DNA of 64,000 nucleotides from Puniceicoccaceae bacterium K14 (GTDB taxonomy: Bacteria > Verrucomicrobiota > Verrucomicrobiia > Opitutales > Opitutaceae): positions 1 to 64,000 of the forward strand of contig JAKYXN010000025.1 in NCBI GenBank assembly GCA_022538095.1. Reading direction: 5' to 3'. Both the position numbers and the translations under genes were made by a program. Positions 1 through 64,000 of this stretch are shown here, piece after piece (position 1 is the first letter of the stretch; each line of letters begins with the position of its first letter). Below the pieces are notes generated by a model. The model searched no databases. It was given only the letters and a program-made list of their open reading frames with translations, and was not told the DNA's origin.

Positions 1-284
1 TTCATCGGCAGTCGTAGATGTCATAGCTACGAAACATACGACACTTTTCAAAAACAGCAGAGAACTATATCAAGGCGCTTGGCATGACGCTTACTTCGCA
101 ACCTTTCAACGAGGTTGATCATTGCCGTGCCGAACATGAGCCTATGTCGACCGTAGGTTAGTAAGTGACCGAGAGGGATCGAGTGTTGAGAGGCTAGTAG
201 ATCAGTTTTTCTCCGAGAACTCCTCAAGTAGTCGGCCGGTGGCTCGGAACGCGATACTTCGAGTACCGCATTCGTTAAACACCC
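1..284. other. left-edge intergenic stretch
   Basis: No gene is supported here. On the minus strand, just after purM, there are two very short open frames: 26 codons from a GTG five bases past the purM stop, and 29 codons from an ATG at 137. Neither has a ribosome-binding site or a recognisable sequence. A minus-strand ATG at 24..22 opens a frame that runs off the edge after eight codons and could be the first codons of the next gene. Confidence 0.4.
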
Positions 285-1364
285 TTAACGTGTCACATAC
301 GCTTTACCGCTTCCTTTGATCGCTTTGCCAATAGCAGTAGCCTTGCAACCATTCGCTTTGCAAAACGCTAGAATGTTGTCCGCCTCTTCTGGGCTGACAA
401 CTAAAGTCATGCCAATACCCATGTTAAAGACTTCGTACATTTCTTCGAAATCGATCCCGCCTTTTTCTTCGATCAGCTTAAATATCGGCAAGGGCTTCCA
501 TGCATTGGAATCGATCTCCACATCTACGTTTTCAGGAAGGACGCGCGGGATGTTTCCGCTAAACCCACCACCGGTGATATGAGCCATTCCAAAGATCGCG
601 TTGCCTTTTCTAAATTTAGAAGAGCGACCGTTGTTGAACTCTCCCAATAACGCTTGGATCAACGGAGCATAATTCGTATGAGGAGCTTGCAAAGCTTTTT
701 GCAGAGACTGGCGACTACCCGGTACCTTGTCTTTCAACGTCATCTTAGCAGTTTCAAATAGAACCTTGCGAGCGAGCGTATAGCCATTGGTGTGCAAGCC
801 ATTGGATGGAAGACCAATCACGACATCGCCAGACTTGATGGTTTCTCCAGAAAGCATCTTCTTTTTTTCGACGACGCCTACAATCACACCTGCAATATCG
901 TACTCCCCGGGTTGATACAATCCTGGCAACTGGGCTGTTTCACCCCCAATTAGAGCACAGTTTGCTTCTGCACAGGCTTTAGACATGCCTGCTAAAATTT
1001 GCTTGAATACCTTTGGGTCCAATTTCCCAAGACCAAGATAATCGAGAAAAAACATTGGCTCCGCGCCAATCACAGAAATATCATCGATACAGTGATTTAC
1101 GATATCGATTCCCACCGTGTCATGTTTCCCTGAATCGAAAGCAACATTCAGTTTAGTACCCACCCCGTCGATACTACTAACCAACACAGGTTCTTTATAC
1201 TTGAGTTTGGAAATATCAAACAAGCCGCCGAAACCACCCACAGCTCCCATGACTTCTGGTCGTGATGCGCTTTTCAGGGATTTCTTGAGACCACCTTTCA
1301 TGCGATCTGCTAATTCAATGTTAACACCTGCTTGGGCGTAGGCTTTAGGTTTCTTTGCTGCCAT
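285..1364 (-). CDS. purM: phosphoribosylformylglycinamidine cyclo-ligase (AIR synthetase)
   Basis: This enzyme converts formylglycinamidine ribonucleotide to aminoimidazole ribonucleotide with ATP, the fifth step of de novo purine synthesis, in the cytoplasm. The 359-residue length fits the family. Visible signatures are the N-terminal glycine-rich stretch (about residues 13-29), DGVGTK at 66-71, the long conserved block at about 85-113 with CIDDISVIGAEP, GGETAQLPGLY at 140-150, and HITGGGFSGN near 265. It lies downstream of purF on the same strand with a 77-base gap, so the two are probably co-transcribed. The start is chosen at MAAKKPKAYAQAGVNIE, which puts the conserved core at its usual distance from the N-terminus. 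Identification is secure. Confidence 0.97.
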   Translation of the reverse strand: MAAKKPKAYAQAGVNIELADRMKGGLKKSLKSASRPEVMGAVGGFGGLFDISKLKYKEPVLVSSIDGVGTKLNVAFDSGKHDTVGIDIVNHCIDDISVIGAEPMFFLDYLGLGKLDPKVFKQILAGMSKACAEANCALIGGETAQLPGLYQPGEYDIAGVIVGVVEKKKMLSGETIKSGDVVIGLPSNGLHTNGYTLARKVLFETAKMTLKDKVPGSRQSLQKALQAPHTNYAPLIQALLGEFNNGRSSKFRKGNAIFGMAHITGGGFSGNIPRVLPENVDVEIDSNAWKPLPIFKLIEEKGGIDFEEMYEVFNMGIGMTLVVSPEEADNILAFCKANGCKATAIGKAIKGSGKAYVTR

Positions 1365-1441
1365 GACTAAATGCGTTTCTGCCGAATTTTCTCTCCGGCT
1401 AATTTTGTGGGAGTTTGTCTAATGATTTTTAGTACGAAGAA

Positions 1442-3358
1442 CTAGTAAGCTCTGCCTTTTGATTTCTCGTAATAATTAATGAAGGCTCGGTTCACGACCT
1501 GAAATCCACCTGGAGTCGGATAGTCGCCTGTAAAGTACCAATCGCCAGTATGCTCGGGAAGAGCCACCCGCAAGTTCTCAATCGTTTGATAGGTTACTTC
1601 GGTTTCGCCTTCCCAATCCAAGTCTGATGGATGGACAATCTCTGAAATCTTCTTTGATATTTCTACATCAGTAAATGGAGCATAAATTCCTTTCACAAAA
1701 TTTTCGCTGCATGGCGTGTCTGACTCCACCGATTCCACACATTTCTGATACACCTCCTTAATCACATTCGACTGACCGCGATCCTTTAGTAGTTCGATCG
1801 CAGCTTCAAAAGCGATAAATTTGCCCAACTCGGACATATCGATTCCATAACAATCTGGGTATCGAATTTGCGGCGCAGTTGAAGCGATAACGATTTTCTT
1901 TGGATTCAAACTACTGAGTATCCGTAAAATGGATTTACGTAAAGTTGTACCACGTACAATCGAGTCGTCGATACAGACGAGGTTGTCCGTCTCCTTCACG
2001 AGCCCGTAAGTCACGTCATAAACGTGGGTCGCGAGATCGTTGCGTGAGTTTTCCGACGAGATAAAGGTACGCAATTTTTGATCCTTGTGAGCGATTTTTT
2101 CGTCACGAGGCCAATTTTTCATGATAAGCTCATCCAGCAGTTCATCACTTAAATCTCCCTTTTCTTGGGCTTCCATGATTCTCTGCTTAACTACCTTACG
2201 GCGGTTTATGCGCAAACGTTCCAACACTCCAAAATATGCAATTTCAGACGTATTCGGAATAAAGCTTATTACGGTATTACCCAGATCTCCGCTTACGGAT
2301 TCTGTAATCTGTTCCGCTAAACACGCGCCCAAAGCTTTTCGCTCTTTGTAAATAGACGCGTCGTTTCCACGCGAGAAGTAGATGCGCTCAAACGAACACT
2401 GTGAACGCTCCTTGGAAGGCTCGCGAAAAACTTCTTCTGTTAGTGACCCATCCTTCTTCAAGACTACTACGTGGCCTGGCTTTACTTCATTGATGTCATC
2501 AATTCCCTTGCCGAAGATCGTCATCAACGGAGCACGCTCCGAAGCCGACGCAAACACCTCATCATCCTCGAAATAAAATGCCGGACGAATTCCTTTGGGG
2601 TCTCTGAGAATGAAACAGTCACCATTTCCAATCGCACCAATAAGAGTATATCCACCATCCCAATGCTCCGCAGCACGGCGGAAGACTTTAGTTAGATCGA
2701 TATCCGTCAATATCCGGCTAGAAATTTCATCCGCTGAATACCCATCATCACGCAGGTATCGGTAAAGGTTGTCATGGGCCTCATCCAAATGGAAACCAAC
2801 TTTTTCCAACAACGCTTGGGTATCAGTCGCAAAAATGGGATGCTGTCCCATTGAGATCAGACTCTCGTTGAGCTCCTTGGTATTCGTCATGTTGAAATTT
2901 CCAGCCAACATGAGATTTTTCGTCGGCCAACTGCTACGACGGAAAAACGGATGACATACGCTCAATGAATAGCCACCAGAAGTACCGTAACGCAGATGCC
3001 CCATGAAGTACTCTGCGCAAAAATCGAATTTTTCCTTAATTGAAGGAACGAACTCCGGATGAACATCACCGTTGCGGATCAACTTATTGTAAACCTTGAG
3101 GGTATCCTTAAAGATCTTGTCCAACGCATTGGTCTTCACACTGCGTTCGCGAAACATGTACGGCTCGCCTGCAGGCATATCGAATTTTATCGAGGCAACA
3201 CCCGCTCCATCTTGACCACGATTCCTTTGCTTCTCCATAAGAAGAAACAGCTTAAAAAAACCGTACAAAGGGGATCCATACTTCTCAGCATAATATTCCA
3301 AAGGCTTTTTCAACCTTACTTGGGCAATGCCGCATTCGTGCTTAATCAATTCGCTCAT
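1442..3358 (-). CDS. purF: amidophosphoribosyltransferase, long form
   Basis: It catalyses the first committed step of purine synthesis, transferring glutamine-derived ammonia to PRPP to give phosphoribosylamine. The N-terminus is a class II glutamine amidotransferase: Cys9 in HECGIAQV would become the nucleophile after removal of an eight-residue propeptide. RNRGQDGAG (about 45) and the glutaminase core follow. The PRPP-binding loop is CIDDSIVRGTT near residue 459. At 638 residues it is clearly longer than the roughly 500-residue E. coli type and resembles the long form I know from Bacteroidetes and Verrucomicrobia, including the extended C-terminus. It is first in a purF-purM unit. No PurR box was recognised upstream. 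Confidence 0.95.
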   Translation of the reverse strand: MSELIKHECGIAQVRLKKPLEYYAEKYGSPLYGFFKLFLLMEKQRNRGQDGAGVASIKFDMPAGEPYMFRERSVKTNALDKIFKDTLKVYNKLIRNGDVHPEFVPSIKEKFDFCAEYFMGHLRYGTSGGYSLSVCHPFFRRSSWPTKNLMLAGNFNMTNTKELNESLISMGQHPIFATDTQALLEKVGFHLDEAHDNLYRYLRDDGYSADEISSRILTDIDLTKVFRRAAEHWDGGYTLIGAIGNGDCFILRDPKGIRPAFYFEDDEVFASASERAPLMTIFGKGIDDINEVKPGHVVVLKKDGSLTEEVFREPSKERSQCSFERIYFSRGNDASIYKERKALGACLAEQITESVSGDLGNTVISFIPNTSEIAYFGVLERLRINRRKVVKQRIMEAQEKGDLSDELLDELIMKNWPRDEKIAHKDQKLRTFISSENSRNDLATHVYDVTYGLVKETDNLVCIDDSIVRGTTLRKSILRILSSLNPKKIVIASTAPQIRYPDCYGIDMSELGKFIAFEAAIELLKDRGQSNVIKEVYQKCVESVESDTPCSENFVKGIYAPFTDVEISKKISEIVHPSDLDWEGETEVTYQTIENLRVALPEHTGDWYFTGDYPTPGGFQVVNRAFINYYEKSKGRAY

Positions 3359-3740
3359 CTACTAGAAATCTTTTTCTGGCGGATCGATGGGCACACAACA
3401 AGTCCTGGGAGAGGCTGCTTTCCATAAATCCAAATAAAATCCTGCGTTGTTCTCGGAAAAGTGGTTTACATAAAAGCGCGCCCAATCAGCTCACCAGCCA
3501 AAATGCCACGATCGACACCCCTCACCCCAAATCGGGAAAGAGGAAAGTTCAATGATGACAGGGAGTGCTTTCACGTGAAAAAAAGTGGAGTTTGATACGT
3601 GTTAAAAATTAGAAACATCTCCTACGATAATCTTAGAGCAAGATGCAACAACTCATTGCCATTTTCTCACTATCTCAAGCGCTCCGCCATTTTTTCCAAT
3701 CGACAATCCATCTACATTTGAAACACCCATAGGGACCATT
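3359..3740. other. divergent intergenic region upstream of purF
   Basis: This 382-base gap lies between the purF start (minus strand) and a hypothetical gene (plus strand), so it should carry promoters in both directions. I see no strong -35/-10 pair, no recognisable riboswitch and no credible additional ORF. Confidence 0.4.
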
Positions 3741-4271
3741 ATGGAAATATCTAGTAGAGTCCGCCCTATTCCTACGCTGCCAATTCCTCTCGAAGCAATG
3801 TCCTGGCGTAACTTGAACGTCTTCCGTCACAACCAACGCGGTCCCGATTTCTACTTAGAATGCCTCCGCTACGCTCAGTTCCTGTGGCTACGCGAACTCC
3901 CCGCCAGAGCGATTCTCTGTCTTGACCGCGCCCTAGGAGCCGACCTCAACGGTAGCGAGTGCTGTCTCGACGAATTTCCACTCCCCTATGCCGCCCTTGC
4001 AGAAATGCTTAAAGAGTCTCCTCAAGAAGTCTTCATCGGGAATCCACGCGTTCACTTCCAACATTATGCCGATCGCCTCGGCCCGCCTCGCAAAGAAGTA
4101 CGAAAATGGCGCGCTTGGGCTTGCTGGGCCATCACCCGCACAATCTGCCCCGATCTCCCAGCCGACCCAAAACATGATGTCATCGAACCCAAAACAGAGG
4201 CCATCGACGAAAACCTCAAAACTCTCGGTCACCCCAACGAGTCCCAACTCTGGAAAAGCGCCTTAAAATAG
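3741..4271 (+). CDS. conserved hypothetical protein (probably lineage-specific)
   Basis: A 176-residue cytoplasmic protein of unknown function, with no signal peptide or membrane segment. It is rich in Arg, Trp and Leu. The middle has alternating helical segments (about 39-70, RYAQFLWLRELPARAILCLD) and a later conserved-looking block IGNPRVHFQHYADRLG followed by RKWRAWACW. I have the impression that homologues occur mainly in Opitutae, but this is memory and not a search result. Codon use matches its neighbours. It is monocistronic, divergent from purF, and followed by repeat remnants. The ATG at 3741 is the first start in frame. No function is proposed. Confidence 0.75.
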   Translation: MEISSRVRPIPTLPIPLEAMSWRNLNVFRHNQRGPDFYLECLRYAQFLWLRELPARAILCLDRALGADLNGSECCLDEFPLPYAALAEMLKESPQEVFIGNPRVHFQHYADRLGPPRKEVRKWRAWACWAITRTICPDLPADPKHDVIEPKTEAIDENLKTLGHPNESQLWKSALK

Positions 4272-4382
4272 AAGCGACGTTCCGCCGCTTTCCCCAACCC
4301 AAGGAAAGTTCCCACATTCTCTTAGTGTTTCAGCTCGCTGAACGCCAAAGCCACGGCAATCAGCAAGCTGAGGCCCCACAAA
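4269..4382. repeat. two REP-like repeat remnants
   Basis: Bases 4269-4293 closely match the left arm of the hairpin repeat at 10755-10815 (TAGAAGCGACGT then a CG-rich tail). Bases 4359-4382 match 7100-7122 (TCAGYAARCTGAGGCCCYAC followed by AAA). So half-copies of two different intergenic repeat families sit side by side between two genes. Confidence 0.6.
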
Positions 4383-4416
4383 CCCATCCTTCCACATTCG
4401 AGTAATATCTAGACTC

Positions 4417-5430
4417 CTAAAATTCCCGCAAACTTCCACCAAAATCTCTCACCAAGCGTTTGAGGCCATTTCGGCTCTTATCGCTCAACTCAAAACCCAC
4501 TACGTTCACGCGCGTTTTCAGTCCACACTCCCTTACCTCACGGTGCATGCCAGATAACAAAACATCGTATGAAATTTGAGGATACTGATACCCATCGCCC
4601 GTGCGCACCCGTTTATTCAGCACGCCATCCGTAACCAAAAAAATCAGATCGGGCTCCAAACTCATCGCCAACCACAAAGCACCCTCGTGCCCTGCGGTCG
4701 ATTCATCCAACACTGGAGGACTCCCCTTCATCTGGGAAACCCATTCACGGGCAGCTTCTTTGTTTCCTGAAATCGCGGGAGCCAACTCTTCAGCAAAAGC
4801 GCGTGCCCCTTGACTAAACTGCACCACGCCAAAAGAAACACGTCCGGTCAGCCCTTCGATTAGTCCAACTACTTCGTCTTGAATCTCAGAGATCGTCACT
4901 CCCTTTCGTCTCGCCTTATTCACTACGGACGCGGACGTATTCACCACAATCACAATTCGTTGCCCAGAATCTTCGATCCCAAAAAATGAGGCTCCGGAAG
5001 AAGCACTCCCAATCGCCGACGCTGCTGCCAGCAATCCCGATTCCTGCAAAAGCGTTTGAGCATTCTCCGCCAAAAACACATCGCTCTGATCCAAGGAAAA
5101 CGAATCCGTAGGCAGCTCCGGCATAGCAGGCAAATTAAAGGACGCAGGCGTATCCACTTGAATTCGATTCAACATAGTCGGATTACTCATTCGTCTCATA
5201 AAACGCGATTGTATTTCCTGCGAGACCGGTGAGCGTTCTTCCTTAACCACCCCACCTGTAGAAACAAAATGCGGCGTATCCACTTCAACTGGATCCAAAA
5301 CAATTACAAACAAAGTCCCTAGCAGCAGAACTACCTGAATCACCAAAGCGACCAACAAGGTTGTTCGTTTGCTAGAACGATTTATTTTATCCTCCAATGG
5401 AGAGATGCAATCGGAACGTGACGCTTCCAT
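4417..5430 (-). CDS. membrane-anchored VWA-like protein
   Basis: A 337-residue protein with one membrane segment (about residues 23-45) after a charged 22-residue cytoplasmic tail, a Pro/Ser-rich periplasmic linker (46-155) and a C-terminal domain that resembles a von Willebrand factor A fold. Hydrophobic strand IVIVVNTSASV (about 159-169) occupies the position of the metal-binding MIDAS strand, normally DxSxS; here the Asp is Asn. Strand LIFLVTDGVL supplies a second VWA-like acidic position. The organisation recalls small VWA proteins coded with ExbD/TolR-like or MoxR-linked systems, but no such partner is adjacent. It stands alone, convergent with the gene before it. The VWA assignment is moderate and the role unknown. 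Confidence 0.72.
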   Translation of the reverse strand: MEASRSDCISPLEDKINRSSKRTTLLVALVIQVVLLLGTLFVIVLDPVEVDTPHFVSTGGVVKEERSPVSQEIQSRFMRRMSNPTMLNRIQVDTPASFNLPAMPELPTDSFSLDQSDVFLAENAQTLLQESGLLAAASAIGSASSGASFFGIEDSGQRIVIVVNTSASVVNKARRKGVTISEIQDEVVGLIEGLTGRVSFGVVQFSQGARAFAEELAPAISGNKEAAREWVSQMKGSPPVLDESTAGHEGALWLAMSLEPDLIFLVTDGVLNKRVRTGDGYQYPQISYDVLLSGMHREVRECGLKTRVNVVGFELSDKSRNGLKRLVRDFGGSLREF

Positions 5431-5600
5431 AAAGCCAGGGGTATTCAGCGAAGAAGTATTATAGTAATCCTACGTAGATATTTCTTGTCAACCATCTAGT
5501 CTCTGTCAAATCTCATTGAACCGATTCATTTTAGCCCCACTGAACATTCTAAATGAACAAATTAAACGGTCTGGTAGCAACAGCATTAAAGAGAACGAAC

Positions 5601-5642
5601 CACTGGCTACGCGACACCTGAATCGCCACAGGCGATCCAGTG
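5601..5642. repeat. imperfect cruciform-type inverted repeat
   Basis: Outer arms CACTGG (5601-5606) and CCAGTG (5637-5642) enclose an inner pair ATCGCC / GGCGAT separated by ACA (5622-5636). It is intergenic, has no T-run, and lies 58 bases before the next ATG, so it looks more like a REP-type element than a terminator. Confidence 0.5.
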
Positions 5643-5700
5643 ACCTTGTCGCGATATCCAAAAATTAACAATATGATAGATACCAACACAGCTGAACAAA

Positions 5701-5898
5701 ATGGCATTCTGCAAAACATGTGACCGAGAAGTCGGCATAGAAAAAAAGAGCCGAGCCGTATGGATCATAGGATTCCTCCTGCTTGGCCTACTAGTTCCTT
5801 TCTGGATCTTTACACTCCCATTCTTTTGGGGACTCGCATTTCTCGCCGTAATTATACCTCGGGAAAAAAAGTGCGGCATATGCAAGTCCCAATTATAG
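5701..5898 (+). CDS. small membrane protein with split zinc-ribbon cysteines
   Basis: A 65-residue protein with a CxxC pair at each end (C4/C7 and C58/C61) and a long hydrophobic middle (about residues 19-51) containing a central Pro-Phe-Trp that would allow a two-helix hairpin. That puts both CxxC pairs on the same membrane face, where they could join into one zinc ribbon. Basic residues around both ends favour the cytoplasmic side. This is inferred from the residue pattern; I cannot name a family. The ATG at 5701 places the first CxxC right at the N-terminus. It is a single gene with no operon partner. Confidence 0.6.
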   Translation: MAFCKTCDREVGIEKKSRAVWIIGFLLLGLLVPFWIFTLPFFWGLAFLAVIIPREKKCGICKSQL

Positions 5899-6060
5899 CC
5901 AAACTCAAGCATTCGATCTGCCTAAAACTCGCCGATCAAAAAAACAAGAAAAGCATATTAAACCGTTCTTAACTTAGCGACAAGCTAACCCCATCTCAAT
6001 CTAACGAATTGAGCTTCTTTTAAATATTGAAGCTCCAAAACGACAATCTACGTTAATCCT

Positions 6061-7035
6061 ATGAATTACAGACAACTGGGAAAAACTGGTATTGAAGTTT
6101 CCGAAATTTCATTTGGCGCTTGGGCAATAGGCGGCAGTTGGGGCGAACAAAACGACGACGAATCGGTAGCCGCCTTACACAAAGCAATCGATCTCGGAGT
6201 ACGATTTATCGATACCGCTGCGGGTTACGGCGAAGGTCGAAGCGAAAAGGTAATCGCGAAGGTTCTAAAAGAACGCTCGGAAAAAGTTGCCGTAGCGACT
6301 AAGACACCCCCGGCTGCAGGCCCTTGGCCTCCCTCTCCCTATTGCGCTTGGGAAGATCGCTATTCGGAGACGTATCTTCGAGAGAATATCGAGGAACGCC
6401 TCCGTTACCTCGATACAGACTGTATCGACCTCCTCCAACTACATACATGGACTCGAGCCTGGAATCGCGACCCTCAACCCTTTGAAATCCTCAAAAAGCT
6501 CAAGAACGAAGGCAAAGTAAAGGCAGTCGGGATTTCCACTCCCGAGTATGATCAAAACGCTGTGATCGATCTTATGAAAGGTGGCTTTGTCGATTCCGTT
6601 CAAGTAATCTACAATATATTCGAACAAGAACCAGCAGCCGAGCTTCTCCCAGTAGCCCAAGAATGCGGAGTCGGTATCATAGTACGAGTCGCTTTCGACG
6701 AAGGATCGCTCACCGGAAAATTTCATTCGGATCACAAATTTGGCGAAGGCGATTTTAGAAATGGATACTTCCAGGGTGATCGGCTCGAACGTAGTATTCG
6801 TAGAGTGAATTCAATAAAAAAGGATATCGAAGGCAGTGGACTAACTATGCCGCAATTTGCCCTCAAGTACGTGCTCGAACACCCAGCAGTGAGCTGCGTC
6901 ATCCCAGGAATGCGCAATGTGCGCCAAGCCGAACTTAATTGCGCAGTTTCCAATCTACCGCAGATAGCAGAAGAGTACCTCCTTAAGATGCGAGATCACA
7001 CCTGGAATCGCGGCTTCTGGTATTCAGGTAAATAG
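6061..7035 (+). CDS. aldo/keto reductase
   Basis: A 324-residue NAD(P)H-dependent oxidoreductase of the aldo/keto reductase superfamily, cytoplasmic. The catalytic tetrad is visible: Asp51 (RFIDTA), Tyr56 (GYGEGRSE), Lys81 (VAVATKTP) and His128 (LLQLHTW). The N-terminus MNYRQLGKTGIEVSEISFGAW is the usual first strand of the barrel, confirming the start. The C-terminal part carries the cofactor-binding IPGMRNVRQAE segment. Length fits the family. The insert after Lys81 rich in Pro and Trp (PPAAGPWPPSPYCAW) is unusual and may shape the substrate pocket. Substrate cannot be told. It is monocistronic. Confidence 0.93.
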   Translation: MNYRQLGKTGIEVSEISFGAWAIGGSWGEQNDDESVAALHKAIDLGVRFIDTAAGYGEGRSEKVIAKVLKERSEKVAVATKTPPAAGPWPPSPYCAWEDRYSETYLRENIEERLRYLDTDCIDLLQLHTWTRAWNRDPQPFEILKKLKNEGKVKAVGISTPEYDQNAVIDLMKGGFVDSVQVIYNIFEQEPAAELLPVAQECGVGIIVRVAFDEGSLTGKFHSDHKFGEGDFRNGYFQGDRLERSIRRVNSIKKDIEGSGLTMPQFALKYVLEHPAVSCVIPGMRNVRQAELNCAVSNLPQIAEEYLLKMRDHTWNRGFWYSGK

Positions 7036-7042
7036 ATTTATG

Positions 7043-7121
7043 TTGTAGGGCTCCAGCTAGCTGGATTGCCACTGGAGCCTTGATTAATACAGTCGGCGCT
7101 CAGTAAACTGAGGCCCTACAA
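7043..7121. repeat. REP-like element with 9-bp inverted ends
   Basis: The 79-base element begins TTGTAGGGC (7043-7051) and ends GCCCTACAA (7113-7121), an exact inverted repeat. Inside are two smaller hairpins, CTCCAG/CTGGAG and CAGT/ACTG. Its right end recurs as a diverged half-copy at 4359-4382. No ORF is present. Confidence 0.65.
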
Positions 7122-7190
7122 ATTTTGAATACGTTCTCTTTGACCTACCAACGGTAAGACCTACAGTTCGAAAGACTCTTCCCTCTTCAA

Positions 7191-7544
7191 GTGCCCGCAT
7201 CCGCAACCAACATCCTCTTCATCTGCTCCATGAATAAATGGAGAAGCCCCACTGCAGAAAAGATCTATGAAAATCACCCCTACCTCAGCACACGATCCGC
7301 CGGGACGAGTTCGAAAGCCAGGCACTCAATCACATTGAGTGATATAAAGTGGTCAGACTTCATCTGCGTCATGGAATCGAAGCACAAGCAAAGGCTAAAA
7401 GCAGACTTCCCAGTAGAGATGCAGTACAAAGAAACCTACGTTTTAGAAATCGAAGACAATTACACTTTCATGGATCCGGAACTCGTTAAGGAGCTTAAAA
7501 TTACGATTGATCCAATCATCAAAGAATGGCTTTCAGACGTATAA
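7191..7544 (+). CDS. low-molecular-weight protein tyrosine phosphatase-like protein
   Basis: A 117-residue cytoplasmic protein of the low-molecular-weight phosphatase (arsenate reductase-like) fold. The phosphate loop Cys-x5-Arg-Ser is CSMNKWRS (Cys12, Arg18, Ser19), followed by PTAEKIY, the normal helix. A late Asp-Pro (FMDPEL) could be the general acid. It is shorter than the 145-160-residue typical enzymes and fits the compact ~110-residue subgroup. The start is GTG at 7191: the later ATG at 7230 would cut off the catalytic Cys, so an earlier start is required. No ribosome-binding site is evident. Function in vivo is unknown. Confidence 0.85.
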   Translation: MPASATNILFICSMNKWRSPTAEKIYENHPYLSTRSAGTSSKARHSITLSDIKWSDFICVMESKHKQRLKADFPVEMQYKETYVLEIEDNYTFMDPELVKELKITIDPIIKEWLSDV

Positions 7545-7635
7545 ATGCGAGCACTGCATGCACTTGATACACTTACGCGTTCCACGAGAGCAAAGACAAA
7601 TTTAGTTCCAATAATTTATATAACCAACAACAACG

Positions 7636-8238
7636 ATGAATATAATTGAAGCCATTGAAACTCGACGTGCTATTAAGCACTACGATGCAGATCACGAAAT
7701 GCCTGCAGCCGACCTTGCGGAACTAATCCGTCTAACCAAACTAGCGCCCTCTTCCTTTAATATGCAAAATTACCGCCTGTTGGTGGTTCGCGACAAAGCA
7801 CTACGAAAAGAAATTCGCGGTGCTGCATGGGACCAAGCTCAAGTGACAGACGCCAGCGTACTTTTTATTATTTGCGCAGACCTAAAGGCTCATTCCGAGG
7901 ACCCAGCACTCTATTGGTCACACGCCCCTCAAGAAGTACAAGATATTCTAGGACCGATGATCAAGCCATTCTATGATGGAAAAGATCAACTAATCCGCGA
8001 CGAAGGCATTCGCTCCTCAGCGTTTGCTGGAATGACTCTCATGTTAGCTGCCAAGGAACTTGGATATGATTCCTGCCCCATGATCGGCTTCGACGGGGCA
8101 AAAGTAGCTGAACTGATCAACCTCCCAGAAGACTTCGCCCTCAGCTATATTCTTCCAGTTGGCAAGCAAAGCAAAGGAGCCTGGGATAGAGGCGAACGGC
8201 TAACCGACGAAAAAGTTGTAAGCTACGACCGCTTCTAA
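7636..8238 (+). CDS. nitroreductase family protein
   Basis: A 200-residue FMN-dependent oxidoreductase of the nitroreductase superfamily. The N-terminal MNIIEAIETRRAIKHYD carries the conserved Arg pair that binds FMN phosphate, followed by LAPSSFNMQNYRLLVVRD, the flavin-contacting segment. Near residue 150 is GYDSCPMIGFD, typical of the family core, and the C-terminus holds a conserved strand ILPVGKQ. The natural substrate (quinone, nitro compound or enone) is unknown. The gene is single and ends at a strong terminator 22 bases downstream. Confidence 0.93.
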   Translation: MNIIEAIETRRAIKHYDADHEMPAADLAELIRLTKLAPSSFNMQNYRLLVVRDKALRKEIRGAAWDQAQVTDASVLFIICADLKAHSEDPALYWSHAPQEVQDILGPMIKPFYDGKDQLIRDEGIRSSAFAGMTLMLAAKELGYDSCPMIGFDGAKVAELINLPEDFALSYILPVGKQSKGAWDRGERLTDEKVVSYDRF

Positions 8239-8259
8239 AAACGAACAAACGATTTTCCT

Positions 8260-8292
8260 AGCCCGCAGTTGTCTTTGCTGCGGGCTTTTTTT
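8260..8292 (+). terminator. intrinsic terminator after nitroreductase gene
   Basis: Nine-base stem AGCCCGCAG (8260-8268) / CTGCGGGCT (8278-8286) with a nine-base loop, followed by a run of seven T. Confidence 0.9.
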
Positions 8293-8411
8293 CGCCCCAG
8301 CCCTTGCACGGACTCAACAACCAAGGGCTATAACCCAATGTTACCCAAACTAGTTTCCAATCTTAACAACAGGTAAGTCACCACCAATCTATACTTGACC
8401 AAATTTTGCGA

Positions 8412-8454
8412 ATGAGATTCTTTCTCATCACTATTGAGATTGGTTCCCAATCTC
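8412..8454 (+). promoter_or_regulatory. candidate Fur-type operator before TonB receptor
   Basis: Two adjacent inverted repeats lie 37-79 bases before the receptor ATG. The first is ATGAGA-TTCTT-TCTCAT (8412-8428), close to a Fur box half-site pattern (TGAGA/TCTCA). The second is a perfect GAGATTGG-TTC-CCAATCTC (8436-8454). Iron-dependent repression by Fur is the expected control for a siderophore receptor. Assigning the first repeat to Fur is an inference, and the second may bind another regulator. Confidence 0.5.
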
Positions 8455-8490
8455 CAAAAGTTTCAAACGAACTAACTACGCAAACGACTA

Positions 8491-10638
8491 ATGAACACAC
8501 TAGCTTCCAAAATAGTGAGTGCAGCGGCATTCTCAGCTATAATCGCTGTGCCCAGCACTCTAGCTCAAGACTCGGAAATTGTCGAACTCGACGACTTCAA
8601 CGTAACTGCTCAGTACCTTTATACGGATAAGGTAAACGCCCTTGAGACACCTACGCCTATCATTGATGTACCGCAAAGCCTCTCGATTTTAACTGCAGAA
8701 CAGATCACTTTGCAGGGCTTCACAAGCATTGGCGACATTGTTAACTATACCCCGGGTGTAAATACGTCACAAGGTGAAGGCCATCGAGACGCAGTCGTTT
8801 TCCGCGGAGTACGCTCCACAGCCGATTTCTTTATCGATGGTGTGCGTGACGATGTGCAGTATTACCGTCCACTCTACAACCTGGAGCAGGTTGAGATTTT
8901 GCGCGGACCGAACGCTCTTTTCTTCGGACGCGGTGGAACAGGTGGTATCCTAAATCGCGTTACAAAAAAGGGTGTCATCGGAGAGCAATTTAATGCGTAC
9001 CAAGCGAGCATCAATTCATTTGGAGGATTCGATTTCCAAATCGACAGTAATTTCTCGACTGGCGAAACCTCAGCCGTTCGCGTTAACGCATTTTACGAAA
9101 GCCTAGAAAACCATCGGGACTACTTTGATGGCGACCGAATCGGCTTCAATCCAACCGCCCGCCTGGAACTGGGCGAAAACACAATTCTCGATCTATCTTA
9201 CGAATATGCTGACCACCAACGCTTCATCGACCGCGGCATCCCAACTGGAACAGACGGAAAACCGGTCGAAGCATTCGAAGACATTCTCTTTGCTGATCCT
9301 GAGTTGAATACAACTGAGCTCGAAGCGCATTTACTTCGCGCCGCAGTTCAACAGAGTTTCTCAGACACCTTAAAAGGAAACCTAAGTGTTTTCTACGGTG
9401 ACTATGATAAGTTGTATCAGAATCTCTATGCTTCTTCCTATAATCAAGAAGTTACTCCAGAAATCGTCGAGCTTGATGGATATAGGGACACAACGCAGCG
9501 CCAAAGCCTCACTTTGTCAGGAAACCTAATTGGCGAGATCGAAACAGGTGAAGTTAGCCACACAATTGTAGGAGGATTCGATTACATCGACACCTCATCA
9601 GACCAAGACCGCTTTAACTCAATTTGGAGCTTCAACTCGGACGACCAAGAACAATTCGTGATCGCAGACTTAGGAAACCTCAGCAACGGGGTAGGTTTCA
9701 ACAGTGCAGGCGAGGCTGTCACAAACGTCCTATCTCAAGACCTTATCAGTGACGACCACCTCAACGACAGAACATTCGTAGATTTGGAAGTAATATCGTT
9801 TTACCTACAAGACGAAATTGAGATTTCTGATAATTTCGACGTAATCGTCGGCCTTCGTTTTGATAGCATTGATGTGAACGTCATCGATGATGAATTTCCA
9901 ATTGGAGACCAGAATCGCATACAACAACGTAAAGATGAAGAAATTTCTCCACGCCTTGGATTCGTTTACAAGCCACAAGAAAATATCTCTTTCTATGCAA
10001 GTTATAGCGAATCATTTTTGCCTAAGAGCGGCGAACAATACGCAAATGCTGGCGACACTTCTTTAGACCCGAATACATTCACAAACATCGAAGCAGGTTT
10101 AAAATGGGACTTTGCACAAGCTCTTAGCCTAACCGCTGCCCTATTCGAAATCGAGCAAAGCTCTCCTCAAACCGACGACAACAACCAAGAAGCATTCGTA
10201 ACTGTAGACTCAGAAACCACAGGAATCGAATTGCAACTCATTGGAAAATTCACCGAAGCATGGTATATTTCCGCTGGATACACTTACTTAGATGGCGAGC
10301 AAGAGAACCAAGCTGGTTCAACTGGCTTACGCCCTCGAGAACTGCCTGAAAATGGATTTTCCCTCTGGAACAAATACCAAGTAACAAAGAAACTCGGACT
10401 TGGACTCGGGCTCACCTACCAAGACGAAAGCTTCATCAACAACAATAATACGGCAACCCTTCCAAGCTATACACGCGTTGACGCTGCGGCTTTCTACGAT
10501 GTATCCGAGGATCTTCGCGTTCAGTTGAACATAGAAAACTTGACCGACGAGCTTTATTTCCCGAACTCGCACAGCACGCACCAAGCAACCGTAGGCGAGT
10601 CCATCAACGCACGTTTTTCAGTCATCGGACGTTTCTAA
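8491..10638 (+). CDS. TonB-dependent siderophore receptor
   Basis: A 715-residue outer-membrane receptor that would import ferric siderophores using TonB energy. Residues 1-25 are a signal peptide ending near STLAQ. The plug domain follows (about 50-165): PQSLSILTAEQI, NYTPGVNT, VVFRGVRST, YNLEQVEILRGPNALFFGRGGTGGILN, all standard siderophore-receptor plug motifs. The rest alternates strands and loops of a 22-strand barrel, ending with the C-terminal Phe of RFSVIGRF needed for membrane insertion. No TonB protein is nearby, so it must use one elsewhere. The upstream inverted repeats suggest iron control. The ATG at 8491 gives the intact signal peptide. The siderophore cannot be specified. Confidence 0.95.
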   Translation: MNTLASKIVSAAAFSAIIAVPSTLAQDSEIVELDDFNVTAQYLYTDKVNALETPTPIIDVPQSLSILTAEQITLQGFTSIGDIVNYTPGVNTSQGEGHRDAVVFRGVRSTADFFIDGVRDDVQYYRPLYNLEQVEILRGPNALFFGRGGTGGILNRVTKKGVIGEQFNAYQASINSFGGFDFQIDSNFSTGETSAVRVNAFYESLENHRDYFDGDRIGFNPTARLELGENTILDLSYEYADHQRFIDRGIPTGTDGKPVEAFEDILFADPELNTTELEAHLLRAAVQQSFSDTLKGNLSVFYGDYDKLYQNLYASSYNQEVTPEIVELDGYRDTTQRQSLTLSGNLIGEIETGEVSHTIVGGFDYIDTSSDQDRFNSIWSFNSDDQEQFVIADLGNLSNGVGFNSAGEAVTNVLSQDLISDDHLNDRTFVDLEVISFYLQDEIEISDNFDVIVGLRFDSIDVNVIDDEFPIGDQNRIQQRKDEEISPRLGFVYKPQENISFYASYSESFLPKSGEQYANAGDTSLDPNTFTNIEAGLKWDFAQALSLTAALFEIEQSSPQTDDNNQEAFVTVDSETTGIELQLIGKFTEAWYISAGYTYLDGEQENQAGSTGLRPRELPENGFSLWNKYQVTKKLGLGLGLTYQDESFINNNNTATLPSYTRVDAAAFYDVSEDLRVQLNIENLTDELYFPNSHSTHQATVGESINARFSVIGRF

Positions 10639-10706
10639 AACAGCTTTTCATCTTGGAGTGTGAGCCGAATCAATAGAGAGGCTCATACTCTAAGCATTCT
10701 ATTTTC

Positions 10707-10743
10707 GGGCGAACTACCAATTAAGGCGTTCGCCTTTTTTTTA
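10707..10743 (+). terminator. intrinsic terminator after TonB receptor
   Basis: Stem GGGCGAAC (10707-10714) / GTTCGCCT (10728-10735), closed by one G-T pair, followed by about nine T. Confidence 0.85.
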
Positions 10744-10754
10744 TTTAAATCAGA

Positions 10755-10815
10755 GTAGAAGCGACGTCTCGTCGCTTTTCAATCCGTGGAAAAAGCGGCG
10801 AGACGCCGCTTCTAC
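10755..10815. repeat. long REP-like hairpin repeat
   Basis: Left arm 10755-10779 (GTAGAAGCGACGTCTCGTCG then CTTTT) pairs with right arm 10790-10815 apart from a pair of G-T-type mismatches, forming a stem of about 25 bases. A partial copy of the left arm is at 4269-4293. No T-run on either side is long enough to call it a terminator. Confidence 0.7.
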
Positions 10816-10873
10816 AATAGCCAAAAAATAAATGAAACGAATCACTCAGGCTTTGCGTTAGAGAAATATAAAG

Positions 10874-11710
10874 ATGACTCCCGCTCGAATAGCTCTTTTA
10901 ACAACTACTGCGATGGCGGCCTTTGCCGGAAATTCCTTGCTGTGTCGTATCGCCCTTAGAGATACAGCGATCGATCCAGCGAATTTTACGAGTATTCGAA
11001 TAATCTCAGGAGCTCTCACTCTTTGGTTTTTGGCCAGTCTCAAAACATCCTCCCCAAAAGAGAAAGGAAACAATGTCTCCGCCCTCGCCCTATTCGCTTA
11101 CGCAGCTGGCTTTTCCTACGCATATATCAATTTAACTGCAGCAACCGGAGCTTTGATTCTTTTTGGAACCGTACAAACAAGCATGATCAGCTACGGCCTT
11201 TGGTCCGGAGAGCGACTGAAAAAACTGCAACTTGCAGGCCTCATATTTGCGTTCGCAGGGCTAACGAGTCTTTTACTGCCAGGCCTCTCAGCGCCTCCAT
11301 TAAAAGCCTCAATACTGATGATAATCTCTGGCATTGGTTGGGCTATCTACTCAATAAGGGGTAAACGCGTGACCCAGCCAACGGTAGTCACTGCTGGAAA
11401 TTTCCTACGAGCTATTCCTATCACGATAACATTGAGCCTCGCTACGTTAAATCGTGCGTCAATGGATACACAAGGAATCATCTATGCCATCTTATCGGGT
11501 GCCCTTGCATCAGGAATTGGATACGTTATTTGGTACGCTGCTTTACCTGCTCTAAAAGCAACAAATGCAGCCACAATTCAACTCAGCGTACCGGTCATTG
11601 CGGCTTTCGGGGGAATCCTATTCCTCAATGAACCGATTACAGTACGATTCATTCTGGCTTCAATCGCCGTTCTTGGAGGAATCGCTCTTGTCATTCGCAA
11701 GAATAATTAA
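10874..11710 (+). CDS. EamA/DMT-family transporter
   Basis: A 278-residue inner-membrane protein with about ten hydrophobic segments in two homologous halves, the EamA (drug/metabolite transporter) architecture. The first half starts LLTTTAMAAFAGNSLLCRIAL with the usual small-residue first helix followed by FTSIRIISGALTLW. The second half repeats the pattern at about residues 145-275 and ends ASIAVLGGIALVIRKNN. It could export amino acids, nucleotide-sugar precursors or toxic metabolites, and the substrate cannot be told. The ATG at 10874 immediately precedes the first helix. It is separated by 32 bases from the convergent sigZ gene. Confidence 0.9.
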   Translation: MTPARIALLTTTAMAAFAGNSLLCRIALRDTAIDPANFTSIRIISGALTLWFLASLKTSSPKEKGNNVSALALFAYAAGFSYAYINLTAATGALILFGTVQTSMISYGLWSGERLKKLQLAGLIFAFAGLTSLLLPGLSAPPLKASILMIISGIGWAIYSIRGKRVTQPTVVTAGNFLRAIPITITLSLATLNRASMDTQGIIYAILSGALASGIGYVIWYAALPALKATNAATIQLSVPVIAAFGGILFLNEPITVRFILASIAVLGGIALVIRKNN

Positions 11711-11742
11711 CATCTGCGTACCGGACCGTCCATAACCAACCT

Positions 11743-12312
11743 CTAACAGTCATCACAGCAACCGTTGCGATTCGGCTCGTATTCAACCATTTTACCGCGA
11801 CTATCGAACTGAAATTGACAACACGCTTTCAACATTTCTTCCAAAGTTTTACGAGCTCTTTGTATCCGAGATTTAGCTCCAGAGAGTGAAATCGACTCCT
11901 GCGTCGCAATATCTTTCTGAGCCACTCCTTCGAATTCATAAAGAGTCAAAGCTCGCCGCTGTTCTCGCGGCAGTTTTTCAATCAACACGTCCAAGCATCC
12001 AGCAATTTCAGTTCTTGCTTGCTCAGCATCGCTTTCGTTTGCCTCCACAGATTCATCAAGTTCACTCTGCGTCTCTCGTTTCCTGCGATAGAAATCCGCC
12101 ACGGTATTCCGCGTAATTTGAAAAACCCACGATTCCAATCGCGACGCTTTGTGTAGTGTATCTAGTTTAGAATGGATACGCAGAAAAACGATTTGCAAGA
12201 CATCGTCTACATCCGCTTCTGGCTTAATACGCGAATGCAAAAATTGGCGGAGCCGGTCACTCAACTCCAACCAGATTTTTTCTGTTTTATCCTTCCTCGA
12301 TTCGGGGCTCAT
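11743..12312 (-). CDS. sigZ: RNA polymerase sigma factor SigZ
   Basis: A 189-residue ECF-type sigma factor. Region 2 is seen at about residues 9-85 (FLHSRIKPEADVDDVLQIVFLRI, LESWVFQITRNTVADFYRRK), a variable acidic linker spans 86-115, and region 4 lies at 117-165 (LPREQRRALTLYEFEG, a helix-turn-helix, then LSGAKSRIQRARK). The tail holds five Cys (CC at about 165 and CCDDC at the end), as I recall for SigZ proteins, and could bind metal or sense redox state. No classical anti-sigma gene is adjacent. Instead a 14-Cys peptide is coded two bases upstream on the same strand, so both should share one mRNA. Confidence 0.92.
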   Translation of the reverse strand: MSPESRKDKTEKIWLELSDRLRQFLHSRIKPEADVDDVLQIVFLRIHSKLDTLHKASRLESWVFQITRNTVADFYRRKRETQSELDESVEANESDAEQARTEIAGCLDVLIEKLPREQRRALTLYEFEGVAQKDIATQESISLSGAKSRIQRARKTLEEMLKACCQFQFDSRGKMVEYEPNRNGCCDDC

Positions 12313-12314
12313 TA

Positions 12315-12455
12315 TTAACAGCAGCTTTTAACCTCATCCTTCTTCGGATGACAGCAAGACTGCGAATCGCAACAACACGTGCAACAGCATTTACATACGC
12401 AGTAATTTTCTTCTTCGGTACAGCACTTCTTCACATTTTTGATTTCTTCACTCAT
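12315..12455 (-). CDS. cysteine-rich 46-residue peptide
   Basis: Read directly from the minus strand, this small gene begins MSEEIKNVKKCC and ends in KSCC. It has 14 Cys in 46 residues, arranged as CC, C-x-C, CCC, CCC, CC and a terminal CC, with one His and acidic/lysine-rich spacers. There is no signal peptide. The composition is metallothionein-like, and it could bind thiophilic metals such as copper, zinc, cadmium or arsenite, or respond to thiol oxidation. Its stop is separated by two bases from the sigZ ATG, giving near-certain translational coupling, and SigZ itself ends in a Cys cluster. I do not know a named family. A TATAAA box sits about 50 bases upstream on the minus strand. Confidence 0.75.
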   Translation of the reverse strand: MSEEIKNVKKCCTEEENYCVCKCCCTCCCDSQSCCHPKKDEVKSCC

Positions 12456-12780
12456 TTTTTGTCATTTCGGTTAATTGTTAAAAATCGGACTAAACGATTG
12501 TCCTTTATACCATAGACGCAACTGAGACAGAAAAGACGCACTATAAACGGATGGCATCAAATTATAGGAGCCATAACCAATTTCAAATATCGTCGCTGCA
12601 AACCGAACTCTCGTTCTGCAATCGCACATAACCCTTGAAAACCACAGCTTTTTTGAGGAACGTTCAGGCAATCTAACCATAAAAACCTCTAAGATTTCAG
12701 CCCAAAACTTAATTTCATGGAAAAATCATCCATTCTTCTAGTCAGAGCTGGAATGAGGCCAAGCTAATGGACATCACACG
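12456..12780. other. divergent promoter region between Cys-rich peptide and MDR gene
   Basis: These 325 bases separate divergent genes. A TATAAA (minus, 12509..12504) could be part of the peptide-sigZ promoter. A 69-codon minus frame (12471-12680) has no start context and no recognisable sequence and is not called. Nothing else stands out. Confidence 0.4.
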
Positions 12781-13752
12781 ATGAAAGCCATTTCATTACA
12801 AAAATACGGCTCCACCCAAAACCTAATGCTCGTCGACCGAGACGTCCCGTCTCCGGTTGATCGGCAAGTATTAGTTAAAATTCATGCTGCCTCAATAAAC
12901 GACTGGGAATGGGCGATAACTCAGGGGAGTCCTTTCTACATCCGACTCCTTTGTGGGCTTCGCAAACCGAAGTTCGCAGTTCTGGGTGTAGACATTTCAG
13001 GTACGATTGAAGCCGTCGGCCCAAACTGCGAGCGGTTCAAAGAGGGAGACCGTGTCTTTGGAGATCTTTCCGATTGCGGATTCGGAAGTTTCGCGGAATT
13101 CGCGAGTGTCTCCGAAACTCATTTGTCCCATTTGCCAGAAAATACTTCGTTCGAAGCTGGAGCCGCCCTGCCCCACGCGAGCCTCCTTGCACTACAAGCT
13201 TTCAAACTTTTCGAAGGGCTTCAGCCTCAGCACAAAGTTTTAATAAACGGAGCTGGTGGCGGCGTAGGCACAATTGGGATACAAGTCGCTAGGTCTATGG
13301 GAATTCAACACGTCTCAGGAGTGGACAACGCTAGCAAACTCGAAGGACTCAAGAAACTCGGCTTTGACGAAGTGATAGATTACCAAACTACAGACTTCAC
13401 GAAAACTGGCGAAACCTATGACCTCATCATTGATGCAAAAACGAATCGCTTGCCTCACGCGTATCTGCGGGCATTAAATCCGAATGGGCACTACGTCAGT
13501 ATCGGCGGGAAAGCTCGGTTTTTAATTCTAACACTTATAGCCGGAACGGTCGCAAAGCTCGGTAGCCAAAAGAAACTGCAAATTCTAGGTCTTAAACCAA
13601 ACAAAGGCTTGGAGGAAGTCGCGGCCCTAGTTGAGTCAGGAAAACTGGCACCGGTGCTAGACGAAACCTATTCACTCGCAGATACAGCCAAAGCAATCAG
13701 CCGATTTGGAAGTGGGAAGCATTTGGGTAAAATCATCGTAACCCCCTCTTAG
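12781..13752 (+). CDS. zinc-independent MDR oxidoreductase (quinone oxidoreductase-like)
   Basis: A 323-residue NAD(P)-dependent medium-chain dehydrogenase/reductase. The N-terminal GroES-like part (1-120) contains MKAISLQKYGS, VKIHAASINDWEW and VLGVDISGTIEAVGPN. The Rossmann part has the glycine motif KVLINGAGGGVGTIGIQVAR at about residues 153-172. The catalytic-zinc ligands and the structural zinc Cys cluster of alcohol dehydrogenases are missing, which points to the quinone reductase / zinc-free branch. The C-terminus SGKHLGKIIV is typical. It probably reduces quinones or enones. It stands alone and precedes the MFS gene by 145 bases. Confidence 0.92.
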   Translation: MKAISLQKYGSTQNLMLVDRDVPSPVDRQVLVKIHAASINDWEWAITQGSPFYIRLLCGLRKPKFAVLGVDISGTIEAVGPNCERFKEGDRVFGDLSDCGFGSFAEFASVSETHLSHLPENTSFEAGAALPHASLLALQAFKLFEGLQPQHKVLINGAGGGVGTIGIQVARSMGIQHVSGVDNASKLEGLKKLGFDEVIDYQTTDFTKTGETYDLIIDAKTNRLPHAYLRALNPNGHYVSIGGKARFLILTLIAGTVAKLGSQKKLQILGLKPNKGLEEVAALVESGKLAPVLDETYSLADTAKAISRFGSGKHLGKIIVTPS

Positions 13753-13897
13753 CGCCACGACGTCTCTCTTTAAGATCAGTGAATGGCATGTTCAACACGC
13801 GATATGGCATTAAGCTCTTAAGTACGAGTTCCCGATATCATGGCGTTCTCAGCGTTTGCCTCTTGTCTCTTAGGAGACGCAACAAGCCCCTAACAGC

Positions 13898-15190
13898 ATG
13901 CCAGACAAAACCTCAAAACGTAACCCACTTTGGTGGATCCCAACAGCCTACATCGCAGAAGGCATTCCATTCGCAATGGTCATCTGGGTCGCCGCCACCA
14001 TGTTTAAAGATCTCGGTCATAGTGATGGAGAAATTACACTGGCACTCGGGTCAATCGGTATCGCCTGGTCTCTCAAACCATTCTGGGCAGCCTTTCTCGA
14101 TATGTGGAAGACCAAGAAATTCTTCGTCCTCACGATGGAGTTTCTCATGGCTGGCCTTCTCGTTGTGCTCGCCCTCTCCCTACCACTTGCAAACTACTTC
14201 CAGGTGATTGTTGCTGTCTTGTGGGTGTTCGCCTTTGCCTCCGCGACCCAAGACATATGCGTAGATGGCGTTTACCTCACGAGCCTAGACAAAAAACAGC
14301 AAGCCGCATTCGTCGGAGTCCAAGGCGCTTCATGGGGAACTGGACGCCTTTTCGGAGTATTTGTAGTTGTTGCAGTGGCCGCTAAATTCGGAGGGGGAGA
14401 AAAGTCCTCGTGGATGATCGCTCTTTGCGTCGCTGGGGCCGTCATGCTCGCACTTGGAATTTATCACATCTTCATGCTGCCCAAAGGCAGTCTCTCAGAG
14501 AGACCTAAAAGCGGTAACGAAATTCTCGAGACACTCTGGGATACTCTAAAAGACTTCTTTCAAAAGAAGTCGATCATTGGAATGATCATTTTCATCCTCT
14601 TAATACGTTGCTCAGAAGGTCTTCTCCTCGTTCTCGGCCCACTCTTCCTACAAGCCCCCCTTTCCGAAGGCGGCGTAGGACTCACCCTCGGAGAAAAGGC
14701 GACCTTAGACGGCGTTATTGGAACAATCTTAGGAATAAGCGGCGGAATTCTAGGAGGACTCTTCATATCGAAGTTTGGTCTCAAGAAAACCTTCTTCTTT
14801 ATGGCACTTTGCGTAAACATGCCAAATGTTTGCTACATTATTATGAGTCAAACAGTTTCAGCCGAGTCCCCGCTAGCCTTTTCCAATGTCGCTGTTTTAT
14901 ACTCTATCGAAAAATTTGGATACAGTTTCGGCTACGTCGCAACCATGCTCTACATGATGCAGCAAGTTAGCCCGGGGCGTTTCCACATGACTCACTATGC
15001 ATTCTGTACTGCAATCATGAACTTAGTCCTCGTTCCAACTCAAGCGCTCAGTGGAGTCTTGTCCGATCATCTCGGATACAAAGACTATTTTATCTTTGTA
15101 ATGATCGCGACAATCCCATCCCTGATCGCTGCAAAAATGGCCCCCTTTCCCTTACAGGAAAATTCCGATCCGGCAGAGACAGGAACCTAA
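13898..15190 (+). CDS. AmpG-like MFS transporter
   Basis: A 430-residue inner-membrane protein with about twelve hydrophobic segments. The N-terminal PLWWIPTAYIAEGIPFAMV, followed by IGIAWSLKPFWAAFLD, resembles the AmpG/PAT branch of the major facilitator superfamily, as does the loop ATQDICVDGVYLTSL after the fourth helix. AmpG proteins import anhydro-muropeptides; the Mpl ligase at 42752 would act on such recycled peptides, so a murein-recycling role is plausible but only inferred from family resemblance. The central cytoplasmic loop at about residues 195-225 separates the two halves. The ATG at 13898 precedes a basic tail, as expected. A bidirectional terminator follows. Confidence 0.85.
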   Translation: MPDKTSKRNPLWWIPTAYIAEGIPFAMVIWVAATMFKDLGHSDGEITLALGSIGIAWSLKPFWAAFLDMWKTKKFFVLTMEFLMAGLLVVLALSLPLANYFQVIVAVLWVFAFASATQDICVDGVYLTSLDKKQQAAFVGVQGASWGTGRLFGVFVVVAVAAKFGGGEKSSWMIALCVAGAVMLALGIYHIFMLPKGSLSERPKSGNEILETLWDTLKDFFQKKSIIGMIIFILLIRCSEGLLLVLGPLFLQAPLSEGGVGLTLGEKATLDGVIGTILGISGGILGGLFISKFGLKKTFFFMALCVNMPNVCYIIMSQTVSAESPLAFSNVAVLYSIEKFGYSFGYVATMLYMMQQVSPGRFHMTHYAFCTAIMNLVLVPTQALSGVLSDHLGYKDYFIFVMIATIPSLIAAKMAPFPLQENSDPAETGT

Positions 15191-15266
15191 TTAATCTAAT
15201 AAAGGGGAAACGCACTCGCTAAACGTAGCCCCTATTTCTTCTAAAAACCTAGCTATCTCCACAAAA

Positions 15267-15298
15267 GAGCCTGCCCATACGGGCAGGCTCCTTTTTTT
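15267..15298. terminator. bidirectional intrinsic terminator
   Basis: A perfect ten-base stem GAGCCTGCCC (15267-15276) / GGGCAGGCTC (15281-15290) with loop ATAC, followed by seven T on the plus strand and preceded by a run of A that serves the minus strand. It separates the convergent MFS and dapL genes. Confidence 0.92.
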
Positions 15299-15320
15299 AA
15301 AATCTTTTGGTAATGCTATA

Positions 15321-16550
15321 TTATTTATCGCCCAAAGCAGCTTTGATTCGTGCCATCGCTGTTTCAACATTTTCGCGGCTGTTGAACGCGCTTATACGAA
15401 TGTGACCTTCACCACATGTACCAAAACCAGCTCCAGGAGTACAGACAACGCCTGCTTCGTTTAGGAGCACGTCGAACAAATCCCACGATGGGCGACCCGC
15501 TTGAATCCAAATGTACGGAGAATTATCGCCCCCAACACATTCGAAACCAAGCTCGCGGATAGCAGCACGGATAATCTTTGCGTTTTCCAAATAGAAGTCA
15601 GTGAGTTTTTGAACCTCAGCCTTTCCTGCGTCCGAGTAAACCGCTTCGGCAGCTTTTTGAACAGGATAAGAAACCCCGTTGAATTTTGTGCAATGACGAC
15701 GATTCCAAAGAGCATGTACTGAGTGCTCGTTGCCAGCCGCGTCCTGAGCTTTCAAGCTCTTTGGAACAACTGTGTAAGCGCAGCGTGTACCAGTGAAGCC
15801 TGCATTCTTAGAGAAACTGCGGAATTCGATAGCTACATCACGAGCGCCTTCGATTTCGTAAATGCTATGCGGCAAATTTTCGTCGCGGATAAAAGCTACG
15901 TAAGCCGCATCGAACAAAATAATCGCGCCACAATTCTTAGCATACGCAACCCAAGCCTCGAGCTGTTCGCGCGTCGCAGTCGCACCTGTTGGGTTATTAG
16001 GGAAACAAAGGTATATCAAATCTACCTTTTCTTCTGGAATTGATGGAACGTAGCCATTCTCAGGAGTCGAATCCAAGTAGACGAAACCTTCGTAACGATC
16101 GTTCACATTTTGCCCCGTACGTCCTGCCATTACATTTGTATCCACATAAACAGGATATACAGGATCTGGAACAGCAATCTTAATATCTTCGCCAAAGATT
16201 TCCTGTATATTTCCGCTATCGCACTTCGCTCCATCGCTCACGAAAATCTCGTCAGCATCAATCTCTGCGCCACGTGATTGGAAGTCGTTTTTCGCAATAG
16301 CCTCACGCAAGAATGGGTAACCTTGCTCCGGACCGTAGCCATGGAAACCTTCCGCTGTTCCCATGTCATCAATCGCTTCATGGAATGCCTTTTGGCAGGC
16401 TTGTGGCAAGGGCTCGGTAACATCGCCAATACCGAGTTTGATAATTGGCTTCTCCGGATTCGCTTCTTGGTAAGCAGATACGCGCTTAGCGATATCGGAA
16501 AATAAATAGGATGCTTTGAGCTTCAGGTAATTTTCGTTAATACGGATCAT
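15321..16550 (-). CDS. dapL: LL-diaminopimelate aminotransferase
   Basis: A PLP-dependent class I/II aminotransferase that converts tetrahydrodipicolinate directly to LL-diaminopimelate using glutamate, the short DapL route to lysine and meso-diaminopimelate. The start chosen, [17 protein letters not shown], is the canonical DapL N-terminus and gives 409 residues, the family's usual length. A TTG/ATG start 45 bases further upstream would add a 15-residue tail not found in the family. The PLP lysine lies in [13 protein letters not shown] near residue 245. FPNNPTGA near 175 and the C-terminal [10 protein letters not shown] with the substrate Arg are present. DapL is typical of Chlamydiae/Verrucomicrobia and plants, which supports the host assignment. 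Confidence 0.96.
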
Positions 16551-16820
16551 AGAACTAAAATTTTTGAACCGCTTATCACATAAATCCTTTTGCAAGAGTC
16601 AATGACCTAGGATCGAAGCAATTAAATTAAAACGAAAATGCGTCCGAAACAAACCTAAAACCGCAATCGCAAAACTCGCGAGGAAGTATCCTGCAAAATT
16701 TCTAAATGCAAAAATAACTGATCATTTATAACTTACAGAGAAAGGTGGTCTCCTTTCGTAAAAAACGCTTTTCATGTCTAATCTATAAGTATAAGCCCTG
16801 AGCTTCAACCAACTTAACTA

Positions 16821-17645
16821 ATGATAACGGCAAAAAGTAAAATCTACAAAGTCATTGCGACTTCATTCGCAGGGATAACCTGTCTGCTTACTAGCCTCTC
16901 GGCTCAAGTAATTGACAGTTCATTCGCGAATTTTTCCACACACAACACAAACCAATCGATCACGTTTACGTCAGGCGCAGTATCGAGTTCCAATCCGGCA
17001 GTTACCATCGGAGGTACAGACAACGATATTACAGTTGAAGGCACGGCTGATTTATCCAGCGGAGCTTTTCAGATGTCAGGCCATACAAATGGTAACACCC
17101 TCTCTATTACCGGAGGAATCCTCGGCCAACTTCAGCTGAATAGTGGTCTTGATACGACGACTATATCCGGAGGGGAAATTGCAAGTATCGCCCTCGGAAA
17201 TAAAGCAGGAGTGACCGTAAACGGAGGAAAAATCCTCGGCAATCTACAAGCGACTGGTTCCAGCTCAGCGGCGACCATAAACTCAGGAATATTCCTCGGT
17301 GACGTAAACGTCTCGAACAACAGCACGCTCGATATTCTCGGGGGATCATTCGACCCGAACTCAACTCTTTCCGTAGTCGGGAGCTCAGTTGTAAATATTG
17401 CTGGAAGCAATTTTTTACTGGACGGAGAAATCATTCCACTAGACTTCATACCATCGACCAACGCCGGTTTATTAACCGGTACCTTAGCTGACAATAGTTC
17501 GTTCGAAATGTCGGTAGATGTTAACAATGGAGGCGTGATCAATCTTACGGCAGTCCCAGAGCCTTCTACCGTAGCTGCAATAATCGCAGCTGCCGGTTTA
17601 CTATTGATTTCAAACCGTAAGCGAAAGCGTGCTGTAATAGTTTAA
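16821..17645 (+). CDS. PEP-CTERM sorting domain protein
   Basis: A 274-residue exported protein. Residues 1-29 form a signal peptide (after LLTSLSA). The body is rich in Gly, Ser, Thr and Asn with short recurring units such as TISGGEI, VNGGKI and TINSGIF, which predict a repeated beta-roll or beta-helix stack. The C-terminus has VPEPSTVAA (about 245-253), a membrane segment and a basic tail NRKRKR: the PEP-CTERM sorting signal that an exosortase would process. No exosortase is in the window. In Verrucomicrobia such proteins are linked to extracellular polysaccharide export. Its ligand or function is unknown. A strong terminator follows. Confidence 0.88.
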   Translation: MITAKSKIYKVIATSFAGITCLLTSLSAQVIDSSFANFSTHNTNQSITFTSGAVSSSNPAVTIGGTDNDITVEGTADLSSGAFQMSGHTNGNTLSITGGILGQLQLNSGLDTTTISGGEIASIALGNKAGVTVNGGKILGNLQATGSSSAATINSGIFLGDVNVSNNSTLDILGGSFDPNSTLSVVGSSVVNIAGSNFLLDGEIIPLDFIPSTNAGLLTGTLADNSSFEMSVDVNNGGVINLTAVPEPSTVAAIIAAAGLLLISNRKRKRAVIV

Positions 17646-17671
17646 CAATTACAGTTAGCTTGCATAGTGAG

Positions 17672-17696
17672 CCAGAGGATTTCCTCTGGTTTTTTT
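17672..17696 (+). terminator. intrinsic terminator after PEP-CTERM gene
   Basis: Perfect eight-base stem CCAGAGGA (17672-17679) / TCCTCTGG (17682-17689) with loop TT and a seven-T tail. Confidence 0.92.
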
Positions 17697-17721
17697 GGGC
17701 CCAAAATGCACCGAAGGCATA

Positions 17722-18720
17722 CTACTTCACAGAAACCCAATTACCTTCCCCTGACGAGCGATACGCTGCATGTAGAACCTGGACCGTATCGAAGCAACCT
17801 TTCAGATCACGCTTCAACTCTCCTTGAGTCAACTGCCCACGGATAGCAGCCAAGAGCCGATCCATCCGCACTGGATCATCCTCAACAACATTTAAAGGCT
17901 CTTCCTGGCCATCATCCACCCGACTTCCGACTCTATACCCGGCTGGAGCTTTCCAGACGCTCTTTTGAGAGCCTATAATTTCAATTCCTTCAAGGCTTCC
18001 ACTCTGCAGCCACCCCGCTTCAATCGTCGCAGTGAGCCCCGACTCGAATTTAAGACGAGCCTCGCCAAAATCATCTACCGCTGGATAAACGCCAGAACGG
18101 TTTTCGATTTGAGCCCACACTTCAGTAATTTGTCCAAAAATCAAACAAAGTGCGTGAACCGCATGCGAGCCTAAGTCTAAGAACCCGCCACCTCCCGCTA
18201 AAGAAGGATCGACAAACCACTCCGCCCCCTGTCTATCAAACCACCGTTTCTCTACAGCCGGCCTTGTATTAGCATAGCGGACACTTTTGATTTCACCTAG
18301 TTCGCCAGAAGTCACAAGCTCTCTAATCGCTTTTAAATCGCCCAAGTAGGGCTGAAAGTAACCGCTAACAACAGGCGCGCGATAAGCATCGACCACAGTT
18401 ATTAGCCGATGCAAATCACCCAAGCCGACCGCTAAAGGTTTTTCACAGAAGACTGGCTTTCCCATGGGTAAAACTCGCTCAAGTAAAGGTAGTAATTTTT
18501 TATTTTCTGAACAAATTGCGAAACCGTCGATGGAAGTATCCTGTAGCATCGAATCAAGCTCCGGAAAAAATTTGGCAGCTTCCTTATCCGCGACAAACTT
18601 CCCCCGTTCTCGGTCATCGTCCCAAATCGCATAAGCCGACTTATCGCCCAAAAGAAAACGCAAACCTCGCAAAAACATATCAACATGTAAGTGGGCTGTT
18701 GATACGAATGCGATATTCAT
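17722..18720 (-). CDS. Gfo/Idh/MocA family oxidoreductase
   Basis: A 332-residue NAD(P)-dependent sugar/cyclitol-type dehydrogenase. The N-terminal Rossmann half begins MNIAFVSTAHLHVDMFLRG. The family motif PVFCEKPLAVG (about 90-100) carries the catalytic Lys, and GGGGFLDLGSHAVHAL (about 180-195) carries the conserved Asp and His of the C-terminal half. The substrate is unknown. It lies 17 bases downstream of nadB on the same strand and so is probably co-transcribed with the NAD genes. That placement may be chance rather than a pathway link. The N-terminus departs from the usual GxGxxG pattern. Confidence 0.88.
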   Translation of the reverse strand: MNIAFVSTAHLHVDMFLRGLRFLLGDKSAYAIWDDDRERGKFVADKEAAKFFPELDSMLQDTSIDGFAICSENKKLLPLLERVLPMGKPVFCEKPLAVGLGDLHRLITVVDAYRAPVVSGYFQPYLGDLKAIRELVTSGELGEIKSVRYANTRPAVEKRWFDRQGAEWFVDPSLAGGGGFLDLGSHAVHALCLIFGQITEVWAQIENRSGVYPAVDDFGEARLKFESGLTATIEAGWLQSGSLEGIEIIGSQKSVWKAPAGYRVGSRVDDGQEEPLNVVEDDPVRMDRLLAAIRGQLTQGELKRDLKGCFDTVQVLHAAYRSSGEGNWVSVK

Positions 18721-18737
18721 AATATTAAGTGTTTAAC

Positions 18738-20339
18738 CTACTTCCCGATCTCTTCGCGCTCACGCTGCAATTCGATTGAGTCAACTTCCTCCGCAACGTA
18801 ATGACATCCCTTACTGTGAGGATTCAAACTCGCTGCGTGCACTACCAATAGAGCAGTCTTCACCGCATTGCGTAAATCGATTAAGGAACGCGTTAAGCGA
18901 CACCCGGAATAGAAACTGGAAATTTCTTCATCGAGCTCCATAAGGATCTTACGTGCCCGTAGTAAACGTTTCGGTGAACGGATCAAGCCCACATAATTCC
19001 ACATCGTGCTCTTAATGAGCTTCATGTCTTGGCGAATCAAAACTTCGTCAGCTGTATCACTTGGGCTCTGCCAAGCCTTAACAGTTGGAAGATAAAATCC
19101 GCTTTCTGAAACATCTTTTCCATCTGCCTCTGCAGTCGCTTGCGCCGATACCAAACATTCCAAAAGCGAGGTGCTAGCCAAGCGATTTGCTCCGTGCAGA
19201 CCCGTGCAAGCGGCTTCGCCGATGGCATTCAGATTCTTCACGGACGTACGCCCCTGTAAGTCAGCAAATACACCTCCACAGGTATAGTGAGCTGCAGGAG
19301 CTACCGGTATTGGCTCTTTTGTTATATCCACCCCACAAGCCAAACTGCGTTCATAGATCATCGGAAAGCGATCTTTGATAAAGGACGGAGATTTGCTCGA
19401 AAGATCTATGTATACGCAGTTATCTCCAGTAGAAATTAATTCTCGATGAATTGCTCGAGCAACAATGTCACGAGGAGCTAAGGATTTCATAGGATGCTGC
19501 GTATCCATAAAAGCCTTCCCAGAACCATTGACCAAGATACCGCCCTCCCCTCGCACGGCCTCGGACACCAGAAATAGCTGACAATTCTTTTTTAGAAAAA
19601 CAGTTGGGTGAAACTGAACGTACTCGAGATCGATAACACGGGCACCCACGCGGTGAGCCATAGCCACTCCATGACCAACCATTGACGTTTGATTGGTCGA
19701 ATTCTGAAAGATCTGGCCCAAGCCTCCGGTAGACAGAATCGTTTTCTTTGCAATGATCGCATTCACATCGCCCGTTTCCGTATCCAAAGCATACGCACCC
19801 ATACAAGTAATAGGCTTGTACTTATCGATTATCTTAGAGGAATTGTGAGAAAGCGTAAGAAGATCTACCGCGATCGTCCTGTCCAATACTCGGACATTAC
19901 TCAAGCCGGCGACATGTTCGTGAACCTTCTTAAGTATCTCTTTTCCGGTTACATCCTTAGCAAAAATAATTCGTTTATCCGAGTGCCCTCCCTCTCGAGT
20001 AAATTTCAGCTCGCCTTCGCCATCCCGATCAAATGGAATATCGAGGATATCGAGCAAAAAAGACTGTACTGCATCTTGTCCTTTCTCCACCAGAAATGAT
20101 ACAGCTTCCGGATTTGCGGAAGAATCCGACGCAGTGAAAATATCCTTTTTCAACTGTTCTGGCTGGTAGGAGGTATCGTAAATTATCCCTCCTTGAGCCC
20201 ATTGGCTATTAGTGCCCACAGTCAGTTCATCTGGACAAAGCAATGTGACCGTAAGGCCCAGCTTACTCGCATAGTGAGCATACGCACATCCTGCGAGCCC
20301 CGCTCCAATTACCAAACAATCCGTACTTACCGTATCCAT
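18738..20339 (-). CDS. nadB: L-aspartate oxidase
   Basis: A 533-residue FAD flavoprotein that oxidises L-aspartate to iminoaspartate, the first step of de novo NAD synthesis. The FAD-binding motif CLVIGAGLAGCAYAHYA is at about residues 9-25, and EGGHSDKRIIF near 120 fits the active site. The block HYTCGGVFADLQGR ... EAACTGLHGANRLAS ... LLECLV (about 345-400) is diagnostic of the succinate dehydrogenase/aspartate oxidase family, here with the aspartate oxidase pattern. A C-terminal helical region follows. It is 49 bases downstream of nadA, whose product condenses iminoaspartate with dihydroxyacetone phosphate, so the two act in sequence. Assignment is firm. Confidence 0.96.
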   Translation of the reverse strand: MDTVSTDCLVIGAGLAGCAYAHYASKLGLTVTLLCPDELTVGTNSQWAQGGIIYDTSYQPEQLKKDIFTASDSSANPEAVSFLVEKGQDAVQSFLLDILDIPFDRDGEGELKFTREGGHSDKRIIFAKDVTGKEILKKVHEHVAGLSNVRVLDRTIAVDLLTLSHNSSKIIDKYKPITCMGAYALDTETGDVNAIIAKKTILSTGGLGQIFQNSTNQTSMVGHGVAMAHRVGARVIDLEYVQFHPTVFLKKNCQLFLVSEAVRGEGGILVNGSGKAFMDTQHPMKSLAPRDIVARAIHRELISTGDNCVYIDLSSKSPSFIKDRFPMIYERSLACGVDITKEPIPVAPAAHYTCGGVFADLQGRTSVKNLNAIGEAACTGLHGANRLASTSLLECLVSAQATAEADGKDVSESGFYLPTVKAWQSPSDTADEVLIRQDMKLIKSTMWNYVGLIRSPKRLLRARKILMELDEEISSFYSGCRLTRSLIDLRNAVKTALLVVHAASLNPHSKGCHYVAEEVDSIELQREREEIGK

Positions 20340-20388
20340 AATCAGGCGATCGTTACGGCAGGTTGAATACGAAAAACAACCCGTAAGC

Positions 20389-21474
20389 TCAACATCCTTT
20401 GCTTGGTTGGTGCGTTTGCCCTTCCGCTAATTCGAACATACGGTCAATTGAACTCAATGCCTTAAGACGTAGCTCTTCATTGAGTTCTACGACTTGGTCT
20501 GGTCGTGGTTGGATCAATACATCACGAATTTTCTCCAATGAATTCATCTTCATGTAGGGACAAAGCTTACAACCGGATATAAATCGCTTCTCAGGAGCCT
20601 CTACTTCTATCCGCTCTACTAAACCGCACTCAGTGAGCATCATAAAATAAGGAGCTTCGGTCCCTTTGACGTATTGCATCATGCCACCTGTGCTTCCCAC
20701 ATAGTCACTCTTTTCTGTGATTGTTCGGGTGCACTCCGGATGAGAAACAACCTTTAAGCCCGGAAATTTGTCGCGCGCTTCCGCGATTAGGTTAGAGTCA
20801 AATTGATCGTGCACAATACAGGTGCCATCGGAAGAAACGATGTCCTTTTCAATGCCACGCTTTTTCATTTCGATGCGGATATTCTCTGCCATCAAGCGAT
20901 CTGGTACGAAAAGAATCTGCTTCTGGGGAAGCGATGCAATGATCTTATAAACATTGCTAGAAGTCACGCACACATCGCACTCAGACTTCACATCCGCTGT
21001 GCTATTGATGTAGCAGACAACAGCTGCGTCCGGGTAAAGCTTTTTCATTTCCCGCAACTGCTCGCCTGTTAGAGAATCTGCGAGTGAACATCCAGAGCGA
21101 TGATCGGGTACCACCACTTCGGCTTCTGGGGACAAAATTTTCGCCGTCTCAGCCATAAAAACAACACCGGAAAACACGATGCGATTTGCTTGAGATTCCT
21201 TCGCTTTAACGCTGAGCATGTAAGAGTCGCCTGAAAAATCCGCGACTCCGTAGATGATTTCAGGCTCCACATAAGAGTGGGCCAATACAACAGAACCAGT
21301 CTCCTTCTTAAGCTGGTTGATCTCCAAAGTAAGCGGAGCAATCTCCAGGCAAGATTCTAAATTCCAGGAACGACGTGAATCGCACTCAATGTGCATTAAT
21401 CGCTTGAGGAGACGTTCGGCCTCTTCACGCACTTCGGTCTCGGAAAATTGGGCGCTAGTGTTTGCTGTTACCAT
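20389..21474 (-). CDS. nadA: quinolinate synthase
   Basis: A 361-residue iron-sulfur enzyme that makes quinolinate from iminoaspartate and dihydroxyacetone phosphate for NAD synthesis. Three conserved Cys for the [4Fe-4S] cluster fit the pattern: one in NSTADVKSECDVCVTSS, one in VSHPECT and one in GCKLCPYMKMN. VLAHSYVEPEI (about 63-73) and VVPDHRSGCSLADS are family signatures. The two extra Cys near the cluster ligands and the ~20-residue N-terminal helix are normal for this clade. It sits between folE2 and nadB on the same strand with 85 and 49 bases between them, so one transcript is likely. Confidence 0.96.
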   Translation of the reverse strand: MVTANTSAQFSETEVREEAERLLKRLMHIECDSRRSWNLESCLEIAPLTLEINQLKKETGSVVLAHSYVEPEIIYGVADFSGDSYMLSVKAKESQANRIVFSGVVFMAETAKILSPEAEVVVPDHRSGCSLADSLTGEQLREMKKLYPDAAVVCYINSTADVKSECDVCVTSSNVYKIIASLPQKQILFVPDRLMAENIRIEMKKRGIEKDIVSSDGTCIVHDQFDSNLIAEARDKFPGLKVVSHPECTRTITEKSDYVGSTGGMMQYVKGTEAPYFMMLTECGLVERIEVEAPEKRFISGCKLCPYMKMNSLEKIRDVLIQPRPDQVVELNEELRLKALSSIDRMFELAEGQTHQPSKGC

Positions 21475-21559
21475 TGTTCTAAAATAACTGAGCTAGATAA
21501 ATTGCTGAGCGGTAAAAATGCAAAGCCGATATGGCAGCATCGAGAATTAGGAGCATCGA

Positions 21560-22543
21560 TTAACAGACTAAATCGTCAAAATCAAAGAAGTCCGCCTTAA
21601 AGCCTCCAGGAATGCCTTTGCAAATGACCGATACGGCGTCATGCGAGTGAAGCGACTCAAGGTGCGAACACGCCACTTGGAAATCTGCGATACGCTCATC
21701 CGAATTCAATTCCTTAAAGACAAGGCGAGCGGCGTCTTCAACAAACTTGATATATGAGCCATTCAGCTCAGCGAACGCTTGTTCGTCCTCTCGCTTGACC
21801 ATGACCTGCGTCTCTGTCTTCAGGGCATTTAAGCAGTGCTGTTGTAAATCTTCGATGCTCAATTGAGCTCCTTCGGCCAATCTCACCCAAACCCGGGCTT
21901 TACTTCGTTGTGAGTGCGGAATCGCATATGCCCCACGTTCATCGCGAGCATGCTCGGACAATTCGGCAGAACACGGACAAGCCGACGAATAGACGAAATC
22001 GAAGGTTACATAGTTCTCGTACACGCCTGATTTGTTCAAACGCCCTTCGAATTCAGAACGGTAATATTGGAATCCACTCAGACCGCTTCGGAGACTGGCC
22101 TGCTCAATTGGATAATTAAACTTCACCTTCAAGCGAGCATCGAAGCTTTCCACCGACCCCTTCACCTTGTTTAGGATCGACTCGAGAGAATCAGAGGTGA
22201 ACACCTCCTCCTTGCACTCGTAAAAAGTACGCATGATGCGAGACATGTTTATACCCTTCAGATTCGCTTCCAAAGAAACCGTGCCAACAATCGATGCCTC
22301 CAATGTGAATTCCTTGCCGCTGCCGGAGAGGAATTTCAGCGGTAATCTAAAATTGGAAACGCCCACTTGCTGGATAGGCACCGCAGCTCCCTGCATAGAT
22401 TCCACCGAGTCCATGATATCAGGCATGGAAGCTCTATACTCCTTTGAAACTTCAAAGGATTCGTCGTAACGACGACTGATCGGAGCCTCCACCTGAGGAT
22501 CCGTCTTGTGCAAGTACATCTTTGGCTTGTTTGAAATAGACAT
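21560..22543 (-). CDS. folE2: GTP cyclohydrolase FolE2 (type IB)
   Basis: It makes dihydroneopterin triphosphate from GTP, the first step in folate (and queuosine-precursor) synthesis, without the zinc dependence of FolE. The catalytic Cys lies in [14 protein letters not shown] near the middle, with [15 protein letters not shown] at the end. The start at ATG 22543 ([17 protein letters not shown]) gives 327 residues; a TTG 27 bases further upstream is less likely. Zur control of folE2 is known in several bacteria, and a perfect palindrome with core GGTTATACC lies 62-82 bases upstream. It heads a probable folE2-nadA-nadB unit. Assignment is firm. Confidence 0.94.
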
Positions 22544-22604
22544 TAAACATTTTCCAATTTGGTCGGCCAAAGAATCCGTTTTCTGGAATACAAACTTCTC
22601 TTTG

Positions 22605-22625
22605 CCAAAAGGTTATACCTTTTGG
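22605..22625. promoter_or_regulatory. perfect palindrome upstream of folE2, candidate Zur operator
   Basis: Half-sites CCAAAAGGT (22605-22613) and ACCTTTTGG (22617-22625) are separated by TAT. The centre, GGTTATACC, shares the GTTATA core of known Zur boxes. Placement 62-82 bases upstream of the folE2 start, on the promoter side, suits an operator. A Zur identity is an inference. Confidence 0.5.
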
Positions 22626-22867
22626 TAAATGGCGCCAAGCAGCCGACATATCGCCAGCCCGACTCCACGAACCGAATTAAAGCAAGGTGTCACTAGAGCT
22701 TTGAAGAAAAAAAAGGCAAGGAAACTTAAATCTATGACTCCAATTCCATCAACAACTAGAAACTATTTTCCCAAGAGTTAGGACATTTTAAACCCAAGTA
22801 AATTAACCGATTAAGCCAACAACTCCACCGGAATCTATCAGAAGGCAGTAACCTGCACCTCCAAAGC

Positions 22868-24280
22868 TCAACCTTCAACCGAACACGGCAACATTGCCGC
22901 ATCCTCCATTCCGTGGATTATCTTCTTATCCGGAGGGCAGAAGGTTGCAAGGCAACCTGCTAAGTTGGCTTTTTCGCCATCCGTAAAGTAATACGGATTC
23001 AACCGGAGGCGGCCAGAAGCCTCGTGTGGCTGACCATCGTCATCAAAAAGCGTATGCTTCAGGCGGACCGATTTCTTAAAAACTTGGATTACATGCAAGT
23101 GAGTCGACGCCATCGTACAGGCTTCTACCAATGCTTCTTTCCAGTCTTCACGCGATACATCGTTACCCACGACCACGCTACGGGAACCCCAGGCGGTTTC
23201 GTGAAATCCGGAAATCTTCAAAACCAAGTTCCGCTCTTTTTGACTAGCCTCTGCCAAATCCATCCAGCTGTGCAAGGGCTTGCCCTGTGCCAATGGTCCA
23301 GCGATCACTGCTCCAGGAGGCAAAGGCTTCGGGTCCACGATCCAAGTTTCCGGAATAAGCTTATCAAGAATCTTCCGCGTAGCCTTTCCGAGGTTCTCTT
23401 TCCAAAACTCCTGCAAAAGATGATGGTGATAAAGCCCCATTGCCATCTTTTCTTCAAAAAACGGTCGAAGCGGTGGATCGACGACAACCTGCCCTTTCTC
23501 CCAGCTCTCAACAATGTATTCAAATGTATTGATATTTGGCAGATCGAAGAGCTCAAAAAAACGATAGATGACATCGATTTTTTCGGGGTCTCCTTCGACA
23601 TCGAAGCAAATAGTATCGCCAAGCGGAAAAACCTCGTCAGTCCAAAGCGAATACACTCGGAACCCTTTTCGCTGCAAACGCTCTGCCAGCCAGTCCATCT
23701 CCGGCTTGTATGTGGCTGACTCTTCACTAACGACGATTGCGACGACAGGCGATCGAAGATCCGGAGCCAGACTTGCCATCCGTTTATAAAACGCATCTTC
23801 CATCGAGGTCGACGAACCAACCATGGAATTGCCTTCGCCTTCCTTAGAATAAAGGTCATTCAGGTAACCCGTTAAGCCTATTCCTCCCGGAACAGAATCC
23901 AACTCGGTCAGAGAGAACCCATCCTCCGTCACCAACAGATCAGGACGAATGACCGACGGCACTCTCCCCTTACTCAATTTGTTGCGTGAGAGTTTTACTA
24001 GCTCCTCAGGCTTCCCTCGGTCCAAGTACTCCGCCACCCATGGCGCATACAGCTCTTTATTTCTCAGCAGTTTTTTTCCTGAAGCAGAGCGAGTATACAG
24101 TACCTCCAAAGCCCGATAGAATTCCAAGCTCGCTTGCCCAATAGCCTCTAGCTGCTCGACCATCTTTGCCGGCAATGGCCACGGCCGCGGTGATGTTTTC
24201 CAAGTTTTACCTTCAAAGAGTTCTTGTTTAGCGAGAGCATCGCTCAATATTTCGTAGTCCATTGGATGTGCGTCGTTCAA
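22868..24280 (-). CDS. conserved hypothetical protein, possible ATP-grasp fold
   Basis: A 470-residue cytoplasmic protein with no signal peptide. It contains ELDSVPGGIGLTGYLNDLYS (about 127-146), the kind of segment seen in glutathionylspermidine-synthase-like and circularly permuted ATP-grasp proteins, and later GSRSVVVGNDVSREDW, which could be a nucleotide-contact strand-loop. Blocks rich in acidic, Trp and aromatic residues alternate along the protein. The fold is only suggested. It starts 18 bases after the prfB stop on the same strand, so co-transcription with prfB is likely. I do not recognise a named family and propose no reaction. MNDAHPMDYEI has a second ATG seven codons in. Confidence 0.72.
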   Translation of the reverse strand: MNDAHPMDYEILSDALAKQELFEGKTWKTSPRPWPLPAKMVEQLEAIGQASLEFYRALEVLYTRSASGKKLLRNKELYAPWVAEYLDRGKPEELVKLSRNKLSKGRVPSVIRPDLLVTEDGFSLTELDSVPGGIGLTGYLNDLYSKEGEGNSMVGSSTSMEDAFYKRMASLAPDLRSPVVAIVVSEESATYKPEMDWLAERLQRKGFRVYSLWTDEVFPLGDTICFDVEGDPEKIDVIYRFFELFDLPNINTFEYIVESWEKGQVVVDPPLRPFFEEKMAMGLYHHHLLQEFWKENLGKATRKILDKLIPETWIVDPKPLPPGAVIAGPLAQGKPLHSWMDLAEASQKERNLVLKISGFHETAWGSRSVVVGNDVSREDWKEALVEACTMASTHLHVIQVFKKSVRLKHTLFDDDGQPHEASGRLRLNPYYFTDGEKANLAGCLATFCPPDKKIIHGMEDAAMLPCSVEG

Positions 24281-24297
24281 TTTCCTCTGGTAACGAT

Positions 24298-25441
24298 TTA
24301 GTCTTCGATTTGAATCTCTTTACTTCTAGTTCTTGGCGAGCCTGCTCGTAACCAACCATTGATGAAACGATCAATATCGCCATCCATAACATGTTGGATA
24401 TTACCAGACTCCACCCCAGTGCGAAGATCCTTTACCATTTGATAAGGTTGAAAAACGTAACTTCGGATTTGGTTGCCCCAACCAATTTCGCCCTTTTCTC
24501 CGTAAACCTTTTCCATCTGTGAACGCTTCTCGTCTTCCTGCTTTTCGAAAATCCGGGCCTTGAGCATCTTAAGAGCTGTCGCCCGATTTTTGATCTGCGA
24601 ACGCTCATTTTGGCAAGCGGCCACAAGGCCTGTTGGCAAGTGAGTCAAGCGCACAGCAGAATCGGTCGTATTAACGTGCTGCCCCCCCTTGCCGCTCGAA
24701 CGGTAGGTATCCACGCGCAGTTCGCTATCAGCGATTTCGATCTCAACATCGTCTTCAATTTCAGCTACCACGTCGACAGCGCAAAACGAAGTATGACGAC
24801 GTTTATTGGAGTCAAACGGACTAATTCTCACCAAGCGATGTACTCCACGTTCCGCATTAGCATAGCCAAAAGCATTGGTTCCAATAATTCGCATCGTCAC
24901 CTTGTCTAAACCTGCTTCTTCACCCGCAAGCATATCGAGAATTTCTACTTTAAACCCGCGACGCTCCGCCCAGCGCGAATACATACGGAATAGCAAATCG
25001 CACCAGTCACACGACTCCGTTCCACCCGCTCCTGCATTGATAGTAAAGACCGCATTGCAATGAGCATTCGGACCGCTGAGGTAAGATTGGATTTCGAGAT
25101 TATCCAACTCACCTTTCAATGCCTCTGCTCCTTCATGCAACTCTTTCACCTCATCAGAATCTTCATCAAGCTCCTCCTCTTCAAGCAGTTCTGCCATCAT
25201 ACGAGCATCCTCAAGTTTAGCTTTAAACTCAGTCATTCCATTAACAATGACCTTCAGTTTATTTGCCTGAGCGATAATGGCTTGGGCTTCTTTTTGGTTA
25301 TTCCAAAAGCCATCAGCCACCATTTTGGCATCCAGCCCCTCTAGCTCCTTAGTTTTGCCATCGACGTCAAAGATACCTCCATAGGTATCCCGCTCTCTTC
25401 TCAATCTCGTCGTGCAAAGTCTTAGTCTCAGGCTTAATCAT
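24298..25441 (-). CDS. prfB: peptide chain release factor 2 with programmed +1 frameshift
   Basis: RF2 recognises UAA/UGA stop codons and triggers peptide release. The first 24 codons (from ATG 25441) read [20 protein letters not shown] then WRYL and stop at TGA 25369..25367. Skipping one base continues at GAC 25368 into [11 protein letters not shown] and the rest of RF2. The domain with [16 protein letters not shown] carries the GGQ peptide-release motif, and [13 protein letters not shown] is present. The whole protein is about 380 residues. Without the frameshift the start would fall inside the first helix. The site CTT-TGA-C with GGAGG three bases before CTT matches the E. coli prfB autoregulation site. 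Identification is firm. Confidence 0.95.
25367..25380 (-). promoter_or_regulatory. prfB programmed +1 frameshift site
   Basis: On the minus strand the order is GGAGG (25380..25376), TAT, CTT (25372..25370), TGA (25369..25367), then C. The internal SD-like GGAGG at this spacing and the CTT-TGA-C slippery stop are the classic RF2 signal: low RF2 lets the ribosome pause at UGA and shift +1. Confidence 0.93.
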
Positions 25442-25543
25442 AGGAGCAGCACATTGAGGGAAGTTTTTAGCAGATCAAGAAAGAGAGCTAAAAAGTTGTT
25501 AGATTCTTACGTTAGCTCTCTCTTTCTAAACAATTTTTTGATT

Positions 25544-25618
25544 ATGAGTAAACCTACTCAACAAAGCACCGATAGGATAAGCAATAGACTCTATTCATTT
25601 CTTATCGGTCAAGCGTGA
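25544..25618 (+). CDS. possible 24-residue leader peptide
   Basis: ATG 25544 opens MSKPTQQSTDRISNRLYSFL-IGQA with the TGA at 25616-25618, which overlaps the GTG start of the glycosyltransferase at 25615. Such an overlap would couple translation of the export operon to this small ORF. No ribosome-binding site precedes it, and the sequence has no known relative that I recognise. It could equally be chance, since the reading frame also extends upstream. Confidence 0.3.
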   Translation: MSKPTQQSTDRISNRLYSFLIGQA

Positions 25619-26646
25619 GCTCACAATCAACCATCCAAACAAAGATTCCATCAACGGTTCCAAAGCCAAAATGGCGAACGCAGCGCGTTGGTCCCGTCGA
25701 AACCGCACCTCATATCGAAATATCGGTTGTCGTCCCTTTGTTTAACGAAGCGAATTCACTCGAAGAGCTTACTCAGACACTTCACGACTCACTTCAATCT
25801 AGCATCTATGAAATTCTCTTTGTAGACGATGGAAGCACCGATACATCATGGGAAGTTATCACTCAGCTTACTGACGAGTACCCCCACATTGTAAAAGCAA
25901 TCAAACATCGTAGGAATTTTGGCAAAGCAGAGGCCCTTGCTAGCGGATTCGCCCAGGCAAAAGGAAAAATAGTCGCGAGTTTAGATGCCGACCTTCAGGA
26001 CGACCCCAAGGAAATTCCAAATCTCATCGCAAAACTAAACGAAGGGTACGACATGGTAACTGGCTGGAAACAAAACCGCTGCGACCCCTTGTCGAAAACA
26101 ATACCCTCCCGTTTATTCAATTTTTGCACGCGCATCGTATCTGGTCTCCAATTGCATGATTTCAACTGCGGAATCAAAGTCTATCGTGCTCAAGTACTAT
26201 CCCACCTTGAACTCTATGGCGAATTGCACCGCTTCATTCCAATACTTATCCATTCAGATGGATACAAAGTAGCTGAACAAGCAGTCGTCCACCATCCACG
26301 AAAACATGGAAGCTCCAAATACGGGTGGAAACGACTCCTTAAAGGAGGACTCGATTTGCTAACAGTACTTCTAATAACGCGCTACTTAAAACGGCCGGCT
26401 CATTTTTTTGGCGGCATAGGTATAATCACAGGATCGGTTGGAACAATCACACTTCTTCATCTCAGCATGATGAAACTGTTTTTTGGACAAGACATCGGCC
26501 CGCGTCCCCTATTCTTTTTCGGAATCCTCGCTCTGCTATTTGGGGCCCAACTAATCTGTACCGGAATAGTTGGAGAATTACTTCTGCACCATCGAACAGG
26601 CGGCAAGGGTGCCACAGAAAGCCGTATCTCTGAAAGCCTTGTTTAA
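25615..26646 (+). CDS. GT2 glycosyltransferase, DPM1/GtrB-like
   Basis: A 343-residue family 2 glycosyltransferase with two C-terminal membrane helices (about 265-285 and 300-325), the layout of dolichyl/undecaprenyl-phosphate sugar transferases such as GtrB and ArnC. Motifs: ISVVVPLFNEANSLEEL (36-52), VDDGSTD (70-76), DADLQDDP (124-131) with the nucleotide-metal DxD, and the loop HHPRKHGSSKYGWKRLLKGG. It would load a sugar onto a lipid phosphate for the next steps of polysaccharide assembly. It opens the operon. Its GTG start overlaps a possible leader ORF. No ATG lies closer to the catalytic core, so GTG is accepted. Confidence 0.92.
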   Translation: MSSQSTIQTKIPSTVPKPKWRTQRVGPVETAPHIEISVVVPLFNEANSLEELTQTLHDSLQSSIYEILFVDDGSTDTSWEVITQLTDEYPHIVKAIKHRRNFGKAEALASGFAQAKGKIVASLDADLQDDPKEIPNLIAKLNEGYDMVTGWKQNRCDPLSKTIPSRLFNFCTRIVSGLQLHDFNCGIKVYRAQVLSHLELYGELHRFIPILIHSDGYKVAEQAVVHHPRKHGSSKYGWKRLLKGGLDLLTVLLITRYLKRPAHFFGGIGIITGSVGTITLLHLSMMKLFFGQDIGPRPLFFFGILALLFGAQLICTGIVGELLLHHRTGGKGATESRISESLV

Positions 26647-26650
26647 ACAC

Positions 26651-27505
26651 ATGCCAACTATCAAATACGATTCGACACCCGCCCTGCGACATCCCTTGAG
26701 GTTACTCTATTCGATGTGGACAGACTTGTTGGCTTCACGCGACTTGGCATGGCGGCTTTTTATACGCGATTTAAAGGCACGTCACCGAGCCAGTATCCTA
26801 GGTTATCTATGGATTCTTTTACCCCCCCTTGCTATCACTGGAACGTTTCTTTTACTACAGAAAGCCAAAGTCATGAACGTTGGCGAACTTCCTGTCCCCT
26901 ATCCACTGTATGTGATTACCGGCACAACATTTTGGCAACTATTCGCGGATGCCGTTCAAAGTCCTCTGAAGATTGTAAATCAATCCAAAAGTATGCTAGT
27001 GAAGATCAATTTTCCTCGGGAAGCGCTAATTCTAACGGCAGCCATGGAAACTCTATTTACATTTGCCGTAAGAATATCAATACTAGCTATTTGTCTCCTG
27101 CTTTTCCATACACATCCCTCAACATTAAACAGTAATCTCATACTACTACCCATAGCCATAACAGGGATCTTAATAGTCGGTTTATCTATTGGCGTTTTGC
27201 TGACACCTTTTGGAGTACTTTTTCAGGACTTTAGCCAAGGAATCCCACTAGCCCTCTCCGCTTGGCTGATCGCAACCCCAATCGCTTACCCAGCATCACA
27301 GGCAAGCGGACTCCTTAGCCAGATTAACCAATACAACCCTCTTTCTTCGCTAATCGATTGGCCACGCAGTCTCATTTTATCCATCGACTCAAGTTCTCAA
27401 TTCTTCTGCATTACAATCACGGCGATAAGCATCGCATTAGCAACTATTGCTTGGGGATTATTTCGCATCGCTCTTCCTCATGTCATCTCGCGAATAGGTT
27501 CGTAA
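26651..27505 (+). CDS. wzm: polysaccharide ABC exporter permease
   Basis: A 284-residue ABC-2 type permease, the membrane half of a Wzm/KpsM-like exporter. It starts at ATG 26651 (MPTIKYDSTPALRHPLRLL), four bases after the previous stop. The frame extends further upstream, but that would overlap the preceding gene by 77 bases. Six hydrophobic segments follow an amphipathic DLAWRLFIRDLKARHRASILGYLWILLPPL, a typical ABC-2 entry sequence. Together with the ATP-binding protein it would carry the lipid-linked glycan to the periplasm. The gene between is four bases away, so co-translation is expected. Confidence 0.92.
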   Translation: MPTIKYDSTPALRHPLRLLYSMWTDLLASRDLAWRLFIRDLKARHRASILGYLWILLPPLAITGTFLLLQKAKVMNVGELPVPYPLYVITGTTFWQLFADAVQSPLKIVNQSKSMLVKINFPREALILTAAMETLFTFAVRISILAICLLLFHTHPSTLNSNLILLPIAITGILIVGLSIGVLLTPFGVLFQDFSQGIPLALSAWLIATPIAYPASQASGLLSQINQYNPLSSLIDWPRSLILSIDSSSQFFCITITAISIALATIAWGLFRIALPHVISRIGS

Positions 27506-27509
27506 TAAA

Positions 27510-28760
27510 ATGTCAGATACGGTACTACAGGTTAAGAACTTAAGCAAACGTTATTGTGGAAAGCTAAAGCACTCTTTAGCTTATGGCATAGAAGACATTG
27601 CCCGCGAGTGCATTGGAATGTCTCCAAGGAGTGGATTGCGCCTAGAAGAGTTTTGGGCAAATAACAAGATATCATTCGAACTTAAAAAGGGTGAGTGCTT
27701 AGGCCTAATTGGAGGTAACGGCGCTGGCAAAAGCACTCTTTTAAAACAAATTGCCGGTCTCATCAAACCTGACGCTGGTGAAGTCGAGATTCAAGGACAG
27801 GTCGGGGCTCTTATAGAACTTGGAGCAGGCTTTAACCCCATACTTTCTGGGCGTGAAAACATCTATATCAACGGTGCAGTACTTGGTATGGGAAAAAAAG
27901 AGGTGGATCGTAAACTGGATCGTATACTCGACTTTGCTGATATTGGAAATTTTATCGAAGCTCCTGTGCAAAGTTATTCCTCTGGAATGAAAGTTAGGCT
28001 CGGATTCGCAGTAGCTGCTCATTTAGAACCTGAGATTCTACTTGTCGATGAAGTTCTCGCAGTCGGAGACACTCAGTTTCGGATGAAATGCTTCCGCAAA
28101 ATGTTCGAACTAATAAACTCCGGCATGAGCATTATCCTCGTTTCACACAATCTCATTAGTTTACGCCGCATTGTAAACCGTTGTTTAGTGCTCAACAGAG
28201 GAGAAATAGATTTTTGCGGTCCAAGCGAACAAGGTTTCAACATCTATCAAAAAAGTATCACAAAAAATCCGATACAAGGATCACTATCAACAAAGAGCCC
28301 CTTCACCATAGAAGAAGTAAAACTCAAAACGGACAAAATTCGTACCTTCGGAACACTCAAAATGTATGTATCCATTAGATCTTCAAGCGATCAAGAGCTT
28401 AACAATGGAAGACTTGTCGCAGCCTTATCCAATTCCGAATGTGGGCTACTCTCAAGTATCTCATCCGCAACTTCTGGATCAATCAACCTCCCGTCCAAAG
28501 AAAGAGCAACAATTGAAATCATCATAGAGGAACTACCGCTTCTAACAGGTCTGTTTCGATTTGATTTTTGGCTCTACGGCGAAGCGATCGACGACCTACT
28601 CGCATCAAACTCAAACGGCTGCTACTTCTCGATGGAGAATATAAAAGAAGGATTATTTGGAATGGGAGATTCACATACAATAAAACTCAAAAACCGATGG
28701 GGCGGAGACCTAGTCCCAAAACATGAGCTTAAGAATCAGGTCATGGAGGAACACAAGTGA
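27510..28760 (+). CDS. wzt: polysaccharide ABC exporter ATP-binding protein with C-terminal domain
   Basis: A 416-residue ATPase, partner of the permease just upstream (four bases). Walker A GGNGAGKST is at 68-76, the signature SSGMKVRLG near 155-163, Walker B EILLVDEVLAVGD near 175-187, and the H-loop follows (VSHNLISLRRI). The tail (about 250-416) is the extension seen in Wzt proteins that carry a carbohydrate-binding domain recognising the terminally modified O-antigen. This fits modification enzymes downstream (pyruvyl and sulfate). The binding domain is by position and length only, not by motif. Confidence 0.92.
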   Translation: MSDTVLQVKNLSKRYCGKLKHSLAYGIEDIARECIGMSPRSGLRLEEFWANNKISFELKKGECLGLIGGNGAGKSTLLKQIAGLIKPDAGEVEIQGQVGALIELGAGFNPILSGRENIYINGAVLGMGKKEVDRKLDRILDFADIGNFIEAPVQSYSSGMKVRLGFAVAAHLEPEILLVDEVLAVGDTQFRMKCFRKMFELINSGMSIILVSHNLISLRRIVNRCLVLNRGEIDFCGPSEQGFNIYQKSITKNPIQGSLSTKSPFTIEEVKLKTDKIRTFGTLKMYVSIRSSSDQELNNGRLVAALSNSECGLLSSISSATSGSINLPSKERATIEIIIEELPLLTGLFRFDFWLYGEAIDDLLASNSNGCYFSMENIKEGLFGMGDSHTIKLKNRWGGDLVPKHELKNQVMEEHK

Positions 28761-29713
28761 ACTACATACTCCTAAACGACACAAGTCATACCTTAAATGT
28801 TGGATGCCAAGGGACATGTCGAGCACTTAAGTATTTATATTTTAAAAACGGACACAAATTACTACACTCCTACCCGCTCGGATTCGCCACAGAATATTTC
28901 ATTCCCTCTTTTAATACACGTAAGAAAAAGCTCTCCTACACCACTTGGAAAGAAACCACCGAAAAACTCTCCCATAAACTCAAACCGATTTTCAAAGATG
29001 TCGACTTTGTCCTCATAAATGGAGAGGGGACTCTCCACCATAATCGATTGGCAACCGCGAGCCTACTCGGGCTCACTCGGGCAATACAGCTAATGGGAAT
29101 TCCAACCGCTCTCGTTAACTGCACTATACAAGACCTGCCTGAAAACCTTCTAGAGACAGTCAACGATTGCAACTACCTAGCAATTAGAGATGCACTATCA
29201 TTTCAGTACATCAAAAACAAAGGTATCAATTGTATCCAATCCTCAGATTCAATATTCCTTGCAGACACAGAAAAAATCGTAGGACCGCAAAATCTTATAG
29301 GCTTCAGTCCTGGAGTAAATGCTCTCACAGAATCACCCAAACGGATCGTTAGGCGCTTTCAGAACACTGTCACTCAAGATAGAGACACTGCTTACATCAC
29401 TATAGAGAGCGAAGACGTGGCACTAGAAGCATTTTTCGAACCCTTTGCATCGAAAATTTTTCCTCTCGGTTCAATCACAATAAATAACGTAGCCGAACTC
29501 TTCGCTCATTGCAAAGCCATCGTATCTGGGCGTTATCACCTCGGAATCTTAGCTTGGATGCACAGAGTTCCTGTCACCTTTCTAGAGAGTAATAGTTGGA
29601 AAATCGACGGCCTACTAAGGCTAGCAGGGCTAAACCCCGAACCGGCCATCATCCCAGAGATTTCCACAATGGAAAACCTACGCAAATTAGCACTAAACAA
29701 TGTGTACCTCTAG
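28757..29713 (+). CDS. polysaccharide pyruvyl transferase-like protein
   Basis: A 318-residue protein of the CsaB/WcaK-type pyruvyltransferase family, which attaches ketal-linked pyruvate to sugars. Seen are the N-terminal Gly-containing loop LNVGCQGTCRAL, the acidic VLINGEGTLHHNR segment (about 77-89), and the late VSGRYHLGILAWMHRVPVTFLE (about 250-270), the family's conserved RxHxxI-A block. It overlaps the ATPase gene by a GTGA (GTG start at 28757). It would add an acidic decoration to the glycan exported by this system. A hairpin follows the gene. Confidence 0.85.
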   Translation: MNYILLNDTSHTLNVGCQGTCRALKYLYFKNGHKLLHSYPLGFATEYFIPSFNTRKKKLSYTTWKETTEKLSHKLKPIFKDVDFVLINGEGTLHHNRLATASLLGLTRAIQLMGIPTALVNCTIQDLPENLLETVNDCNYLAIRDALSFQYIKNKGINCIQSSDSIFLADTEKIVGPQNLIGFSPGVNALTESPKRIVRRFQNTVTQDRDTAYITIESEDVALEAFFEPFASKIFPLGSITINNVAELFAHCKAIVSGRYHLGILAWMHRVPVTFLESNSWKIDGLLRLAGLNPEPAIIPEISTMENLRKLALNNVYL

Positions 29714-29732
29714 CGATGACTCCGTAATTCTT

Positions 29733-29761
29733 GTACGAAAATTGCTATTGCGAATTCGTAC
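29733..29761 (+). other. intercistronic hairpin
   Basis: GTACGAA (29733-29739) pairs with TTCGTAC (29755-29761) and the intervening TTGC/GCGAA extends the stem with a bulge. It is not followed by a T-run. It lies in the only gap of any size (80 bases) within the otherwise overlapping operon and may modulate mRNA stability or partial termination. Confidence 0.45.
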
Positions 29762-29793
29762 TAATAAAGATAGAGTTCAAAACCTAACGCAAG

Positions 29794-30993
29794 ATGTCAT
29801 CACCATCGAAGATAGCTTTACGAATTTACTTTCAACAAAAGCGTGGCGAGCTTAGGAGTATACCAAATTCGATGAAATTTCCATTCAAGCGATGGATACA
29901 TATACTTTCATCCATTTTAGCATACCGCAAGATTTGCGAGAAGCCAATTCCCGTTTTCATAATCTATTCCCCCTCATGCCTACGCGTAATGGAGCCCATT
30001 GCATTGGAATTACAAGCGAGGACCATCCCATCAAAAGTCTATATCGCCGACTGGCTTATCCGGTCTGAATCGCCAATCGCCAAAGAGCTTCGATTTACTA
30101 CGTCACGAATAAAGCTAACAACCTGGATTATAAAGAGTCATAAGAGATCACCCATCATCTTTGCACTAAACTCGCCGATTAGTGGTCACCAATGGGGCAA
30201 TACAGCAACCACCTGGGCGAATTCCTTAGGTAAACGGACAATGTGCATACAACATGGTGGAATCAAGCATTCCTCCATGAAACAGCTTAGTTTATCTCCA
30301 TCGCCCGAAATAATCGCTTGGAGTGAAGCAAGCGCTACCATTTTAACTGAAAAGTACGGTCGCACGACCCCACCTCCTCACATAGTATCGCCGCCATGTC
30401 TACCTAAGCCCCCCCCCCTGCAGCAGATAGACCACAATCACATCTTACTTGCGACCTGTCTTCATACAGAATACGGGGCAGATAAAGCATCGTACGATCA
30501 GTTTCTTCACGACATTTTTGATTCCCTGGAACAAAGCTCTTTCACTCTCTCGATATGTATGCACCCACGTGATAAAACTAGCCCTAACCAATACAAAGAC
30601 GTCCTGAAACACTACCCAATACTCAATAAACGAACAGAAATTTTTTCTTCCAACGATAATCGCTTTTACACAGTGTTAGCAAAAAGCGGCACACTCCTCA
30701 CACGTGCATCCACTGCCGCCGAAGAAGCAGCAGCGTTAGGCCGCAAAGTCATTCTTTACGACATAGAAAGCAAATCCGTCCGATTTGAATACGATTTTTT
30801 AGAAGCTGAGCCTAATTGCTACCTAGTACAGGGTCGTACAGAGCTCCAAAAAGCTCTTGTTTCCAATCATCATGAATCCAACACGGAAAAATTAGCAACA
30901 AGGCTAGGTTATGCCTCAAATGGCAAAAACCCACGAAACGAATACGCAAGGTTTTTCTCAGAAATTTCAATGTCGAAAGAAGTAGATTCATGA
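29794..30993 (+). CDS. putative glycosyltransferase or glycerophosphotransferase-like protein
   Basis: A 399-residue cytoplasmic protein in the middle of the polysaccharide operon. The second half has GB-fold-like features: IQHGGIKHSS (about 152-161), the Gly-rich loop expected at the cleft, and a late TRASTAAEEAAALGRKVILYD (about 304-324) that resembles the nucleotide-binding Rossmann region of CDP-glycerol glycerophosphotransferase or capsule-type enzymes. No canonical E-x7-E motif is clear. It shares a four-base overlap with the next gene and begins 80 bases after the pyruvyltransferase. I cannot name a product, so the call is by context plus weak motifs. Confidence 0.65.
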   Translation: MSSPSKIALRIYFQQKRGELRSIPNSMKFPFKRWIHILSSILAYRKICEKPIPVFIIYSPSCLRVMEPIALELQARTIPSKVYIADWLIRSESPIAKELRFTTSRIKLTTWIIKSHKRSPIIFALNSPISGHQWGNTATTWANSLGKRTMCIQHGGIKHSSMKQLSLSPSPEIIAWSEASATILTEKYGRTTPPPHIVSPPCLPKPPPLQQIDHNHILLATCLHTEYGADKASYDQFLHDIFDSLEQSSFTLSICMHPRDKTSPNQYKDVLKHYPILNKRTEIFSSNDNRFYTVLAKSGTLLTRASTAAEEAAALGRKVILYDIESKSVRFEYDFLEAEPNCYLVQGRTELQKALVSNHHESNTEKLATRLGYASNGKNPRNEYARFFSEISMSKEVDS

Positions 30994-31964
30994 GCCCACT
31001 CGTTTCAATTTGCCTGCCAAACCTTAACAAAATTTCTTTTTTACGAGAAAGGCTCCAGAGTATTTCCAGCCAAACATACCAAAACTGGGAATGTATTGTT
31101 TGCGACGGACAATCAGACGATGGTTCATTTGAGCTCTTAAAAAATTGGGCTGATTCAGATTCTCGAATCAGCTTATTTAGCCTGCCAAGAATCGGTATCT
31201 ACCCATCCTGGAATGCCTGTATTGAAAAAACCAAAGGCGACTACGTATACATTGCAACCAGCGATGACTCTATGTCAGAAGACTGCTTAGAAATTCTAGT
31301 CAAGGCAATGGAAGCGAATCCCAAAGCTGATTGGTGCCATTTTCCAGTAAAAGTCATAGATCAAAACGGCAACACTCTTGGCAGCCCGCTTTCATCAGCT
31401 CCTGCGAGTCATTACTACGGCGATTGGATGACCAAGCTACATTTGAGATCTGGCAAGAAAGAGGCTGAGCGGATGTGTTGCCTCGGGAGTATTTATTTAT
31501 CTGTCACAGGTCTTTTCTTTAGAAACTCCTCAGATCTGCGATTTCCTAAGCAATACGAAGAAATCGGGGATTTTTTCTACTACCTATCTACTGTTCAAAA
31601 CAAAAACGTGCTCTATATGCCTGAGCCCCTGGCCACATGGCGCATGTACGGCAATCAAGCAACTCGACCAACTTCACTTCGCTTAAAAAAACAACTACGC
31701 TATCTAAAAGAGTTTATAGGCAATAAAGAAGAGTCAAAACGACCTGAATTCATCCAACTATTCGAGTTTAGACAATACAGTTGCCACAAGCAGATCATAC
31801 GAATTAAGTGGGGAAAACTAGGTCAACTAGTATACATGCTCACACACCGTTACGGTCGCAAAGAACTCGGGCTAATCTTGAAGTCTTCAGAGAACCCAGA
31901 ACAGTTAATAGCCCAAAGTCTTATAGATAGAAACGATATTGTAGAAATCCCTCCTTTAAGCTAA
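30990..31964 (+). CDS. GT2 family glycosyltransferase
   Basis: A 324-residue soluble family 2 glycosyltransferase. It opens VSICLPNLNKISFLRERLQ, then the VCDGQSDDGSFELLKNW block and the SDDSMSED metal site (near 92-99), the usual GT-A pattern. It overlaps the previous gene at ATGA (30990-30993). The next ATG shares its last base, so translation is coupled throughout. The sugar and linkage are unknown. Confidence 0.92.
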   Translation: MSPLVSICLPNLNKISFLRERLQSISSQTYQNWECIVCDGQSDDGSFELLKNWADSDSRISLFSLPRIGIYPSWNACIEKTKGDYVYIATSDDSMSEDCLEILVKAMEANPKADWCHFPVKVIDQNGNTLGSPLSSAPASHYYGDWMTKLHLRSGKKEAERMCCLGSIYLSVTGLFFRNSSDLRFPKQYEEIGDFFYYLSTVQNKNVLYMPEPLATWRMYGNQATRPTSLRLKKQLRYLKEFIGNKEESKRPEFIQLFEFRQYSCHKQIIRIKWGKLGQLVYMLTHRYGRKELGLILKSSENPEQLIAQSLIDRNDIVEIPPLS

Positions 31965-32794
31965 TGTTGTCACGCAAAGACATTCCTAGATTACTTCATT
32001 ATATACGTTCGTTTCTTTTATCTTTTCAGCACGATAAGAAGGTAGCAATTTTTCACCTGGGGCGTAGTGGCAGCACTGTGCTAACTAGAATGCTCGCTAA
32101 TCAAGGAACTGTTTGCGATGGTGAAATACTTGAACGCTATTTATGCAATCGCTTGTCTTGGCATTGGAGTAAAGCCTCACCCCAAAAACAATACAAAACG
32201 AACAAAGCGCTAAACCTAGAGAAATATATCAGACATCGCCTCCGATTGTCCCCAGCTAGCGCTTACATTTGCGAGTTTAAACCATTTCAGCTCGCCTTAA
32301 CTGGCAACTCCTGCAAATCCGCATTGGAAGCCTGCAACACTCTTGGCTTTACTCATTATGTTCTACTCAGCCGACGTAATCACCTTAAGGTTGTAACTTC
32401 AGCTACTCGAGCAATGGAACAAGGATTATGGCATTCAACCACAACAAATGCCTCCCAGCCAATAAGACTTCCACTGGAATGCATTCCATTCGACCGCGGG
32501 AGATACTCTCTCTTAGAATGCCTCGAAAAACTATCTAAAAACTGGAGTGAGCTGGAATCCGTTGCCCCCCCCAACGCCATACGAATTTCCTACGAAGACG
32601 ATATCCAGAGCAACCCTGCCAAGGCAGCCGAGAAAATCACTCGTCTAATTGGACTAGAAAATTTCAAAAAACCTGATCTCAAAAAAACAAGCAAGGGTCA
32701 GTTAGATGAGCAAATTCTTAATTGGGACGAAATTTGCGACTTGCTAAAAGGAACTCGTTTCCAATGGATGGCTGAACTGGATACAAAAAAATGA
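31964..32794 (+). CDS. sulfotransferase family protein
   Basis: A 276-residue PAPS-dependent sulfotransferase-like protein. The 5'-phosphosulfate loop is IFHLGRSGSTVLTRML (about 29-44), with the GRSGST core at 33-38. Further along, LSRRNHLKVVTSATR (about 134-148) sits at the 3'-phosphate position. It would transfer sulfate from PAPS to the polysaccharide. The start shares one base with the preceding stop (TAATG) and its own end overlaps the next ATG. It has no membrane segment. No PAPS synthesis genes are in the window. Confidence 0.87.
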   Translation: MLSRKDIPRLLHYIRSFLLSFQHDKKVAIFHLGRSGSTVLTRMLANQGTVCDGEILERYLCNRLSWHWSKASPQKQYKTNKALNLEKYIRHRLRLSPASAYICEFKPFQLALTGNSCKSALEACNTLGFTHYVLLSRRNHLKVVTSATRAMEQGLWHSTTTNASQPIRLPLECIPFDRGRYSLLECLEKLSKNWSELESVAPPNAIRISYEDDIQSNPAKAAEKITRLIGLENFKKPDLKKTSKGQLDEQILNWDEICDLLKGTRFQWMAELDTKK

Positions 32795-34038
32795 AAGTAG
32801 CCTATCTTCCATGGATCAGTCCTTTCCCAATCAAAGATGGAGGTAACCAGAGAAGCTCTCTGATATACCAAGCGCTTAGCGAAATAGCATCGGTTGACCT
32901 TTTCTGTTTTTCATATTACTCACAGCTATCCAAAGAAGACCTAGAAGGCCTCACTCCTCGTCCAAGCAGGATAACGATACTAAACCCAAAGCGTCCAGGC
33001 GAACGATTCCCTTTTACATATTTCAGAAAACTAAACCCAAGCAAAATAGATAGCATTGCTCGCAATGTATTCTCACGAAAAGTTGATTACCTACCGGACC
33101 CCAAATTCCTCAAGGACTCAAAATTAGAATCCAAGCTCAACGAATACGATTTAATATTCTGCCGTTACACAAGGTCGCTTGGTTGCTTGCCAACATCATT
33201 AAAAATTCCGATCGTACTTGATATTGATGATTTGGATACCTCTGTCCTAAAAGGACGCATTAATTGCCTTAACATCCCCAAATGGGAACGCCTTTTGTAC
33301 AAAAGGCAGCTAAAGCAAATTCAACCCACTGTATTTTTGAGGTGGCATCAAGCAAACCACTTGCTCCTTGCCAAAAGCAATGACATAAATGCACTGCCAA
33401 AAGAGTGTCGCTCACGAACAACGGTTCTTAAAAATATCCCATTTTATAGCAAAATCCCAAACAATTCTATCGAGAACAGCAGTGCAAATATACTTTGTGT
33501 TACCACTTGGAATAACAGTGGAAATAGAATAGGCTTACTAAATTTCTTAAATGAATCATGGCCCAAGATTAAGCAAAATGCTCCCAATTCAACTCTTACC
33601 ATTTGCGGTACTGGAGCAACACAGAGAATTCGGACGATTATCGAGAAAATAGACGGAGTAATCTATAAAGGATTTGTGTCAGATTTAAATTCTGAATACG
33701 AAAATTCATTATTCTGTATTGCACCCATAGCTTTTGGCGCTGGGAGCAATATAAAAATACTCGAAGCTTTCCAGTATGGTAGGACTTGTATTGCCAGTCC
33801 CAAAGCTGCACACGCATTCGATGAATTCTTCTCTCACGATATTCATTTACTAATTGCAGATACTCCTAATCGTTTTACAGAATATTGCCTATCGCTTCTA
33901 AAAAAACCACATACGGCTCACTCCTTAGGCTCAAACGCAAGGCAAGCTCTCAATACTCATTTCTCGCGAGACATGTTTTTTAAACAGATAAAAGATACCG
34001 TAAAACAAGTAGCTAATAAAAATTTGGGTAATGAATGA
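32791..34038 (+). CDS. GT4-like glycosyltransferase
   Basis: A 415-residue GT-B glycosyltransferase. The C-terminal nucleotide-sugar region includes LTICGTGATQRI, VIYKGFVSDLNSEYENSLFCIAPIAFGAGSNIKILEAF and a final SNARQAL-NTHF helix typical of GT4 enzymes. The conserved Glu of the E-x7-E motif is in NIKILEAFQYGR. It starts at ATG 32791, four bases inside the sulfotransferase gene, and its stop lies inside the next ORF. The N-terminal half carries a helical Ser-Lys-Asp-rich segment not usual for the family. Substrate is unknown. Confidence 0.9.
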   Translation: MKVAYLPWISPFPIKDGGNQRSSLIYQALSEIASVDLFCFSYYSQLSKEDLEGLTPRPSRITILNPKRPGERFPFTYFRKLNPSKIDSIARNVFSRKVDYLPDPKFLKDSKLESKLNEYDLIFCRYTRSLGCLPTSLKIPIVLDIDDLDTSVLKGRINCLNIPKWERLLYKRQLKQIQPTVFLRWHQANHLLLAKSNDINALPKECRSRTTVLKNIPFYSKIPNNSIENSSANILCVTTWNNSGNRIGLLNFLNESWPKIKQNAPNSTLTICGTGATQRIRTIIEKIDGVIYKGFVSDLNSEYENSLFCIAPIAFGAGSNIKILEAFQYGRTCIASPKAAHAFDEFFSHDIHLLIADTPNRFTEYCLSLLKKPHTAHSLGSNARQALNTHFSRDMFFKQIKDTVKQVANKNLGNE

Positions 34039-34813
34039 GGTAAACAGAGATACTCCATTTTTTTCCGTTATAACGGTCTGTCTAAACTCTCAAAAGACAA
34101 TCCAAAGCTGCATCGAATCTGTACGGGCACAGACTGTCAGTTGCTTCGAACATATCGTCATAGATGGCCAATCCAATGACTGCACACTCTCGATCTTAAA
34201 GCAGCACAGCCACCCTAAGCTCACGTGGACAAGTGAATCTGACTCAGGAATCGCCGATGCCATGAACAAAGGAATCAAAAAATCCAGAGGAGAATGGCTC
34301 TTATTTCTCCAAGCTGATGACTACCTCGCTAGCAACGATTCCCTCCAAAAAGTCAAAAACTCGATCGATAAAAACTCCCCAATCAACGCTTACCAAGTTT
34401 TGGTAGCGGAAAACAATCGCCGCCGTGTTTTCGCTCCAACACGAACCCCTTTACGGTGCCTTTTCAAATCCCCTTACCCCCATCAGGGTGCAATCATAAA
34501 TCAATCGCTTTTTCAATCTATTGGAAGCTACGACTGTACGTTCAAAATAGCTATGGATTATGATTGGTTTATTCGATCTTATCATAAAAAGGTTCGAGTC
34601 AAAACCCATGATTTTCCTATCGCCATAATGAACAGCGGGGGAGTCAGTTCTCTTCAGGACTGGAAATCACTCAAGCAGCGCTTTTTGGAGGAGAAGCGTG
34701 TACATTTCAAAAACGCACGAAATATGCCACTAACCCCCATGTACCAAATCTATTGGTCAGTATATTTTCCGTATAGAAAATTCCTATACACATTCAGAAA
34801 AAAGGAACACTAA
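34031..34813 (+). CDS. GT2 family glycosyltransferase
   Basis: A 260-residue family 2 glycosyltransferase: FFSVITVCLNSQKTIQSCIESV, VIDGQSNDCTLSIL, TSESDSGIADAMNKGIKKSRGEWLLFLQADD (metal site near 90-100). The second half has the MDYDWFIRSYHKK acceptor-side element. It overlaps the previous gene by eight bases and is the last gene of the plus-strand arm. The plus and minus arms converge at 34813-34845 with 31 bases between. Confidence 0.92.
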   Translation: MNEVNRDTPFFSVITVCLNSQKTIQSCIESVRAQTVSCFEHIVIDGQSNDCTLSILKQHSHPKLTWTSESDSGIADAMNKGIKKSRGEWLLFLQADDYLASNDSLQKVKNSIDKNSPINAYQVLVAENNRRRVFAPTRTPLRCLFKSPYPHQGAIINQSLFQSIGSYDCTFKIAMDYDWFIRSYHKKVRVKTHDFPIAIMNSGGVSSLQDWKSLKQRFLEEKRVHFKNARNMPLTPMYQIYWSVYFPYRKFLYTFRKKEH

Positions 34814-34844
34814 AAATCACAAACAAAAATCTACCTAGAGACGA

Positions 34845-36002
34845 TCACTCGCTTCCACCCAAGTCATTCGCAAACTTGAGATAACGACGAAATATATTAA
34901 GTGGGTCATGAGTTTTTAAAAAGCTCTCTGATCGTTGAAATTCCTTCAGCCTAGCAAGTAAGCTCCCAATTCCCTTTGCAAATTCTTCGTCATCATTTAC
35001 TGAAACAAGCCTCGATTTCGGGTATGTTTCTAACAATTCACGCGGCCCGCTTGGACAGTCAGTTGCGACAATAGGCATTCCCATAGCCATCGCATCCAAT
35101 AAAACCAAAGGGCTTCCCTCCCATTGAGAAGACAGGGCGAATAAGTCAGCATAAAAAAACCACTGCAAAGGATTGCTTACAAAACCCGGAAACAATACAC
35201 GGTCTTCAACATCAAGTTTTTTGCATAAAGCCTTCAAACCTTTCAACTCTTCTCCTTCCCCAAGAACGATGAGACGTGCCTCGCGCTCAGCAGTAACTTG
35301 AGTAAACGCGCGAATTAACATCCCGTAGTTTTTTTGCAATGTCAGACGACCTGCTGTTATAATGACAGGACATTGCTTTTCTAGCAACCAAGGGTGCGGA
35401 GCGTCCCCGATTTTTGACATTTCTATAGCATCCACATCTACAGGGTTTGGTAGATGCAAGACAAAGTCCGCCGTTAGGCCAAATTCCTCTATTAAGTGAC
35501 TTCTAATTTTCCCTGATACTGCAACCACTCGACTCGATCTTGAAAGAACGCTTTTGATCACTCTATAGACCAATTGCCTTTGAATCCGATTATGCTTACT
35601 CCATTTTTCGCCGAGATGATTGTGCACGGAAAATACCAAACGACATTCCGAATTTGCCACTTTGGCAGCAATCAAGGCCATAAGGTTTCCCCCATTAAGG
35701 GCAGAAAAAACGACTGAAGGCTTATTATCTTTTAAATACTTAGCGAAACCTAGAAATGGAGAATACAAGTGCCAGCCTCCTAAATCGATGACATTCACAT
35801 TCTGATTGATTTTCGACAATAAAGGTCCCTTCTTCTGAGACAATACAAGGTCAATTTTGTAGCCGCTCTTGGCCGCTGCATTTGCTAACAACAGCACAAC
35901 TTTTTCAGTTCCGCCACCATTCATAGACGGAATAAAAAAGGCAATTCGACTCGTGTCCGTCCCGTTAACGGGCCACCTCCTCGTACAATCGAACCAATTC
36001 AT
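34845..36002 (-). CDS. GT4 glycosyltransferase
   Basis: A soluble GT-B enzyme with N-terminal IAFFIPSMNGGGTEKVVL and C-terminal VIITAGRLTLQKNYGML, LIVLGEGEE, VLFPGFVSNPLQWFFYADLFALSSQWEGSPLVLLDAM, where the second acidic residue of the E-x7-E motif is Asp. The reading frame is open to 36044 but the GTs overlap. I use ATG 36002 (MNWFDC), which still overlaps the upstream gene's end (35965) by 38 bases. A strong AGGAGG lies inside, with no ATG after it, so a rare downstream start is possible. The length is 385 residues from 36002. Confidence 0.87.
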   Translation of the reverse strand: MNWFDCTRRWPVNGTDTSRIAFFIPSMNGGGTEKVVLLLANAAAKSGYKIDLVLSQKKGPLLSKINQNVNVIDLGGWHLYSPFLGFAKYLKDNKPSVVFSALNGGNLMALIAAKVANSECRLVFSVHNHLGEKWSKHNRIQRQLVYRVIKSVLSRSSRVVAVSGKIRSHLIEEFGLTADFVLHLPNPVDVDAIEMSKIGDAPHPWLLEKQCPVIITAGRLTLQKNYGMLIRAFTQVTAEREARLIVLGEGEELKGLKALCKKLDVEDRVLFPGFVSNPLQWFFYADLFALSSQWEGSPLVLLDAMAMGMPIVATDCPSGPRELLETYPKSRLVSVNDDEEFAKGIGSLLARLKEFQRSESFLKTHDPLNIFRRYLKFANDLGGSE

Positions 36003-37197
36003 TGGATACACTACGATTCGAAAATTTAGCTTCTGCCCTCTCATTTGCAGACAACATCACTCCCCTAACCTTATCTTGATTTTCCATGACATCCGTAACT
36101 GATTCGAAGATACTGGTTGGAGAGCTATGCTCTACTAGCCAACCCGTTTTCCCATTTTCGATCATATCTGGAATTCCACCAACCCTGCTTGCAACAACGG
36201 GAAGCCCGACAAGCATGGCTTCAACAATAACCAAACCTTGAGCTTCTTTCCATCCCCCAGGGCTTTCTCGGCTAGGAACAATCAGAACATCCGCAGCTGA
36301 CATCCAACTTGTTACTTCTTCAGACTTTAACCATCCTGTCCAATGAACGCTGCCAAAAATTCGGAGGTTCTTTGCTAAATCGACAAACTTTCCCCGATCT
36401 TGCCCATCTCCCACAATGCAAGCTGCAGCATCTGGATAACGATTCTTTAAAAGTGCAAATGCTTCCAAGAAATCAGCCACACCCTTTTCTTCGATTAATC
36501 GCCCCACAAAAAGCACTAAAGGCTTTTTGCTACCTATAATATCGGACTTGATCGTTCGGACAACATCTCCAATCGCTTCTTTCTCATTGGGAGATGCATG
36601 AATCAACCTCAGTTTAGACTTAACATCAGCTAACGCCATAACGGCTTCTCGGGTAGCTTCGCTATTCACCGTAACGGCATCTACATTCCGTAAAGTCCAG
36701 GACTTCAAAAAACCCATCAACCCAGTCTGCTTGAGTCCAAAAACATCGTTCCCATGGCTCGTCGTTATATGAGGAATACTTAAAAATTTGGATACTAAAG
36801 CGGAAACAATCCCTTGAGGCAAAAGCGAGTGAGAATGAATAACATCTGGCCTCAAGATGAAAGCCTGACGAACAGACGCTAAAAGCTCGAATGCAAACAG
36901 GAAGGGAAGCAAAAATTTTGTCCAGGGGCGCTTGCGAAGATTTATCAACATCCCTCCCTCATAGCATAGTTTTTGCATACGAAGAGGGAAAAAGTAAGCA
37001 AATCTTCGAACTTCAACCCCATCCACCTTTTCTGTAAATGCAGCACCTTCCCCATGCGGAGCAAGCACAACTACACGGTGACCTAGAGAGACCAAACTAC
37101 GTGCTTGGTTCAGCACAAAGGGTGGCGTCGCATCACCCTCAAATCGTGGCAGGACAGACGTAATCATTAATACTGTAAGAGCTCGATTCGAACTCAT
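35965..37197 (-). CDS. GT4 glycosyltransferase
   Basis: A 410-residue GT-B glycosyltransferase. N-terminal: LTVLMITSVLPRFEGDATPPF and IHSHSLLPQG. C-terminal: LVLFVGRLIEEKGVADFLEAF, AACIVGDGQD, VHWTGWLKSEEVTSWMSAADVLIVPSRESP, and EAQGLVIVEAMLVGLPVVAS, with both conserved Glu residues. Part of the minus-strand arm, it overlaps the downstream GT4 by at least 38 bases and lies five bases from the membrane GT39 gene. It is likely to work in the same pathway as the plus-strand genes. Confidence 0.93.
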   Translation of the reverse strand: MSSNRALTVLMITSVLPRFEGDATPPFVLNQARSLVSLGHRVVVLAPHGEGAAFTEKVDGVEVRRFAYFFPLRMQKLCYEGGMLINLRKRPWTKFLLPFLFAFELLASVRQAFILRPDVIHSHSLLPQGIVSALVSKFLSIPHITTSHGNDVFGLKQTGLMGFLKSWTLRNVDAVTVNSEATREAVMALADVKSKLRLIHASPNEKEAIGDVVRTIKSDIIGSKKPLVLFVGRLIEEKGVADFLEAFALLKNRYPDAAACIVGDGQDRGKFVDLAKNLRIFGSVHWTGWLKSEEVTSWMSAADVLIVPSRESPGGWKEAQGLVIVEAMLVGLPVVASRVGGIPDMIENGKTGWLVEHSSPTSIFESVTDVMENQDKVRGVMLSANERAEAKFSNRSVSNELVRLYEEVAR

Positions 37198-37202
37198 AAG
37201 GC

Positions 37203-38813
37203 TTATCTCATCTCCCTAAGTTTTTTTACAATACAAATAGGAAGGCCCATTCTTTCTATACGAATAATTTCCTCACCCTCCAAAATCGTATCCATTCTCA
37301 TCTGCGTATTTCCAATATAAAAATCAGCATCACTTGCATCGTTCGACAAGAAATAACCATCTGGTAAATATGGTTCCAATATTTGCCAAGGTCCTGAAAC
37401 AAACAATCTGATATTCCCAGACCCTTCACCCGCTTCTCCTACATAATCGATTATCTCATCTAAGGCTCTCTTCCCACTAGTATACCAATATTCAGTTTCG
37501 TACTTATTTAGCGAACCAGCCGTCCCTCCAACCAAATAATTATAATACACATACTGGTATGGGTGTAGTCGTATATTAATAGAAAACGAATACAAAAGAC
37601 AGAGCAAGGTCACTACCAATCCAAGGATACGTTTTCTTCGATCTTTCCAAATACGATTCATTCCGACTGCCCATATCAACGAGCCTAATGCGCATGCAGA
37701 GGGTAAAACATACAACATATGCCGGTAACCATTGTGTATTGCAGAATTCTTAATAAATACATAGACAACTGGAAATATCACTACAAATGCAGTCAAACCG
37801 ACCAAGAAAACTGCATGACGATTACCTCGTACCAACGCGACCAAATTGGTACGCCACAATAGCCCCAGAACAAGCCCAATAACAAACAATGCCAAGATCC
37901 ACTCAGGCATCTTAACTAGAAACATCCAGATAACATAACTAGAGGGAGTCGTTCCCGCATCATACATTTGCCCATCGTAAAGTACTGGTATTGTATTGGA
38001 AAAATTATTCAATTCGCCGACTGCCTGAGCAGAAGCGCCAAATGGGTTCCGATGAGAACGTGGCCACCAAGGAATCAATACAATGAGCGCTAGCAAAGCT
38101 ACTAAAGCTCCTCGCCAAGAAAAGCCAAGCACGCCTCTGGCACCTAATAACCTACCATCTTTCTTCTCACCCACAAAACACCAAAGCGTGGCAACAGCAC
38201 CGAAGTAAGCGATAAATATCACTCCGGGAGGACGCATCGCCATCGCGAGGCCAGTTGTAATACCCAAAAACGCATAGTCGCCTAAACGGGGTTCAGGAAA
38301 TGATCCAACAAGACGTAACAATGCAAATGTTGCTAACGAATACATAGCCGCAAAAGGCACGTCTTTCGGGTTAATAAAAATGTGGCCATAAAATTCAGGG
38401 ATCGCGAGAAGCATTACCCCGCTAAAGACTGATGCGATACTTATAATTTCTGGCTTGAGGCTCTGACAGAACTTCCTCAGCAAAAACCGAGTAATTAGGA
38501 CGGTCATTAGAATTGTCAGTATTCCAAATGCGACATTCCAAATACGGCTTAACAGCACATCATTTCCCGGAAAAGATCTTCTCGCTATAGCTAATGGGAT
38601 ATCATACAAACCTGGATACAAATCATGCGGCGACATCCTTATCACTTCAAGTTTATCGTCCTCAGAAATCAATCGTTCGTAATAATCAACTTTAAGGTTT
38701 CCCGAATTCCACCTAGTTGGTTCGTCCCAGCTTAAACTGTAATCTCCACTCGTAAAAATTGCGACACAGACAAACGCTCCTAAGAACAAAGTTAAAAATG
38801 CAGGGAATTTCAT
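37203..38813 (-). CDS. GT39-like membrane glycosyltransferase (PMT/ArnT superfamily)
   Basis: A 536-residue integral membrane protein with about ten to eleven hydrophobic segments. The first periplasmic loop holds YSLSWDEPTRW (about 26-36), the acidic Asp-Glu pair typical of lipid-phosphate-sugar dependent transferases, and GHIFINPKDVPFA (about 155-167) is the second family motif. These enzymes transfer a sugar from a polyprenyl-phosphate donor to a periplasmic acceptor. The donor could be the product of the GtrB-like enzyme at 25615. No other gene in the minus arm is needed for this. The last 100 residues are soluble. Confidence 0.85.
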   Translation of the reverse strand: MKFPAFLTLFLGAFVCVAIFTSGDYSLSWDEPTRWNSGNLKVDYYERLISEDDKLEVIRMSPHDLYPGLYDIPLAIARRSFPGNDVLLSRIWNVAFGILTILMTVLITRFLLRKFCQSLKPEIISIASVFSGVMLLAIPEFYGHIFINPKDVPFAAMYSLATFALLRLVGSFPEPRLGDYAFLGITTGLAMAMRPPGVIFIAYFGAVATLWCFVGEKKDGRLLGARGVLGFSWRGALVALLALIVLIPWWPRSHRNPFGASAQAVGELNNFSNTIPVLYDGQMYDAGTTPSSYVIWMFLVKMPEWILALFVIGLVLGLLWRTNLVALVRGNRHAVFLVGLTAFVVIFPVVYVFIKNSAIHNGYRHMLYVLPSACALGSLIWAVGMNRIWKDRRKRILGLVVTLLCLLYSFSINIRLHPYQYVYYNYLVGGTAGSLNKYETEYWYTSGKRALDEIIDYVGEAGEGSGNIRLFVSGPWQILEPYLPDGYFLSNDASDADFYIGNTQMRMDTILEGEEIIRIERMGLPICIVKKLREMR

Positions 38814-38969
38814 AGTTAGTTTATCTCTGACTTGAGACTATAATCAGCTCAAGGCTTCAAACCTCAAGGGCAACTATTCCTCGTAACGTAAAGAAAATAC
38901 TAATCTTAGTCATTTTGTCTTAGAGGTAATGACATTTCTTTTTTCAAAGTATGAAAACACCCGAAATAA

Positions 38970-40868
38970 TTATTCGTTCGGTATAACATTTTCTAAACTC
39001 AAGCGTATACGTTGATACCGATCAACACCCAATGCATCAATTAATTGAGGATTGCGCATACACATCGCAGCACCCAATTCGCCATGGTAACCCAAACTAA
39101 TTTCTCTTTCCACCTTTTTAGGTAACTGAGGACTCGGTAAGTCTGGCTGACTTAAAAGCAAAGCTCCTAAGCAAGCTGAGGCCCCCCATTCATACTTAGC
39201 TAAAGCTGCCTGCCAAACTTCGGTTGCCACATTTTTCTTTCCTTGATTCCACAAAGCCACCCCTTTGACGTAATCAATAATTGGATCACTGATGACAATT
39301 CGACCAAGCTGTCCTTCAAATGAATTCCAGTTATGTTTAAGATCTGACGATCTTCCCGACGCTACCAAATTATAAAAAGAAATTACCTTGATTCGCAGCG
39401 CATCTCCACGATTCGGATCTATCTCCAAAGCCTTTTCGGACCACTGAATAGCTTCTTCGTCTCGGCCCAACTTTGCAGATGAATCTGCTAGCAACATGAA
39501 GTCTTGAATCTCGGTATCTCGAGAAGCCACATTGCCAATATTAGAAAACGTAACAACAGCAAATACGATCGGTACGCTAAGAACTACCAACCGCCTCGAC
39601 CGATCCCTTTTTTTCCAGATCGACGGATACAAGGAAACACCACCTGACAAAATTGCCATAACTGGTAAAAGCGGTACCCTAAAGCGAGCCGACACCATGT
39701 AGATCATTAACCCCACAGCATACGCTAAGGCCAAAAGCAAAACACCTTGAGCCACCTTAGGCCGTCTATAGAAAAGAACAAGCATTCCGCCACTCGCTAA
39801 CACAAACAAAATTCCCGTTGAAATAGGATTTCCCCTCAACCACGGAGAACGCTCTTTGTGAAAAGCAAAGGTCTTATTGTTATATTGTTCATAATTATTG
39901 GCTAAAGCATAAGCTTTCCAAATCATCAATTTCGTCCATTGCCCCGGATTTTCCAATACACTGCTTATTGTTTTACTTCGCCAATACGCAGATTGCTCTG
40001 AAATTGTCCCCTCTCCACCCGTCTCGTTTTTATACAGAATTTCAGATTCAACACGTGTCGGGTTTCTATGCTCACCCAAATCATGAATAAATACGCTTTG
40101 TTTTAGATATAAGCCATTTGCCTCTGGTTTATTGGAAGCCCAAAGATTGTATGCTCCTTGCCAAGGCAAAACGCCAAATGCCCCACCCCAACTTAATTGG
40201 ATCAGACCATAAACAAAAAGAGGAAGAAGGCTGCCTCCTAGAACTGATACAGTTGCTTTTAGCCTAGACCTATCAAGAACTACCCAAACAAGAATCAAGA
40301 AATATATAGCAAGTAGAGGGGCGAAAAAATGCGGACGGGCCAAAGGGGCCATTCCCAATAAAAATCCACTCGCAAAACGAATCCGACCACCCGTTTGCGA
40401 CGACCCCAACTCCATCATCAAGCATATGCCCCCAAAGAACAACAAACAGCCCAAAGCGACATCAAGCGGATCACCTGAAAAATGAATCAACACTGGGTTT
40501 AATCCCACAAACAATCCTGTCACCAAAATTGAAGTACAATTCTTCCAAAGCGACCATGACAGACGAAGGCAAATAACAGTCAACCCAATGTGAAAAAAGA
40601 TCCCCAAAACCCCTGATACAGAAACCACTCCGTCATAACTCAAGCCAAGGCTGAAAAACAATGAGAGGAATGCGGGGTAAAGCATTGCTCTATAAAAAGG
40701 CTCCTGGGCAAGCGTCCCATCAGCAATACTCTGAGCGATTAACAAATTCTCTTGGCCATCTAAAACCGGACTAAGCCCAAGCGGGGTTTGCATATACCAA
40801 AAAAAATGCCCAAACGCATAAATTGCGGTTATTAACACTACAGACAAACTGAGACGTAAAGGAGTCAT
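38970..40868 (-). CDS. GT39-like membrane protein with C-terminal TPR-like region
   Basis: A polytopic protein (632 residues from ATG 40868). Its N-terminal half has about ten membrane segments with PVLDGQENLLIAQS and PFYRAMLYPAF in the first loop, a weaker version of the GT39 acidic loop. The C-terminal half (about 470-632) is soluble and TPR-like: EAIQWSEKALEIDPNRGDALR, VKGVALWNQGKKNVATEVWQAAL. The combination of a GT39-like channel with TPRs is seen in O-glycosylation/lipid-linked sugar enzymes. The ATG 40868 is preferred over a TTG at 40907 because the latter would read through a terminator-like hairpin. It lies 156 bases upstream of the next GT39 gene. Confidence 0.78.
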   Translation of the reverse strand: MTPLRLSLSVVLITAIYAFGHFFWYMQTPLGLSPVLDGQENLLIAQSIADGTLAQEPFYRAMLYPAFLSLFFSLGLSYDGVVSVSGVLGIFFHIGLTVICLRLSWSLWKNCTSILVTGLFVGLNPVLIHFSGDPLDVALGCLLFFGGICLMMELGSSQTGGRIRFASGFLLGMAPLARPHFFAPLLAIYFLILVWVVLDRSRLKATVSVLGGSLLPLFVYGLIQLSWGGAFGVLPWQGAYNLWASNKPEANGLYLKQSVFIHDLGEHRNPTRVESEILYKNETGGEGTISEQSAYWRSKTISSVLENPGQWTKLMIWKAYALANNYEQYNNKTFAFHKERSPWLRGNPISTGILFVLASGGMLVLFYRRPKVAQGVLLLALAYAVGLMIYMVSARFRVPLLPVMAILSGGVSLYPSIWKKRDRSRRLVVLSVPIVFAVVTFSNIGNVASRDTEIQDFMLLADSSAKLGRDEEAIQWSEKALEIDPNRGDALRIKVISFYNLVASGRSSDLKHNWNSFEGQLGRIVISDPIIDYVKGVALWNQGKKNVATEVWQAALAKYEWGASACLGALLLSQPDLPSPQLPKKVEREISLGYHGELGAAMCMRNPQLIDALGVDRYQRIRLSLENVIPNE

Positions 40869-40889
40869 AAAAAGGAGGGTCAACCCTCC
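40869..40889 (-). other. terminator-like hairpin touching the start codon
   Basis: On the minus strand GGAGGGT (40889..40883) pairs with ACCCTCC (40880..40874), followed by five T and then directly the ATG at 40868. The GGAGG in the stem may also act as a ribosome-binding sequence. It looks like an attenuator or a remnant of a terminator for the upstream fumarase. Confidence 0.55.
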
Positions 40890-40969
40890 CTCTAGCAACG
40901 ACACCAAGCGACTGTACCTGAACTCAGCAGCCTAAATAGAACGATCTTAATCCATTCTGATCAATGAAG

Positions 40970-40995
40970 AAGGCCACCCGATTGCAGGTGACCTT
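40970..40995 (-). terminator. hairpin after fumarase gene
   Basis: AAGGTCACC (40995..40987) pairs with GGTGGCCTT (40978..40970) in minus orientation with one G-T-type pair. The T-run that follows is short (TCTTCATT), so termination is only moderate. Confidence 0.5.
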
Positions 40996-41022
40996 CCTTA
41001 AACGAAAATTTGCAGTAACCAA

Positions 41023-42666
41023 CTACGGCCGCTTCTTCATATTCTCCTGACGGATGATCTTGAAGAAATCGTTGCCTTTGTCGTCGACCAAGATGAAAGC
41101 GGGGAAATTCTCTACCTCGATTTTCCAAATCGCTTCCATGCCGAGCTCTTCGTACTCAACAAGCTCCACCTTCTTGATATTGTCCTGAGCCAAAATCGCA
41201 GCTGGCCCTCCAATTGATCCGAGGTAGAAACCACCATGTGCCTTACACGCATCTGTAACCTGTTGGCTACGATTGCCTTTCGCTAGCATGATCATTGAGC
41301 CCCCATTTGCCTGGAACTGCTCCACATAACTATCCATCCGTCCTGCAGTAGTCGGTCCAAACGAGCCTGAAGGCATCCCCTTTGGCGTTTTCGCTGGTCC
41401 CGCATAGTAGACCGGATGATCCTTCATATACTGCGGCAAACCTTCGCCACGCTCAATCCGTTCCTTGAGCTTTGCATGAGCGATATCGCGGGCAACAATG
41501 ATTGTCCCTTTGAGCGACAGACGCGTCTTCACTGGATACTCGGTTAGTTCCGCCAAAATTTCCTTCATTGGCCGATTAAGGTCGAGCTCGACAACTTCCC
41601 CTCCTTTGGCTCCACGAAGATGCTCAGGAATGAAACGCCCTGGATCCCCTTCGAGCTTTTCGATCCAAAGACCCTCTTTGTTGATCTTCGTTTTGATATT
41701 ACGATCCGCCGAACAGGAAACGCCCAACCCGACCGGACAGCTCGCCCCGTGACGCGGCATGCGGACAATGCGAACATCGAGTGCGAAGTACTTGCCGCCA
41801 AACTGAGCTCCGATGCCGCACTCTTTAGCTCGCTGCAACATCTTCTCTTCCAATTCAATATCGCGAAAAACGCGTCCGCCCGCACTACCGCTTGTAGGAA
41901 GATTGTCCAAGTACTTGGTAGAAGCCAATTTAACTGTCTTCAAACACGCTTCAGCGGAAGTACCGCCAATCACGAAACACAAGTGATACGGCGGACAAGC
42001 TGCCGTACCCAGGCTCATCATTTTTTCGATGAGAAATGCCTCGAGTTTCTCGGGATTCAACAAAGCTTTCGTCTCCTGGTACAAGAACGTTTTATTCGCG
42101 GAGCCACCACCCTTGGTCAGGTAAAGAAACTTATACTCATTGCCCTGCGTCGAGTAGAGATCGATCTGCGCTGGAAGATTCGTCCCAGTGTTTTTCTCCT
42201 CGTACATGGTAATCGGAGCCGTTTGGGAATATCTCAAGTTCTCCTTCGCATACGTATTGAAAATGCCTTCGGAAATAAACTTGGCGTCATCCACACCCGT
42301 CCGAACATTTTCCCCTTTCTTACCCATCGCTATCGCCGTTCCAGTATCCTGGCAAAACGGGAGAACTCCTTGAGCAGCCACCTCTGCATTACGCAAGAGC
42401 GTCATAGCCACATGACGATCATTCTCGGAAGCTTCTGGATCATCCAAGATAGCAGCTACCTGTTCGAGGTGAGCCGGACGCAGCATAAACGATACATCGC
42501 GGATCGCTTCCTGCGTGAGATATGTCAAACCTTCAGGTTCGATTTTTAGGATTTCCTGCCCTTCGAACTCGGTCGTAGAAACGAATTCATCGGTCACAAG
42601 ACGATACTCAGTCGTATCTTCTCCTTGTTGAAAAAGCGGCTCATATTCAAAACTGCGGGTGGTCAT
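41023..42666 (-). CDS. fumA: class I fumarate hydratase, iron-sulfur type
   Basis: A 547-residue [4Fe-4S]-dependent fumarase interconverting fumarate and malate in the TCA cycle. The N-terminal alpha region has [18 protein letters not shown] (Cys near 104), the middle [16 protein letters not shown] (Cys near 223), and [16 protein letters not shown] (Cys near 318), giving the three cluster ligands at FumA-like spacing. The beta region starts after [10 protein letters not shown] and ends with [22 protein letters not shown], with the catalytic Ser-Gly loop. It is unusual only in being long. A hairpin follows it. Confidence 0.93.
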
Positions 42667-42751
42667 GATTAGCAGACGTTATCACCGAGATTCGAAAGAT
42701 TGCAAATTCAATGACCACGAGCCCATCAGCTATTTCAAAATTGGATAAGAA

Positions 42752-44200
42752 CTATTCGAAGACTTTATCCCACTTTTGAGAACCCGTAACAAAATCTGCC
42801 ACTTTCTCGATCGCTCCGCCAAACGACCCATTAGTCAAAAATACCAAAATCGTTTCGCTATCCAGCAATTCACCGAGGCGACTTTCTAAACTCTCCTGAG
42901 CATCTTCATTTTTTTCACAAGCGAGAGCGGGAGTCCCTTGCTCTTGAAGCGATTTTGCCATCGCAGCCGTATCAATGATCGTCACATCTGCGACTGAACT
43001 TTTCTTGGCAGCTCCAATCAAAACCTCATCCGCTTTCGAAAGAGCCGCTACCATTCGGGATTTCATGATTTCCAATCGCGAAGTGTTACTCCGCGGTTCA
43101 AATGCCGCGATGAGCCGCGCCCTAGGATGGCGACTCCGCAAAGCTACCAGCATTTCTTCAATCGCCGTCGGATGATGAGCAAAATCCTCGATTACCGTGA
43201 TCCCTCGATTATTCGCCCTCACCTGCTGGCGCCGCTTCACGCCACGAAATAATTCCAAGCCCGTAAGCGATACCGACGACGGGTCGTTTCCACCCGCAAG
43301 AGCCAGAGCACTTGCCAAACACGCCATTGCCGCATTACGAGCATTGAAAAGCCCCGTCATTTTCCACGAAACACTCAACCAAAGCTTACCTTTCCAGAAA
43401 AGCTCAAAACTCGATCCATCCGACTCAGTCCTGTAATCTCCGATACGCAAATCACAATTTTCTCCAGTACCCACCGTGTAAACGGTGGTCCAACCTAACG
43501 GAAGCAACGACATAACATTTTCATCATCCCCGTTAGCCAACACAAAGCCATTTCTAGGCACGATTCTCAATAGGTGGGCAAACGTTCGTTTGACGTCCTG
43601 CAGATCACGAAAAATATCCGCATGATCGAACTCCAGATTATTCACGATCACGACATGCGGCTGGTAATGAATAAACTTACTCCGCTTGTCAAAAAACGCA
43701 CTGTCATACTCATCACCCTCGATCACAAATGGAGACTCAGCCCTACCATTCGACCACCCTTTTTCCGGATCTAAGGGAGCCCCGCCTATCATGTAGCCCG
43801 GCTCTATACCTGATTGCTCCAGCAGATAAGCAGTGATAGCGGTTGTCGTCGTTTTTCCATGAGTGCCCGTCACCACGACGTTCTTACGCCCGCTCAAAGC
43901 GAACCGACTCAACGCCTCCGGCAAGGAACAAAACTCTATCACTCGCGACTCCAGCAAAAACTCAACTTCCTCGTTCCCTCGTGAAAACGCATTTCCTACT
44001 ACGACTAAGTCCGGGGTCAGCTCTCTTAGCCGATCAACGCTGTAACCTTCCATAATCCGAATACCCGCATCCACCAGCAAGTTGCTCATCGGTGGATAAA
44101 CTGCTAAATCCGCTCCCATTACTTCGTGCCCTTGATCGCGTAGCAACAAAGCCAGATTACCCATCGCCGTTCCTGCTATGCCGAGAAAATAAATACGCAT
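42752..44200 (-). CDS. mpl: UDP-N-acetylmuramate:tripeptide ligase, murein recycling
   Basis: Mpl joins UDP-N-acetylmuramate to the tripeptide L-Ala-gamma-D-Glu-meso-DAP for murein recycling. The ATG at 44200 (MRIYFLGIAGTAMGNLALLL) is the standard start, giving 482 residues. The frame also opens with a TTG four codons earlier. GTHGKTTTT is at about 111-119, VNNLEFDHADIF near 195, and LDPEKGWSN. The central VEDFAHHPTAI marks the C-terminal domain. It is 62% of the way between MurC-like proteins and this subset. It fits AmpG-like transport upstream in the window, since both serve recycled peptides. Assignment is firm. Confidence 0.93.
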   Translation of the reverse strand: MRIYFLGIAGTAMGNLALLLRDQGHEVMGADLAVYPPMSNLLVDAGIRIMEGYSVDRLRELTPDLVVVGNAFSRGNEEVEFLLESRVIEFCSLPEALSRFALSGRKNVVVTGTHGKTTTTAITAYLLEQSGIEPGYMIGGAPLDPEKGWSNGRAESPFVIEGDEYDSAFFDKRSKFIHYQPHVVIVNNLEFDHADIFRDLQDVKRTFAHLLRIVPRNGFVLANGDDENVMSLLPLGWTTVYTVGTGENCDLRIGDYRTESDGSSFELFWKGKLWLSVSWKMTGLFNARNAAMACLASALALAGGNDPSSVSLTGLELFRGVKRRQQVRANNRGITVIEDFAHHPTAIEEMLVALRSRHPRARLIAAFEPRSNTSRLEIMKSRMVAALSKADEVLIGAAKKSSVADVTIIDTAAMAKSLQEQGTPALACEKNEDAQESLESRLGELLDSETILVFLTNGSFGGAIEKVADFVTGSQKWDKVFE

Positions 44201-44245
44201 TTCCAAAGGCAACGACTCTCAAAAGAAATGTCCACGTGGAAAACC

Positions 44246-44273
44246 AAAAAAAGCCAGCGCGTAAAACGCGCTG
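44246..44273 (-). terminator. intrinsic terminator (minus strand)
   Basis: CAGCGCGT (44273..44266) pairs with ACGCGCTG (44262..44255) on the minus strand, then a G-C pair and seven T. It ends the 44306-45160 gene before mpl. Confidence 0.9.
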
Positions 44274-44305
44274 ACCCTATTTTCAAAATTCTGATGACTA
44301 GGATT

Positions 44306-45160
44306 CTAGAATTCCATGGTGAACTCCAAAATCGCTCCCCAATCAAACGATTCGTCGGTCAAACCAACCGGAAAACTAACTCCAATCTCACGATGGTGAG
44401 GGAATTTGAAGAGAGCTCCTGGAGCAAGATAGCTTTGCGTAATCGATTCCGAATGCCCATCCGAGTCGCTTTCCTTTTCTCGGTCAGACTTGTATTCAAA
44501 GAGCAGTACTATGTCTTCTGTCGCCGAATAACTCGCAGACAATCCGTAATTGAATTCTTCAATATCGACTTCGTGCCCATGAGACTCAGCGTCATCAATC
44601 TTTACAAAGCCAGTACTAAAATGAAGACCGAAATGCTCATTAATCATTTTGCTTGCGTTGACTCCAAGGCCAAGCCCCAAAGTGCCATGACCCAAACCTT
44701 CGTCCTCATCCCCAGTTGGGAGAACTGTCTTCAAAACGGCAGACACTTGCGGAGCAGAATCAGTTTCCTCAAAGAGCACATACGAAAGCGCCATCTCAAT
44801 ATCAGTTAACCCCTTAATACTATGGACATGGTGCTCTTCATCCTCTTCGGTTTCATCCAGATGCAACACTTCTAAACTAACCTGAAGTCGATCCGTGAGA
44901 CCATACTCATAGGCAAACAATATCACATCCTCATCAATCGTTTCGTGATGAATTTCTTTATCTCTGAAGATTTCGTACCCAATATCCAATTGACTCTCTC
45001 CCTTGCCTTGTAAGAAAGCACTTTCATTTTGGATGAGAATCTCATGCTTATGAGGCACGTCACCATGAGCGGAAGAGCCTGCTGCAAAACAAATAGCAGG
45101 ACTTGCGAATAGTCCCATTGAAACGATCTTTGGTAGGTTTTTTAATTCTTTCATGTGCAT
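44306..45160 (-). CDS. putative outer-membrane protein, transporter-like barrel
   Basis: A 284-residue exported protein with a signal peptide (about 1-28, ending after CFAAG). The rest consists of alternating strands, acidic and His-rich, with HEILIQNESAFLQGKGESQLDIGYEIF and LSYVLF, and with the C-terminal GAILEFTMEF expected for a barrel. It resembles proteins annotated as transporters/phenol-degradation MetA-like outer-membrane proteins, but no partner supports such a role. The His-rich stretches (DEEHHVHS and SHGHEVD) may bind metal. An alternative start is two codons in. It is a single gene, with a terminator downstream and a hairpin at 45226-45250 upstream. Confidence 0.7.
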   Translation of the reverse strand: MHMKELKNLPKIVSMGLFASPAICFAAGSSAHGDVPHKHEILIQNESAFLQGKGESQLDIGYEIFRDKEIHHETIDEDVILFAYEYGLTDRLQVSLEVLHLDETEEDEEHHVHSIKGLTDIEMALSYVLFEETDSAPQVSAVLKTVLPTGDEDEGLGHGTLGLGLGVNASKMINEHFGLHFSTGFVKIDDAESHGHEVDIEEFNYGLSASYSATEDIVLLFEYKSDREKESDSDGHSESITQSYLAPGALFKFPHHREIGVSFPVGLTDESFDWGAILEFTMEF

Positions 45161-45337
45161 AACGTAGTCTTTTTAAGAGGCTTAGAAATCGCACATTTTT
45201 TCCAAAAAGAAACAGCGAATAGCATTTCTATACCTCAAAAATGCTGTTTGTACATTTTTTTAGCAGGTCGCGACCGTATGAATACGTACCGTACTCACAA
45301 TCAAAGATCATATATTAGCCGACCCAAAGCAAAAAGA

Positions 45338-45366
45338 GGGCCGAAGCAGATATCTGCCCCGGCCCA
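45338..45366 (-). terminator. terminator-like hairpin, minus strand
   Basis: In minus orientation GGGCCG and CGGCCC (45366..45338 region) flank the palindrome GCAGATATCTGC, and TCTTTTTG follows. It would stop transcripts from the small ORF at 45391-45588 or from an unannotated small RNA. Confidence 0.55.
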
Positions 45367-45390
45367 GGAGTGAGTCGTTAATATGGTTGG

Positions 45391-45588
45391 CTAACTTACA
45401 TGTTCGCTAAAATTGCCCCGACAGAATCCTATCCTCCTTCGCCCAAATTTGGATAAAACCCATTGTGTCGCCTGAGTAATTTTTACGCCCCACATAAGCT
45501 TCGCTACCCATTCATACGGCACTTTCGATAGAGAGTTTAGCCTAAAAATCAAATTACCCGGACTTAATTCCTGAATGCTTGCCCTCAT
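45391..45588 (-). CDS. possible small hypothetical protein
   Basis: An open frame of 65 codons followed 25 bases later by the terminator-like hairpin. No signal peptide, motif or known family is recognised. The sequence is Trp/Arg-rich in the second half. The region from 45161 to 45712 holds this frame, the hairpin, and a promoter area for the two flanking genes; it could instead encode a small RNA ending at the hairpin. Confidence 0.25.
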   Translation of the reverse strand: MRASIQELSPGNLIFRLNSLSKVPYEWVAKLMWGVKITQATQWVLSKFGRRRIGFCRGNFSEHVS

Positions 45589-45712
45589 TGGTAATTAACA
45601 CTTTATATAGTATATTTTTACTTTCCAGATAGCTAAAGTCACCCTGAAAACAAACGTTATTCCCTACATCAAGCGTACTCGCCCTTCATCCAAATTCAAT
45701 TTATCTACACGA

Positions 45713-48700
45713 ATGAAGTTCTCACTTGCTCTCCTAATCTACTCAATCGCATTTAGCATCCTATATGCAGACAGCTCAGGTACAAAATCAGTCATTTCTG
45801 TTGAAAGTGATTTTGTCAAAGAACTGGAATCAAAAGGACTATCATCCCTGAACGAACTTGTTCAAACGATCCCCACCTACTCACCTAGCAGCCAAGCAGG
45901 CGTAGAACAAATCTTTACCACAGGCGGACAAACATGGCCCAATCACAATATCAGGGTGTCAAACATATCCAAATCGTATTACCCTTTTAAATACCCAATA
46001 TATGAAGCCTCGTCCTACAATGAAGAGCAGATCTTATTGCTCGAGAATAGAAAAAACAATATTAGATATGAGCTACTGAGCACGAGGGTCGGTAGCGACC
46101 TCGGTATCACAAATGACGATTTCCGTGAGCATTATAGAGATCTCTTAAAGGATCGAAAAAAAACAATTATCACAGAATCCAAAGAATCAATCAATGGAAT
46201 CGAATGGAATGTCATTCAGGCCAAAGGGAAATTCAAAGGGAAAAATGTATCAGACTATCATTACATCACATACGTAAATGGCGTCGCGTACACACAGCTA
46301 ATTTGGGGTTACAAATCAAAAACATCTTTTGCTAAGGTAAAACAAGCTGCAGATGAAATCGTTCAAAATTTTGAAATCGCAGACTCAAACTTCCATACCT
46401 ACAGCACAGCATTCCACAAAAAAACGAACGCCAATGTCGAAAACCTAGGTCTTTCTCTAGACCTCAACGGTCAAAATTATGTTATCGAAAACGCTTCGGC
46501 AGCAAACGAACGCTCCTTTCATAGCTCACTCATCAACAACGTCTTTTTTTCCCTTATTCCAATTCATATAGGAGAAGCGCGACTTTCGTTAAGCGAAGTC
46601 ATACGCGGCTTCGAGACGCTCCTAGAAGCCAGCTATACAAACAGTTCCGAAATCAAACGGAAACCTGTCCCCGGAACAAGAGGAAAGGAAGTCGATTTCG
46701 TCTACTTTTTACCCGACGAAGAAGGCGAAGATGCAGGAAAAGTAACTGTCCGCATCTCAAAATCCGAGAACATTGTTTATTGTATCCAATTTATAGATTA
46801 TTCGGATGATTTCGCATTGGACGACACTGAAGACAGTGAATTCTACAAGCTTTTATCGAACTTGAAAATCGAGGCCATTAACGCCGAGCCTTTGCTCACA
46901 GATGTTCAAGTAAACGAACATGCCAATTTCTTCAATGGCATTGGCCTGTTTAACGTTGAAACGAATAATATCAACAAGGCTATTACCTACTTCACCAAAG
47001 CCCAGGACCTCGCCCCTGACTCTCAACAAATCAGTATAAACCTCATTCAAACGCTCGTCCTTCACGGAAGCTTTGAAAAGGCTCTAGCTCTTACACAAGA
47101 TGCCTTATTGGCTTATCCTGACGACTACAACCTTCTACAAGCGCTCGGAATATGCTCTTTTAATTTGCACCAGCCCGGTAAAGGAATCGATGCCTACCAC
47201 AAAATCTTTTTTGAGCTCGATATTCAAAATGCCAATTTGATAAACGAATACCTCGGGTACCTTTTTAACGACCGCAATTTCCAATTGATGTTAGAGAGCG
47301 TCCATGAGCTAGAAAAACTCAATTCCGACCCATTAACTCTCACCTACTGGAAAGTCGCTGCATTGAGAGATTCCGGAAAACTCGACCTCGCATTGGAATC
47401 ATCAGAACAACTCTACGAGATGGAGCCTGAAAACATCAACATGGCAAGCATGCACGTCGATGTCCTTTTAAAGAAACAAGAAAATGCAGAAGCCCTTCGA
47501 GTATGCGAAGAATTCATTGACGCAACCGGCAACTTGCAAATGAACTACTTCACCGGCTTGTGTTACATTGCTCAAAAACAATACGCGCCTGCACGAGACG
47601 TCCTACAGGAATGCCTCGACGTTATGCCTGGACACGTTGGAGCTCGCGAGCTGCTCAACCACATACACGGACTCATGGGCGGAACAGATCCAAGCCTTTT
47701 TAATAGCCCTATAAAAGCAGTCGAACTTGATCCTTCGATACGATCAATCGAAGCGGAGTACCCACAAGAACAGTTAGAAAGAAAAGGCGTTTATGGAGAA
47801 TATGTGGGGGACGCGTTTCACTACGAAAAAGGCCTACCTCAAAAGCACACTCGATACATGACCTTTAAGATTTTGGATGAGAAAGGAGCCCAGGAATTCA
47901 AGGAAATGACAGAGAGCTTCAACCCCTCTTACGAACGAATTTTTGTCAACGAAGCAAACGTCTACGATGAATCCGGTGAACTTGTAGGAACCGGAAACCT
48001 CAACCAATTCTACATCACCAACCTAGGCGACGACTCCATTATCAACGAAGAGAAAAACCTCCATATAACATTCCCAAATGTATCGATCGGTTGCACTGTA
48101 TCCCTAGTAGTAACTCGCGAGACCATAGGCCCGGTAGATAAATTCCACTTCAAAAATCCTATTCTTAGTGGGACTTACCCTAGAAAATTTACCTTTGCGC
48201 AAGTTACTGGAGATATCGATTCCGTAGCCTGGAAACAAAATTTCGATACGATAGAATTTCGTCCAACAAAAGATAAACTCATTTGGCACACAGATTATCC
48301 CAACGTATTTGAAAACGTATTATACGCGCCAGACATTACTAGCTATATGCCAATGCTATGGATTTCTTCAAAAGAAGATGAATCCTGGGGCAAAATTGCA
48401 GACGAGTACTATTCAGACATCCAAGAATACTTAGATACGACCAGCCCAAGCTGCGAGCAAATAGCAAGCGCTCTAAATCATGACGATACCGTCAAATCAA
48501 AGATAGACGCAGTCATGGCCTACATCTCGAGCAACTACACTTACAAAGCGATTCTCTTTGGTCCCAAAGCTCGTATTCCAAGAACATTTAGTGAGATTGA
48601 AGCCAACAAATTTGGAGACTGCAAAGACCACACAGTTGTCGCTATCCAACTATTGAGAGAGCTCGGAATCGAAGCCCATCCCTCATTGGTAAATACCTAT

Positions 48701-49567
48701 CGAGTCGCAAACTCAGACGCAATCAGCCTAGATCAATTCGACCACATGATCGTCTATGTACCTGAAGCGACCGAAAACCAATTCATAGATCCTACCGACC
48801 ATTTTCTTGCCAAATCTTACCGTCCCCAACGCCTAGATGGACAACCAGCATTAGTAATCAAAAAGAACGGTTCTTTTTTGGATACAATCGACCAATACCG
48901 CGATATAGACAATCGAATCTCAATTCAAAGGGACATAAACCTATCAGGTGCAAATGACACCCTGATAAAAGAGAAGGTGACAGCAAAAGGGATCACTGCC
49001 TCATTCATTCGCCAAATGCTTTACAACGTCCCCGAAGGCGAGCAAACGAAAGTAATTCAATCTTACCTAAAACAAGCGGAACCTTCCATCTCGATCAAAG
49101 ACCTAATTTTCGAAAATTTAGAAGATCGACACAAACCACTAAATTTAAGCTACAAATATTCCGTATCCAGAAAATTCACAAGCGACGGTAAAACCTTTCA
49201 AGGCCGTTGCCCCACCACTTGGGACAACCTTTACTACTATCACAATAACACCAACATCGACCGGACCATCCCATTCAAAATAACCGTTCCACTTTCACTC
49301 GATTTAAGCATTCAAATTACAGCTCCGAGCAATTATTCAATTAGCAACCAAAGCTTATTATCAGACTTCAATGAAAGTGATAAATTTGGAGGGCAAATCC
49401 GCCACAAGAACACCTCTTTAAGCGACTCTCCAAATACAATTAGCCTGAATTATCAGTTCAACGTAAGCTCAGAAACATTCGAAGCGTCAGAATACTCCAA
49501 CTACGTCGAGCACGCCGAGAAAGCTATCAATCGCCTCTCATTACCCGTTTCGTTTGATATCAAGTAG
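45713..49567 (+). CDS. large secreted DUF3857/transglutaminase/TPR protein
   Basis: A 1284-residue exported protein with a signal peptide (about 1-19, LLIYSIAFSILYADS). Residues 405-680 are a chain of TPRs. The region from about 700-940 matches the DUF3857 layout, and the following transglutaminase-like domain shows a Cys-His-Asp set: GDCKDH (Cys near 969), FDHMIVY (His near 1009) and IDPTD (Asp near 1026). The C-terminal 200 residues form beta-rich segments (RKFTSDGKTF and SLDLSIQ). DUF3857 proteins occur in Bacteroidetes and related phyla, but their substrate is unknown. This one is unusually long because of the TPR insert. The gene is single. Confidence 0.85.
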   Translation: MKFSLALLIYSIAFSILYADSSGTKSVISVESDFVKELESKGLSSLNELVQTIPTYSPSSQAGVEQIFTTGGQTWPNHNIRVSNISKSYYPFKYPIYEASSYNEEQILLLENRKNNIRYELLSTRVGSDLGITNDDFREHYRDLLKDRKKTIITESKESINGIEWNVIQAKGKFKGKNVSDYHYITYVNGVAYTQLIWGYKSKTSFAKVKQAADEIVQNFEIADSNFHTYSTAFHKKTNANVENLGLSLDLNGQNYVIENASAANERSFHSSLINNVFFSLIPIHIGEARLSLSEVIRGFETLLEASYTNSSEIKRKPVPGTRGKEVDFVYFLPDEEGEDAGKVTVRISKSENIVYCIQFIDYSDDFALDDTEDSEFYKLLSNLKIEAINAEPLLTDVQVNEHANFFNGIGLFNVETNNINKAITYFTKAQDLAPDSQQISINLIQTLVLHGSFEKALALTQDALLAYPDDYNLLQALGICSFNLHQPGKGIDAYHKIFFELDIQNANLINEYLGYLFNDRNFQLMLESVHELEKLNSDPLTLTYWKVAALRDSGKLDLALESSEQLYEMEPENINMASMHVDVLLKKQENAEALRVCEEFIDATGNLQMNYFTGLCYIAQKQYAPARDVLQECLDVMPGHVGARELLNHIHGLMGGTDPSLFNSPIKAVELDPSIRSIEAEYPQEQLERKGVYGEYVGDAFHYEKGLPQKHTRYMTFKILDEKGAQEFKEMTESFNPSYERIFVNEANVYDESGELVGTGNLNQFYITNLGDDSIINEEKNLHITFPNVSIGCTVSLVVTRETIGPVDKFHFKNPILSGTYPRKFTFAQVTGDIDSVAWKQNFDTIEFRPTKDKLIWHTDYPNVFENVLYAPDITSYMPMLWISSKEDESWGKIADEYYSDIQEYLDTTSPSCEQIASALNHDDTVKSKIDAVMAYISSNYTYKAILFGPKARIPRTFSEIEANKFGDCKDHTVVAIQLLRELGIEAHPSLVNTYRVANSDAISLDQFDHMIVYVPEATENQFIDPTDHFLAKSYRPQRLDGQPALVIKKNGSFLDTIDQYRDIDNRISIQRDINLSGANDTLIKEKVTAKGITASFIRQMLYNVPEGEQTKVIQSYLKQAEPSISIKDLIFENLEDRHKPLNLSYKYSVSRKFTSDGKTFQGRCPTTWDNLYYYHNNTNIDRTIPFKITVPLSLDLSIQITAPSNYSISNQSLLSDFNESDKFGGQIRHKNTSLSDSPNTISLNYQFNVSSETFEASEYSNYVEHAEKAINRLSLPVSFDIK

Positions 49568-49569
49568 CC

Positions 49570-49603
49570 AAAGCCACCTAAAGAATTTTCTATAGGTGGC
49601 TTT
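49570..49603. terminator. convergent terminator-like hairpin
   Basis: AAAGCCACCTA (49570-49580) pairs with TAGGTGGCTTT (49593-49603), an 11-base perfect stem, between convergent genes. The flanking T/A runs are short, so it may act as a bidirectional hairpin rather than a strong terminator. Confidence 0.65.
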
Positions 49604-49632
49604 CACGCAATTACGCAAATCGCAAACGATCA

Positions 49633-51795
49633 TTATTCAGATACTCGGAAAAAATCGATTGCTCCTACTCCATTCTGAGTGCCCCCTGATGCACTCAGTA
49701 TCGCCGTGTAAGCTCCCGGCATAAGCGTGGTCAAAATCAACGACTCGAGATCGTCGTCGGGTGCAAATCCTGACTCCAGCAAAGACGTTTTGAGTTCAGT
49801 TCCTAAATCAGAAAAATCATCATTCTCCGCCAATACCTCGCTCGTCTCAAAATCGACTAGCATTAAATGTGGATCCTCTAACGGCGATTGAACACCCAAC
49901 TCCGCCATTGATGGCCCTCGCCCCCGAATTAGAACATCAATTGGAGTTTGCCCAACTACCATGACCCCACAAATTAGTACCGTCTCACCACCGTCAATTT
50001 TGCTACGAGTCGAAAGATTGATCAAAGCCGAGTCTTCTCCTTCTTCCGTCAAATCGTATACCTCGACAGTTCCCACGCCCATTTCCTCTCCCTCCGAATT
50101 CGCATGAATATGATACACTCCCGGTGTGATCCCCCTCAACATCACAACTGCTTCACGATCGTCTTCTGGAAAAATTCCCAACAAAGCCAATTCAACCTTA
50201 TCTTCTTCGGAAAGCTCAGTCGCCCCTCCGTCACTAGCGATCCCCTCAAGGCCCCTATTAAAGATCTGTAATCGTGTATCCGTTACAGGCGAACTAACCC
50301 CGTGCGCCACAAGACTCGGGCCGCGAGCAACGATTGCAATATCTCGGGGTCCCTCGCCTTCGATAATCAACCCACAAATAAGCGTATCCTCCCCCATACC
50401 AATGAGAGAACGAGACGACAAATTGAAAAGTTCTGATTCTTCCACTTCCATATTCACTGCCAAATCCAAGATACGTTCAAAGTGCGTAGTCTCAAAGCTA
50501 TCTTGCTCAAATACCGATAGCTCAACCTCCGGCTGAATTCCAATGCCTTCCCAAGCCACACCATCGCTATCCAAATAAATTTCGTTCGACATGAATAACA
50601 ACCAACCATTAGGCAACGGTTTATAAAGAATATCGGAAATCGAACCATGCGTCGCCATCCCATAATGCCTTACGTTTGGCAATGCGCGCATCGAAAACGT
50701 GAATACTTCGGCAGCACTCACCGTTATATCGCTTGTCAAAAGATGCACAGGACCGTAAAAGCTCGGACGTTCCGTAGGCTCCAAAAAATACTCTTGAGCA
50801 GGTGCACTCTGTTCAACATCCAACACCTTCGAATACGCAAAAGTCCGATTTGCCGCAAAGCGGTTTGCAATCGCACGAGATACAGCATCTCGCCCGCCCC
50901 CGTTCAGAGAGACATCGACGATCATTTCATCCACACCATCTAAAGCGGTCAAAGCCGTATCCAATATTCTATCTATTTCATCCAAGTCGCCTTCCAGAGT
51001 TACAGAGTTACTAAAACCCATCATATCACTAATCATTAAGTACCCTGTGTTCTCAACTCGGTGCCACATCACCATTCCACCTGCCGCTCCCTCCGCTCCT
51101 AAATCAATCAACGCGTAGATCGTTTCGACAAGGCGGGACACGCGCCAGTTGTTATAACGCTCTTGTCTATTGCTCCCAGAAACGCCACTCGCCTCCAATA
51201 AGGGAACGGTTATCTTCGAATCAAAATGGGGCAAGGTAGCAAGCTCCCCATTTTTTTCGTATCCAAGCCTCAAGTGAGAGTCTCCAAACGCTTCAAGCAT
51301 ATCCGAAATCACACTTCTCAACTCAGCATCCGTCGAATTGATCCTTATTTGAGAACGAGCCTCCGCTTTCAACTTCTCCCAATCAACTCCACGAATTTCC
51401 GCGAAAGGAAACAATTCGCCTAAATAAGCAATCAAGGCTTCCAAAACCGCAACGGGATCGTCGCCTGAATCCTGAGAACACAACTGAGGCAGCTCATCAA
51501 TACGCTCAAAATAATAGTATGACTCTTCAACCGCATTCCCTATTATCAACTCATCCTCAGTCAAAAGCTGAACCGACTTAAATTGGGAGGCCAGCTCCTC
51601 AAGAGCTTCTCCAGATTCCAAGCAGCTATTATCCGTGTAATGATACACTTCTTTTCGATTTCCATCGATTTCAAGAATCCACCCATACCCTTCTGAATAC
51701 CACAGTCCCTCCGGGCTCGACGCAGCTTGGCAGGCCAACGTTAAAAACAAGCACAAAGCTATGATTGTAAGGAATTTATTTAGTGTCGTTTTCAT
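49633..51795 (-). CDS. S41-type protease-like secreted protein with duplicated C-terminal domains
   Basis: A 720-residue exported protein with a signal peptide (about 1-24). Residues 100-420 resemble the tail-specific protease family S41: VDVSLNGGGRDAVSRAIANR, LTSDITVSAAEVFTFSMRALPN (Ser near 359), and GIGIQPEVEL near 420. The remaining half has two copies of a domain: LFNLSSRSLIGMGEDTLICGL (about 455-570) and LINLSTRSKIDGGETVLICGV (about 588-718). These copies share GPSLVAHGV / GPSMAELGV. I know such modules from secreted Opitutae proteins but not by name. The catalytic Lys is unclear. Confidence 0.82.
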   Translation of the reverse strand: MKTTLNKFLTIIALCLFLTLACQAASSPEGLWYSEGYGWILEIDGNRKEVYHYTDNSCLESGEALEELASQFKSVQLLTEDELIIGNAVEESYYYFERIDELPQLCSQDSGDDPVAVLEALIAYLGELFPFAEIRGVDWEKLKAEARSQIRINSTDAELRSVISDMLEAFGDSHLRLGYEKNGELATLPHFDSKITVPLLEASGVSGSNRQERYNNWRVSRLVETIYALIDLGAEGAAGGMVMWHRVENTGYLMISDMMGFSNSVTLEGDLDEIDRILDTALTALDGVDEMIVDVSLNGGGRDAVSRAIANRFAANRTFAYSKVLDVEQSAPAQEYFLEPTERPSFYGPVHLLTSDITVSAAEVFTFSMRALPNVRHYGMATHGSISDILYKPLPNGWLLFMSNEIYLDSDGVAWEGIGIQPEVELSVFEQDSFETTHFERILDLAVNMEVEESELFNLSSRSLIGMGEDTLICGLIIEGEGPRDIAIVARGPSLVAHGVSSPVTDTRLQIFNRGLEGIASDGGATELSEEDKVELALLGIFPEDDREAVVMLRGITPGVYHIHANSEGEEMGVGTVEVYDLTEEGEDSALINLSTRSKIDGGETVLICGVMVVGQTPIDVLIRGRGPSMAELGVQSPLEDPHLMLVDFETSEVLAENDDFSDLGTELKTSLLESGFAPDDDLESLILTTLMPGAYTAILSASGGTQNGVGAIDFFRVSE

Positions 51796-51909
51796 GCGAA
51801 TTATTTTGATTCAAGTTAGATTTTACTGCCCCCACGCCCCGTGATTGCTGCTTGAATCATATCTGATACATCGCGATATTTCCATGACACAAACACCACG
51901 ATTTCTGCC

Positions 51910-52857
51910 ATGAACATCGCCTTCTTCATCTTTCCAGGTTTCCAATTACTCGACCTATCAGGACCTCTCGCTGCTTTCGAGATCGCCAAAAGCCACCACA
52001 AAGCATCCGCCTATCAACTGAGAATCGTTTCTCTTACGGGCGGCTCCATTCCCAGCTCAAGTGGCATCGGCCTCGACTCCGAGACTATTAGCAAAGTTGA
52101 CTGCGACACCCTCTTTATCGTTGGTAGCGACAATGTAGAATCCTTCTGCTCCTGCGAAGACACCCACAACGCTCTGCGCGAGAGCGGGTCCAATGCCCGC
52201 CGCATCGCAAGCGTCTGCACAGGGGCATTCCTCCTGGCCTCCACTGGAATCTTAGACAACAAGCACGTTACGACCCACTGGCGCTTCGCTCCGGAACTCA
52301 AAGCAAAGCACCCTTCACTCAAAGTTGATGCCGACCGCATTTTCATAAAAGACGGCTCTGTCTGGTCCTGCGCTGGAATCACCTCTGGCATCGACCTCGC
52401 TCTCGCCCTAATCGCAGACGATTTCGGTGAATCCGTATCCAAAAAAGTAGCTCAGGATTTGGTAGTCTTTCACAAACGCCCAGGTGGACAATCCCAATAC
52501 TCCGCTCTACTCGATGTGGACACACGCTCTGAGCGAATCGCTCTCTCCCTCAGCTACGCCCGCGAAAATCTCCACAAAACGCTATCCATCGAAGACCTCG
52601 CTGAAAGAGCTCACCTAAGCCCAAGGCAATTTGCACGAGTCTTTAAAAACGAAACGGGACGCACCCCAGCCAAAGCGATCGAAGATCTTCGAGTCGAAGC
52701 CGCTCGAATCCGAGTTGAAGAAAACCCATCCGAATCCTTCGACGAAATCGCCCAAGCCACCGGGTTCGGCGACCTCGAACGCATGCGCCGCGCCTTTGTC
52801 CGAGCCTTCAAACAATCCCCCCAAAGCCTTCGAAGGTATTCCAAGGGAAATAACTAA
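51910..52857 (+). CDS. GlxA-like AraC-family regulator
   Basis: A 315-residue regulator with a DJ-1/PfpI-type class I glutamine amidotransferase-like domain (1-190) and a C-terminal AraC pair of helix-turn-helix motifs (about 215-310). The N-terminal part begins NIAFFIFPGFQLLDLSGPLAAFEIA, and ASVCTGAFLLASTG carries the nucleophilic-elbow Cys near 102. The C-terminal part has LSIEDLAERAHLSPRQFARVFKNETG and DEIAQATGFGDLERMRRAF. Members control degradation or amine pathways, but the ligand is unknown. It is divergent from the S41 gene 115 bases upstream and opens the accessory island. Confidence 0.9.
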   Translation: MNIAFFIFPGFQLLDLSGPLAAFEIAKSHHKASAYQLRIVSLTGGSIPSSSGIGLDSETISKVDCDTLFIVGSDNVESFCSCEDTHNALRESGSNARRIASVCTGAFLLASTGILDNKHVTTHWRFAPELKAKHPSLKVDADRIFIKDGSVWSCAGITSGIDLALALIADDFGESVSKKVAQDLVVFHKRPGGQSQYSALLDVDTRSERIALSLSYARENLHKTLSIEDLAERAHLSPRQFARVFKNETGRTPAKAIEDLRVEAARIRVEENPSESFDEIAQATGFGDLERMRRAFVRAFKQSPQSLRRYSKGNN

Positions 52858-52976
52858 TCCACTCACCCCCACCCAGTCCAATCAATTAGGGTTATTTTAT
52901 TGCTATACGAGTGTTACCAATGAACCTTCGAACGCTTCCGTTCTCACATTGATAATTTACAGCTCACACGTAGCGA

Positions 52977-53537
52977 ATGACCCCGTATCCAAATTACCCT
53001 GGCATCTCAAAAAGACTCAGAGCAGTCAAAGAAAGCGCAAAGCCCTACGCCGGGACCGTCTATCGCTTCATCTCCCCAAAATTCTCCACTCCAGCCGACG
53101 TAACCAGCGGCCTTGGCGGACTCCACGCAGCAGGCCGTTGGAACCTCAAAGGAGCTCATCGCATAAGCTACACCAGCCTGACCCCAGAAACAGCCCTCGC
53201 AGAGAGCCTCGCCCACGTACGCTACTTCAACCTGCCATTGCCGCACGCCCTTCCCCGCACCCTCGTAAGCATCAACGTTCAATTAAGCAAAACGCTCGAC
53301 CTCTCCGAAGGCAGGCTGCGTCAACGCCTACAGCTAGGAATCGACACTATCCAAAAACACAACTGGCGAACCGCCAACCAGCAGCTCAAAGAAGCAACCA
53401 CCCAAGCTTGGGGAAGATGCTTTTTCGAAGAAGGCTACGAAGCCATTCTCATTCCCAGCGCTGCCTCCCCCGGCAACAACCTAATCGTGCTTCCAGAGAA
53501 TTTAAACAGCGAATCTCTATTCGAAACCATCCCCTAA
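52977..53537 (+). CDS. RES-domain toxin (NAD+-depleting family)
   Basis: A 186-residue cytoplasmic RES-family protein. TVYRFISPKF (about 27-36) starts the domain, followed by GRWNLKG (about 54-60), YTSLTPETALAESLAH (about 66-81) and a C-terminal GYEAILIPSAASPGNNLIVLP. RES toxins (Res/MbcT/ParT) degrade NAD+ or modify targets via NAD+. The cognate antitoxin is normally upstream; here the Xre/DUF2384 protein is downstream by 81 bases. A translation start earlier than 52977 is not seen. A 30-base element with inverted repeats lies between the pair. Confidence 0.88.
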   Translation: MTPYPNYPGISKRLRAVKESAKPYAGTVYRFISPKFSTPADVTSGLGGLHAAGRWNLKGAHRISYTSLTPETALAESLAHVRYFNLPLPHALPRTLVSINVQLSKTLDLSEGRLRQRLQLGIDTIQKHNWRTANQQLKEATTQAWGRCFFEEGYEAILIPSAASPGNNLIVLPENLNSESLFETIP

Positions 53538-53552
53538 AGCTCAATCATGCTC

Positions 53553-53582
53553 TTGACAAAAACCTGCATTTTTGCAGGTTTT
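53553..53582. promoter_or_regulatory. inverted repeat with embedded -35, between toxin and antitoxin
   Basis: TTGACA (53553-53558) overlaps the beginning of a stem AACCTGCA (53561-53568) / TGCAGGTT (53573-53580) with loop TTTT and T-rich flank. It could terminate the toxin transcript, serve as an operator for the Xre protein, and provide a separate antitoxin promoter. No convincing -10 is seen. Confidence 0.45.
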
Positions 53583-53618
53583 GTTTAGACGACAAATATT
53601 TCGACCGATAGATAAAAC

Positions 53619-53993
53619 ATGAGCGCAGTACCAGAACCCGAAAATATTCCCACAGACCTCGCCGGCAAGAATGGAAAGAAACTCATGGCCTGGCGCAAGT
53701 CTCACGGAATTACTCGGGTCACTTTTGCCCAAGTAGCAAACTGTTCTGAACGCAAGCTCGCTACCTACGAAAAGCAAACAGCATTGCCCCAACCCGTACA
53801 GCGTCAAACAACCGAAGCCGTCAGACTTCTGGAAGCCTTAAACGAGATCATTCCAGAACCTCAGTTAGCCGATTGGCTCAACACACCCAATCCAGGCTTC
53901 AGCGACCGTTCCCCCATCCAAGTCATGCTCTCAGGAGAAATAGATCTCCTATGGGACATGGTCTACCAGACTCGCGTAGCCGCTTACGCTTAG
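53619..53993 (+). CDS. Xre/MbcA/ParS-type antitoxin (DUF2384)
   Basis: A 124-residue protein with an N-terminal helix-turn-helix (GKKLMAWRKSHGITRVTFAQV then SERKLATYEKQT) and a C-terminal DUF2384 toxin-binding region: LADWLNTPNPGFSDRSPIQV ... GEIDLLWDMVYQT. This pairing with RES toxins is well known. It binds and neutralises the RES protein at 52977 and should repress the operon. It lies downstream of its toxin, the reverse of the commonest order. A strong terminator follows. Confidence 0.9.
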   Translation: MSAVPEPENIPTDLAGKNGKKLMAWRKSHGITRVTFAQVANCSERKLATYEKQTALPQPVQRQTTEAVRLLEALNEIIPEPQLADWLNTPNPGFSDRSPIQVMLSGEIDLLWDMVYQTRVAAYA

Positions 53994-54018
53994 TCCCTCA
54001 CAATCAAATTTAGCACCC

Positions 54019-54046
54019 AGCCAGTTCCAAGGAACTGGCTTTTTTT
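54019..54046 (+). terminator. intrinsic terminator after Xre/DUF2384 gene
   Basis: Perfect ten-base stem AGCCAGTTCC (54019-54028) / GGAACTGGCT (54031-54040), loop AA, then seven T. Confidence 0.92.
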
Positions 54047-54173
54047 GTGCCTCCCTCATTTCAAAAGAACGCTCGCAAGGCGCCCTTTTTAGCAACTTAA
54101 TCTCTCCCTGCCCATTCGCTTGTTAGACTGCCCCCTTTACCCCCGAAAACGAGGCCCTTCCCAGCAGATTTTC

Positions 54174-54202
54174 TAGACAATTAGTCACGTTTTTCATATT
54201 AC
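54174..54202 (+). promoter_or_regulatory. candidate promoter giving a leaderless mRNA
   Basis: TAGACA (54174-54179) and TATTAC (54197-54202) are 17 bases apart and resemble -35 and -10 boxes. With the ATG only six bases after the -10, transcription would start at or next to the start codon. Confidence 0.35.
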
Positions 54203-54207
54203 GCAGT

Positions 54208-57162
54208 ATGGCTACTTTACACGTATGGAAAAACAGTCCTGCCCCCAACGCCAATAGACGATTTCCAACAAAACTCTCAGCGGCACATACCATAGGAGCC
54301 GCTTTAGCTATCGCTCGCGCTGGCGAAACGATCATCGTCCACGGGGACTGCGGAGCAAACCGATGCAAGTATAAAGAAAACGTAGTAATCACGATACCAG
54401 GCTTAACCATGGCAGGGCGAGAATGGCCCATAATCGACGGAGGAGGCGCTGGGCGTACCGTTGATATCAATACAAACTCTCGAAGGATCGTCACTCTGGA
54501 CAGTTTCGAAATTCTGGGAGGAAAGACGCCAGCAAACGGAGCCGGAGTGAGAGTTCACGAATGCGCCGCCCATATTGTGCGAAACTGTATTCATCATAAC
54601 GAAGCGGATAAAGGGGGCGGTATCGCAGTCGAGCGCAAATCAAACCTCTTTCCCGTTACCATCGAAAACAACCATATACATCGCAACAAAGCCAAGTTCC
54701 ATGGAGGCGGGATCTTCCAATTAGGCGATTCCACAATACCCTCTGGAGTACCTCCTATTTTGATTACAGAGAACCTTATTCACCACAACCGCGGTGGCAC
54801 AGGAGGAGGAGGCTTCGTCCACGGGGGCGGCATAGGAATATTCCGTGACACATCCGTGATTCGGCACAACCACATCTACAAGAATCGCACCAATGGCGGA
54901 GAACACTACGGAGGAGGCGTCGCGGTTTTCAACGTAGATGAAAACCAAGGTCCGGCCCCATTCGCATATTTGTTCGGACTATCTTGGAGTTCCATAGCCA
55001 TCTCCCAAGCGCTCTTGGAACACAACCTAATAGAAGAAAACACTTCACACGATGGCGGCGGCGTAAGCGGACTCTGGGCCGCTAGTCTTGTCTACAAGCG
55101 AAACACTATCCGCAAGAACACCTCAACCGACGATGCCGGCGGCATCTACGGCTCAGTAGTCGCTCATCATCGTTTGGAAGAAGGCAATCTAATCGACAAC
55201 AACTCAACGCGCGAATTCGGAGGCGGCCTCCATTTAACCTGCAGCAGCCGCTTGGAAATCACAGCCGGCAACATCATTTCAAACAACAGCGCAAGCAGAG
55301 AATCCGGAGGAGGCATTTCCATTCGTAATGGCGAATTGAATATCAATGGACCAGCGCTCATCCAAGGAAACACCTGCAAAGGCAAAGGAGGAGGCATTTA
55401 CGTATGGACCATGAACCTCCCCACAAGCTTCAGCTTCGCCAGCGTTGGTTTCCAATTGTGCGAGATGGACTCGGAAGCCATTGTCGACGGAGCCATCATC
55501 GAAGGCAACACATCCCAATTCGATGGCGGCGGCATGTGCGTTGAGAAAGCTCACTGGCTCACCCGAGTACGCTTAACTAAAGTCCTGAATTCCATATTCC
55601 GCAGCAACCGCTCGACAGCCACTCGATTCGCCGGATTAGCGATTCTCGCAGATGCTAATGCACGAAGTGGATTCACGCCCGTCGTCGAAGGAAACCTATT
55701 CGAAAACCATACAACGCCACGCCACGCCACCGCCGTCCTTGTCCGAGGTGTCGCTAACACAACCATCACTCCAAGATTCAATTCGAATCTCGTCCGAAGC
55801 AATGGCGCCGGCTTGGAACTCGGCTGGACCAAAGGAGGCATGGCCAAAGGCAATCACTTCCACGGACAAAGAGAATTTCAAATCCGATCCCGCAACAGCT
55901 CATTGGCAGCCTCAAGCAATGAACTCGATGGAAATGGCCAGACTTCAGTTGGTATCGAAAATCCAACTATTATCCCAGCCGGAAGGATGGACTTCATTTG
56001 GGGAGGCAATATCACCGGACATGCAAACTTCGGTGTCTGGAGTCCCATAGCCCGAAAAGACGCCATTGGAAACTGGTGGGGCAACGCTCAAGGTCCCAAA
56101 GTCCCCGGAGGGCAACAGCCAGCAGGAGCCGATACAGTATCGCCACGCGTGCAATGGAATCCCCCTAGCGGGGGAGCCGCCCAATTGCGACTCCCAACTG
56201 GACCCGTCATCGCTCCCCCCACTCCTACTCCACCACCTGCCGTTGGATTCAGCATGCCGAGCGAAGTGTACAAGGGACTAGACTGCGGCAGAGCCGGACC
56301 AGCAGGCGCCCCCGGAACCTACATTCCACCATCCGAAGACGAACGATCTCGCTTGGAGTCAGGACGTTCGAATTCAGGGAAAAAGATAGGATCAAGCAAA
56401 ACACAATACCTCGACAGGAACGGCGAACTTCATGAGGCCATGGCAAGTCCAGGAGGCGACCTCGTCCTAATTGACTCAGACGGAGCGGCCGAAGGTATAT
56501 TGACCGTCGAAGGCTATTGGTATCCCGCCACAAAATCGCTAGGTCGTTCCATCGAGAATGATCAAACCAGTGAGAGTGATCAAAATCCAAATACGATCGT
56601 ATTCGTAGAAAGAGCGAAAAACAGCTTAGAGGTCGCATTGCCCAAAGCCAGTTTTGTAGATCTCAAGGAAAAATTGCCAGCGCAGTGGCGTCTACTACAT
56701 ACAACATCCTGTTGTTCCAGCCCTAAAACAAAGCGTTCGAAATCGTCTGAAATCGAATGCCAGGTTGCCATAAGCTTTGCCGGATGGCCATTGCTTTTAG
56801 CCAAAGGGAAAAAGAACCAATCACTCGACCTCGCAGGGGTAAACGTATCCATAGATTCAAGTTTTCAGTCTGTCAAAATCAGCCAGCTTCCCAGCGATTG
56901 GTCCTTTACCTTACAACTTCCAATCGATGATGGATGGAATATGCCGCTAGAGCCAAACGCAGAAATAAAAACCTTCGTAAAGGAAGGAAAAAGAAAACCG
57001 CAGACACTTTCCCTTCCATTAACCTTGGGCAAAATCAAAGGCTCCAAAAAGATCAATATCCATCTCCTTAACGAAGGCGATGCCGATCACACACGCGTTC
57101 TGACCGTGGAAAATTTCAAAGGCGGAGAATTGAAAATTCTAAGAGAGATCGCCGAATCCTAA
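54208..57162 (+). CDS. giant right-handed beta-helix protein without signal peptide
   Basis: A 984-residue protein. From about residue 55 to 640 it is a chain of short strands and turns typical of a parallel beta-helix of the pectate-lyase superfamily: repeated GGGI, NHIHRN, NLIHHN, NTIRKN, NIISNN. GNWWGNAQGP near 625 is a motif common at the end of such domains. A Pro-rich linker (near 672-694) connects to an unrecognised C-terminal domain (700-984) with CxC-type pairs. There is no N-terminal signal peptide, so export must use another route or the protein is intracellular. It sits between TA pairs, and its role is unknown. Confidence 0.82.
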   Translation: MATLHVWKNSPAPNANRRFPTKLSAAHTIGAALAIARAGETIIVHGDCGANRCKYKENVVITIPGLTMAGREWPIIDGGGAGRTVDINTNSRRIVTLDSFEILGGKTPANGAGVRVHECAAHIVRNCIHHNEADKGGGIAVERKSNLFPVTIENNHIHRNKAKFHGGGIFQLGDSTIPSGVPPILITENLIHHNRGGTGGGGFVHGGGIGIFRDTSVIRHNHIYKNRTNGGEHYGGGVAVFNVDENQGPAPFAYLFGLSWSSIAISQALLEHNLIEENTSHDGGGVSGLWAASLVYKRNTIRKNTSTDDAGGIYGSVVAHHRLEEGNLIDNNSTREFGGGLHLTCSSRLEITAGNIISNNSASRESGGGISIRNGELNINGPALIQGNTCKGKGGGIYVWTMNLPTSFSFASVGFQLCEMDSEAIVDGAIIEGNTSQFDGGGMCVEKAHWLTRVRLTKVLNSIFRSNRSTATRFAGLAILADANARSGFTPVVEGNLFENHTTPRHATAVLVRGVANTTITPRFNSNLVRSNGAGLELGWTKGGMAKGNHFHGQREFQIRSRNSSLAASSNELDGNGQTSVGIENPTIIPAGRMDFIWGGNITGHANFGVWSPIARKDAIGNWWGNAQGPKVPGGQQPAGADTVSPRVQWNPPSGGAAQLRLPTGPVIAPPTPTPPPAVGFSMPSEVYKGLDCGRAGPAGAPGTYIPPSEDERSRLESGRSNSGKKIGSSKTQYLDRNGELHEAMASPGGDLVLIDSDGAAEGILTVEGYWYPATKSLGRSIENDQTSESDQNPNTIVFVERAKNSLEVALPKASFVDLKEKLPAQWRLLHTTSCCSSPKTKRSKSSEIECQVAISFAGWPLLLAKGKKNQSLDLAGVNVSIDSSFQSVKISQLPSDWSFTLQLPIDDGWNMPLEPNAEIKTFVKEGKRKPQTLSLPLTLGKIKGSKKINIHLLNEGDADHTRVLTVENFKGGELKILREIAES

Positions 57163-57619
57163 AAGTCCCCAGTTCCACATAGCCCACCAGGCTTTGCCTG
57201 GTAGGTTGATAAACTGTAGGGTTTTAGGAGGGTAGCTACAAAACAACCACCAATCGACGCGACTATAGACTAGTAGAGTAATCCTGTTGGGCGAATTTTC
57301 GCGGCGTAGCTCCGCTGGAGCCTAGACGGACAACCCATCCTGTTGTCGCTGAAAACGACTCCTCAAAAAAAACCGATACACCATTGGATAAGATCGCTTC
57401 CATGATCGCTCGTTCCTCGCAGCAGGTTTCTAATTCCAGAAACTAAAAAAGAAAACCTGTCGTCGCAAAGCGACACCTGTGTCTCCGCAGGAGACCCTGA
57501 CAAAGCCCCAAAACCAGCCACTGCCCAAACTGATAGCTTGGACCCTCCTCACCAGTCACTACTCACTCCTTTGCCGCCCTTTCCTATTCACCCTTCACTT
57601 TTCAGACTTCACAATTTTT
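57163..57619. other. gene-free stretch with hairpins before hipB
   Basis: Contains CCAGGC-TTT-GCCTGG (about 57188-57202), TGTAG ... CTACA near 57214-57240, a stem TAGCTCC-GCT-GGAGCCTA near 57306-57323, and ATCCTGTTG twice. None has a T-run. An open frame from 57479 runs in frame into hipB, but the start chosen at 57689 is preferred. No coding gene is seen. Confidence 0.5.
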
Positions 57620-57693
57620 ACACCCGTTCGGATATCAAAACGCTTGACACCCGATCAGATGTCAACATCAACTTACACCCGATCGGATATGAA
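57620..57693 (+). promoter_or_regulatory. three spaced hipBA operators
   Basis: Three 19-base copies of ACACCCGATCGGATATCAA (with small changes) begin at 57620, 57647 and 57675, a spacing of 27-28 bases. Each is nearly palindromic around CGATCG, with a GGATAT half-site like the GGATA half-sites of E. coli HipB operators. A TTGACA at 57644-57649 overlaps the second copy, and the third covers the ATG at 57689. Autorepression by HipB is inferred. Confidence 0.75.
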
Positions 57694-57979
57694 AAACAAA
57701 GAACCAATAAGAATTTCAAGCAGCAAAGACTTTGGGAAGGTATTGGCAAGGGCTCGCAAAAGCCAAGGACTCTCGCAGCGCGAAGTCGCTACCAGACTAG
57801 GCGTGACCCAGAAATGGATTTCTTCCATCGAACAAGGCAAGTCAAGAGCCTGGATAGACAAAGTCCTCGAACTCGCCCACTTCCTAGGTATCCAAATTCA
57901 CGCGACAGATGCGACCAAAAAGATACCAATCACTACAGACGAGCCAAGTGTCGATGATCTCCTGAGCAATGAAGACTAA
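57689..57979 (+). CDS. hipB: HipB-like antitoxin
   Basis: The short protein from ATG 57689 (MKNKEPIRISSSKDFGKV) has 96 residues, near the 88 of E. coli HipB. The helix-turn-helix covers LARARKSQGLSQREVATRL then GVTQKWISSIEQGKS. Earlier in-frame starts (ATG 57659, GTG 57479) add extra N-terminal residues, and the first would lie between operators two and three. It binds the operators at its own start and the HipA kinase. It overlaps hipA by 11 bases, so the two are translationally coupled. Confidence 0.88.
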   Translation: MKNKEPIRISSSKDFGKVLARARKSQGLSQREVATRLGVTQKWISSIEQGKSRAWIDKVLELAHFLGIQIHATDATKKIPITTDEPSVDDLLSNED

Positions 57980-59234
57980 ACAGGAAAACGAGCCCCTTTT
58001 CGTCTACCTTAACGACTCGCGAATCGGCACCCTCTCCCGACTCAAAGGCGGAAAGCTACAGTTCGACTACTACGAGAACTACCTCAGCGAGTTGCCCTTA
58101 TCCTATTCAATGCCCTTAGCCGACCGTACCCACGGAGATTCCGTCGTTCGCCCCTTCCTCTGGAATCTTCTTCCAGACGATACACGATTGCTCGCGACCT
58201 GGGGTCGTCAATTTCACATAGACCCCAGTAACTGCTTCGCTCTCCTACGAGAAATCGGTGAAGACTGTGCCGGCGCGGTTAGATTTGTAACACCCGAACG
58301 CGACAGCGAAATCACCCAAGGCGGTCTCCACCCTATATCCGAAGAAGAAATTGGTCAACGACTCGCCCAACTAGAACGCGATCCCAGCGCCTCCCGCAGC
58401 CCCTCGGACCCTGGCCGCTTCTCACTCGCAGGAGCTCAACCCAAAATCGCTCTGAGATTCGAAAATGGCAACTGGCACATTCCTTGGGGCAATGAACCGA
58501 CGACTCACATCCTAAAACCACCTCGAAACGACCTAACTGGCCTCGCAGAAAACGAACACTTTTGCCTAAACCTAGCATCCGCCCTCGGCATGCGAGCCGC
58601 TAAAACAAGCGTCCAATCATTCGCTAACAAAAAGGCAATCGTAGTCAAACGCTTTGACCGCCTACGCAGTAAAAACAAGCTCCTCCGAATCCACCAAGAA
58701 GATATGTGCCAAGCGCTCGCCATTGGTCCCGAACGGAAATACGAAAACGAAGGGGGTCCCGGTATCATCGACCTAATGGGGATCGTATCCGGATCCTTCC
58801 GACGCCTCGAAGATCGAGATGCCTTTATAGACGCCATTCTTTTCAACTACCTAATACTCGGAACCGACGCGCACACCAAAAACTACTCCATTCAGCACAC
58901 GCCACAAGGCTTTATACTCGCTCCACTTTACGACATTGCCAGCTTCGCTCCCTACGCCAAGTCCCCAAAAGACGAACGCCTCGCCATGCGAATAGACCGC
59001 TATTACAAAGTAGCGCAAATCCAACGACGCCACTTCGAGCGCATGGCAAAATCCTGCAACTATCCCATAAAAAAACTCTTAAAACGCTTAGAACGCCTCG
59101 CAATCGAAATTCCGAAAAACAGCATCAACGTTGCCCAAGCCTCAATACAAGACGGGCTCGACAACCCCTTCCTAGACTCTCTAGTCACTCACCTCACCAC
59201 CCGCTCAAAAGCAGCCCTCAAGCTTCTAAAGTAA
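57969..59234 (+). CDS. hipA: HipA-like serine/threonine kinase toxin
   Basis: A 421-residue HipA family kinase. The N-terminal subdomain starts LFVYLNDSRIGTLSRLKGGK. The P-loop region has FSLAGAQPK with Ser152, equivalent to the autophosphorylated Ser150 of E. coli HipA. THILKP and VVKRFDR give the ATP-binding Lys positions, and HQEDMCQ, GTDAHTKN (Asp near 299) and LYDIAS (Asp near 322) are the catalytic and metal sites. E. coli HipA phosphorylates glutamyl-tRNA synthetase and induces persistence; the target here is unknown. It starts inside hipB with an 11-base overlap. Confidence 0.93.
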   Translation: MKTKQENEPLFVYLNDSRIGTLSRLKGGKLQFDYYENYLSELPLSYSMPLADRTHGDSVVRPFLWNLLPDDTRLLATWGRQFHIDPSNCFALLREIGEDCAGAVRFVTPERDSEITQGGLHPISEEEIGQRLAQLERDPSASRSPSDPGRFSLAGAQPKIALRFENGNWHIPWGNEPTTHILKPPRNDLTGLAENEHFCLNLASALGMRAAKTSVQSFANKKAIVVKRFDRLRSKNKLLRIHQEDMCQALAIGPERKYENEGGPGIIDLMGIVSGSFRRLEDRDAFIDAILFNYLILGTDAHTKNYSIQHTPQGFILAPLYDIASFAPYAKSPKDERLAMRIDRYYKVAQIQRRHFERMAKSCNYPIKKLLKRLERLAIEIPKNSINVAQASIQDGLDNPFLDSLVTHLTTRSKAALKLLK

Positions 59235-59261
59235 GCAATGGGGTCGCCCAAAAATAAGAAA

Positions 59262-59455
59262 TGGCCCAGACACCTGCCCCAGCTCCGCTGGGATCCTGCC
59301 CTCGGGAACCGAGGATCTAGCGACGAAGGAGCGATGTTAAATTTACAAAACATCTCGTTTAAAACTCCGCCCTTCAAGCTCACGATGTTAATCAGCTTAA
59401 GATTTCAGGCTAACGCGTCACCCCATTTCTCCATCCAACCACCCAACGAATAACC
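59262..59455 (+). repeat. mosaic intergenic repeat, copy A
   Basis: Bases 59309-59342 are an exact inverted copy of 61511-61544, and bases 59376-59455 are roughly 80% identical to 60920-60999. It starts with a CAGC-TCCG-CTGG type hairpin. It follows hipA by 27 bases. The rest of the gap to 59823 holds a weak hairpin near 59490-59506 and a 107-codon minus frame (59572-59895) that is not supported. Confidence 0.75.
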
Positions 59456-59823
59456 CGCTCACTCCAAATCCAAGCCGATCTTTCCATAATAAAAACTGCT
59501 GTTTTTTATTTGATGCTTATTTGATTCGTAGCGTGCGTTTTTCCATAAATCGCTACCAATCAACAACAACCTTATTTCATGGTTATTTGATCGGGGGGAC
59601 CCTGTAGGATCCAAACCCAAAAATCAAAGCTCCCAAAGGTTTGATAATCAAGGGGGTTACGTTTCTGCGAGTCGTGCGTGCCCACAAATAGACTCACAGA
59701 ATTTTGCCACTCTCGATCCGGATTTGGCTCGGGTAGTCGCAAGTTGGGATAAGCTTCCGTAAAATACGAAGAGCTCGATTGGCTCTTGAGATTGGGGGTA
59801 TCAGTGAATATGGGTTGATCTAC

Positions 59824-59845
59824 GATAGTATCATATGATACTATC
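59824..59845. promoter_or_regulatory. perfect 22-bp palindrome upstream of fic
   Basis: GATAGTATCAT (59824-59834) is followed immediately by its exact reverse complement ATGATACTATC (59835-59845). It ends six bases before the Fic ATG. The Fic protein has a C-terminal winged helix that could bind it. Confidence 0.75.
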
Positions 59846-59851
59846 ATCTTC

Positions 59852-60811
59852 ATGAATCCACCGTTCACAATTACGTCTAAAATTTTAGAAGACATAGGCC
59901 GGATCGAACGATTGATCGGACGGGTTGAGGGGCTTCATCAGCCCAAACCCCAGCCCCACCTTCGTAAATCGAACCGCGTTCGTACCGTTCAGGGTAGTCT
60001 TGCCATTGAAGGCAACACGCTAGATTTGGAGCAAGTCACAGCTTTGATCGAAGGGAAAGTCGTCATAGGTAAGAAGGAGGAAATTCAAGAAGTCCTTAAC
60101 GCTGTGAAGGTTTACGACAGCATTGAGCGGCTCGATCCGTATTCGATGAAGAATTTCTTGAAGAGCCACGGTGTCATGATGCGTGACTTGGCTGATCGGC
60201 CCGGAAAGCTCAGAAGCTCCAATGTCGGCATCATCAAAGGTTCAGTCGTTTCACATGTAGCTCCTCAGGCGGATCGATTGGACCCTCTTATGAAGGAGCT
60301 CTTCGCTTTCTTAAAAAATGGAGAGCATCATGCGCTGATCCGTGGCTGCGTATTTCACTACGAGCTAGAGTTTATTCACCCTTTTGTCGATGGCAATGGT
60401 CGAATCGGACGTTTCTGGCATAGCCTTCTGCTATATGATTATCATCCGGTATTTGAATACATTCCTGTCGAATCTTTGATCAAAGAAAATCAGAAGGAAT
60501 ATTACAAAGCTTTGGAGGCATCCGATCGTATTGGCAACTCAACGCCATTCGTCGAGTTTTCACTTTCTGTCATCCATCAGGCTCTAGCGGATTTCTTGGA
60601 TGTGTTGCAACCAGCTCCGTTCAGCCCCAAAAAGCGATTGGAGATCGCTCGCAGCCATTTTGGAGACAGGTCCTTTTCCCGAAAAGATTACATCAGACAT
60701 CTCAAGACGATATCTAGCGCAACAGCCAGTCGAGACCTCAAGTTAGGCGTGGAGCAGAAATTTCTGTCCAAAGAAGGAGCAAACGCTCAAACCAAGTACA
60801 GGTACATATGA
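59852..60811 (+). CDS. Fic family protein with inhibitory motif and winged-helix tail
   Basis: A 319-residue Fic protein, usually an AMP-transferase. The Fic motif is HPFVDGNGRIGR at about 176-187. An N-terminal SLAIEGN (about 50-56) matches the (S/T)xxxE(G/N) inhibitory helix of class II Fic proteins, so the protein probably restrains itself. The C-terminal KKRLEIARSHFGDRSFSRKDY then TASRDLKLG (about 268-305) resembles a winged helix for DNA binding. The ATG at 59852 lies six bases after a palindrome, which supports autoregulation. Target is unknown. No separate antitoxin gene is adjacent. Confidence 0.92.
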   Translation: MNPPFTITSKILEDIGRIERLIGRVEGLHQPKPQPHLRKSNRVRTVQGSLAIEGNTLDLEQVTALIEGKVVIGKKEEIQEVLNAVKVYDSIERLDPYSMKNFLKSHGVMMRDLADRPGKLRSSNVGIIKGSVVSHVAPQADRLDPLMKELFAFLKNGEHHALIRGCVFHYELEFIHPFVDGNGRIGRFWHSLLLYDYHPVFEYIPVESLIKENQKEYYKALEASDRIGNSTPFVEFSLSVIHQALADFLDVLQPAPFSPKKRLEIARSHFGDRSFSRKDYIRHLKTISSATASRDLKLGVEQKFLSKEGANAQTKYRYI

Positions 60812-60846
60812 GCCACATTCAAGGCTGTTAAAAACCTACCCCTGCT

Positions 60847-60999
60847 TCCTCCTTCGCAAAGGCTACGGCGAGACAAGCCGCTGGGATCATGCCCTAGCCC
60901 AGCGAGAATCCAGTGAGCAAAGCTCACGATGTAAATCAGCTTAAAATTTCAGGATAATTCGTCACTCTATTTCTCAATCCAACCACCAACAAACAAACC
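60847..60999 (+). repeat. mosaic intergenic repeat, copy B
   Basis: Part one (60847-60882) shares a block with the inverted copy C at 61543-61575. Part two (60920-60999) shares an 80-base segment with copy A at 59376-59455 at about 80% identity. It lies in the 308-base gap after fic, with no ORF. Confidence 0.75.
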
Positions 61000-61119
61000 A
61001 GTCGAAACCTAAGCAACTAAACACCAAAACTCTTGGCGACCCTTCCTCTCTAAAGTCGTCAGGTTTTGTCTTTATTTGCACCCCACCCCTCGTGCAATTC
61101 ACTCCTCACCATTCACAAT

Positions 61120-61413
61120 TCACTCTTCTCTCGCCCACCCCGGCAGCACATACCCTTGAAATCTCTTTTCCGCTGCCTCGTAACACCCACTGAGCACAGC
61201 AGCATCGTCGCTGCTCTCCATCACCGTATCCAAGCAAGCCCACAGGAACTCTGTCGGCGATAGGCCTGTTTTCCTCACTACAGTGAGAAAAGCGTCGCGT
61301 TCGCCATCGCTTAGAATTCGCAATGTTTCGTCGAATTGCTCCTCAAATGTCATTGCTCTCGGCACAGTTGAATACTCCCCCTTTAGCCCTGCGTAGCTCG
61401 GAAAGCGAAGCAT
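61120..61413 (-). CDS. small acidic hypothetical protein
   Basis: A 97-residue protein from ATG 61413 (MLRFPSYAGLKGEY). It is acidic and helical in its main part: MTFEEQFDETLRILSDGERD, GLSPTEFLWACLDTVMESSDD, and CYEAAEKRFQG. The second start, ATG 61353, gives 77 residues. A TTG four codons before the chosen ATG is also open. No family or signal peptide is recognised. It is the only minus-strand gene in the TA island and could be an orphan antitoxin or a small phage-type protein; that is not shown by motif. Codon use is ordinary. Confidence 0.5.
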   Translation of the reverse strand: MLRFPSYAGLKGEYSTVPRAMTFEEQFDETLRILSDGERDAFLTVVRKTGLSPTEFLWACLDTVMESSDDAAVLSGCYEAAEKRFQGYVLPGWAREE

Positions 61414-61510
61414 GGGTCGCCCCAATTAACACAAGACTCGAAACCAACAAAGATCGCAAATGGCTTTGAGACAGCTCAATTCCGATAACGCTTTTGATTG
61501 GTTTGTTCAT

Positions 61511-61600
61511 TTAACATCGCTCCTTCGTCGCTAGATCCTCGGCCTTGTCCCGCCGTGGCCTTGCGAAGGAGGACCCGAGGGCATGATCTGATCGGAGATC
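61511..61600 (-). repeat. mosaic intergenic repeat, copy C (inverted)
   Basis: Bases 61511-61544 are the exact inverse of 59309-59342, and 61543-61575 matches part of copy B in inverted orientation. Inner arms CTCCTTCG (about 61522) and CGAAGGAG (about 61566) make a long imperfect hairpin. It lies between the small acidic gene (minus) and the XRE gene (plus). Confidence 0.75.
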
Positions 61601-61668
61601 AGGCAGGTTTTGAATTCCACCTTCCGACATACGGTAAATTTGTGATTTTCAAGATTAATACCGAACAA

Positions 61669-61732
61669 CCTTAACTAGTAGTTTATTAAGTCAATCCTTA
61701 ACTACTGGTAAAGTCTAGTCAGACATGACTAG
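61669..61732 (+). promoter_or_regulatory. direct and inverted repeats in the XRE controller promoter
   Basis: CCTTAACTA occurs at 61669-61677 and 61696-61704, 27 bases apart. CTAGTC (61715-61720) and GACTAG (61727-61732) form an inverted repeat that spans the ATG at 61725. TTAAGT (61686) and TAAAGT (61709) 17 bases apart could be weak -35/-10 boxes. The pattern resembles C-boxes for controller-protein autoregulation in restriction-modification systems. Confidence 0.5.
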
Positions 61733-61982
61733 CCAAAAGAAAAGCAACACCCACCTCAAAAAGCAGAATGATTTTTACCGAGCCATCGGCCTCGCAATTC
61801 GCCAGAATCGAGATAAGATTGGAATGACAGCCGAACAACTTGCCGAGAAAGCCGATTTCTCCACCACCTACATCCACCTTATCGAAAACGCTCACCGTAA
61901 AGTTCCTTTGTATACTCTCCACGAACTTGCCCTAGCAATGGATACAACAGCATCCGATTTAATAGCAGACGCTGGCTTCTAA
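61725..61982 (+). CDS. XRE-family regulator, probable restriction-modification controller
   Basis: An 85-residue helix-turn-helix protein: LAIRQNRDKIGMTAEQLAEK, ADFSTTYIHLIENAHRKVP, LYTLHELALAMDTTASDLI. It has the length and layout of C (controller) proteins of type II restriction systems, which autoregulate the methyltransferase and nuclease genes. It precedes the Dcm gene by 171 bases on the same strand. Its own start is surrounded by inverted and direct repeats. Controller identity is from position and size. A plain XRE repressor is the alternative. Confidence 0.85.
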   Translation: MTSQKKSNTHLKKQNDFYRAIGLAIRQNRDKIGMTAEQLAEKADFSTTYIHLIENAHRKVPLYTLHELALAMDTTASDLIADAGF

Positions 61983-62074
61983 ATCACCAAGTATTTCAAA
62001 TTACACGTGCCTCCACAATCTATCAGGATTCTAATCATCCGCATAATTTCCTTGTTGAAATTAGTTTTCTAAGT

Positions 62075-62093
62075 AAAAACCTTTAAGGTTTTT
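62075..62093 (+). terminator. palindromic hairpin between XRE and Dcm genes
   Basis: AAAAACCTT (62075-62083) and AAGGTTTTT (62085-62093) surround a single T. It may be a weak terminator for the XRE gene or an operator for the methyltransferase operon. It lies 61 bases upstream of the Dcm ATG. Confidence 0.5.
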
Positions 62094-62153
62094 AATAAAA
62101 ACGATGGGAAGCGGTCATAAAAATGGCACTCCCATAAAATACGTTCCTATTCA

Positions 62154-63317
62154 ATGCCCTCAAAACTAGCGAAAGAGACAGACCGCAAAACCACTGCACA
62201 TCACCACCGTCCTATCAAAGCCAAGAAAAATAAAATTGCTGTATTTGACTTCTTTTGTGGCTGTGGAGGCACCAGTTCTGGTTTCAGAAAATCTGGAATG
62301 GACATCGCCTTTGCTTTGGATATCGACCCGGACGCAAAAAGTACCTTCGTCAAGAATTTTCCTGAAACAGACTTTTGCGATAAAAGTATATCAAAGGTAA
62401 CAGAAGAGGATCTGACATCTTCCCTTTACCGAAGCCGCAACAAATTAAAACTATTTTGTGGGTGTGCTCCGTGCCAACCATTCACAAAACAAATCACTGA
62501 ATCTCCAAAGTATGACACAAGGAGGAGCTTGTTATCTCAATTTGGGAGAATAATAAAAAATCACACCCCAGATTTCGTTTTCGTTGAAAATGTACCCGGA
62601 CTCCAAAAAGTACCCCAACAGAAGCGTGGTCCGTTCCCATCCTTTTTAAAACTCCTTAATGGCCTTGGATATAACATCGAATTTGGTGTAGTAGCAGCTC
62701 AAGATTATGGCACTCCACAGTTGAGAAGGAGGTTTGTACTTCTCGCGAGCAGGCATGGCAAAATTAGCATACCAAAGCCTACGCATGGTTCAGAAGCTAA
62801 TTCCCCTTACAACACTGTGCATGATGCCATATCCGACCTTCCCCCCATCGTGGCGGGAGAGGAATATATCAGCTCAAGTATCCTAAACCACAGAGCTGCT
62901 GACCTTTCTCCAATTAACCTTAAGCGGATTAAATGCTCGAAACACGATGGGGGAGGTCGCAACAACTGGCCTAAGTCGCTATGGCCAAATTGCTACAAAC
63001 CTCGGAATGATGGTTCTGTACATTCAGGACACACTGATTGTTATGGAAGACTCTGGTGGCATAGACCAGCAACTGGACTGACGACTCGTTGTATTAGCTA
63101 TTCGAATGGTCGATTTGGGCATCCAGAGCAAGACCGAGCAATAAGTATTCGAGAAGCTGCACGTCTGCAGGGATTTGATGACGATTTTGAATTTGCTGGA
63201 AATCTAAATTCGATGGCCAAGCAAATCGGTAATGCAGTCCCTGTCGACCTAGCTTTCGCAATGGGCGAACAGTTTTTCGCCCAAACAAAAACACTCAATG
63301 GCAAAAATCAGGACTAG
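62154..63317 (+). CDS. C5-cytosine DNA methyltransferase
   Basis: A 387-residue 5-methylcytosine DNA methyltransferase. Motif I is AVFDFFCGCGGTSSGFRKSG (about 29-48, SAM binding). Motif IV is GCAPCQPF with catalytic Cys near 108, motif VI is FVENV (near 143-147), motif VIII LRRRFVLLAS, and motifs IX/X RLQGF and QIGNAVP close the core. The target recognition region (about 235-300) is unusual and contains CSKHDGGGRNNWPKSLWPNC. It is preceded by an XRE controller and overlaps the GHKL ATPase gene by 20 bases, so both are on one transcript. Target sequence is unknown. Confidence 0.94.
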   Translation: MPSKLAKETDRKTTAHHHRPIKAKKNKIAVFDFFCGCGGTSSGFRKSGMDIAFALDIDPDAKSTFVKNFPETDFCDKSISKVTEEDLTSSLYRSRNKLKLFCGCAPCQPFTKQITESPKYDTRRSLLSQFGRIIKNHTPDFVFVENVPGLQKVPQQKRGPFPSFLKLLNGLGYNIEFGVVAAQDYGTPQLRRRFVLLASRHGKISIPKPTHGSEANSPYNTVHDAISDLPPIVAGEEYISSSILNHRAADLSPINLKRIKCSKHDGGGRNNWPKSLWPNCYKPRNDGSVHSGHTDCYGRLWWHRPATGLTTRCISYSNGRFGHPEQDRAISIREAARLQGFDDDFEFAGNLNSMAKQIGNAVPVDLAFAMGEQFFAQTKTLNGKNQD

Positions 63318-64000
63318 AGCACGTGCAGTTGATATGCTGGGCCGCCAGCAGATCGCAACCATTCAAAATGCTCTATCAGAGTTGTACAAAAATGCCCACG
63401 ATGCATACGCCAAACACGCAGCGGTTGACTATTTTGAAGACACAGGTCCCCAAGAAGATGGCCTCCTAATCGTAAAAGATGATGGAGTAGGAATGACAAG
63501 GGAGGACTTCGAGAACAAGTGGCTTGTTCTTGGCACTGATAGTAAAGTAGGAGTTGAGAGGTCCATTCACTTTCGCCCGGCAGATTCGAAACCTCGATCT
63601 ATTAGCGGTGAAAAAGGAATTGGGAGACTGGCCATAGCACTGCTCGGTCGTCAGGTATTAATTCTAACACGGGCAATTCGCGAAGACGGTCTACATGATC
63701 TTGTTGCCTGTTGGGTTCATTGGGGACTATTTGAAATCCCCGGTCTTAATCTTGAAGACATAGACCTGCCTGTTGAAAGCTATAAAGGCGGTAACCTTCC
63801 ATCTAAGTCTCAAATCACAGAATTAAAGGAGTGCCTTTTATCAAACGTAACAAAGCTTTCGAAAGAGCACAAAGGTAATGAGTTCAAACAAATACTCAAA
63901 GACATCAAATCCTTCAAGCCCGACCCTCAGTATCTCGATAGTTTTTTGAGTGATAAATCAGATGAGACATTGTCTCTTAAAGGAAAAGGCACTGGGACAC
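63298..64000 (+). CDS. GHKL/MORC-like ATPase, 3'-truncated by window
   Basis: The gene starts at ATG 63298 within the end of the methyltransferase gene and runs off the right edge after 234 codons. The Bergerat fold is clear: N-box ELYKNAHDAYA (about 28-38), G1 DDGVGM (61-66) and G2 GEKGIGR (104-110). The opening MAKIRTRARAVDMLGRQQIA matches what I recall for ATP-binding proteins in MORC-like restriction-modification clusters. It would be an ATP-dependent, DNA-handling component. It is not long enough here to see the transducer or C-terminal domain. Confidence 0.9.
   Translation, partial: MAKIRTRARAVDMLGRQQIATIQNALSELYKNAHDAYAKHAAVDYFEDTGPQEDGLLIVKDDGVGMTREDFENKWLVLGTDSKVGVERSIHFRPADSKPRSISGEKGIGRLAIALLGRQVLILTRAIREDGLHDLVACWVHWGLFEIPGLNLEDIDLPVESYKGGNLPSKSQITELKECLLSNVTKLSKEHKGNEFKQILKDIKSFKPDPQYLDSFLSDKSDETLSLKGKGTGT

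Follow-up and report, generated by a model that had tools for sequence, protein, structure and literature searches.

The window analysed here, a stretch of 64,000 nucleotides, carries directly in front of the gene of a SigZ-family ECF sigma factor a very short open reading frame for a cysteine-rich peptide. This arrangement raises the question of what the peptide does. The sequence-only reading of the locus had offered two alternatives, a metal or thiol sensor that binds SigZ or a metallothionein-like target of SigZ, and of these the second was found to be the better supported. We consider it probable that the two genes form a self-activated SigZ stress operon and that the first gene product is a metallothionein-like sink for As(III) or soft metals. 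The features of the locus are collected in Table 1.

Table 1. Features of the peptide-sigZ locus and other features mentioned in the text (positions in the window, or in the locus where one is named)
Feature	Position	Strand	Basis
Cys-rich 46-aa peptide gene (14 Cys), first in operon	12315..12455	-	ORF and same-position peptides in L063, L064, L180, L184, L188, L243
sigZ, ECF sigma factor, SigZ family	11743..12312	-	NF007215 and TIGR02959
SigZ C-terminal Cys module: C164-C165, beta-hairpin, C185-C186-x2-C189	11746..11823	-	alignment of 55 SigZ proteins and AF2 model
Predicted SigZ-dependent promoter, TGCGTCTTTT-N12-CGTCTA	12513..12540	-	sole zero-mismatch site in window and own genome
EamA-like transporter (convergent)	10874-11710	+	
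PIG3-type quinone oxidoreductase (divergent)	12781-13752	+	
Secreted-looking 274-aa protein	16821-17645	+	PEP-CTERM sorting signal, by eye
Marinifilum 84-aa protein, locus L126	3569-3823		
Marinifilum 84-aa protein, locus L128	2042-2296		
Marinifilum 84-aa protein, locus L139	3569-3823		

The gene arrangement held up as it had been read from the sequence. The peptide has the translation MSEEIKNVKKCCTEEENYCVCKCCCTCCCDSQSCCHPKKDEVKSCC, consists to 30% of cysteine, and its stop codon is separated from the ATG of sigZ by two bases (12313-12314). We considered whether this ORF could be a chance or non-coding frame. It is below the length of standard gene callers, which miss such peptides for this reason; the window copy has no clear Shine-Dalgarno sequence, and no database family contains it. 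Against this, no other ORF of 30-120 aa in the window has 20% cysteine or more. In Markov-simulated windows the count of such ORFs per 64 kb was 0 (order 1) or 0.03 (order 3), and an ORF with 30% cysteine never appeared. ORFs of this kind occupy the same position in seven loci, with nearly all TGY codons in frame and both synonyms in use; in the window peptide TGT and TGC occur seven times each, and the other two frames together hold one TGY. The cysteine content is beyond chance, and a chance frame is extremely improbable.

In composition the peptide is metallothionein-like. It is small and cysteine-rich, with only six hydrophobic residues including the start methionine, and has no hydrophobic core. 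The bacterial metallothioneins SmtA and MymT are likewise small, soluble and cysteine-rich, with few hydrophobic residues, and are induced by metals. The window peptide differs from them in its CCC runs at 30% cysteine, in being encoded together with an ECF sigma factor, and in matching no Pfam family even at E 1. Searches of Pfam and NCBIfam up to this threshold, bacterial metallothionein families included, assigned it to no family, and the six other peptides matched no Pfam family. A PDB search gave nothing meaningful. With tblastn only weak composition-type matches besides the gene itself were found in 57 relatives, and no match was found among plasmids.

The genes on both sides of the operon lie on the opposite strand. 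As had been read before, no anti-sigma gene adjoins the operon in the window, and no arsenic gene adjoins it either. Elsewhere in the window the secreted-looking protein of Table 1 ends with VPEPSTVAAI...RKRKR.

At least seven genomes, from three phyla, carry the pair. Scanning GTDB genomes with a SigZ alignment yielded L063, a Pirellulaceae MAG whose SigZ is 58% identical to that of the window, and L064, a MAG filed as Acaryochloris with a SigZ of 59% identity and a BicA bicarbonate-transporter gene on the same contig. L180, L184 and L188 came from a search within the L063 family, and L243 from one within the order. Other Opitutae, suggested earlier as the place to look, turned out to be the wrong one: the SigZ-like proteins that belong to the same GTDB family and order, at about 32-42% identity, had no Cys peptide at their loci, and the sisters are in Planctomycetes and the cyanobacterial MAG. 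The closest SigZ clade consists of the window protein and three others at 54-59% identity (Verrucomicrobia, Planctomycetes and the cyanobacterial MAG), and the peptide stands directly before sigZ in all four. Its loss from close relatives that keep sigZ, named beforehand as the observation that would speak against a functional pair, was thus not seen. In L063 and L064 the Cys-rich ORF stops two bases before the sigZ start or overlaps it by one base. The L180 peptide (53 aa, 16 Cys) overlaps sigZ by ATGA.

In the SigZ tree the peptide-linked proteins fall into two separate groups. Clade A (window, L063, L064 and L180; support 100/99) has peptides with CC at or next to the end. The second, planctomycete group (clade B: L184, L188 and L243) lies inside a 99/97 clade together with L242, at whose locus no Cys peptide was found; its peptides of 58-65 aa contain CCxPxGCC repeats (L184, 58 aa with 16 Cys; L188, 64 aa with 15 Cys; L243, about 65 aa). 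The tree forces at least two changes in the presence of the peptide. Across all peptides the cysteines in CC and CCC clusters are kept and little else, so that homology between the two clades is unproven.

The DNA upstream of the pairs can hardly be aligned save for one element, GTGCGTCTTTT...CGTCTA, which is conserved before the pair in L063, L064 and L180; the motif was found upstream of all seven pairs. In the window the distance from its CGTC to the peptide ATG is 59 bases, and a 5' leader of about 50 bases is predicted. The -10-like CGTC fits ECF promoters. Searching 80 SigZ loci (581 kb) of many phyla with TGCRTCYTTT-N11-13-CGTC gave 76 sites in 65 loci, whereas the reversed pattern gave none and 200 permuted patterns averaged 0.04 sites; the spacing between the halves was exactly 12 bases at 70 of the 76 sites. 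At the level of whole genomes, those of the window, L063 and L064 each contain the exact motif a single time, always before peptide-sigZ. When R was allowed at position 4, the window genome gave one match and the control also one, so that the position of the motif matters more than its count. Four further sites appeared at two mismatches, the same number as in the control, with no arsenic gene beside them. The background of the looser pattern is high in single genomes, and weaker regulon members in the window genome can therefore not be listed. From the co-occurrence of motif and sigma factor across phyla we infer that SigZ itself reads this motif.

The genes behind the motif point to arsenic. 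At 93 motif sites the next gene was arsM in 35 cases, sigZ in 13, DUF2703 in ten, Cys peptide plus sigZ in seven, arsI in six and an ArsP-type permease in six; the remaining 16 were other genes, frame-broken or cut by a contig end. The seven peptide rows represent six genomes, and L243 is outside this tally. Representatives of the targets were named by curated models (NF008823, arsenite methyltransferase, 318-363 bits; NF041414, ArsI/CadI; Pfam ArsP_1; Pfam DUF2703), and the remaining genes were assigned to them by BLAST. At one pair (L239, the L188 locus) arsD, arsA and the gene of an ArsE-like thioredoxin come first, followed by the motif, the Cys peptide and sigZ. Here arsA matches TIGR04291 with 797 bits and the thioredoxin matches TIGR00412; the arsD gene, which is cut by the contig end, reaches 74.8 bits with NF033727, below the cut-off of 90. 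The motif mainly precedes arsenic genes, so judged by its targets the SigZ regulon looks arsenical, and the motif marks what may be an arsenic regulon common to the SigZ family as a whole (loci L063-L142, L031-L047 and L180-L202). Some of the genes are not obviously arsenical, DUF2703 is a domain of unknown function, and arsM-type targets could also mean another group 15 element (Sb).

In the peptide genomes of the window's clade no arsM gene above the family cut-off was found, and the peptide seems to occupy there the place that arsM has elsewhere. The best arsM-like gene of the window genome (L237, contig C209) adjoins an apparent radical-SAM gene, as in arsenosugar synthesis, and has no SigZ motif.

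Several other genes were encountered at SigZ loci. Apart from sigZ, only arsM stands behind the motif more often than DUF2703 (Pfam PF10865; L074, L082, L103, L106, L108, L119, L071 and L077), whose proteins have many cysteines and for which an arsenic function is possible. In an Aureispira genome (L167, G338) the ORF behind the motif codes for 55 aa (MKSKVIAILAGTALMAAAFSAFGSSNNSTDSNCCSAESYPTECCDWLSCCSKEAE), with CC pairs and a start resembling a signal peptide; it may be a counterpart of the Cys peptide that is exported. Two Thiotrichaceae MAGs (L105 and L130) have a divergent SigZ-type motif before an unnamed protein of 150 aa (MKLSELINYLEQS... and MKLNQFTDSLQHD...). In Marinifilum a protein of 84 aa with 12 Cys and of no known family is encoded 175-263 bases upstream of sigZ, with no motif nearby.

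The window SigZ passed the cut-offs of both family models (NF007215, 213.1 bits against 212; TIGR02959, 195.6 bits against 168.65). Its five-Cys tail (C164, C165, C185, C186 and C189, all within the last 26 residues) is present as had been claimed, but it is nothing special to this protein: the CC after region 4.2 is invariant in 55 of 55 SigZ proteins and at least two further terminal cysteines are present in 54 of them, which makes the tail, by this alignment, a trait of the family. The peptide partner, in contrast, is limited to the two sub-clades. In the AF2 model (mean pLDDT 89; the pTM of 0.49 does not settle how the domains are arranged) C164 closes the last sigma-4 helix, which is followed by two strands (165-169 and 175-180) and a short helix (185-188). 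Hairpin and terminal helix would bring the two cysteine groups near each other, which is geometrically plausible. Among solved structures found with Foldseek in the PDB, those of ECF sigma factors cover the sigma domains; in the sequence-profile comparison none extends to the Cys module.

SigZ thus probably carries its own thiol sensor. An on-board sensor of this kind would explain the absence of an anti-sigma gene, and the invariance of the tail makes a separate sensor peptide unnecessary. By analogy with CorE, CorE2 and OrbS the tail would most simply be a metal(loid) sensor. In CorE and CorE2 of Myxococcus xanthus (formerly ECF44, now ECF238) a C-terminal Cys cluster senses metal and no anti-sigma factor takes part (PMC8999054, PMC9023288). 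SigZ shares with them the Cys-rich C-terminal domain, but the spacing differs (CC-x19-CC-x2-C around a beta-hairpin, as opposed to C-x4-C-x2-C-x-C in CorE and CC-x3-C-x2-C-x-C in CorE2), as do the arsenic genes behind the SigZ promoter. CorE-like proteins have a C-x-C in the linker between sigma2 and sigma4, where SigZ has a single cysteine, C106, the only one before the tail; SigZ was for this reason not classed as CorE-like. The iron-starvation sigma factor OrbS, which controls siderophore genes and is inhibited by Fe(II), has a C-terminal on-board sensor of four cysteines (PMC9023288), again of the same type and of different spacing.

The following course of events would account for the operon. 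SigZ would recognise TGCRTCYTTT-N12-CGTC before its own operon. As(III) or a similar ion would occupy the Cys module and change the sigma activity, and SigZ would transcribe peptide-sigZ. The small soluble peptide would then bind the thiophilic metal or metalloid, most likely As(III), and by sequestering the ion would both detoxify it and turn SigZ off again. The peptide itself resembles ArsD and the Cys-rich N-termini of ArsM in having vicinal Cys pairs, as found in As(III)-handling proteins; arsM stands behind the same promoter and arsD in the same operon in L239, although the peptide has neither an ArsD nor a methyltransferase domain. Taken from sequence comparison, the peptide is most likely a metallothionein-like trap for arsenic or a similar metal under the control of SigZ.

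Three other readings have to be weighed against this one. The same architecture could answer to a natural signal other than arsenic (Cd, Zn, Cu, Hg, Sb or disulfide stress), a reading that overlaps with the preferred one and differs in the ligand alone. CorE and CorE2, whose ends are rich in cysteine, respond to Cu and Cd/Zn (PMC8999054, PMC9023288), and the names of ArsI/CadI and of SO_0444-like permeases refer to several metals. Yet no other gene stands behind the motif nearly as often as arsM, and one pair has ArsD/ArsA/ArsE-like genes next to it, so another signal is possible without being likely. The peptide could also regulate SigZ directly, as a peptide-sized anti-sigma factor or metal-transfer partner that docks on the Cys module via a shared metal and releases or loads SigZ. 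The tight coupling of the genes (a two-base gap, or the ATGA overlap in L180), the peptide in all four clade A members and the missing anti-sigma gene would fit. Most SigZ proteins, however, have the same module and no peptide, so that SigZ can do without it, and apart from the cysteines the peptides diverge far more than SigZ does, unlike a specific binding partner. We regard direct regulation as unlikely.

The ORF could finally be a polycysteine leader, in which pausing of ribosomes at Cys codons under shortage of thiol or cysteine controls the translation of sigZ. Such control has been proposed for mycobacteria, in which short polycysteine ORFs, their Cys codons contiguous, precede a gene of an operon (Canestrari et al. 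2020, cited in PMC9031893). The runs of Cys codons just before sigZ, the terminal CC of clade A and the scant Shine-Dalgarno sequence before the window sigZ are in line with such a role. Unlike the mycobacterial leaders, the peptide ORF is not leaderless, given the distance of the motif from the ATG, and its cysteines are spread through the sequence. Shine-Dalgarno-like sequences precede the peptide in five homologues (L063, L064, L180, L184 and L188). At the junctions no unusual RNA structure that would hide the downstream start was found; the z scores were +0.6 to +1.2 in five of six and -1.75 in L064. The clade B peptides with their repeats look like proteins selected for spacing. A leader function is unlikely.

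The metallothionein-like sink is therefore the reading we retain. The idea of a metal- or thiol-related pair has gained support, and in a more specific form than the sequence alone allowed, through the conservation of the pair, its SigZ-type promoter and the SigZ relatives beside arsenic genes behind the same promoter. The pair had been thought undescribed, and no published description was found in the literature searched, which did not include many subscription papers. The same search returned nothing on a promoter, regulon or signal of SigZ or on a link between SigZ and arsenic, and no paper in it connected SigZ or any ECF sigma factor with arsenic genes of the arsM type. The promoter and the arsenic link are new as far as this literature goes. 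An ECF sigma factor with a Cys-tail sensor plus a metallothionein-like effector would be a variation on a known type; a larger novelty is possible if the peptide is an off-switch of the sigma factor. We would then have a new control of sigma factors, in which an on-board arsenic-sensing ECF factor is encoded together with a thiolate peptide that is As(III) sink and off-switch at once through metalloid exchange with the Cys module, a metallothionein replacing the anti-sigma factor. This extension is speculative and we hold it to be doubtful.

Bacterial arsenic responses of the textbook type run via ArsR repressors. If the reading given here is true, a widespread sigma family without a known role would become a candidate regulator of the arsenic response in many phyla, and the SigZ family would gain a promoter and a sensor module, both predicted, as well as a regulon open to testing. 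It would also add unannotated sigma-controlled metallothionein-like peptides that were recruited at least twice.
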